Source: a virus. Taken from it: 24,859 nucleotides of DNA. Below the pieces are notes generated by a model. The model did no database searches. It saw nothing but the letters and a program-made list of their open reading frames with translations, and was not told the DNA's origin. Each line of letters begins with the position of its first letter. The stretch's first letter is position 1. This document shows, in pieces, positions 1 through 24,859 of the stretch. The stretch lies in the IMG/VR virus record IMGVR_UViG_3300028809_000065, positions 1 to 24,859 of that record. One strand, written 5' to 3'. The position numbers and the translations under genes are program-made.

Positions 1-125
1 TCACGGGACTGCAGAAGAACGGTCACCTTCGCAAGCTGGACGAGTTGCGCATGGGGGCCTACGGAAAGCCTGAACACCTGTGGGAACGATCCGCCGACCC
101 CCGCCCCTGCAAAGGAGAGGTATGA
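1..125 (+). CDS. C-terminal end of a gene starting before the window; unknown
   Basis: An open frame enters from the left edge (codons begin at base 3) and ends at TGA 123-125. The visible tail of about 40 residues includes TGLQKNGHLRKLDELRMG. That looks like the last helix of a helix-turn-helix or winged-helix domain, but the piece is too short to name. It is followed by an ATGA-type overlap with the next gene, whose ribosome binding site (AAAGGAGAGG) lies inside it. This supports a real translated frame in the same operon. Function unknown. Confidence 0.5.
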   Translation, partial: TGLQKNGHLRKLDELRMGAYGKPEHLWERSADPRPCKGEV

Positions 126-313
126 ACGCCACCATCGACAACACCTGGCGACCGCATTGGTTCAGCATTGAACTTAGGCCGATGCCGAGAACTACCACGC
201 GAACACAATGGAAGGAGTGCAACCGGTGGCGACGCATAACTCAGCGCCTACTGCGCGAGTCCATACCTACTCCGCCCGAGCTTCACTGGGGGCGCATGGA
301 GCCGACCCCATGA
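122..313 (+). CDS. Hypothetical small phage protein (63 aa)
   Basis: The start at ATG 122 is chosen because a strong Shine-Dalgarno (AAAGGAGAGG, 111-120) lies just upstream and the ATG overlaps the previous stop. An in-frame ATG at base 80 lacks such a site. The product is basic and rich in Trp, Arg and Pro, with no recognisable domain, signal peptide or membrane segment. Its stop overlaps the next start (ATGA at 310-313), so translation is probably coupled. Function unknown. Confidence 0.6.
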   Translation: MNATIDNTWRPHWFSIELRPMPRTTTRTQWKECNRWRRITQRLLRESIPTPPELHWGRMEPTP

Positions 314-525
314 CCCGCACACCTATCCTATGTAGTTTTGGCTTGCATCGCTGGAAGGAGGTATATCGGCTCCGTAGGAAGTCTCCTCCGCTCGATTATG
401 AGCCAACTAGACTAATGGCTATGATGGCTGGCATATGGGTCGCCCCAATCTTTTCGGCTGGTGCTGGTCTATGGGCTTGGCCCAAGGGGCGCAAGTGCAA
501 GCGCTGCGGAGCGCGGAAGCCATGA
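310..525 (+). CDS. DUF1660-like small zinc-binding phage protein (71 aa)
   Basis: The start at ATG 310 overlaps the upstream stop as ATGA. The N-terminal LCSFGLHRWK and C-terminal CKRCGARKP resemble the pattern of the short phage/prophage proteins grouped as DUF1660, where a Cys/His near the start and a CxxCG at the end probably bind zinc. The middle (about residues 37-57) is hydrophobic and glycine/alanine-rich, and could be a membrane segment or a compact core. Upstream in-frame ATG at 208 was rejected because it lies deep inside the previous gene. The family's role is unknown. The family assignment is by eye and moderately sure. Confidence 0.55.
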   Translation: MTRTPILCSFGLHRWKEVYRLRRKSPPLDYEPTRLMAMMAGIWVAPIFSAGAGLWAWPKGRKCKRCGARKP

Positions 526-785
526 AGACCCGCACACCGATGGAGATGTATCACGATCCGATGGACTTGGCGTCCTGCATCCTTTCCGTCGCCAACCGGA
601 ACGGGTCGCAGGAGGAGATTGATGGTTTCACCGAAGACTTGGAAATGGCAATGTTCGGGGAGGTCGCCGGCTGTCTAACTGCCCCTGTAGCGTCTGCCGT
701 GACTCTATGGAAGGCAGGAAGACAGGATTCGGCCATGCTCGACATGGATGCGATTTGCGGGCTGTTCACACCGCCTGAAGACTAA
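522..785 (+). CDS. Hypothetical acidic phage protein (87 aa)
   Basis: The start at ATG 522 overlaps the previous stop (ATGA). An in-frame ATG at 435 lies inside the upstream gene and is less likely. The product begins MKTRTPMEMYHDPMDLAS and is acidic and mostly helical, with no cysteine motif, signal or membrane segment. It is the last gene before about 490 bases without coding sequence, so it probably ends the transcription unit that enters from the left. Function unknown. Confidence 0.6.
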   Translation: MKTRTPMEMYHDPMDLASCILSVANRNGSQEEIDGFTEDLEMAMFGEVAGCLTAPVASAVTLWKAGRQDSAMLDMDAICGLFTPPED

Positions 786-856
786 CCCCTTGCATCCCCC
801 TGAGAGACCCCTGACCTGTTGCGCGATAGGGGGAGGCTATCGATAAGCGGTTAGGC

Positions 857-884
857 AAAGAAAAGGGGAAGCCGAGGCCTCCCC
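857..884 (-). terminator. Rho-independent terminator on the minus strand
   Basis: Read leftward, an 8-bp stem (GGGGAGGC with GCTTCCCC, one G-U pair) closes a CTCG tetraloop and is followed at once by TTTTCTTT (864-857). On the plus strand the hairpin has no T tract and the G-U pair becomes a mismatch, so the signal is directional. No minus-strand protein gene precedes it, which suggests it ends a non-coding transcript. Confidence 0.75.
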
Positions 885-984
885 AATTCCCTGTTGCAGC
901 CACCCGCTACTAGTGGCAAGATGGTTTCCGCAGCGAGTTACCAGCTCCTGCGAAGTGGCATCGGTTGAACTAGAACCGGATGCG
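857..984 (-). ncRNA. Candidate phage small RNA, about 130 nt, minus strand
   Basis: Downstream of the promoter-like sequence at 1021-991, the minus strand shows four consecutive hairpins. The first (983-958) pairs GCATCCGGTT with AACCGATGC around a 7-nt loop, with one bulged C. The second (952-929) is CGCAGGAG against CTC-G-CTGCG, 8 bp with one bulge. The third (917-899) is GCCAC/GTGGC around nine bases. The fourth is the intrinsic terminator with its T tract. Unpaired linkers lie between them, for example 928-918 and 898-885. There is no open frame of useful length in this stretch. The layout of promoter, hairpins and terminator, opposite to all neighbouring genes, is that of a trans-acting small RNA. 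I find no obvious long antisense target inside the window. It matches no RNA family I recognise. Existence is an inference from sequence alone. Confidence 0.5.
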
Positions 985-990
985 GGACTG

Positions 991-1021
991 AGTATACCGT
1001 CCCCACCCCTCTAAGTGTCTA
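991..1021 (-). promoter_or_regulatory. Sigma70-like promoter for the minus-strand small RNA
   Basis: On the minus strand TAGACA (1021-1016, 5/6 to the -35 consensus) and TATACT (996-991, 5/6 to the -10 consensus) are separated by 19 bases, two more than ideal. Transcription would begin near 984, right at the first hairpin of the candidate small RNA. The spacer is G-rich. Confidence 0.4.
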
Positions 1022-1278
1022 CCCCTCCCCTTCGCACGCCTGAATGCCCGTTGCAACGCAGCGTCCGGCGCTATATGGCCGTCCATGTGACCTACACGAC
1101 GCACTGTCGGGGCGAACCCGGGAGACAGATAGGAGCCGCAAGGTGCCCTGCAATGGGCGGTCCCGGGATGCCTTTGTCCGAGCCTGAAAACTCAGGGTGA
1201 AGGCCTCTTCCTACTTCCCAATTCAATGGGGGGTAGGGGGGGCTTACCTAAGAACCGGCCATCAAATCTAGGGTGAAG
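1022..1278. other. GC-rich non-coding stretch with strong folding potential
   Basis: No convincing gene: a 61-codon frame at 1015-1200 has no ribosome binding site and unnatural composition. Visible structure includes CCCGGGA (1117-1123) pairing with TCCCGGG (1161-1167), enclosing GCCC-TGCAAT-GGGC (1145-1158), and a CCTGA-AAAC-TCAGG hairpin (1183-1196). AGGGTGAAG occurs twice (1194-1202 and 1270-1278), the second copy just before the HNH start. This could be an untranslated leader of the HNH gene, a remnant of a decayed gene, or a structured RNA. I could not match it to a group I or group II intron core. Confidence 0.4.
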
Positions 1279-1852
1279 ATGAAAAAGAACAACAGAAAGC
1301 TAGTCCATGGGAATAGAAGCTACACATGGGTATCAGTGCTTACTTTGGTGTCGCATGAGCTTGGCTTCCCTGGCGGCAAGTACAAGGCTGGATACTTGGC
1401 TCATAAGGTCTGCGAACTGAAAGGCTGGCCTATGACAGGCGCCAGAGAGGTGCTAAAGCGGTACGCCACGGAGTTACTGGATTCCGGTAAGCGTTACGTG
1501 AAGTCTACGAAGTATGTCCCAAGGGCGGGACAATTAAAGAGAAGCGCAGATGTTCCACGACTTGGCGAGCCGCACCCTGATTACCAGCGTGATGACGGTT
1601 TCTACAAATCACTAGCGTGGCGTCAACTTCGCCTCTTGGCACTCGCAAACTGCCGTGTTTGCCAAGCGTGCGGCGCAAGACCTCCTGATGTTGTCCTGCA
1701 CGTCGATCACGTCCAGCCGCGCTACAAGGCTCCGCACCTAGCTCTCTCACTGGAAAACCTGCAAGTGCTCTGTGAGGATTGCAATGTCGGAAAAGGAGCG
1801 TGGAGTAATGCGGATTTCAGACACTTCAAATCTATCTGAAATGATGGCCGGT
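1254..1852. repeat. Inverted and direct repeats bracketing the HNH gene
   Basis: ACCGGCCATC at 1254-1263 is repeated in inverse orientation as GATGGCCGGT at 1843-1852, immediately outside the HNH reading frame. A 9-bp direct repeat TCAAATCTA occurs at 1262-1270 and 1826-1834; the second copy encodes the last residues of the nuclease. The right inverted copy belongs to the leader element at 1845; the left copy is a truncated, inverted version of it. The arrangement suggests the nuclease gene arrived as a unit, but chance cannot be excluded for repeats this short. Confidence 0.4.
1279..1839 (+). CDS. HNH endonuclease (186 aa)
   Basis: The C-terminal half carries a classical HNH nuclease fold. 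CQAC lies near residue 127 and HVDHVQPR near 141, where the His-Asp-His supplies the general base and metal ligand. LENLQVLCEDCN follows near 160, with the second CxxC and the final Asn, then a GKGAW tail. These DNA endonucleases use a single divalent metal with a structural zinc held by the two CxxC pairs. The N-terminal 95 residues are basic and of unknown fold, perhaps DNA-binding. ATG 1279 is preferred over GTG 1273 on ribosome-binding-site spacing (AGGG at 1270-1273). Base composition is visibly more A/T-rich and AAA/AAG-rich than the neighbours, suggesting recent transfer. Likely a free-standing homing endonuclease rather than a packaging HNH, since it is far from the terminase. Confidence 0.85.
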   Translation: MKKNNRKLVHGNRSYTWVSVLTLVSHELGFPGGKYKAGYLAHKVCELKGWPMTGAREVLKRYATELLDSGKRYVKSTKYVPRAGQLKRSADVPRLGEPHPDYQRDDGFYKSLAWRQLRLLALANCRVCQACGARPPDVVLHVDHVQPRYKAPHLALSLENLQVLCEDCNVGKGAWSNADFRHFKSI

Positions 1853-1890
1853 CCCACGCAGTCCTGCGTTCTTTAGGTAAACGGGAGAGG
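1845..1890 (+). promoter_or_regulatory. Repeated leader element, copy A
   Basis: TGGCCGGTCC starts at 1845, CTGCGT follows at the 20th base, and GTAAACGGGAGAGG at the 33rd ends in the ribosome binding site of the gene at 1896. The same three blocks with almost the same spacing occur in front of both minus-strand genes (copies B and C) and, degenerated, at 6722 and 3730. Promoter, operator or mRNA leader are all possible; a sigma70 -10 box is not obvious. Confidence 0.6.
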
Positions 1891-1895
1891 AAGTG

Positions 1896-2243
1896 ATGGT
1901 GTGCTGCATGTGGTGTGACAAGCCGTCCGAGTTCCTATGTGATGCGCCGATAGGATTTATTGCAGATGGCTGCACTCGCGACAAGCTTGGGAATGTCACA
2001 GGCCTGCTGGCTGGCTCACGCGCACTACGTGACGGGTACTGGACGTGCGATGCCCCCATGTGTGGCGACCACCGCAAGATGATCGGCCACATTTGCGGGG
2101 AAGACCACGACACGATTGACCGATGCCCGTATCACGTTGAACACGGTGAGCGAGAACTTAAATCAATCATCGGCTTTGAGCATGAAATGGATGGCTGGCG
2201 ACGAAAGGTCCACGCGGAAATCCGCCGCAGAAGACTGGCATAG
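1896..2243 (+). CDS. Hypothetical cysteine-rich protein (115 aa), possible zinc binder
   Basis: Starts at ATG 1896, five bases after CGGGAGAGG; a GTG three bases earlier would be too close to the ribosome binding site. The sequence opens with CCMWC and has further cysteines and histidines spread through the protein (FLCDAP, DGCTRD, WTCDAPMCGDH, HICGEDH, RCPYH). This is suggestive of two or three zinc-binding sites, as in treble-clef or B-box-like small domains. The C-terminal 30 residues are charged and helical. It is headed by leader element A, so it probably opens a transcription unit. Not recognised as a named family. Confidence 0.65.
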   Translation: MVCCMWCDKPSEFLCDAPIGFIADGCTRDKLGNVTGLLAGSRALRDGYWTCDAPMCGDHRKMIGHICGEDHDTIDRCPYHVEHGERELKSIIGFEHEMDGWRRKVHAEIRRRRLA

Positions 2244-2283
2244 CAGCGCAACCCCGCGCATCAGGTAGAGACAGGAGGGTGGG

Positions 2284-2517
2284 ATGAGTGAGTACAACTT
2301 CGAAGGTTTGACCCGAGCGCAAATGACGCTCCTGACCTATCAGGGCTGGTGGCAGTCGGATAAGGGGCACCGCCCGCGCCCTAACGTCAATACGGTAGAA
2401 GGACTGATGCGGCGCAACCTGCTGATTGAGCATGCGCGAGGGAATCCGCCGATCTACGAGTACGAAGTCCCCACTGACGTACACATGGCGTGGTGCGCGT
2501 ACTGCTCAGTCCGCTAA
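2284..2517 (+). CDS. Hypothetical phage protein (77 aa)
   Basis: ATG 2284 is preceded by a clear ribosome binding site (CAGGAGGGTGGG). Residues 8-55 look like a small winged-helix or HTH-type fold: helix LTRAQMTLLTYQG, then a helix ending in GLMRRNLLIEHA, then an aromatic beta segment. Such short phage proteins are often DNA-binding or simply unknown. It ends in CAYCSVR, with one CxxC. No membrane segment. Function unknown. Confidence 0.65.
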   Translation: MSEYNFEGLTRAQMTLLTYQGWWQSDKGHRPRPNVNTVEGLMRRNLLIEHARGNPPIYEYEVPTDVHMAWCAYCSVR

Positions 2518-2568
2518 CCCCGCCGCCCAACCCCCTACCAACTGACCCACAACACAAGGAGAGGAAAC

Positions 2569-3132
2569 ATGGGTAGAGAGATCCGCATGGTGCCGCCGAA
2601 CTGGGAGCACCCGAAAAAGTGGGAGCACAACCCGCGTAAGGGCTGGCGGGAAGTCCACATTCCTATGTATGACCGGCCATATCGTCCTGCACTGGAGGAA
2701 TGGTTCGATGGCTGGCAGAAGTGGGAGCGCGGCGAGTACCCGAGTTACACCAGCGACGACTGCAAGGGCGACCCGTACTGGGAATATACCGGCGGACCGC
2801 CTCAGCCCGAATATTATCGGCCTGATTGGAAGCCGGAGGAAATGACCTGGTATCAGGTCTACCAGACGGTTAGCGAGGGGACGCCAGTAACGCCACCCTT
2901 TGCCACAAAGGAAGAACTGATCGACTACCTTGTCGAGAATGGCGACTTCTGGGATCAGGAACGACGCAAGGATGGAGATTCGATCATGCGCTGCACCCCT
3001 TGGCCGCGTGAGGAGGCGGAAGCATTCGTCAATGGTCCGGGGTGGGCTCCTTCTATGGTCATCGCTAACGGGAAGTGCATGACAGGCACCGAAGCTCTGG
3101 CGCAACAACCAACGCCGCCGCTCGGCGGGTAG
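2569..3132 (+). CDS. Conserved phage protein of unknown function (187 aa), Trp-rich
   Basis: Good ribosome binding site AAGGAGAGG six bases upstream of ATG 2569. The opening GREIRMVPPNWEHPK is one I associate with a conserved phage protein recurring in phages and prophages of proteobacteria. The protein is extremely rich in Trp, Tyr and Pro, acidic, soluble and without cysteine motifs. The central stretch ATKEELIDYLVENGDFWDQ and the motif GWAPSMVI are the likely folded core. The family has no known role that I can name. It lies among other small early/middle genes. Confidence 0.75.
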   Translation: MGREIRMVPPNWEHPKKWEHNPRKGWREVHIPMYDRPYRPALEEWFDGWQKWERGEYPSYTSDDCKGDPYWEYTGGPPQPEYYRPDWKPEEMTWYQVYQTVSEGTPVTPPFATKEELIDYLVENGDFWDQERRKDGDSIMRCTPWPREEAEAFVNGPGWAPSMVIANGKCMTGTEALAQQPTPPLGG

Positions 3133-3143
3133 GGGAGAAGGAC

Positions 3144-3386
3144 ATGGCACATGTTTGCATTCACGGCGCATCTTCGGATGACCGCAGGTACGACGGGCAA
3201 TGGAATGCGCCTTTCTCGCAGTGTTCGTGCTGCGGGATTCGGTTCCCGTACATTGACAGCGGGTCATACGGTTCTAGCGGAATAACTTCTAGGACATGGC
3301 ATCCAAAGGACAAGTGTGGTCGATGCGGTGGTGAACACGTTGAGGACCGCTGGCACCGTTCAAACAACAGCAGGCTTACACCATGA
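3144..3386 (+). CDS. Small zinc-ribbon-like protein (80 aa)
   Basis: ATG 3144 with GGGGAGAAGGAC upstream is preferred to an in-frame ATG at 3075 inside the preceding gene. It has two cysteine knuckles: CSCCG near residue 30 and CGRCGGEH near 61. CIH near the start may also take part. This spacing fits one zinc ribbon of about 40 residues with a flexible Ser/Gly/Tyr loop between. Its stop overlaps the next start (ATGA). It may be a regulator or nucleic-acid binder; function not known. Confidence 0.6.
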   Translation: MAHVCIHGASSDDRRYDGQWNAPFSQCSCCGIRFPYIDSGSYGSSGITSRTWHPKDKCGRCGGEHVEDRWHRSNNSRLTP

Positions 3387-3550
3387 TCTGCGAAACCCCC
3401 GACTGCGGCCAAGTAGCCCTAAGCGTGCTGACGACGACGTGTGGCCGATTCTGCCTTTGTGGATCGTGCATCGAGCAAGTCTTTGGAGTAGTGACCCAAG
3501 CGCAGGACGAGATCGGCGAGGCGTTACGGGAGACCAGCCATGCTAGTTGA
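3383..3550 (+). CDS. Small cysteine-rich protein (55 aa)
   Basis: Starts at ATG 3383, overlapping the previous stop as ATGA, and ends 11 bases inside the next gene. Cysteines are arranged as C3, C8, then C20, C24, C26 and C29, a pattern consistent with a small zinc-binding domain. The tail is an acidic amphipathic helix. It is short, but both overlaps and the cysteine spacing support it. Function unknown. Confidence 0.5.
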   Translation: MICETPDCGQVALSVLTTTCGRFCLCGSCIEQVFGVVTQAQDEIGEALRETSHAS

Positions 3551-3764
3551 CTCCGAAGTCCTGATCCTGGTCCGTGAGGGTTTCAGCCTTGGAGAGATCG
3601 AGGCCCACACCGGACTGTGCCGCGAGAGATCAGATGCCATGTTCATGCGCGCGCTGGCCGAGATAGACCGCGAGGCTCGCAGGCAGCGCCACATCGAGAA
3701 TTGCCGCAGGTGGAATGCGCGGAAGAGGTTGGCCGGTTTAGCGAGTGATGCGCGTTCTAGCTGA
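3540..3764 (+). CDS. Small helix-turn-helix-like protein (74 aa)
   Basis: Starts at ATG 3540 inside the end of the preceding gene. Residues 12-45 (LVREGFSLGEIEAHTGLCR, followed by a second helix) resemble the helix-turn-helix of sigma-factor region 4 or phage transcription regulators. The C-terminal third is strongly basic (REARRQRHIENCRRWNARKR), suited to nucleic-acid binding. It could control middle or late transcription, but that is inference. Its last codons contain the TGGCCGG block of leader element E. Confidence 0.5.
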   Translation: MLVDSEVLILVREGFSLGEIEAHTGLCRERSDAMFMRALAEIDREARRQRHIENCRRWNARKRLAGLASDARSS

Positions 3765-3779
3765 TATGGAAGACAAGAG
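3730..3779 (+). promoter_or_regulatory. Repeated leader element, degenerate copy E
   Basis: TGGCCGGTTT at 3730 is followed at the 20th base by TGCGCGTTCT, matching blocks one and two of copies A-D. The third block is only partly kept (GGAAGACAAGAGG) and ends in the ribosome binding site of the gene at 3788. It overlaps the coding end of the upstream gene, as copy C does, so a chance match is possible. Confidence 0.35.
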
Positions 3780-3787
3780 GAAAGGTT

Positions 3788-3997
3788 ATGAGCTCAACAG
3801 ACGGATTTATAGCGGCATTGGCATTCGGCGCTCTGTGTTCAGTAGCCGGATTGCTGACTGCGGCAAACATGGATATGGAAGCCGCCTATATCGAGTGGGC
3901 GTCCACTGTTTGCGATAAGAATGATGGGCTTAAGTCGCTGGATCGCACGACTGCTACGTGCAAGAACGGCGCGGAGTTCACGCTGGGTAATCGATGA
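3788..3997 (+). CDS. Small membrane or secreted protein (69 aa)
   Basis: ATG 3788 with AGAGGAAAGG upstream. Residues 7-27 (IAALAFGALCSVAGLLTAAN) form one hydrophobic helix, either an N-terminal membrane anchor or a signal peptide. The remaining 40 residues, with two cysteines that could form a disulphide, would then lie in the periplasm. No lipobox of standard form. Possibly a superinfection-exclusion or envelope-directed protein, as many small phage membrane proteins are, but nothing in the sequence proves this. Confidence 0.6.
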   Translation: MSSTDGFIAALAFGALCSVAGLLTAANMDMEAAYIEWASTVCDKNDGLKSLDRTTATCKNGAEFTLGNR

Positions 3998-4167
3998 GAA
4001 AGAAGCCAGAACCCAAGCGCGATTCCCCCACCTACCAGCGCACCCCGCTAGTGGTATCCAAGGACGGCAAGACGTTCTCCGTGGACGCTGCGCAGGTTGT
4101 GGATCTTTTTGCCGACTACAAGCGATGGGGCCTGCTGGATAAGGATGGGAGGGTGAAGGGTGGCTGA
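3994..4167 (+). CDS. Hypothetical small basic protein (57 aa)
   Basis: ATG 3994 overlaps the preceding stop as ATGA and the frame runs to TGA 4165-4167, overlapping the next gene. The N-terminus is basic (MRKKPEPKRD). The middle LVVSKDGKTFSVDAAQVVDLF and the ending WGLLDKDGRVKGG read like a compact alpha/beta fold. The GTG start of the NinB-like gene lies inside its tail, implying coupled translation. Function unknown. Confidence 0.6.
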   Translation: MRKKPEPKRDSPTYQRTPLVVSKDGKTFSVDAAQVVDLFADYKRWGLLDKDGRVKGG

Positions 4168-4558
4168 GATTCGCCAGAAAGATTGGCAGCAGACCGGCAA
4201 CGGGAAGCTGTCGGCCAAGCAGATTCGGATGTTTAACGCTGTGTGTGGCGACCTAGAGCAAATCCACTGGCACGGCAACAAGTTGCACAAAGACGATTGG
4301 CGACACCTGTTCAGCGCTGTAGCGGCTGGGCAGAGGATGATGCCGGGATGGCACTACGGAGACGGGCGCGCACCAGGATTTATCATGCTAGGGAAATCTT
4401 CCCTGTCGCTTACGCGCTCGGAGGCATCAGACGCCATCACCATGGCAATTCAGTTGGGCGATGACCCGGAATCGCAGGGGATCAAAGCCTGTCCGGTTCG
4501 CTGGTCGAATACCGTATTGATGGGTATGGGCTTCCCTGAGGAGATAGGAAATGGTTAA
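4160..4558 (+). CDS. ninB: NinB-like recombination protein (132 aa)
   Basis: The pattern resembles the phage lambda NinB (Orf) family: LSAKQIRMFNAVCGDLEQIHWHGNKLHKDDW (described here by its start and end), then the invariant-looking GFIMLGKSSLSLTRSEASD at residues 73-91. Family members normally read GFVVLG..TSRMT..EMSDLIE. NinB proteins bind single-stranded DNA and SSB and help load phage recombinase, replacing RecFOR functions. The length is near the family's 140-150 residues. It starts at GTG 4160 with GGGAGGGTGAAG upstream, and the stop overlaps the next gene. The nearby Ref-like and PD-(D/E)XK nucleases fit a recombination module. Confidence 0.75.
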   Translation: MAEIRQKDWQQTGNGKLSAKQIRMFNAVCGDLEQIHWHGNKLHKDDWRHLFSAVAAGQRMMPGWHYGDGRAPGFIMLGKSSLSLTRSEASDAITMAIQLGDDPESQGIKACPVRWSNTVLMGMGFPEEIGNG

Positions 4559-4697
4559 GCGATATGACTGCATCACCGTCACCGAGTGGGATGATACGTT
4601 CGGGAAGATGGAAGAAGAGAAGGATGGTGAATACGTTCGTTATGAGGACTACAAGGCATTAGAAGATCGCTTGAAAGAGATCGAATCCCGTGCCTGA
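4551..4697 (+). CDS. Hypothetical small acidic protein (48 aa)
   Basis: ATG 4551 follows GAGGAGATAGGAA and overlaps the NinB-like stop. The frame ends at 4697, overlapping the methyltransferase start by eight bases. The product is acidic and ends in a helix (EDYKALEDRLKEIESRA) likely to form a short coiled coil. Such 'E-rich with terminal coiled coil' proteins are common in phage early regions and have no assigned role. Confidence 0.55.
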   Translation: MVKRYDCITVTEWDDTFGKMEEEKDGEYVRYEDYKALEDRLKEIESRA

Positions 4698-5298
4698 GGT
4701 CGTGAAGAGCATCTACTTCAGTCAGTCCGAAATACTGGACGCCATCGAGCGCCTGCATGTTCGGGATGGATGGGATGCTGACGTGACCTACGGCAATGGC
4801 GCGTTCTACAAGGGCCGCGCGGAACCGCGCCTTAAGTTCGACATTCAGCCTTTGTCCGATGGTGTCGTGCAGGCATCGTCCGTGACGGTCCCGGTGGAGT
4901 CTGCGTCGCTGTGTTCGGTGATGTTTGATCCCCCGTTCCTGACCTATGTCAGAGCGGGCCGCGACCACAAGGAAGGCAAGGTTCAGATGACGGCACGATT
5001 TGGCGGTTACTGGACATATCAGGAGCTAACGGACCACTACGGCGGCACAATCAAGGAGACTGCCAGGATCCTGGCCAAGTCCGGCGTGCTGGTCGTGAAG
5101 TGTCAAGACATAATCCACAACCACCGGATGCACTGCACGCACGCCATGGTGATCGGAATGGCGCAGGAGTCTGGGTTCAGGTTGAAGGATCTTTTCATCC
5201 TTGCCGCAAAGCATCGGATGCCAGGTCCACAGAAGGGGCAACAGAAGCATGCCCGCATCTATCACAGCTATTTTCTCGTTTTCGAGAGACTGAAATGA
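4690..5298 (+). CDS. DNA methyltransferase-like protein (202 aa)
   Basis: FDPPF at about residues 79-83 matches catalytic motif IV (D/N/S-P-P-Y/F/W) of amino-methyltransferases that modify adenine N6 or cytosine N4 using S-adenosylmethionine. A later strand SGVLVVKCQD (about 129-138) and the C-terminal YHSYFLVFER fit the alternating strands of that fold. A canonical FxGxG cofactor motif is not evident, so this may be a short or divergent member. N-terminal TYGNGAFYKG followed by LKFDI is typical of a phage subfamily in this class. GTG 4690 is inside the preceding gene. A likely role is protecting phage DNA from host restriction, which is inferred. Confidence 0.6.
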   Translation: MPEVVKSIYFSQSEILDAIERLHVRDGWDADVTYGNGAFYKGRAEPRLKFDIQPLSDGVVQASSVTVPVESASLCSVMFDPPFLTYVRAGRDHKEGKVQMTARFGGYWTYQELTDHYGGTIKETARILAKSGVLVVKCQDIIHNHRMHCTHAMVIGMAQESGFRLKDLFILAAKHRMPGPQKGQQKHARIYHSYFLVFERLK

Positions 5299-5465
5299 AA
5301 TCCGAAGGACAACAAGCCGACTGGATAGCAAGGCAACGAGAGGCCGAAGCATATCGCATCGCAGCAGACACGGCCCTGCACAATCCTTGGCACGACGAGC
5401 GCGAGCGCCAGGAGCGGGCGGACTATTATCGGAATCAGGCCGAGAGGCTGGAGGCGGCGCTATGA
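5295..5465 (+). CDS. Hypothetical small charged helical protein (56 aa)
   Basis: ATG 5295 overlaps the methyltransferase stop (ATGA). The whole product is one long, highly charged helix (ADWIARQREAEAYRIAAD, later ERERQERADYYRNQAERLEAAL) with heptad-like spacing, so a coiled-coil homodimer is likely. It overlaps the next gene at ATGA 5462-5465. Function unknown. Confidence 0.6.
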   Translation: MKSEGQQADWIARQREAEAYRIAADTALHNPWHDERERQERADYYRNQAERLEAAL

Positions 5466-5683
5466 GTTGGAAATTGATCCCTGTTCCTTTCGGTTTTGAG
5501 TGGAGGTTTTGGGTTGTATATGACCCGGGTCCAAAAACTGAGTTAACGATTGAGCAGAAGAGACAGAAAGCCAGGCAGGATGAAAGTATGGCGAACTGGA
5601 ATGGTGACCTTTCATCCTTTGGGAAAAGCCTAAGTCCATATTCTTGTTGCCGCCATTCCGGGTGTAAATCATGCCAACCATGA
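5462..5683 (+). CDS. Hypothetical protein (73 aa)
   Basis: ATG 5462 overlaps the previous stop. The N-terminus is aromatic (MSWKLIPVPFGFEWRFWVVY). A lysine/glutamine-rich helix follows, then a C-terminal cysteine cluster (SPYSCCRHSGCKSCQP) that could bind a metal. The base composition is somewhat more A/T-rich than the neighbours. The end overlaps the start of the Ref-like gene by 13 bases. Not recognised. Confidence 0.55.
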   Translation: MSWKLIPVPFGFEWRFWVVYDPGPKTELTIEQKRQKARQDESMANWNGDLSSFGKSLSPYSCCRHSGCKSCQP

Positions 5684-6033
5684 CCGCCAACATGCGAGAC
5701 GTGGTAATCCGCGAAATCGGCTGCATCATTACCCTTCGCAAGTTTGGATATTACGCACCATGCGAGAAGCACCACCTCCTGACGACTGGTAGGCACGGCA
5801 CTGGCAAACGGCGAGGCGAGCAGGCAACCATTGGCCTGACGCCGTATTATCATAGGGGTTACAACTACTCCGGTTTGCAGGAAACAATGTCGCGCGCGGA
5901 TGCTCTGGCGTACTTCGGACCCAGCTACGCGGACAGCCCCAAGCTTTTCAGGGCTGAGTTCGGCGACGATGAAAGCCTACTTGCCGAGCAGGACCGACTA
6001 ATCGCCGTATGGCGGGAGAGCTTTGTCGTATGA
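5671..6033 (+). CDS. ref: Ref-like RecA-dependent nuclease (120 aa)
   Basis: The pattern fits the RecA-dependent nuclease family named after phage P1 Ref. It has an N-terminal helix with GCIITLRKFGYYAPCEKHH, where cysteines and the HH pair correspond to the HNH-like metal site, then GLTPYYHRG, then the conserved ending GPSYADSPKLFRAEFGDDE. These enzymes nick or cut DNA at RecA-bound displacement loops and stimulate recombination. The usual catalytic-core cysteine pattern (CxxC) is only partly kept here: IITL replaces CIAC. The length matches the C-terminal catalytic half of Ref. The ribosome binding site is weak (GGGTG); in-frame ATGs at 5680 and 5692 are alternatives. Confidence 0.75.
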   Translation: MPTMTANMRDVVIREIGCIITLRKFGYYAPCEKHHLLTTGRHGTGKRRGEQATIGLTPYYHRGYNYSGLQETMSRADALAYFGPSYADSPKLFRAEFGDDESLLAEQDRLIAVWRESFVV

Positions 6034-6335
6034 GGCGAGCAGCTAAGGTCGATGCGAACCATGGGAGCGTCATCAAGGCTCTTCGCGAGGCTGGGTGCTG
6101 GGTTCTAGACCTTTCGGCGATTGGGAGGGGTTGTCCCGACCTTTTGGTACATGGCCCGGTCTACCCATGGGATTTCAAGCTAGTGGAAATCAAGGACGGC
6201 TCCAAGGCTCCCAGCGCGCGGAAGCTGACCCCGGATCAGGTGACGTTCCATGCTGGTGTTCGTGGCCCAGTCCACGTAGTGAACAATGAGGCTGAAGCGT
6301 TGGCCGTGATGGGAATAAAGTGCCCCCATGGGTAA
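6030..6335 (+). CDS. PD-(D/E)XK-type nuclease, possible junction resolvase (101 aa)
   Basis: Starts at ATG 6030 (ATGA overlap with the Ref-like gene). Order of elements: helix VDANHGSVIKALREAG, strand CWVLDLSAIGRGCPDLLV supplying the Pro-Asp, strand LVEIKDG supplying Glu-x-Lys, then helix KLTPDQVTFH and strand VHVVNN. Gly-x-PD with E-x-K at this spacing is the signature of small VRR-NUC/Holliday-junction-resolvase-like PD-(D/E)XK enzymes of phages. It probably resolves recombination or replication intermediates, consistent with the neighbouring NinB-like and Ref-like genes. Confidence 0.7.
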   Translation: MRRAAKVDANHGSVIKALREAGCWVLDLSAIGRGCPDLLVHGPVYPWDFKLVEIKDGSKAPSARKLTPDQVTFHAGVRGPVHVVNNEAEALAVMGIKCPHG

Positions 6336-6621
6336 GCGCAGCAAGATCACAGTGAAATTCAAGATGGCCGTGTCGGGTCATGCGCTGCTTCAGGAGGCGT
6401 CTGCTGACACGGGGCTGTCGGTGACTGAAATCATCCTGCGGGGGCTGGAGAAAGAGCTATCCCCATGGGTCAGAAAGCGAATACAGGAGAGGGTGGATGC
6501 GACTCGCACAACTGACAGGCTACAACACGAGCGGCAAGGGGTTTTGGCATCACGTCCTTCCCGAGGGCAACGTCTGCACGACGATGGGCCGGCGGGTACT
6601 GGTGACGGCTCCGGGCGTTGA
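6328..6621 (+). CDS. Ribbon-helix-helix-like DNA-binding protein (up to 97 aa)
   Basis: ATG 6328 overlaps the nuclease stop. Residues 6-45 give strand (KITVKFKM), helix (SGHALLQEASADTG) and helix (SVTEIILRGLEKEL), the ribbon-helix-helix layout of Arc/MetJ-type repressors. The second half, after about residue 57, is a low-complexity Arg/Gly/Asp sequence that overlaps the next gene by 125 bases and looks like an accidental extension. The gene may have lost its original stop, or the tail may be tolerated. It could regulate phage transcription, perhaps acting at the repeated leader elements, but this is only a guess. Confidence 0.55.
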   Translation: MGKRSKITVKFKMAVSGHALLQEASADTGLSVTEIILRGLEKELSPWVRKRIQERVDATRTTDRLQHERQGVLASRPSRGQRLHDDGPAGTGDGSGR

Positions 6622-6700
6622 GGACTACTGGCTGGACGAGTATGGCAATGTCGAGCTTGCGCGGGTGTTCAGGGCGGTTTCCGAAGATAACGGAAATTAG
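6497..6700 (+). CDS. Hypothetical protein (67 aa)
   Basis: ATG 6497 has a strong ribosome binding site (CAGGAGAGGGTGG), which supports this frame over the one it overlaps. The product is neutral and aromatic (GFWHHVLPEGNV, VEDYWLDEYGNVELARVF), with no signal or membrane segment and a compact alpha/beta look. It ends just before leader element D. Function unknown. Confidence 0.6.
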   Translation: MRLAQLTGYNTSGKGFWHHVLPEGNVCTTMGRRVLVTAPGVEDYWLDEYGNVELARVFRAVSEDNGN

Positions 6701-6721
6701 CATTACGCTCTGCAATCAGGC

Positions 6722-6766
6722 TGGCCGGTTCTATTCGCGACTGTCGTCTAAGTAGTGTAAGCAGGG
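6722..6766 (+). promoter_or_regulatory. Repeated leader element, copy D
   Basis: TGGCCGGTTCT at 6722 is identical over 11 bases to copy B. CTGTCGT follows at the 20th base, then GTGTAAGCAGGGGGAA at about the 34th. Unlike copies A-C, no start codon follows the G-rich block directly; the next gene starts at 6792. The segment sits in a 91-bp intergenic gap, so it probably starts or controls the next transcription unit. Confidence 0.55.
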
Positions 6767-6791
6767 GGAATCCACCTAAGAGGGTTCCGAG

Positions 6792-7004
6792 ATGGGCAGG
6801 AAGTCAGAGTACGAAGCCAACCGCTTGTTGGCAGATACGCCTCGCCGCAGGATCAACCGGGACTACGTGCCCACGGTGATTCCGCTGGGCGAGGTTCTGA
6901 AGGTGCTAGGTGCATTCACGGCGGGGCTGGTACTGATCGCCAATGCGGAGGGAGTATGGACGTGGTTGAGTGCTATTACGGCAAGGGTGATCGGCGGCGG
7001 GTGA
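6792..7004 (+). CDS. Small membrane protein (70 aa)
   Basis: ATG 6792 follows leader element D by about 25 bases, with AGAGGG upstream at a rather long spacing. The N-terminal 30 residues are basic and hydrophilic. Residues 31-51 (IPLGEVLKVLGAFTAGLVLIA) form one hydrophobic helix, and a second hydrophobic stretch ends the protein. Probably an inner-membrane protein with N-in topology, by the positive-inside rule. Function unknown. Confidence 0.55.
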   Translation: MGRKSEYEANRLLADTPRRRINRDYVPTVIPLGEVLKVLGAFTAGLVLIANAEGVWTWLSAITARVIGGG

Positions 7005-7141
7005 TTGGCTGGCTGGTTGAGGGAATTGATGGATTCCTCAGATACGTCCAGAGCGGGCCTAGAGATCCTGTCCGCATCGTATGGCCGGATGGTCGTCTAT
7101 TCGACTACTACCAGGATGATGGTAGATGGGAGGCCGCATGA
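6956..7141 (+). CDS. Hypothetical protein (61 aa)
   Basis: ATG 6956 has GGAGGG three bases upstream and overlaps the previous gene by 49 bases. The sequence reads as a plausible beta-rich small domain (MDVVECYYGKGDRRRVIGWL, then VRIVWPDGRLFDYYQDDGRW). The end overlaps the next ATG. The long overlap with the previous gene lowers certainty for one of the two, but each has good composition. Confidence 0.45.
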   Translation: MDVVECYYGKGDRRRVIGWLVEGIDGFLRYVQSGPRDPVRIVWPDGRLFDYYQDDGRWEAA

Positions 7142-7485
7142 CCAGAGACGACCTCGACAACCTGCTAAACCACCCTCTCATGCCTCCGGTGTGGACGGCT
7201 GTACGGCTGGCGTCGCATCACTTTGCGGGCATACCTGAAGTGAAATCTCTTGATGCAATCGTTACCGAGGGTTCTCAGTATTCAGCGATTGGCCGCCCAA
7301 CAGATTTAGACTGGCTGAAGTCCAGCATTGAAGCGGGCGACACAGACCCTTACGGCACAAGGCGGCGCGAACTTCGGGAGCGCTGGGCCAATCAGGGCAT
7401 GTACGAGAACGGCCTAGACTGGGAAGCCCCGGAGCCGCCGAGTGGGGCGGAAGGGCTGACGGTGGTAGAGATCAAGCCTGACTAG
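7138..7485 (+). CDS. Hypothetical protein (115 aa)
   Basis: ATG 7138 overlaps the previous stop (ATGA), with GGGAGG five bases upstream; an in-frame ATG at 7126 lies earlier but without a site. The product is soluble and acidic. It contains a helix (RDDLDNLLNHPLM), a central Ser/Thr-rich stretch and a C-terminal charged helix (TRRRELRERWANQGMY). It ends with a Pro/Glu-rich tail and a predicted strand (LTVVEIKPD). Not recognised. Confidence 0.6.
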   Translation: MTRDDLDNLLNHPLMPPVWTAVRLASHHFAGIPEVKSLDAIVTEGSQYSAIGRPTDLDWLKSSIEAGDTDPYGTRRRELRERWANQGMYENGLDWEAPEPPSGAEGLTVVEIKPD

Positions 7486-7500
7486 TGCTAGATTTGGATT

Positions 7501-7540
7501 GCCGCCGGCTTGGCGGTGACTATGCCCTGAGGGGCAGGAG
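7501..7540 (+). promoter_or_regulatory. Hairpin and possible remnant of the leader element
   Basis: GCCGCC-GGCTT-GGCGGT (7501-7517) forms a 6-bp hairpin with one G-U pair. The stretch GCCGGC...CGGTGACTATG...GGGGCAGGAG loosely resembles copy C of the leader element and ends at the ribosome binding site of the gene at 7546. The match is weak and could be coincidence. Confidence 0.2.
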
Positions 7541-7545
7541 ATAGC

Positions 7546-7827
7546 ATGTACGACGAGACGAATGTTCCCGGTCCTGAGTTCCGGGTCCGCCCGGTTGTCC
7601 GTTACGTGGTGACCCGGTTCTGCCATCCCTACATCGACCATTCGATCACAATACCCGACAACAATCCGGGGACCTATGTGCCTGGGGGGAGTGAGGTTCT
7701 GGCAGAAGTCCCCAGCGAGCAACGGGCCTTTGAGATCGCCGAGGCAATGAAAGCTGCTGAGGATAAGTGGCTAGGATCTTCTGAATCTATGGCGATTAGC
7801 GGCCGTCCCCCGCAGCCGCAGGGCTAG
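7546..7827 (+). CDS. Hypothetical protein (93 aa)
   Basis: ATG 7546 with GGGGCAGGAGATAGC upstream. The N-terminal 60 residues are beta-rich (FRVRPVVRYVVTRFCHPYID, then TYVPGGSEVLAEV). An amphipathic helix follows (EQRAFEIAEAMKAAEDKW) and a Pro/Gln tail. This 'beta sheet plus one helix' order is common in small phage proteins of unknown role. It is the last protein gene before the structured non-coding region. Confidence 0.65.
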   Translation: MYDETNVPGPEFRVRPVVRYVVTRFCHPYIDHSITIPDNNPGTYVPGGSEVLAEVPSEQRAFEIAEAMKAAEDKWLGSSESMAISGRPPQPQG

Positions 7828-7853
7828 GAGTTTCCCCGCTCCGAATCCCGCCA

Positions 7854-8241
7854 GCCCCGAGCGCATCGGGGCGACTACCCAGGCGGCGGAACTGCCTAGT
7901 GTAGGGGCCGCGCCGGAGACGTAACCGGCGACTTAAAGTGGTGGCATTGGTGTTGGATCGGTATCTTTCGGTGACGGCCGCCCAGTCCAGCAGCCCCGTC
8001 AGGCAGCCAGTGTTACCACTTTAGGTCTTTGGACTAACGCATGCGGCTTGTCGGGCTGGAATAATTCGGCCCCGATCTCGCGAGGACAGGCCGCAGCCGT
8101 TAGTCTTTGGGATGGAATGCGCAGGCTATGCGCTAACGAGGAGATGCTTGGGGCTACGGCTATGCCTCGCCTATAAGCCGACCTCCGCGACGTGAAGCGG
8201 TGGACGGACGGCAGAAAACCAAGATACAGGGTTAATCCCTG
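7854..8241 (+). ncRNA. Candidate large structured non-coding RNA upstream of tRNA-Gln and the late genes
   Basis: About 430 bases without a usable reading frame fold locally from end to end. There is a 7-bp hairpin GCCCCGA/TCGGGGC (7854-7872) and a 6-bp one, CGCCGG/CCGGCG (7911-7930). A 21-position helix joins 7930-7950 to 8007-8027, with 17 Watson-Crick and 4 G-U pairs and no mismatch. A second helix joins 8032-8052 to 8085-8105, pairing 19 of 21 positions, capped by GGGCTG/CGGCCC (8053-8072). Small hairpins follow at 8119-8133 (GCGCA/TGCGC) and 8227-8241 (CAGGG/CCCTG). The G-U pairs only work on the plus strand, which fixes the RNA's orientation. Both long helices are followed by the same GTCTTTGG. 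It is not tRNA, tmRNA or an intron core that I recognise. It could be a late-operon leader, antitermination signal or phage ornate RNA. Confidence 0.55.
8148..8177 (+). promoter_or_regulatory. Possible sigma70 promoter ahead of tRNA and lysis genes
   Basis: TTGGGG (8148-8153) and TATAAG (8172-8177) are 18 bases apart; the -10 matches 5/6 and the -35 only 3/6. It would place the tRNA and the amidase in one transcript. It lies within the structured region, so selection for RNA structure may explain the sequence instead. Confidence 0.3.
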
Positions 8242-8258
8242 ACCATCCCGCCTTTTGA

Positions 8259-8332
8259 TGCCCCGTAGCTCAGTGGCAGAGCATCCGGCTTTGACCCGGA
8301 TGACGCAGGTTCGATTCCTGACGGGGCTGCCA
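8259..8332 (+). tRNA. tRNA-Gln (anticodon UUG)
   Basis: All four arms can be drawn by eye. The acceptor TGCCCCG pairs with CGGGGCT; the D arm is GCTC/GAGC with AGTGGCA; the anticodon arm is TCCGG/CCGGA with loop CTTTGAC (anticodon TTG at 8291-8293). The T arm has loop TTCGATT. The discriminator is G73, as in bacterial glutamine tRNAs, and the CCA end is encoded (8330-8332). Two imperfections are seen: U1-U72 at the top of the acceptor, and G-A at the base of the T stem. It would read CAA codons, which are rarer than CAG in this GC-rich genome. It lies directly downstream of the structured RNA and 41 bases before the amidase. Confidence 0.95.
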
Positions 8333-8373
8333 ACTCGTGGTAAAGTCCGCCCATACGCCCAAAGGCCCGCGCT

Positions 8374-8892
8374 ATGGCAGTCCTAATCTCGGCAGGACAC
8401 AGTAACCAGGATCCGGGAGCGGTCGCTAATGGCCGCCGCGAGGCCGAGATCGCCACGGACTTCCGGAACATCCTCGTCACCTGTCTGGCTGACTTAGGGA
8501 TTCAGGCTGAGACAGACGGGAAGGACAAGGATAATCTCCCGCTGCGTGAGGCGGTGAAGCTGGCGAAGGGCAAAGATATCGCTATCGAAATCCATCTCAA
8601 CGCCGCCGCCAACCCTACGGCATCCGGCGTCGAAACCCTGTCGGGCCCCGATGACATGCAGCTAGGCGCAAAATTGTGCGCCGCAGTATCCCAAGCCCTG
8701 AACATCAAGAACCGGGGCGCCAAGCCTGAAAATGCGGGCCAGCATCACAGATTGGCCTTCGTGCAGGCTGGCGGGATCATCCTAGAGCTGTTTTTCATCA
8801 CGAATCCTAACGACCTAGCGGCTTACGATGGCCGTAAGTGGCCCCTAGGGCGGGCCGTGGGAAAGGTGATCGAGGATGCTTATCGTGCCTAG
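8374..8892 (+). CDS. Endolysin: N-acetylmuramoyl-L-alanine amidase, Amidase_3 type (172 aa)
   Basis: Matches the zinc-dependent Amidase_3 family, which cuts the bond between N-acetylmuramic acid and the first alanine of the peptide. Visible zinc ligands and catalytic residues are H9 in LISAGHSNQDPGA, a Glu in RREAEIA (E23/E25), H74 in IEIHLNAA, and the catalytic E138 in GIILELFFITN. It is a single catalytic domain without signal peptide or cell-wall-binding domain, so export depends on a holin. The ribosome binding site is weak (AAAGG, 9 bases away). It heads the lysis module, and its end overlaps the next gene by 17 bases. Confidence 0.9.
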   Translation: MAVLISAGHSNQDPGAVANGRREAEIATDFRNILVTCLADLGIQAETDGKDKDNLPLREAVKLAKGKDIAIEIHLNAAANPTASGVETLSGPDDMQLGAKLCAAVSQALNIKNRGAKPENAGQHHRLAFVQAGGIILELFFITNPNDLAAYDGRKWPLGRAVGKVIEDAYRA

Positions 8893-9118
8893 TTGGGTTC
8901 CAACCCTGATCGGGTCAGTTGCTCTCGCGCTGGCCTCCGGGCTTGTTGGCTGGATATGGGCGCTCTGGCGCGACCACCACGCCTTACGGGTCAAGATCGC
9001 CGAGGAATACCCCAAGAACACCGCCTTGAATGAGTTCAAGGAGGAGATTCGCCAGTTGCGTGATGTGGTGTATCGTATCGCCATGCGCCTAGAGGTTCCG
9101 GTGATTCGGAGGGATTGA
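8876..9118 (+). CDS. Small membrane protein, lysis module (80 aa)
   Basis: ATG 8876 lies inside the end of the amidase gene after GAGG. Residues 5-30 (WVPTLIGSVALALASGLVGW) form a single membrane helix. The rest is a charged helix (LNEFKEEIRQLRDVVYRIAMR) likely to form a coiled coil in the cytoplasm. Position next to the endolysin makes a single-span holin, antiholin or accessory protein plausible, but the 142-residue protein at 9770 has more typical holin features. Confidence 0.6.
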   Translation: MLIVPSWVPTLIGSVALALASGLVGWIWALWRDHHALRVKIAEEYPKNTALNEFKEEIRQLRDVVYRIAMRLEVPVIRRD

Positions 9119-9121
9119 GGC

Positions 9122-9430
9122 ATGGAAGAACAGGGGGATCGGCAGGCGCTCGCAAGGGCGCTTGAGAGGTTCAACAGTACGGCTGAAAAGTTGCTCCAGG
9201 CTACCAACAGCAACACCGCGAAGATCGAAGTAAATGCAGGCGGGATCGGCGTATGGCTGGCTGCCACCTGCTGCATTGTCGTGATGGCTGTCGTCATCGT
9301 GGGATCGGTGTACATTACCCGTGAGTTCACTCGGCAAGACGTTCAGATGCAGGAGCTTCGTGACAAGGATTCAGTCCATGACGCGTGGATCCAGACCTTG
9401 AACAACAACAAACAGGACAAGAAACGATGA
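9122..9430 (+). CDS. Small membrane protein, lysis module (102 aa)
   Basis: ATG 9122 follows GGAGGGATTGAGG. A soluble N-terminal helix of about 40 residues is followed by one strong membrane helix at residues 45-66 (GVWLAATCCIVVMAVVIVGS). A charged C-terminal helix follows (ITREFTRQDVQMQELRDKD). The overall plan mirrors the preceding gene, so the two may act together. Candidate holin/antiholin or accessory protein; no family recognised. Confidence 0.6.
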   Translation: MEEQGDRQALARALERFNSTAEKLLQATNSNTAKIEVNAGGIGVWLAATCCIVVMAVVIVGSVYITREFTRQDVQMQELRDKDSVHDAWIQTLNNNKQDKKR

Positions 9431-9600
9431 GCGGTGGCGCGGTTGTAATCATCATTGGTGGCGGAACCCAGCAGAATCGGACCGCTGAGACCATGGAACA
9501 GGAGGGCGGGAACCTGAAGATCCGGCTTACGCTGGAGGATGGCGAGACGCCCAGTCAGGCCCTGCGCCGCGCGGCTGACACGCTGGACGGAAGTGCTTGA
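9427..9600 (+). CDS. Hypothetical small protein (57 aa)
   Basis: ATG 9427 overlaps the previous stop (ATGA). The N-terminus MSGGAVVIIIGGGTQ is hydrophobic and glycine-rich but too short for a membrane helix. The rest is acidic, with a strand (LKIRLTLEDG) and a helix (PSQALRRAADTL). The order resembles a tiny alpha/beta domain. Function unknown. Confidence 0.5.
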   Translation: MSGGAVVIIIGGGTQQNRTAETMEQEGGNLKIRLTLEDGETPSQALRRAADTLDGSA

Positions 9601-9641
9601 CGCCCTGATCCACTGGATATGCCTAAAGCTGGGGATAGCCC

Positions 9642-9773
9642 ATGATTGAGTTCGCGCTAGGCTTCGTGACTGCTTCGGTGGTCTTCGTGTTCTTCCCGGA
9701 CCTTGCGGTGATCCCTGCCGGCCTGCTGCGTAGGGCTTGGGAGGCCATCAAGCGCCGGAGCCCGAAGGAATGA
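9642..9773 (+). CDS. Very small membrane protein (43 aa)
   Basis: ATG 9642 follows GGGGATAG. Residues 2-29 (IEFALGFVTASVVFVFFPDL and onward) are hydrophobic and the tail is basic (RRAWEAIKRRSPKE), so an N-out, C-in single-span protein is likely. The stop overlaps the next ATG (ATGA 9770-9773). Small proteins of this sort accompany holin genes in many phages; function here is inferred from position only. Confidence 0.55.
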   Translation: MIEFALGFVTASVVFVFFPDLAVIPAGLLRRAWEAIKRRSPKE

Positions 9774-10198
9774 GCGCCGCCGCCAAGAGTGCAGCTTGGG
9801 GAACGGTGACCGCCCTGGTTGTACTGGTGGCGGCAAATGGGGTGGCGTTCTTCGATAGCCTGCGTGCGGGCTGGGTGTTCGTCACCGAAATCACCTCCAA
9901 GATGCCCTTGGGACTTGGGTCGTTCCTACTGGCTTGGCTGCTCGGAGCATGTCTCATGGGGTTCTTGAGGCGCTGGATCCCTGAGCCATCGCGGCGGGAC
10001 TACATGCACTGGCGGATGTTCTTCATTGAGATATCCTCCGCTGCGGCAGCCTTCCTTGCGTGCTGGCTTCAGACGAGGACCTTGCTAGGCATGATCCTTG
10101 GACTGACGGCCGGCCTGTCCATTTCCATGATCTACCGGGTTCTGGCGGCTATTGGCTCGGCGGCTGTCCGTAAGCTCTACGCTCAGCCGGATACCTGA
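9770..10198 (+). CDS. Multi-span membrane protein, best holin candidate (142 aa)
   Basis: ATG 9770 overlaps the preceding stop (ATGA); the open frame extends further up without a ribosome binding site. There are four hydrophobic helices, near residues 9-27, 46-64, 79-100 and 104-124, with charged loops such as RRWIPEPSRRDYMHWR. Holins and related phage membrane proteins with 3-4 spans release the cytoplasmic endolysin at a set time. Its position between endolysin and spanins supports that role. The stop overlaps the Rz start (TGATG). A holin family match was not recognised, so this is by topology and context. Confidence 0.55.
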   Translation: MSAAAKSAAWGTVTALVVLVAANGVAFFDSLRAGWVFVTEITSKMPLGLGSFLLAWLLGACLMGFLRRWIPEPSRRDYMHWRMFFIEISSAAAAFLACWLQTRTLLGMILGLTAGLSISMIYRVLAAIGSAAVRKLYAQPDT

Positions 10199-10683
10199 TG
10201 CTTTCGCTCGCAGCCATAGGCGCGGCTTTAAGGCGTATCCCGGGATGGGCCTACGTCCTTTTTATCCTTGTGGCGGCTGGTCTGTACTACGGCCATACTC
10301 GCTACAATGCCGGACAGGCCGACGTGCAGGCCAAGTGGGATGAGTCGGTAGCCGAAGCCGAGAAGGTCCGTCTAGCGACAGAGCAAGCATGGAACAAGGC
10401 TGTATGGGATCTAGCCTACGCCGCAGAACTAAAGAGGGCTGAGCGTGAACAAGAGACTGAGCGCACTATTGCTGATTTGCGTAGCGGCACTGTCCGCCTG
10501 CGCGACCGGTTCACCTGTCCCGCCGCCAAGGCCTCCGGAGCTGCCGCCAAACCTGTCCCCGAAGAATCCGGACTTCGGATCGAGGATGCGGAATTTCTTG
10601 TTCGTTTCGCCGACGAAGCCGACGCAATCGCCGACGAACGCAACCAGTGCATCGCTAGCTATAACGCCCTGAGGGCTAAGTGA
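10198..10683 (+). CDS. Rz: Rz-like inner-membrane spanin (161 aa)
   Basis: A membrane anchor at about residues 14-31 (IPGWAYVLFILVAAGLYYG) is followed by a long charged, coiled-coil-prone periplasmic domain (QAKWDESVAEAEKVRLATEQ onward, then ELKRAEREQETERTIADL). This is the plan of i-spanins. With its lipoprotein partner, Rz bridges and fuses inner and outer membranes at the last step of lysis. The partner Rz1 is encoded entirely inside this gene in another frame, the classic nested arrangement. The start overlaps the upstream stop as TGATG. Confidence 0.85.
   Translation: MLSLAAIGAALRRIPGWAYVLFILVAAGLYYGHTRYNAGQADVQAKWDESVAEAEKVRLATEQAWNKAVWDLAYAAELKRAEREQETERTIADLRSGTVRLRDRFTCPAAKASGAAAKPVPEESGLRIEDAEFLVRFADEADAIADERNQCIASYNALRAK
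10445..10672 (+). CDS. Rz1: Rz1-like outer-membrane spanin lipoprotein (75 aa), nested in Rz
   Basis: GTG 10445, after AAAGAGGG, starts a +1-frame product wholly inside Rz. It has a basic N-terminus, a hydrophobic signal (LSALLLICVAALSAC) and a lipobox LSAC with the lipidated Cys at residue 19; Ala follows, which favours outer-membrane sorting. The mature part is proline-rich (PVPPPRPPELPPNLSP), as expected for o-spanins. It would pair with the C-terminus of Rz across the periplasm. The nesting is strong independent support for both genes. Confidence 0.85.
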   Translation: MNKRLSALLLICVAALSACATGSPVPPPRPPELPPNLSPKNPDFGSRMRNFLFVSPTKPTQSPTNATSASLAITP

Positions 10684-10781
10684 TGGAAGACGAGATCGTA
10701 TTCACGTTTGAGGACGACGACGGCGAGGAGTACGATGTTGACTTCACGCCAGATCCCGAACTGACGGAAACCGTCCATTAG
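10683..10781 (+). CDS. Very small acidic protein (32 aa)
   Basis: ATG 10683 overlaps the Rz stop (TGATG) and the frame ends at TAG 10779-10781. About half the residues are Asp or Glu (VFTFEDDDGEEYDVDF). Translational coupling and lack of any other gene in the interval support it, but the short length keeps confidence moderate. Function unknown. Confidence 0.45.
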   Translation: MEDEIVFTFEDDDGEEYDVDFTPDPELTETVH

Positions 10782-10788
10782 GACCGCT

Positions 10789-11181
10789 ATGAGCCGCTTA
10801 TTCAAAGGCTACTGCACCGAATACCTGAGCGCCTCCCAGGTTCAGCAGGTCCGAGTGCGCAGGTATCAGACCCGAACCCTGACCGTGGACTTCAACGGGG
10901 CCATCCCGAAAGACGAGGTTATCGAGTCGGTCCGCTGGGATTGCACCAGTCCATGGGCGACCTACATCTATGATGCGGCTGTCAGTGCGGACCAGAAGTC
11001 CTCAACCTTGAAGGTGGACTTCAACTTTGCTGGCTGGGGCGGCATCAAGGCCACGGCAACGACGGATGAAGGAACCATCTTGAATTACGAATTCTTCATT
11101 ACAGTCAAGGACGCGCCCCTGTACCCGCAGGCTACCTACAATTTGGCAAACGGGCCTTATTTTGTGGTCGTGTCCGCATGA
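10789..11181 (+). CDS. Hypothetical beta-rich protein (130 aa), possibly Ig-like
   Basis: ATG 10789 lacks a strong ribosome binding site and lies 8 bases after the upstream stop. The sequence alternates short strands (RRYQTRTLTVDFNGA, ESVRWDCTS, SSTLKVDFNF, GIKATATTDEG, EFFITVKD), the pattern of an immunoglobulin-like beta sandwich. Phage virions often carry such domains for weak binding to surfaces, but its position between lysis genes and terminase does not prove it is structural. No signal or membrane segment. Confidence 0.55.
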   Translation: MSRLFKGYCTEYLSASQVQQVRVRRYQTRTLTVDFNGAIPKDEVIESVRWDCTSPWATYIYDAAVSADQKSSTLKVDFNFAGWGGIKATATTDEGTILNYEFFITVKDAPLYPQATYNLANGPYFVVVSA

Positions 11182-11513
11182 GTTGGGATAAGCGCCAACT
11201 AGCGGCTGTCGGCCTCATCCGGGCAGAAGTTCCAGATGCTCGGATATCGTTCTTCGGTGGCGGCGGCAACTGGACTTACGAAGGGGATGGCCCTAGCGTC
11301 ATGGCAATTGATTACACCGATCAGCACCTAGGAGCCCCAGGCTACCTTCATGGGATCCATTGTACAGGGAAGGGATTCGACTGCTGGTTATCGGATGACG
11401 ATCTGCCAGCTCCCCCGGTTTTGCCAGACAGCCAGATGCGCAAGAGTATCTATTTCTGCGCAGGTGTTGACCTGAACATCCAGATGGATCGGGAGGCTAG
11501 GGGATGGATCTGA
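11178..11513 (+). CDS. Hypothetical protein (111 aa)
   Basis: ATG 11178 overlaps the previous stop (ATGA). The sequence is glycine- and aromatic-rich (ISFFGGGGNWTYEGDGPSV; YLHGIHCTGKGFDCWLSDDD) and probably a small beta fold. No motif links it to a known family. Its end overlaps the following gene by 10 bases. Confidence 0.55.
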   Translation: MSWDKRQLAAVGLIRAEVPDARISFFGGGGNWTYEGDGPSVMAIDYTDQHLGAPGYLHGIHCTGKGFDCWLSDDDLPAPPVLPDSQMRKSIYFCAGVDLNIQMDREARGWI

Positions 11514-11680
11514 TCGCCTACCTAGAGGCAAAGCTAGTTGAGAACGACTTCGACGGCACAAGCGTCCTTTACATACCGTGTGGTATGGAAGGAACGACAA
11601 CCCTGTCTGACGCCCTGATCGCCGCTTACGTGAGGCAGTACGTCCTTCAGGCGCAGGCTTCGCAGAACAGTATTCATTGA
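11504..11680 (+). CDS. Hypothetical small protein (58 aa)
   Basis: ATG 11504 lies in GGGATGG near the end of the preceding gene. Its product (MDLIAYLEAKLVENDF, LYIPCGMEGTTTL, then a long C-terminal helix) is well composed. It resembles short phage tail-completion or minor virion proteins in its 'helix, strand, helix' order, but I cannot name a family. It is the last gene before the terminase. Confidence 0.5.
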   Translation: MDLIAYLEAKLVENDFDGTSVLYIPCGMEGTTTLSDALIAAYVRQYVLQAQASQNSIH

Positions 11681-11702
11681 TCGTGGAACAACTCGTGGAA
11701 CA
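11681..11702 (+). repeat. Tandem 10-bp repeat before the small terminase gene
   Basis: TCGTGGAACA occurs at 11681-11690 and again at 11693-11702, separated by AC. The second copy runs into the start codon at 11702. Position next to the small terminase gene, whose product recognises packaging sites in related phages, makes a packaging or autoregulation site conceivable. A chance repeat is also possible. Confidence 0.4.
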
Positions 11703-12013
11703 TGACGGATTCCGTTAATCAAACTGAGCCGAAACAATGGAAGGTCGGCGACGGCACGCCTGGTCCTGGCCGGCCTAAAGGTTCGACCAACAGGGCGACT
11801 GAGCGCACGCGCAAGGCTATCGCGATGATTGCCGAGGATATGGCTGACGATTTCAGGGAATGGGTTCAGAAGACCGCCGTGACTGATCCTAAGGGGGCGG
11901 CAGATTTGTACCTGAAGGCTATCGAATACCACATCCCCAAGCTTGCTCGCACTGAGAGCCACCATTCGGTGACGGAAGAGACGCATGAGCAGTGGCTTGC
12001 CCGTCTCCGTTGA
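11702..12013 (+). CDS. Putative small terminase subunit (103 aa)
   Basis: Placed directly before, and overlapping by 29 bases, a clear large terminase gene. The N-terminus GDGTPGPGRPKGSTNRATE is the AT-hook-like GRPKGS motif seen at the start of many phage and transposon-associated proteins (DUF5681-like). It is followed by a helical region (RTRKAIAMIAEDMADDFREW, GAADLYLKAIEYHIPKLAR) that could oligomerise. Small terminases bind pac DNA as a ring and hand it to the large subunit. The assignment rests on position and general fold, since the family is highly variable. Confidence 0.6.
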   Translation: MTDSVNQTEPKQWKVGDGTPGPGRPKGSTNRATERTRKAIAMIAEDMADDFREWVQKTAVTDPKGAADLYLKAIEYHIPKLARTESHHSVTEETHEQWLARLR

Positions 12014-13565
12014 TGACCAGCGATTGCGGCTAAGGGACGAACTCCCTTTCTTCGCCCGTAACTGCCTGAAGATACGGACTAAGTCCGGCAAGGTAGAGGC
12101 GTTCAGTCTCAACAAGGCGCAGGAATACATCCACTCAAAGCTTGAAGAACAGCGTGCCCGAACTGGGCGCGTTCGTGCCCTTCTCCTGAAGGGTCGTCAG
12201 CAGGGGTGTTCAACCTACGTCGGTGGCCGGTTCTACCATCGCACGTCCTGGTCTACGGGCCTGCGCACCTTCATCCTGACTCACGAGGATGCGGCCACTC
12301 AAAACCTGTTTGAGATGGTCAACCGGTACCACGAGCATGTACCGATCTATGTCCGCCCATCTACCGGGGCAGCGAATGCCAAGGAACTTTTTTTTGACAA
12401 GCTGGACAGCGGCTACAAGGTCGGTACTGCCGGCACCAAGGGTGTAGGCCGGTCCAGCACGGTCCAGTTATTCCATGGGTCAGAGGTGGCTTTCTGGCCT
12501 CATGCCGAGACCCATGCGGCCGGCATCTTGCAGGCTGTGCCGGATGAGGAAGGGACAGAGGTTATTCTTGAGACGACCGCAAACGGGATCGGCAACCTGT
12601 TCCATCAAATGTGGGGTGATGCTGAGGCTGGGCAAAGCGAATACATCGCCATCTTTGTCCCCTGGCATTGGCAGGACGAATACCGAAAGCCGGTGCCGGA
12701 AGACTTTGTGATGACCGACGAGGAGGCGGAATATCGTCGGCTCTACGATCTGGATGACGAGCAAATTGTCTGGCGACGTTACAAGATTGCCGAACTGAAA
12801 GACCCACTGCTGTTCAAGCAGGAATATCCGGCCACGGCAGCCGAAGCGTTCCAGATGACCGGGCATGACTCTTTCATCAAGCCCGAACTAGTCGCCAAGG
12901 CCAGGAAGGGAGAGGCGGCCGAATCAGGTCCGCTGGTGATCGGCTTTGACCCTGCACGCTTTGGCGATGACGGATCGGCCATGGCTCGCCGTAGGGGCCG
13001 CCGGCTTATTAAGGTTGAGCGCCGATACAAGCAGGATACGATGGAGTCTGCTGGCTGGATAAAGCAGGTAATTGACACAGAGAAGCCGGCCAAGGTCTTC
13101 ATTGACGTGGGCGGGTTGGGTGCCGGTGTCTACGACCGCCTTGTAGAAATGGGTTACGGGCATATCGTCGTGGCTGTCAACTTTGGGTCGGCCCCGCTAG
13201 AGCCCCCGAAGCTGGACGAGCATGGCCGAGAACTTGGGGGCGGCCCACTGAACCGCCGCGCCGAAATGTGGATGGCCTCGCGTGACTGGCTGCAAGACGT
13301 TGCTGGCGTCCAGATCCCTGACGAGGATGGCTTGCAGGCTGACGCCTGCGGGCCTGCCTACAAGTACGACTCCAATTCCCGCGTGCAGTTGGAGAAAAAG
13401 GAAGACATGCGCAAACGTGGCGTCCGTAGTCCTGACGGCTGGGATTCTGTAGCATTGACCTTTGCTGAGCCTGTCGCTGTCGTGTGGGAAGCGCCAAAGC
13501 TGAACATTACCACCCAATTCTCCAATGACGGTTTCGGCCGTCGCGCATCGGTCCTAGAGGGCTGA
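11985..13565 (+). CDS. terL: Terminase large subunit (526 aa)
   Basis: The motor that cuts and pumps phage DNA into the procapsid. The N-terminal ATPase has a Walker-A-like KGRQQGCST (residues 69-77) and a Walker B/catalytic segment VILETTANG (about 193-201). The C-terminal RNase-H-like nuclease has VIGFDPARFGDDGSA (about 318-332, first metal Asp), VFIDVGG (about 372-378, second Asp) and PDGWDS (about 484-489, third Asp). The length is usual for P22/headful-type large terminases. ATG 11985 is inside the small terminase gene with GGAAGAG upstream; no better start exists. Confidence 0.92.
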   Translation: MSSGLPVSVDDQRLRLRDELPFFARNCLKIRTKSGKVEAFSLNKAQEYIHSKLEEQRARTGRVRALLLKGRQQGCSTYVGGRFYHRTSWSTGLRTFILTHEDAATQNLFEMVNRYHEHVPIYVRPSTGAANAKELFFDKLDSGYKVGTAGTKGVGRSSTVQLFHGSEVAFWPHAETHAAGILQAVPDEEGTEVILETTANGIGNLFHQMWGDAEAGQSEYIAIFVPWHWQDEYRKPVPEDFVMTDEEAEYRRLYDLDDEQIVWRRYKIAELKDPLLFKQEYPATAAEAFQMTGHDSFIKPELVAKARKGEAAESGPLVIGFDPARFGDDGSAMARRRGRRLIKVERRYKQDTMESAGWIKQVIDTEKPAKVFIDVGGLGAGVYDRLVEMGYGHIVVAVNFGSAPLEPPKLDEHGRELGGGPLNRRAEMWMASRDWLQDVAGVQIPDEDGLQADACGPAYKYDSNSRVQLEKKEDMRKRGVRSPDGWDSVALTFAEPVAVVWEAPKLNITTQFSNDGFGRRASVLEG

Positions 13566-13566
13566 A

Positions 13567-13722
13567 ATGGAACCCATCACAAGCTATGCACACGACTGGC
13601 GAGGCAACCACTCGCTGACGTGCATCCGTTGCGGGGCGAAGACCGATATCGGTCAATGGTCAGTTAAGCCGTGCGCTAAGCACTACGAAGACCCCCGTAG
13701 CGGGTATAAGGACGAATCCTGA
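13567..13722 (+). CDS. Small zinc-ribbon protein between terminase and portal (51 aa)
   Basis: ATG 13567 lies one base after the terminase stop codon, and the stop overlaps the portal ATG (TGATG). It carries CIRCGAK at residues 19-25 and a later Cys-x-x-His (CAKHY), enough for one small zinc site. It resembles the other short CxxCG proteins of this genome (310-525, 3144-3386). A packaging-associated accessory role is conceivable from its position only. Confidence 0.55.
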   Translation: MEPITSYAHDWRGNHSLTCIRCGAKTDIGQWSVKPCAKHYEDPRSGYKDES

Positions 13723-15827
13723 TGGCGACCCGGAAACGCACCAAGAAGACCGAGCAGGGCAGCTTGCAGACCTATACGTCTGAGGTTGTCCCATCGTCGG
13801 CATCAAAGTCGGACTCGCGTAGCCCGTGGATGCTGTCCATGCTCCAGCGGTCTCAGGACACGTTCACCTTTGACACGGAGCAGCGCCGTCGATGCCTGGA
13901 GGACATGAAGTTCGCCTTTGTGGCTGGGCACCAGTGGGACCGTCACTTGGCCGGCAAGCGCCGGAACAAGCCCAACTACGAGTTCAACCGTATCCGCCAG
14001 TTGATCCGCCGGGTCACGGGCCAGCAGTTGAAGAACAAGCCTCAGATCAAGGTCCGCGCCGTCGAGGAAAACGACGTTGATACGGCTGAAATTTATAACG
14101 GCCTGATAAAGAACATCGAGGTACAGTCATCGGCTGAGAATGCCTATGACACGGCATTCCAATGGGCTTGTGGTGGCGGGTACGGTGTTCTGAGGGTCAC
14201 GGCTGAGTACGAGTCTGACAACTCATTCGATCAGTGCTTGAAGATCGTCAACGTCATGGACCCGCTTACGGTCTGGTTTGACCCTGCGGCTCGGAAGTTC
14301 GACCGTTCGGACGCCCGTTTCGTCTTCGTTACTGAACTGATCACCAAGGAGCAGTTCAAAGAGCGGTGGCCTGACGCGGAAATGGTGGATTTCGACATCC
14401 CATCGTCCTTGGACTCCTTCGATAAGGAGTGGTTCTACAAGGACATGGTGCGAATCGCCGAGTATTGGTACATCGAGAAGGAGCCGGTGACGCTCTACCT
14501 GCTGTCCGATGGTGCGACAGTAGAAAAGGAGGAATGGGACCCGGTTCGTGACGAATGGGAGAATCCGCCCGTTGACCCGGCTACCGGCCAGCCCGCATAC
14601 CAGCCAATCACGGTCAAGCAGGAGCGCGAGTCCACAAAGTCAGTGGTCTATTCGTGCCTGGTGTCTGGCCGTGGCCAGTTGGAGAGGCCCACCAAGTGGG
14701 CCGGAACCATGATCCCGATTGTCCCGCAGTGGGGCGACCTGATCAGCATCAACGGCGAGCAGATTTACTCGGGCATGACCCGGTTCGGCCGCGACGCGCA
14801 GACGGTGCACAACTTTGAATTCTCCACCATGGTTGAGGTGGTCGCCAAGCTGCCAAACAGCCCGCTGACCGCTACTCCAGCCATGATCAAAGGTCTGGAG
14901 AGCTATTACGAGCGCATGGGGTTTGACGACGCCCCGGTCCTGCTGTTCAACGTGGACCCGAACTCTCCCCAGGCTCGCCCGACCCGTGAGCCTCCCCCGA
15001 TGCTGCCTGCTGCCTTGGCAAGCCTGTCGGCTATCGCAACGGACGAGTTGAAGGCCAACCTGAGCGTGTACGACGCCTCCATTGGCGCACAGGGCAACGA
15101 GTCCTCTGGCCGCGCGATCCTTGCCCGTCAGAACGAGGGCGAGATTGCGAACTTCAACTACATCGATAACCAGATCAAGGCCCTGAAGCGACTTGGCGAG
15201 ATCCTGGTTGACGCCATCCCGCATATCTACGACGGCGAGCGGGCCATGCGGATTCTAGGCGAGGACAACGCCGAGAAGTACGTGGAGATCAACAAACCGA
15301 TGCTTAATCAGCAGACAGGCCAAGTGGTGATCCAGCACGACCTGACGCGAGGCAAGTACGACGTGACGGTCACGGTAGGCAAGAACTTCGACACCGCCAG
15401 GATGGAGTTGGCAGAGGCTGCGCAGGCATTGGCAGGACAGCCGGGACCGTTCGGGGCACTGGGCCAGTTCATGCTCCTGAAGTCCCTCGACCTTCCCGGC
15501 ATGGACGAGTACGTAAAGGCTGCCCGCAAGGTCCTAGTGTCTCAGGGCCTGCTGGAACCCAGCGATGGCGACCAGCCGCCGCAACCGCCTCCGCCAGACC
15601 CACTGATGATGACCAAGGCCGAGTTGCAGAAGGCCCAAGCCGACAAGGCCAAGGCCGAGACGGCGCAGATCATGGCCGAGACGCCATCCAACATCGAGAA
15701 GACGCAGGCGGACACGAATCGTGCGCAGGCTGACGCGCTCAGGGCTGCGGCTCAGGCGGGGAACTCGGTTGGTCAGTTTGAGCTTCCGTCGGGGTTTGCT
15801 GGGCCTTATCAGGGTGGGGCGCAGTGA
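13722..15827 (+). CDS. Portal protein, P22 gp1-like (701 aa)
   Basis: The dodecameric ring at one capsid vertex through which DNA enters and leaves and to which the tail attaches. Length (P22 gp1 has 725 residues), position after TerL and features fit the P22 portal family. These include an N-terminal RRRCLEDMKFAFVAGHQWD segment, NRIRQLIRRVTGQQLKNKP, and the crown/wing region. Another is a stretch near residue 465 (YDASIGAQGNESSGRAILAR), which I recognise as characteristic of these portals. The C-terminal 90 residues are Ala/Gln/Lys repeats (KAELQKAQADKAKAETAQIM), matching the helical barrel that extends into the capsid in P22. Its last 89 bases are overlapped antisense by the gene at 15739-16143. 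Confidence 0.92.
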   Translation: MATRKRTKKTEQGSLQTYTSEVVPSSASKSDSRSPWMLSMLQRSQDTFTFDTEQRRRCLEDMKFAFVAGHQWDRHLAGKRRNKPNYEFNRIRQLIRRVTGQQLKNKPQIKVRAVEENDVDTAEIYNGLIKNIEVQSSAENAYDTAFQWACGGGYGVLRVTAEYESDNSFDQCLKIVNVMDPLTVWFDPAARKFDRSDARFVFVTELITKEQFKERWPDAEMVDFDIPSSLDSFDKEWFYKDMVRIAEYWYIEKEPVTLYLLSDGATVEKEEWDPVRDEWENPPVDPATGQPAYQPITVKQERESTKSVVYSCLVSGRGQLERPTKWAGTMIPIVPQWGDLISINGEQIYSGMTRFGRDAQTVHNFEFSTMVEVVAKLPNSPLTATPAMIKGLESYYERMGFDDAPVLLFNVDPNSPQARPTREPPPMLPAALASLSAIATDELKANLSVYDASIGAQGNESSGRAILARQNEGEIANFNYIDNQIKALKRLGEILVDAIPHIYDGERAMRILGEDNAEKYVEINKPMLNQQTGQVVIQHDLTRGKYDVTVTVGKNFDTARMELAEAAQALAGQPGPFGALGQFMLLKSLDLPGMDEYVKAARKVLVSQGLLEPSDGDQPPQPPPPDPLMMTKAELQKAQADKAKAETAQIMAETPSNIEKTQADTNRAQADALRAAAQAGNSVGQFELPSGFAGPYQGGAQ

Positions 15828-16143
15828 GTCCGTCCTCGCAGTCCCGATGGCCTTTTACCCAGCCAGCGCAGAACGCTTTTACTTGCCGAGCTTTGTAACT
15901 ACTGAGTTCTTCGTAGTCGGTCCCAGCTTTCCACCATGAGGTTTTAACTTCAGACACCGGGAATGACGACATGAGGTTGAACGTCTTGAAAGTCCCACAT
16001 TCAACGCCGGGGAACTGGTCGCGAATGGCTTGTTCTAGGCGCTCAAAGTAAGGAGTTGGCTGGACTCTGTGGCCCATCGCCATCGAACGCATGATTGGGG
16101 TCAAGTCAGCAAAGAATGATGATGGGGTGATTTGTTCGGACAT
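15739..16143 (-). CDS. Minus-strand hypothetical protein (134 aa), moron-like
   Basis: One of two genes on the minus strand inside an otherwise plus-strand virion operon. ATG (16143-16141) has AGGAGG five bases upstream and is headed by leader element C. Residues 1-107 look like a folded soluble domain (MSEQITPSSFFADLTPIMRS, VKAFCAGWVKGHRDCEDGL). The last 27 residues (Pro/Gln/Ser-rich) are encoded antisense to the portal C-terminus and are probably a by-product of the gene's insertion. It carries its own expression signals, as morons do, so it may act in host takeover or defence rather than in the particle. Not recognised. Confidence 0.65.
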   Translation of the reverse strand: MSEQITPSSFFADLTPIMRSMAMGHRVQPTPYFERLEQAIRDQFPGVECGTFKTFNLMSSFPVSEVKTSWWKAGTDYEELSSYKARQVKAFCAGWVKGHRDCEDGLTAPHPDKAQQTPTEAQTDQPSSPPEPQP

Positions 16144-16192
16144 AAATCCTCCTGTTTCCCTGTAGTACGCAGTAACCGGCTAGGGCCGGCCA
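16144..16192 (-). promoter_or_regulatory. Repeated leader element, copy C
   Basis: On the minus strand TGGCCGGCCC (from 16192), CTGCGT at the 21st base and GGAAACAGGAGG at the 34th lead into the ATG at 16143. The first block overlaps the last codons of the other minus-strand gene. CCGGC-CCTA-GCCGG in it can form a hairpin. Confidence 0.65.
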
Positions 16193-16518
16193 TCGTTAAC
16201 GTAGACAATTTTTACGGGCTGCCCTGAGCCGGGCTCAATCGCAAGATAGGAGGCAACCATTTGGGCAGGAGACGCAAAGCGGCCATCAAAAAGCATGGAG
16301 TGGAGTTGGTGCATAGTCCCTTCGCTATCAACCACTAAGACATCGGCTCTGGCCATCCATTTTCCATCCAGCGGATTAAGGCAGCGGCAGCCGCGTTCAG
16401 ACACAACGAATCCTCCAGCTATCGCCAAGGCATCCCCATAGGATTTGGCGGCTTCGGCGGCTTCATCGTCGTGATAGCAGCCTGAAGGGATTTTCAGTAG
16501 CGAGTCAACTTTGTACAT
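16180..16518 (-). CDS. Minus-strand hypothetical protein (112 aa), moron-like
   Basis: ATG (16518-16516) is preceded by GGGAGGAGCT and leader element B. The product looks like a compact alpha/beta protein (CYHDDEAAEAAKSYGDALAI; ADVLVVDSEGTMHQLHSMLF; VKIVYVNDGRP), without signal or membrane segment. It is divergent from the scaffold gene and co-oriented with the 134-residue gene 36 bases downstream. The pair interrupts the usual portal-scaffold order of P22-like phages. Function unknown. Confidence 0.65.
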   Translation of the reverse strand: MYKVDSLLKIPSGCYHDDEAAEAAKSYGDALAIAGGFVVSERGCRCLNPLDGKWMARADVLVVDSEGTMHQLHSMLFDGRFASPAQMVASYLAIEPGSGQPVKIVYVNDGRP

Positions 16519-16567
16519 AGCTCCTCCCGTTTACAGCACCAACGCAGTCCTAGGCCAGAACCGGCCA
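16519..16567 (-). promoter_or_regulatory. Repeated leader element, copy B
   Basis: On the minus strand TGGCCGGTTCT begins at 16567, CTGCGT at the 21st base and GTAAACGGGAGGAG at the 34th, ending in the ribosome binding site of the gene starting at 16518. GGCC occurs twice (GGCCGGTTCTGGCC) and can self-pair. It lies in the only divergent intergenic gap of the virion region. Confidence 0.65.
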
Positions 16568-16598
16568 ACCTATTGACCACCCAACCAAAAGGTGTAGC

Positions 16599-17504
16599 AT
16601 GACCGACGTAACCGACGTGGCGTCAACCACGGTAGCTCAACCCGAGCTGAAATCAGCTGACACTAGCGTCGTCAACAAGATCACCGCTGAAGCTGCCAAG
16701 GCAGAGCCTGTCAAGGCCGAGCCGGCAGTTGAGGCCAAGGTTGAGGAGACGGCCGTACAAGTCCCTGAAGGGGACGAGGCTGACGCACCAGATGCGGGTT
16801 CCGAGGCTGCCAAACCTGGCAAGAACTCTTGGAAGAAAAGGCTGGAAAGGGTCCGGCAGACAGCAGAAGCCGAAACCCGCGCTAATGTCCTGAAAGAGTT
16901 GATCGACCAAGGCGTCATCAAGCCGCCGAAGCCGCCGCAGGAAGCTGTGGTGGAGACGAAGGCTGAGAAGTCGCTGGAGGACTTCGACTACGATCAGGAC
17001 GCTTACCTTGAGTACAAGCTAGAGCGCAAGCTAGAGCAGCGAGAGGCAAAGCAGCGCGAGGCCGAGGAACAGAAGCGTCAAGCCGAGACCGCCAAGCAGT
17101 TCGAGGCGAAGGTCAGCGAGTTTGAGCAGCGTGTGGGGGAGGGGGCGTGGCAGGAGGTTCTCGAATCTCCGATCAACCTTGATCCCGAGTTCAAGCCACT
17201 GGCGGCGATGATCGAGGGCGACGACCTTGCCTTAGACATTGCCCATCACCTCGCTTCCAACCCGGACAAGGCCGAGGAGATCATCAAGCTCTCCCCGCTG
17301 AAGATGGCGCTGGAAGTGGCGAAGATCGCCGAACAGCTAGGCGGAAAGCAGTCCGAGAAGCCTGCGCCCGTGCTTCCGAAGAAGACCACCAATGCCCCCC
17401 CGCCTCCCAAGACGGTCACGGGCTCTGGCAAGCCTTCGGTAGACGTGAACTCGCCGGATCTTACGCCAGAGCAGCGGATCGCCATGTGGAGGAAAAGGGG
17501 CTAA
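16599..17504 (+). CDS. Scaffolding protein (301 aa)
   Basis: Identified by position between portal and coat and by composition. It is Ala/Glu/Lys/Gln-rich, almost entirely helical, with no cysteine. It has a long central coiled coil (about residues 135-195: LEYKLERKLEQREAKQREAE onward), a Pro/Thr linker (PPPPKTVTGSGKPSVDVNS) and a short basic C-terminal helix (EQRIAMWRKRG). In P22 gp8 (303 residues) the C-terminal helix-turn-helix binds coat; the tail here could do the same. Scaffold directs procapsid assembly and leaves before packaging. The ribosome binding site is AAAAGGTG. Confidence 0.85.
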   Translation: MTDVTDVASTTVAQPELKSADTSVVNKITAEAAKAEPVKAEPAVEAKVEETAVQVPEGDEADAPDAGSEAAKPGKNSWKKRLERVRQTAEAETRANVLKELIDQGVIKPPKPPQEAVVETKAEKSLEDFDYDQDAYLEYKLERKLEQREAKQREAEEQKRQAETAKQFEAKVSEFEQRVGEGAWQEVLESPINLDPEFKPLAAMIEGDDLALDIAHHLASNPDKAEEIIKLSPLKMALEVAKIAEQLGGKQSEKPAPVLPKKTTNAPPPPKTVTGSGKPSVDVNSPDLTPEQRIAMWRKRG

Positions 17505-17530
17505 GTCCCTAACCCTTCTCGGAGTTTGAA

Positions 17531-18730
17531 ATGGCTAACCAGCTACTTACCACCGACATGATCGCTGACCGCGCCCTGATGCGGTTCAGCGAGGCACTGT
17601 CGTTCACCAAGACCATCCCGCGCACCTACGATTCTTCGTTCACGACCGGCGCTCCGGCTATCGGCGACACCCTGCGCGTCCCGATCCCGCAGCATGCCGT
17701 GATCAACCACGGCCGCGTCGCCACCCCGGCCCCGATGAAGACCATCGTTCGCCCGGTGACCATTCAGGATCAGGTCAACTTCTCGATCCAGTACACCAGT
17801 GCAGAACTGGCGCTGGATATCGAAGAGTTCGACCGCCGTTATCTGTCCCAGCAGGTCGCCGACTTGGCGGTCAACGTTGAGGCTGCGGTGCAGAACCTGG
17901 CCTATCAGTCGATCCCGAACCAGACCGGCACCCCGGACGCCCAGTGGACGCAGCTTGCTTACGCCAACATCGCTCGGAAGTACATCGAGGACAACGGCGG
18001 CGGCAAGGGCACCAAGAAGATGTTGACCAACAACGCGGCGGATACGACCATCATCCCCGCGCTGGCTGGCCTGTTCAACGCCCAGCGTCAGATTGACGTG
18101 CAGTACGAAGAGGGCGTCATGGGTCGCGCGTCGGGCTTTGATTGGGTGTCCTCGACGGTTGCCCCGGTTCACACTCGCGGCTCGGCTAACGCCAGCTACG
18201 ACGTGAACGGCGCGAACCAGACGGGCTCGTCCATCGCCATTGACACCGGTTCCGGCACCTTCAACGTTGGTGACATCGTGACCTTCGCGGGCAGCATTGC
18301 GGTTCACCCGCAGACCAAGCAGACGTTGGGTTACCTGCGTCAGTTCACGGTGACTGCGCCGCTAACGGGCCCCGGCAACCTGCAAATCTATCCGGCGATC
18401 ACGGTCACGGGCAGTGAGCAGAACGTCACAGCCTCCCCGACTGATGGCGGCGACGTGGTGATTCAGGGCACGGCATCGGATACCTACGGCATCTCGATGG
18501 CCTACCGTCCGGAAGCCTTCTCCTTCGTGACGGTGGACCTGCCCGAACTGACCGGCTGGAAGAACAGCCGTCGCCAGTTCGAGGGCATTTCCATGCGCGT
18601 TGTGGAGGCGTCGGACGCGATCAACGACATGAACCTGACCCGCTTCGACATCATGTGGGGCTTCGGCGCGCTGCGTCCGGAGTGGGCATGCCGTATCGCC
18701 AATGACCCCGCCCTTCTGACCCCGGCCTAA
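17531..18730 (+). CDS. Major capsid protein, P22 coat-like (399 aa)
   Basis: The HK97-fold shell protein. It follows the scaffold, and its N-terminus (MANQLLTTDMIADRALMRFS) and conserved GDTLRVPIPQ, with TIQDQVNFSIQYTSAELALDI after it, fit the P22 coat family (430 residues in P22). The central region (about 215-320: NASYDVNGANQTGSSIAID, FNVGDIVTFAGSIAVHPQTK) corresponds to the inserted beta-barrel I-domain that stabilises P22 coat. Codon use is strongly biased to C/G-ending codons, as expected for the most abundant product. A terminator lies two genes' width downstream. Confidence 0.92.
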   Translation: MANQLLTTDMIADRALMRFSEALSFTKTIPRTYDSSFTTGAPAIGDTLRVPIPQHAVINHGRVATPAPMKTIVRPVTIQDQVNFSIQYTSAELALDIEEFDRRYLSQQVADLAVNVEAAVQNLAYQSIPNQTGTPDAQWTQLAYANIARKYIEDNGGGKGTKKMLTNNAADTTIIPALAGLFNAQRQIDVQYEEGVMGRASGFDWVSSTVAPVHTRGSANASYDVNGANQTGSSIAIDTGSGTFNVGDIVTFAGSIAVHPQTKQTLGYLRQFTVTAPLTGPGNLQIYPAITVTGSEQNVTASPTDGGDVVIQGTASDTYGISMAYRPEAFSFVTVDLPELTGWKNSRRQFEGISMRVVEASDAINDMNLTRFDIMWGFGALRPEWACRIANDPALLTPA

Positions 18731-18741
18731 GGAGATAATCC

Positions 18742-18930
18742 ATGTCCACTCCCGCCAATCCGAACGTGGATGATCGCTCCAACACCACGTTTTTCACCGG
18801 ACCGCTTGCCAATGGCACCCAGTTGACCGGCGTGCTGTACATCGACACCAGCACGCTTCCTACCGCTGACCCGGCTGTTGCAGGGCAGATTTGGTCGGAT
18901 TCCGGCGTGCTGACCGTCTCGGCAGGCTAA
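18742..18930 (+). CDS. Hypothetical small virion-region protein (62 aa)
   Basis: Strong ribosome binding site AAGGAGATAATCC before ATG 18742. The sequence is Ser/Thr/Ala/Asp-rich and probably beta (NGTQLTGVLYIDTSTLPT; GQIWSDSGVLTVSAG), without charge clusters or cysteine. Its position between coat and the terminator and its expression signals suggest a capsid decoration or structural accessory protein, though no family is recognised. Confidence 0.6.
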   Translation: MSTPANPNVDDRSNTTFFTGPLANGTQLTGVLYIDTSTLPTADPAVAGQIWSDSGVLTVSAG

Positions 18931-18937
18931 CCCACAA

Positions 18938-18960
18938 GGGGAGGCTTTACCCTCCCCTTT
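18938..18960 (+). terminator. Intrinsic terminator or attenuator after the coat region
   Basis: GGGGAGG-CTTTAC-CCTCCCC is a perfect 7-bp stem with 6-nt loop, followed by TTTCTC and preceded by AA. The T tract is short, so partial read-through into the tail genes is likely. This would give high coat and lower tail-protein expression. Confidence 0.7.
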
Positions 18961-18975
18961 CTCTAGGAGAAGATC

Positions 18976-19227
18976 ATGGCCGCAACCGGCAATGAAAAGC
19001 TGTATGTGTCGCAGAATGGGGGCGGTAAGGCTACGGTTTCCGCGTCTGAAGTGGCCGCGCTCGCCAATGGGTCGATTCAGGCCCCAACGGCCTCCGTGCG
19101 GGGCGGCGTGCTGCTCGGCGATGCGGTGGCAAACTGCACCGTTGCCGCTGACGGAACCTCTGCGGGCACGCAATTGAATCTGCTGCTGGCAGAGCTGAGG
19201 GCTTCTGGCGTCATTGCGGCGGCCTAA
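18976..19227 (+). CDS. Head-fibre-like or decoration protein (83 aa)
   Basis: ATG 18976 follows CTAGGAGAAG. The C-terminal half, SVRGGVLLGDAVANCTVAAD then GTQLNLLLAELRASGVIAAA, has the repeating pattern (V-x-Q/G-A-x-V-A then a helix ending in LRAAGVI) that I associate with small phage head-fibre or capsid-decoration proteins. The N-terminal part is Gly/Ser/Ala-rich. It comes directly after the terminator and before gp4. The assignment is tentative. Confidence 0.45.
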   Translation: MAATGNEKLYVSQNGGGKATVSASEVAALANGSIQAPTASVRGGVLLGDAVANCTVAADGTSAGTQLNLLLAELRASGVIAAA

Positions 19228-19230
19228 GCC

Positions 19231-19647
19231 ATGACTACGGTCGCCGATTTCATCAAGGATACGTTGGGGACCATCCAGGTCATCAACACCACGCAGTCTG
19301 TCTCCGACAAGGACATGCAGACCGGTATCCGGTTCCTGAATCGGCTCATGACCCGGCTGGAAGCCTCTGGAATCTCGATGGGCTGGCAGAACGTCACCAG
19401 CCCGGATGACGAGCTCCCGATGCCTGCCGAGGTTGAGCTTGGCATCATGTACTCGCTGGGCATCATGCTCGCGCCTCAGTACGGCGTTGACGTGATGCCT
19501 GCGGTAGCTGCCGGCGCGCAGACCTTCATGAACGACGTGATGCGTGACCAGATGGTCGCCACGCCGATCCAGCCGATTCTTGACCTTCCGGCTCCGGACG
19601 GATGGAGCAATAGGACCATCAACGGCTCGACCTTCTATGTCGGGTGA
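19231..19647 (+). CDS. Tail accessory factor, P22 gp4-like / head-completion protein (138 aa)
   Basis: The pattern fits the P22 gp4 family: a helical N-terminus (TVADFIKDTLGTIQVINTTQ), helix DMQTGIRFLNRLMTRLEASG, a conserved DELPMPAEVELGIMYSLGIM, and a C-terminal extension ending NGSTFYVG that would sit on the portal. P22 gp4 (166 residues) is the first protein added below the portal and also cuts peptidoglycan in P22; whether this shorter version does is unknown. It lies between coat-region genes and gp10, as in P22. The start follows the previous stop by 3 bases. Confidence 0.8.
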   Translation: MTTVADFIKDTLGTIQVINTTQSVSDKDMQTGIRFLNRLMTRLEASGISMGWQNVTSPDDELPMPAEVELGIMYSLGIMLAPQYGVDVMPAVAAGAQTFMNDVMRDQMVATPIQPILDLPAPDGWSNRTINGSTFYVG

Positions 19648-19650
19648 CGC

Positions 19651-19854
19651 ATGAAAATGCAGCCGCTGGACATCGTAGACGGCACCTACAAAGACGAGGA
19701 CCTTTCGTTCTCGGCGCAGGATACGTGCAACTACCTGCCAACCTCTGCTGAGCAGTCAGGCACACGCACAGCGACCATGTTGCGCACGCCGCCGGGGTTA
19801 AAGCCTGCGGTATTGATAGGGGTATTTGTCCCCGATGAGGAGCCCGAAGCCTAA
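19651..19854 (+). CDS. N-terminal piece of gp10-like stabilisation protein (67 aa)
   Basis: ATG 19651 is 3 bases after the gp4 stop. The sequence matches the start of the gp10 family, which opens with a short strand, then TYKDEDLSFSAQDTCNYLP (family: DYIDYLPVN) and MLRTPPGLKP (family: YLRSFPGITK). In P22 this is continuous with the rest of the protein. Here it ends at TAA 19852-19854, overlapping the ATG of the next frame (TAATG). The two products may assemble as one fold, or a frameshift in the sequence may separate them. Confidence 0.6.
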   Translation: MKMQPLDIVDGTYKDEDLSFSAQDTCNYLPTSAEQSGTRTATMLRTPPGLKPAVLIGVFVPDEEPEA

Positions 19855-22235
19855 TGGCGATGGAGGTTGCCGGCGCAGTCCGTAACGCCTACAGCGCTGA
19901 AGGGCGGATGTTTGTCGTGGCCGGGCAGACGCTTTACCAGATCACCCCGGCCGGAGTCTCTGTTCCCCTCGGAACGGTCCCTGGCACAGGGCGTGTCTCG
20001 TTCTCGCACAACCAGATCACCAACGGAAACGAAATTCTCGTCAACAACGGGAATGCCGGCTACATTTTCAACACGGTGACTCAGGTTTTCCAGCGGATCA
20101 CTGACACATCCTATCCGGGCGGTCTTCGGGCGGCGTTCCTCAATAACCGGTTCATCCAGATCGAGCCTAAGCGTCGATATGCCTTCCCGTCCGCATTGGC
20201 TGATGGGCTGAATTACAGCGCACTGGACCGTTTTACCTCCGAAGTCTCGCCGGATCTTCTGGTCGGTCAAGAGGTCAGCAACAACGAACTGGTTCTTTTC
20301 AGTACCTCGACTGGGGAGTTCTACGAAGACACTGGGGCAAATCCCGAGCCGATCCGATCCAAGCAGATCGTGATGCAGCGCGGTATGGGCGGACCTTACG
20401 CCAGCGCGACGATGGACAACACCATTTTCTTCCTTGGAGACGATGGGAGTTTCTACCGGCTGGAGGGGTATCACCCTGTTCGCATCTCAACCAAGCCCAT
20501 CGAGCAGTCGATCCGTGGAAAGAACTGGTGGAACTGCTTTACGACGGTCTGGCAGGACTCAGGCTATAAAGTCTGCTACTGGACGTTCCCTGACGGCCTG
20601 ACGTGGGGCTTTGATGTTTCGACGGGGAAATGGCACCGACGCGAGTCCTACGGGTTCAACCGCTGGCGAATCAACTCCCTGACCTACTGGCAGAACAAGT
20701 GGTATGGCGGTGATTTCCAAGCCGGCAAGCTCTATGAGCTTGACTGGGATTACATTCTTGAGGGAGATCAGGAGTTCGTTTCATATCGCTCGGCCGGGGT
20801 AATTTCCGATTCTCAGAATCGAGTGATCCACGAGCGCCTAGAGCTGATCGTCAATACTGGCATGGTGGAGACAGTCCCCACTACGTTCATTGATCAGCCG
20901 GAAGGGCCAGCTATCTCAGGAGACGGCCCGGATTCATTTGCTGGATCACCGTATTCCTTCTCCTACACCCTCACCCCGGGGGACTCGCCTATTGCCAGGA
21001 CCGTCCTTCTTCCCGGCTCATACGTTGAGATTGGCGGAGTACAGACGCCAATCCCCTCTGAAGGGTGGGCATGGAATCAGGCCACGGCCACTATATCGGC
21101 AACAACTCCGATCACCGGAACGATGGTTCACCTTTTGCCCCGTGTGTATGACACAAACGGGCTTTATGATGACCACGAAGATGACATTCTGATCTCCAAT
21201 CAGTACACCTTACTGGTGACGGGCGCGGCAATAAACCCTGGTGATCCGATGTGGGCCACAGCCTCTGCGTTGCCTATCCCAAGTTTCACGGGCATAGCAC
21301 AGTCAACCGGGGCTGATATCTCCGGGGCCACGGCTCAGTATGCGGACGGGGTGTGGTGTGCGGCTAACGATACGGAGTTCAGATATTCGGATGATGACCT
21401 TGCTACGTCACAAGGAGGCGCGATTGATCTTGATGGGAGTTCGGTGTCGGCTATTTTCGGGAGTGCCGGAGGCTGGGTAATCAAGGCATCCCCCGCATTC
21501 TCGGATCTTCCTCTCGCGGATCAGCCGCCTACGGCATTTGCCAATTCAGCTCCCACAGCGCTGATGACCAACGGTATCAACACGCTAAGTGTCGCGCTTG
21601 GAGTTCGCGGGTTTAGCGTGGGGCAGTACAGTTTCGTCACGGTGCAATACAACCTCCTGAGGACGGAAGACCCTACTGGGACGTGGATAGGGGTGTGGGA
21701 CCAGTACGCCACGACGGCTGCCGGGTGGGACCCTAACGGCCTGAGCATCCAGTATTTCTACGACGCCGTAGAGTGGGATGAGGAAATGTATGCCGCTGTC
21801 CGGTGGGGGTTTAACGTTGTCTCTGCCCGTTATCAGATTCGGTCCTCGCCCGGTTTCGGGACCGATTGGCAGGACGGCACCATCGTGTGGGATCAGGCTT
21901 CCGAAGGTGGCGCGCCGCTTCAGCTTGGCGTGACGGATACCAATACCCTTGTTGCTTATTGCATGGGGGCAGAAGCATCCATCCGGACAAGCGTTGATGA
22001 CTTCGCCACGCTCCATCCGCTGGGAATTGGCGGCGTTTCGGTAGGGGGCGGGTCTATCGCCGAGATCTCCCCGCCGCGCAAGATGACCTGCGCTGGCCGT
22101 TATGTGTTCGTCATAGGAACGGGGGCGGATGCCAACAAGTGCGTGCAGTTCGATACGACAACGAATGAAATCGTGGACACGTACACACTCCCCATCAATA
22201 ACGCAGTCAGCATCGCAGCGGGAGAGGCTCCATGA
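19854..22235 (+). CDS. gp10-like packaged-DNA stabilisation protein core with C-terminal insertion (793 aa)
   Basis: Residues 1-335 fit the P22 gp10 family (tail-hub protein that plugs the portal channel): GAVRNAYSAEGRMFVVAG, GTGRVSFSHNQITNGNE, NNRFIQIEPKRRYAFPSAL, DGSFYRLEGYHPVRIST, HERLELIVNTG. P22 gp10 is 472 residues; here the family's last segment is missing and lies in the next gene. In its place are about 460 extra residues: an Ig-like beta domain (about 350-450) and a second beta domain with repeated blade-like motifs. These are FRYSDDDLAT, LLRTEDPTGTW, QIRSSPGFGTDW and IRTSVDDFAT, reminiscent of sialidase/propeller repeats. Such a module could be a surface-binding or virion-decorating domain. 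The start is coupled to the N-terminal piece (TAATG). Confidence 0.7.
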   Translation: MAMEVAGAVRNAYSAEGRMFVVAGQTLYQITPAGVSVPLGTVPGTGRVSFSHNQITNGNEILVNNGNAGYIFNTVTQVFQRITDTSYPGGLRAAFLNNRFIQIEPKRRYAFPSALADGLNYSALDRFTSEVSPDLLVGQEVSNNELVLFSTSTGEFYEDTGANPEPIRSKQIVMQRGMGGPYASATMDNTIFFLGDDGSFYRLEGYHPVRISTKPIEQSIRGKNWWNCFTTVWQDSGYKVCYWTFPDGLTWGFDVSTGKWHRRESYGFNRWRINSLTYWQNKWYGGDFQAGKLYELDWDYILEGDQEFVSYRSAGVISDSQNRVIHERLELIVNTGMVETVPTTFIDQPEGPAISGDGPDSFAGSPYSFSYTLTPGDSPIARTVLLPGSYVEIGGVQTPIPSEGWAWNQATATISATTPITGTMVHLLPRVYDTNGLYDDHEDDILISNQYTLLVTGAAINPGDPMWATASALPIPSFTGIAQSTGADISGATAQYADGVWCAANDTEFRYSDDDLATSQGGAIDLDGSSVSAIFGSAGGWVIKASPAFSDLPLADQPPTAFANSAPTALMTNGINTLSVALGVRGFSVGQYSFVTVQYNLLRTEDPTGTWIGVWDQYATTAAGWDPNGLSIQYFYDAVEWDEEMYAAVRWGFNVVSARYQIRSSPGFGTDWQDGTIVWDQASEGGAPLQLGVTDTNTLVAYCMGAEASIRTSVDDFATLHPLGIGGVSVGGGSIAEISPPRKMTCAGRYVFVIGTGADANKCVQFDTTTNEIVDTYTLPINNAVSIAAGEAP

Positions 22236-22453
22236 GCGACCAATATGTGCGAATGCAGTATTCCGACGACGGGGGGCACAACTGGTCCGACTGGGAAGAG
22301 GCGGCTATCGGCGAGGTCGGGCAGTACGCCAAAAAGGCAGTGTGGACCCGGCTAGGGTCTTCCTACCAGCGCGTATATCGCTGGGCCTCCTCCAGCCCCC
22401 GGAAACGCGATATTCTAGGAGCCGCAATCTCCATGAAAGGGACGATTGGGTGA
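22232..22453 (+). CDS. C-terminal piece of gp10-like protein (73 aa)
   Basis: ATG 22232 overlaps the preceding stop (ATGA). The sequence VRMQYSDDGGHNWSDWEEAA, then IGEVGQYAKKAVWTRLGSSY and a closing GAAI strand, is the usual end of gp10-family proteins in many podoviruses (pattern: LRYSDDGGHTWSNE...IGEYG.RV.W.RLG). Here it is a separate gene after a 460-residue insertion and frame change. It may associate with the core protein in the tail hub, or be a relic. It continues into the cupin-like gene by TGATG. Confidence 0.65.
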   Translation: MSDQYVRMQYSDDGGHNWSDWEEAAIGEVGQYAKKAVWTRLGSSYQRVYRWASSSPRKRDILGAAISMKGTIG

Positions 22454-22944
22454 TGCTTAAAGATCCTGAATGCTTGGCAAGGTACGAAGAAAGCCAGCAC
22501 GCATTGGCTAGGCTTTCTGCCGTCCATGAGATTCAGGAACGGATGAAGGAGCTGCCTCAGGTTCCGGGCATTTGTGGGAATGAGGGAGAACACCTGACCC
22601 ATCGGTTTTCCCCTGGCATCTACACCCGGGAGCTATTCATCCCAAAGCACACCTTCGTTATCGGGAAAACCCATAAGCACAGCCACCCGGTTTTTTTCAT
22701 GCAAGGGAAGTGCCGGATGTGGGACGTAGGGGCCGGGACCGACCCCGAGGACATGGAGGCCCCGAAGATTTGGGTTTCCATGGCTGGGGCAAAGCGGGTT
22801 CTGCTGACACTGGAGGATTGCATCTTTGCCACGGCCCATGCCTCAGATGAGACAGATTTGGACGCCTTGGAGGCGGAACTCATCGTTCCCGAATCCGAGG
22901 CCATGCAGTTAAGTCAATTGGCCGCACTACCAAGAATTGTATGA
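22453..22944 (+). CDS. Cupin-like phage protein (163 aa)
   Basis: ATG 22453 overlaps the previous stop (TGATG); the longer open frame upstream is inside other genes. Residues 55-140 resemble a small cupin barrel: YTRELFIPKHTFVIGKTHKH with histidines of a possible metal site, then FFMQGKCRMWDV, IWVSMAGAKRVLLTLEDCIF, and the ending HASDETDLDALEAELI. This set of motifs is common in phages near tail-protein genes. The substrate, if any, is unknown; a structural role is equally possible. Confidence 0.7.
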   Translation: MLKDPECLARYEESQHALARLSAVHEIQERMKELPQVPGICGNEGEHLTHRFSPGIYTRELFIPKHTFVIGKTHKHSHPVFFMQGKCRMWDVGAGTDPEDMEAPKIWVSMAGAKRVLLTLEDCIFATAHASDETDLDALEAELIVPESEAMQLSQLAALPRIV

Positions 22945-23378
22945 ACGGACCCGCTGAATGCTGGGGTGTGATTCAGGAAAACGGCCTGCGGGACGATAAC
23001 GGCTGCCTGACGTGGCTGGGTCACACTCAGACAAAGGGCTACGGGTTTATCCGCTGCAATGGCCGTTATCAGGTCACCATGCGGATCGTATGGCAGCACT
23101 TCAAAGGAGAAATTCCGGAAGGCGTGTCGGTGATGCATAAGTGCGATAATCGCCGCTGTTGCGAAATCTCGCACCTTCAGCTAGGGACGAATGCGGACAA
23201 CATTCTGGATAAGGCGAAGAAGGGTCGGGCTAGGAAGAAGCTATACAAAGAGCAAATTCCTGAGATTAGGAAAATGCTTGAGGCTGGCATGAGTCAAACC
23301 GCAATTGCAAAGATTTACGAGGTGAATCCATCTTCGATTCACTACATCAAGTCTGGTCGTCATTGGGCGCATCACTAA
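22941..23378 (+). CDS. HNH homing endonuclease with C-terminal HTH (145 aa)
   Basis: ATG 22941 overlaps the cupin stop (ATGA). An HNH_3-type core spans residues 30-90: TKGYGFIRCNGRYQVTMRIV, then VSVMHKCDNRRCCEISHLQL and the typical GTNADNILDKAKKGR. The His-Asn-His residues and paired cysteines are visible. Residues 110-145 (EAGMSQTAIAKIYEVNPSSI, HYIKSGRHW) form a helix-turn-helix of the NUMOD type that would recognise DNA. Such genes copy themselves into allelic sites by cutting DNA that lacks them. It splits the tail region between cupin and ejection proteins, and next to the broken gp10 it may have helped move that segment. More A/T-rich than its neighbours. Confidence 0.85.
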   Translation: MNGPAECWGVIQENGLRDDNGCLTWLGHTQTKGYGFIRCNGRYQVTMRIVWQHFKGEIPEGVSVMHKCDNRRCCEISHLQLGTNADNILDKAKKGRARKKLYKEQIPEIRKMLEAGMSQTAIAKIYEVNPSSIHYIKSGRHWAHH

Positions 23379-23396
23379 GGCCCGGAGGGTAATGCC

Positions 23397-23993
23397 ATTT
23401 CGTGGGGATACGTTGCAGTAGCAGCCGCGACCGTTATCGGTGGCGCACTCAGTGCTGACGCAGCCGGTGACGCGGCGGACGCTCAGGCACAGGGTTACGA
23501 CGCGGCCACGCGAGAGCAGCGCCGCCAATTCGACATCACCCAGCAGAACCTACAGCCATGGTTGGCTGCGGGCCGCGATGCGCTGACTACTCAGCAGCGA
23601 TTCCTTGGTGGGGATCAGACCGCCTTTACCCAGTCTCCCGATTACCAATGGGTATTCGATCAAGGCAGGCAGGGAGTGGAGGGCAGCGCTTCTGCCAGAG
23701 GAAACCTGTTCGGTGGCGGAACGCAGGCAGAGCTAACCCGCTACGGACAGGGAATGGCCTCGCAGGAACTGAACAACTGGTGGAATCGGTTGGCCGGCGT
23801 ATCGCAGACAGGACAGAACACCGCCAACTCTCTCGGCAACTTCGGTCAGGCTTATGGTCAACAGGCAGGAAATAACGCCATAGGGTCGGGTAATGCGCGA
23901 GCATCCAGCTACCAGCAGCAGGGCCAGATCGCTAATCAGACCATCGGCCAGCTTGCCGGTCTGTGGGGTCAGTATCAGGGAGGCCGTGGGTGA
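23397..23993 (+). CDS. Ejection protein, P22 gp7-like (198 aa), probable AUU start
   Basis: The frame extends 55 codons upstream of the first ATG (23562) with the family's features: SWGYVAVAAATVIGGALSAD (hydrophobic Gly/Ala N-terminus), EQRRQFDITQQNLQPWLAAG, then SPDYQWVFDQGRQGVEGSAS, GNLFGGGTQAELTRYGQGMA and GNARASSYQQQ. These proteins leave the virion with the DNA and help form the trans-envelope channel. No ATG, GTG or TTG lies at the expected beginning. ATT 23397, 7 bases after GGAGGG, is correctly placed and gives the expected N-terminus. A sequencing error at that codon is the alternative. Confidence 0.75.
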   Translation: MSWGYVAVAAATVIGGALSADAAGDAADAQAQGYDAATREQRRQFDITQQNLQPWLAAGRDALTTQQRFLGGDQTAFTQSPDYQWVFDQGRQGVEGSASARGNLFGGGTQAELTRYGQGMASQELNNWWNRLAGVSQTGQNTANSLGNFGQAYGQQAGNNAIGSGNARASSYQQQGQIANQTIGQLAGLWGQYQGGRG

Positions 23994-24859
23994 TGGACAT
24001 TGTGGGTAATTTCCAGCGCGGTCTTGCCTTTGGTCAGGAGCAGAAAGAGCGCAAGCGCGTTGAGACTGAGCGCACCCAACTGCGCAACCTTGCCCCGCAA
24101 ATCATGCAGGGCGACCCGAACGCCTACACGCAAGCCGCCGCGATCAACCCCGAGGCGGCGGGTCAATTCCAGTCGGCCGGGGATCAGCAGTACCGTCGGG
24201 TGACCAACGTCGCCAAGATGATGCGAGACGCCATCAATACGAACAACCCGACGGCGAAACAGCGGGCTTTCCAGACGATCCGGCCGTTTCTCCAGCAGAT
24301 GACGGGCGGGCGTCCCGTGCCCGAGCAGTGGGATGATTCACTGTTGCCGGGGTTTGAGCAGTTTGAGAACCGCATTTCCATGGCTCAGGCGATTCCGAAG
24401 GAAATCCCCTCTGGCTTCCAGCAGTTCCAGCTTACTGCTCAGGCCGCCGGCCTTCAGCCGGGTTCCCCCGAATACCAGCAGGCAGCCCGTATTGCCTTAG
24501 GTCAAGAGGGCCGCGCGGCGTCTGGCGGATTCGGCTTCTTTGAGTTTGAGGGTGCCGACGGCCGGAAGCGCATGGGCCGGAACAACCCCCGGACTGGTCA
24601 GCGTGAGCTTTACGACGAAACGACCGGCCAATTCGTTCCGCTTGGCGGGGCTGCCGGCATGGGCGGCGTCTCTGCTGGGGCAGGGCCAACGGAAACCCGA
24701 GTCAACATTGAGGGTATTTCGCCAGAAAGGCAGCAGCAGATTGCAAACGTTGCTTCTACCATGCGAGCGGCTAGCGTGCCTGAAGATCGAATCGCGGCTT
24801 GGGTTTCCCAAGAGCTATCAACTGACCAGACTGTCAGTCGTCCGGGCGGACCTTCTGTT
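23993..24859 (+). CDS. Ejection/internal virion protein, 5' part only (289 aa to window end)
   Basis: ATG 23993 overlaps the gp7-like stop (TGATG) and the frame stays open to the right edge. The N-terminus, MDIVGNFQRGLAFGQEQKER, the helix NPEAAGQFQSAGDQQYRRVT, and KQRAFQTIRPFLQQMTGG are Gln/Ala-rich and helical. This is typical of the second ejection protein (P22 gp20-like position). The order gp7-like then this gene supports it. The later part includes GFGFFEFEGADGRKRMGRNN. The rest of the gene lies outside the window, so domain content is incomplete. Confidence 0.7.
   Translation, partial: MDIVGNFQRGLAFGQEQKERKRVETERTQLRNLAPQIMQGDPNAYTQAAAINPEAAGQFQSAGDQQYRRVTNVAKMMRDAINTNNPTAKQRAFQTIRPFLQQMTGGRPVPEQWDDSLLPGFEQFENRISMAQAIPKEIPSGFQQFQLTAQAAGLQPGSPEYQQAARIALGQEGRAASGGFGFFEFEGADGRKRMGRNNPRTGQRELYDETTGQFVPLGGAAGMGGVSAGAGPTETRVNIEGISPERQQQIANVASTMRAASVPEDRIAAWVSQELSTDQTVSRPGGPSV

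Follow-up and report, generated by a model that had tools for sequence, protein, structure and literature searches.

What is the nature of the roughly 400 nucleotides that separate the early genes from tRNA-Gln and the lysis genes in an uncultured P22-like phage, where no protein appears to be encoded? The window, that is, the whole stretch of 24,859 nucleotides that was analysed (IMG/VR record IMGVR_UViG_3300028809_000065), is a fragment of this phage, of which a longer contig of 40,095 bp (L021/L082) is also known. Portal, scaffold and coat-type proteins are encoded downstream, a NinB-like protein and a RecA-dependent nuclease upstream. The interval lies between the last upstream gene (7546-7827) and tRNA-Gln (UUG; 8259-8332, +), which is followed by the endolysin gene (an amidase, PHROG 435; 8374-8892, +) and an 80-amino acid lysis-region gene (8876-9118, +). 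It is therefore situated at the early/late junction, where lambdoid phages keep their late leader.

Predicted folding of the interval ahead of tRNA-Gln

No ORF of 60 amino acids or more is found on either strand between 7828 and 8231. Folding of positions 7835-8260 yields -200.2 kcal/mol with a z-score of -5.34, and none of 100 shuffled sequences folds as well, while the reverse strand reaches a z-score of only -2.21. An earlier note, based on the sequence alone, had described two successive 21-position helices in this interval, and both are confirmed. In the first (7930-7950 with 8007-8027), 21 of 21 positions pair, four of them as G-U on the plus strand; in the second (8032-8052 with 8085-8105), 19 of 21 positions pair. 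Each long helix alone has a z-score of about -5.2. The note's interpretation as a plus-strand structured noncoding RNA next to a tRNA at the head of the late genes is supported by the folding asymmetry, by covariation in homologues and by the absence of protein genes in homologous intervals. Its suggestion of two similar modules is, however, not well supported. It rests mainly on the repeat GTCTTTGG at 8025-8032 and 8103-8110, of which GUC is the last strand of each helix and UUUG is a single-stranded linker. The main feature, namely the nature of the 3′ domain, was missed by the note.

The RNA, which extends from 7854 to about 8252 on the plus strand, starts with hairpin P1 (7854-7872), GCCCCGA-GCGCA-TCGGGGC. 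Hairpin P2 (7875-7904; CUAC..AGGCGG/CUGCCU..GUAG), seen in both the minimum free energy and the centroid structure, is followed by P3 (7912-7929; GCCGG-AGACGUAA-CCGGC). The long hairpins P4 (7930-8027) and P5 (8032-8105), the latter with a conserved CAU/AGC internal loop, are separated by the UUUG linker (8028-8031). The 3′ domain (8109-8252) is closed by pairing of GGGAUGG (8109-8115) with CCAUCCC (8243-8249) and ends six nucleotides ahead of tRNA-Gln. No Rfam 15 family matches the interval apart from the tRNA; for GOLLD and ROOL, no match is obtained either at the gathering threshold or at an E-value of 5. Matches to mir-290 at 7928-8028 and to P26 at 8088-8141 are below threshold and are attributed to chance.

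Homologous regions in other phages

A first relative, designated L083, is another IMG/VR phage with an endolysin that is 88% identical. It carries a shorter version at the same place, including P1 (with one different loop base), one long hairpin with the same base as the second helix (GACTAACGCATGCGGC / GCCGCAGCCGTTAGTC), the UUUG linker and the closing stem GGGATGG/CCATCCC, which is followed by GCCA and then by a tRNA. P2 and the first long helix are not present. The apical parts differ completely but still fold (z = -5.2). The tRNA body next to this RNA (L083:4973-5064) is intact, but its anticodon loop is replaced by a 23-nucleotide loop holding a small hairpin, leaving no readable anticodon. 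A scan with GTCTTTGGGATGGNNTG found only L083, the phage itself and chance matches, amidase relatives other than L083 are not in the same context, and the pattern GGGGCGACTA..CATGCGGC gave two coding chance hits (L266, L267).

Homologues of the 80-amino acid gene led to Stenotrophomonas phages S72 and CUB19 and to Xanthomonas phage Kintu, and the Kintu interval in turn led to phage SOVA965 and Acinetobacter phage Silvergun. S72, CUB19, Kintu and SOVA965 have an unannotated noncoding gap of 640-920 nucleotides between the early genes and the tRNA cluster and endolysin, to which the RNA of the window is homologous; the homology to Silvergun is partial, and the interval there carries only small predicted ORFs. 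The helix GAGUUAUCG-CAU-...-AGC-CGAUAGUUC-AUUU of these phages corresponds to P5. Over seven phages, all 84 cells of the two P5 helices are paired, six pairs change on both sides, and 20 both-side changes are counted against a shuffled mean of 6.1, while sliding of the helices leaves 21-62% paired. Sequence identity between window and L083 in P5 gives no covariation, so only the wider set was used. In the four Stenotrophomonas and Xanthomonas phages, P5 is followed, in SOVA965 after an insert, by a second closed domain that begins with AAUGC..; in Kintu and SOVA965 it begins AAUGCGCAGGCUGAUGCGC. Silvergun keeps P5 but has a degenerate tRNA-like element where the module stands. tRNA-like inserts with the T-arm sequence GGTTCGA are found inside the homologous RNAs of Silvergun and S72 (L274:2722-2845 and L274:3005-3108; L270:2690-2760), in one case at the tip of P5.

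The tRNA-like module and its distribution

The 3′ domain is a divergent member of a widespread phage RNA module, which occurs in at least 120 IMG/VR contigs and in phage P1. The module comprises a closing stem of 7-9 bp, AAU, a 4-bp hairpin with an 8-nucleotide loop (H1), a variable region, and a 5-bp hairpin (H3) abutting the stem. Most carry the same plan, with H1 as GCGC-AGGCUGAU-GCGC and H3 as GCCGG-AGAUCAGCA-CCGGC, followed at once by the complement of the stem. With the location fixed by the second hairpin only, 66 of 80 modules have at least six contiguous closing pairs. Fifty-six distinct stems give 402 of 448 paired cells against a shuffled mean of 281 (maximum 318), and in an alignment of the module eight of nine closing pairs change on both sides, with 95.2% of cells paired against 28-48% upon sliding. 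H1 was fixed by the search pattern and gives no covariation evidence. Modules avoid coding sequence, as 8 of 121 lie in ORFs of at least 120 amino acids on their own strand against 49% at random.

The loops of the two hairpins are complementary (GCUGAU with AUCAGC), which would allow a kissing interaction. A motif search in which the loop was not fixed gave 87 hits, of which 86 are convincing modules with a complementarity of 5 nucleotides or more and one (L289, one of the loci retrieved for the motif; AGCCC) looks like chance; there was no hit in block-shuffled DNA. Variants found were GGUGAU/AUCACC in L341 and UGGUGA/UCACCA in S72, and CUB19 shows GGUGAU/AUCACC by eye. A base plus CCA directly follows the stem in 12 of 62 modules, where about one is expected. 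A stem, 2-3 nucleotides, a 4-bp arm with an 8-nucleotide loop, a 5-bp arm abutting the stem, loop-loop contact and N-CCA represent the topology of a tRNA whose anticodon region has been replaced, albeit with loops that pair by six Watson-Crick bases and without an anticodon arm of fixed form. Proximity to tRNAs is not universal. Intact tRNAs lie within 1 kb of 14 of 120 modules against 5.5% at random, 13 of them on the same strand, and T-arm-like sequence lies within 200 nucleotides upstream in 10 of 116 against 1.5%.

A covariance model of the module (R1), built from 33 modules without the window or L083, places its best hit in the window at 8107-8251 (+), with a modest score of 21.4 bits (E 2e-4 with filters off). 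H1 (D-arm-like) is AAU GCGC-AGGCUAU-GCGC at 8116-8133, with the hairpin at 8119-8133 and its loop one base shorter, while H3 (T-arm-like) is CAGGG-UUAAU-CCCUG at 8227-8241, one base (A) from the closing stem and different from the consensus. In this copy the H1 and H3 loops are not complementary, and the stem is followed by GCC (8250-8252) and U, compared with GCCA in L083 and L031. Neither ARAGORN nor RF00005 recognises a tRNA in 8109-8252. A stretch within the portal gene, GCGCAGGCUGACGCGC at 15723-15738 of the window, resembles H1 but has no closing stem and is probably a chance occurrence. In 778 kb of other phage DNA, including T4 and phi80, only L012 and L031 were hit at E<=0.1, both plausibly. 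L031 and L012 are terminase relatives of this phage and carry the module at the same place, directly before tRNA-Trp and before a holin-like gene. In L031 (5845-6140), a tRNA-like element with an odd anticodon arm, the 5′ leader and 3′ trailer of which pair (TCATAGCGGTGA / CACCGCTATGG), precedes the R1 module ending CUCUCC-GCCA and tRNA-Trp, and a TTGACA..TAGGAT promoter motif lies upstream. The late leaders L044:850-1160 and L046:7090-7430 look alike by eye, with TTGAC promoter motifs, a CCGCGAGAGCGG hairpin and GAGTTGGG..CCCATTC, but no R1 module was found in L044 or L058 at E<=0.1 or in L044 or L046 at E<=1. The upstream hairpin P3 (GCCGGAGACGTAACCGGC) recurs as an identical 18-mer in L289 and L295, two phage loci retrieved for the downstream motif, and in a near-identical form in P1. 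The RNA of the window is thus a mosaic of elements shared across this RNA family.

Phage P1 carries two modules between tRNA-Thr and tciA and, in some P1 records, a third. The two lie under the ORFs plp and upl, which are annotated on the other strand (AF234173, 69153-69722, minus strand; L400:932-1501) and may not be genes. mEp460 has one module, and the stretch designated L287 also matches phiV10, cdtI and Klebsiella phages. A 401-base stretch with one module has near matches in 1693 of 5426 complete E. coli genomes, though a match need not cover the module itself. Overlap with Rfam is only partial. Proteo-phage-1 RNA (RF03044), of only 82 nucleotides and not including the 3′ module, matches the 5′ part of the homologous region in SOVA965 (34.7 bits, cutoff 42) and weakly Silvergun and Kintu, but neither the window nor its 40-kb contig. 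In locus L404 (reverse complement 930-1480), a TTGACA promoter-like site, two terminator-like hairpins, Proteo-phage-1 RNA (73 bits), tRNA-Gly and a holin-like gene occur in a row, with Proteo-phage-1 as part of a late leader. STnc100 (RF02076; cutoff 47 bits) gives a match of 33 bits in P1 that coincides almost exactly with an R1 module hit of 30 bits (L400:1538-1661), suggesting that STnc100 may be related to this family. Other weak STnc100 matches are not R1 modules, and none is found in the window or its contig. The T4 stable RNAs species 1 and 2 (rnaC, rnaD; L409:1409-1672), made within a tRNA cluster and of unknown function, look tRNA-like by eye, with a canonical T-arm sequence at the end of rnaC and CCA at the end of rnaD, but R1 does not match them and homology is not shown. 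The M3 RNA of phi80 is an oop homologue on the other strand, and phi80 has no R1 hit. Relative to Rfam 15 and the open-access texts searched, no description of the module was found.

Inferred mechanism and alternatives

In the absence of transcription, processing or stability data, the mechanism can only be inferred. Most likely, the RNA would be transcribed together with tRNA-Gln and be cut out by tRNA-maturation enzymes, with RNase P acting at the tRNA-Gln 5′ end (8258/8259) and plausibly at the acceptor-like stem near 8108/8109. It would then accumulate as a stable RNA in late infection and act in trans, like the tRNA-adjacent ornate phage RNAs GOLLD and ROOL. RNase P is known to process tRNA-like substrates beyond tRNA (PMC11143913), and an acceptor stem stacked on a T arm is probably what it recognises. 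This scenario is considered somewhat more likely than not. Against it, the window's copy is divergent, and no sigma-70 consensus promoter was found just upstream. The data do not separate it from the first three of the alternatives below, nor these from each other.

Among these, assembly of the RNA with itself into a large ordered particle, perhaps enclosing tRNAs or processing enzymes, is possible but unlikely. GOLLD and ROOL form cages stabilised by quaternary kissing loops, and GOLLD rises during lysis and can hold tRNAs in its linker (PMC12286853); neighbourhood in phage tRNA islands, size range, mosaic architecture and kissing loops are in line with this view. On the other hand, there is no match to the Rfam models of either RNA, other motifs are present, the kissing pairs could equally be intramolecular as in D- and T-loops, and the 3′ module occurs alone in many phages. 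Only slightly less favoured is a function solely in cis, as an antitermination or readthrough element of the late operon (HK022 put-like, or part of a Q/qut leader) that lets RNA polymerase reach the lysis and head genes. The position at the nin-region/lysis junction, where lambdoid phages have pR′ and their late leader, the TTGAC-type promoter and structured leaders of related phages, and the arrangement in L404 would fit. However, the RNA is much larger than put, and the module also occurs outside late leaders (near the repressor in mEp460, beside tRNA and tci genes in P1), several times per genome and sometimes with N-CCA ends. A role as source of base-pairing small RNAs, like the prophage RNAs STnc100 and PasD, is doubtful. 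It is suggested by the coincidence in P1 and by the fact that STnc100 RNAs are transcribed in EHEC, where one was seen on a northern blot (PMC5331693), but only the P1 site agrees, the window has no STnc100 match, and no obvious 3′ terminator with poly-U was found on the plus strand. That the interval is mere debris of a decaying tRNA array and inverted repeats is very unlikely, since, despite the odd tRNA-like pieces around it in L083, Silvergun and S72, compensatory changes and constant motifs maintained across many phages are not expected for debris.

It is rather more likely than not that a large, previously unnamed family of modular tRNA-mimicking RNAs exists in P1, lambdoid, Klebsiella and Stenotrophomonas/Xanthomonas phages, of which Proteo-phage-1 and STnc100 would be fragments or relatives, and of which the window carries a multidomain member released by tRNA processing in late infection. 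Phages often carry tRNAs and a few large RNAs of unknown function, such as GOLLD, ROOL and the T4 stable RNAs. A covarying tRNA-shaped module without a decoding arm, spread over many phages including P1, would be a widespread overlooked class of phage RNA. It turns the question of what large tRNA-adjacent phage RNAs do into a testable one in P1 and E. coli, and it also implies that some annotated small ORFs, such as plp and upl in P1, may overlie RNA genes.
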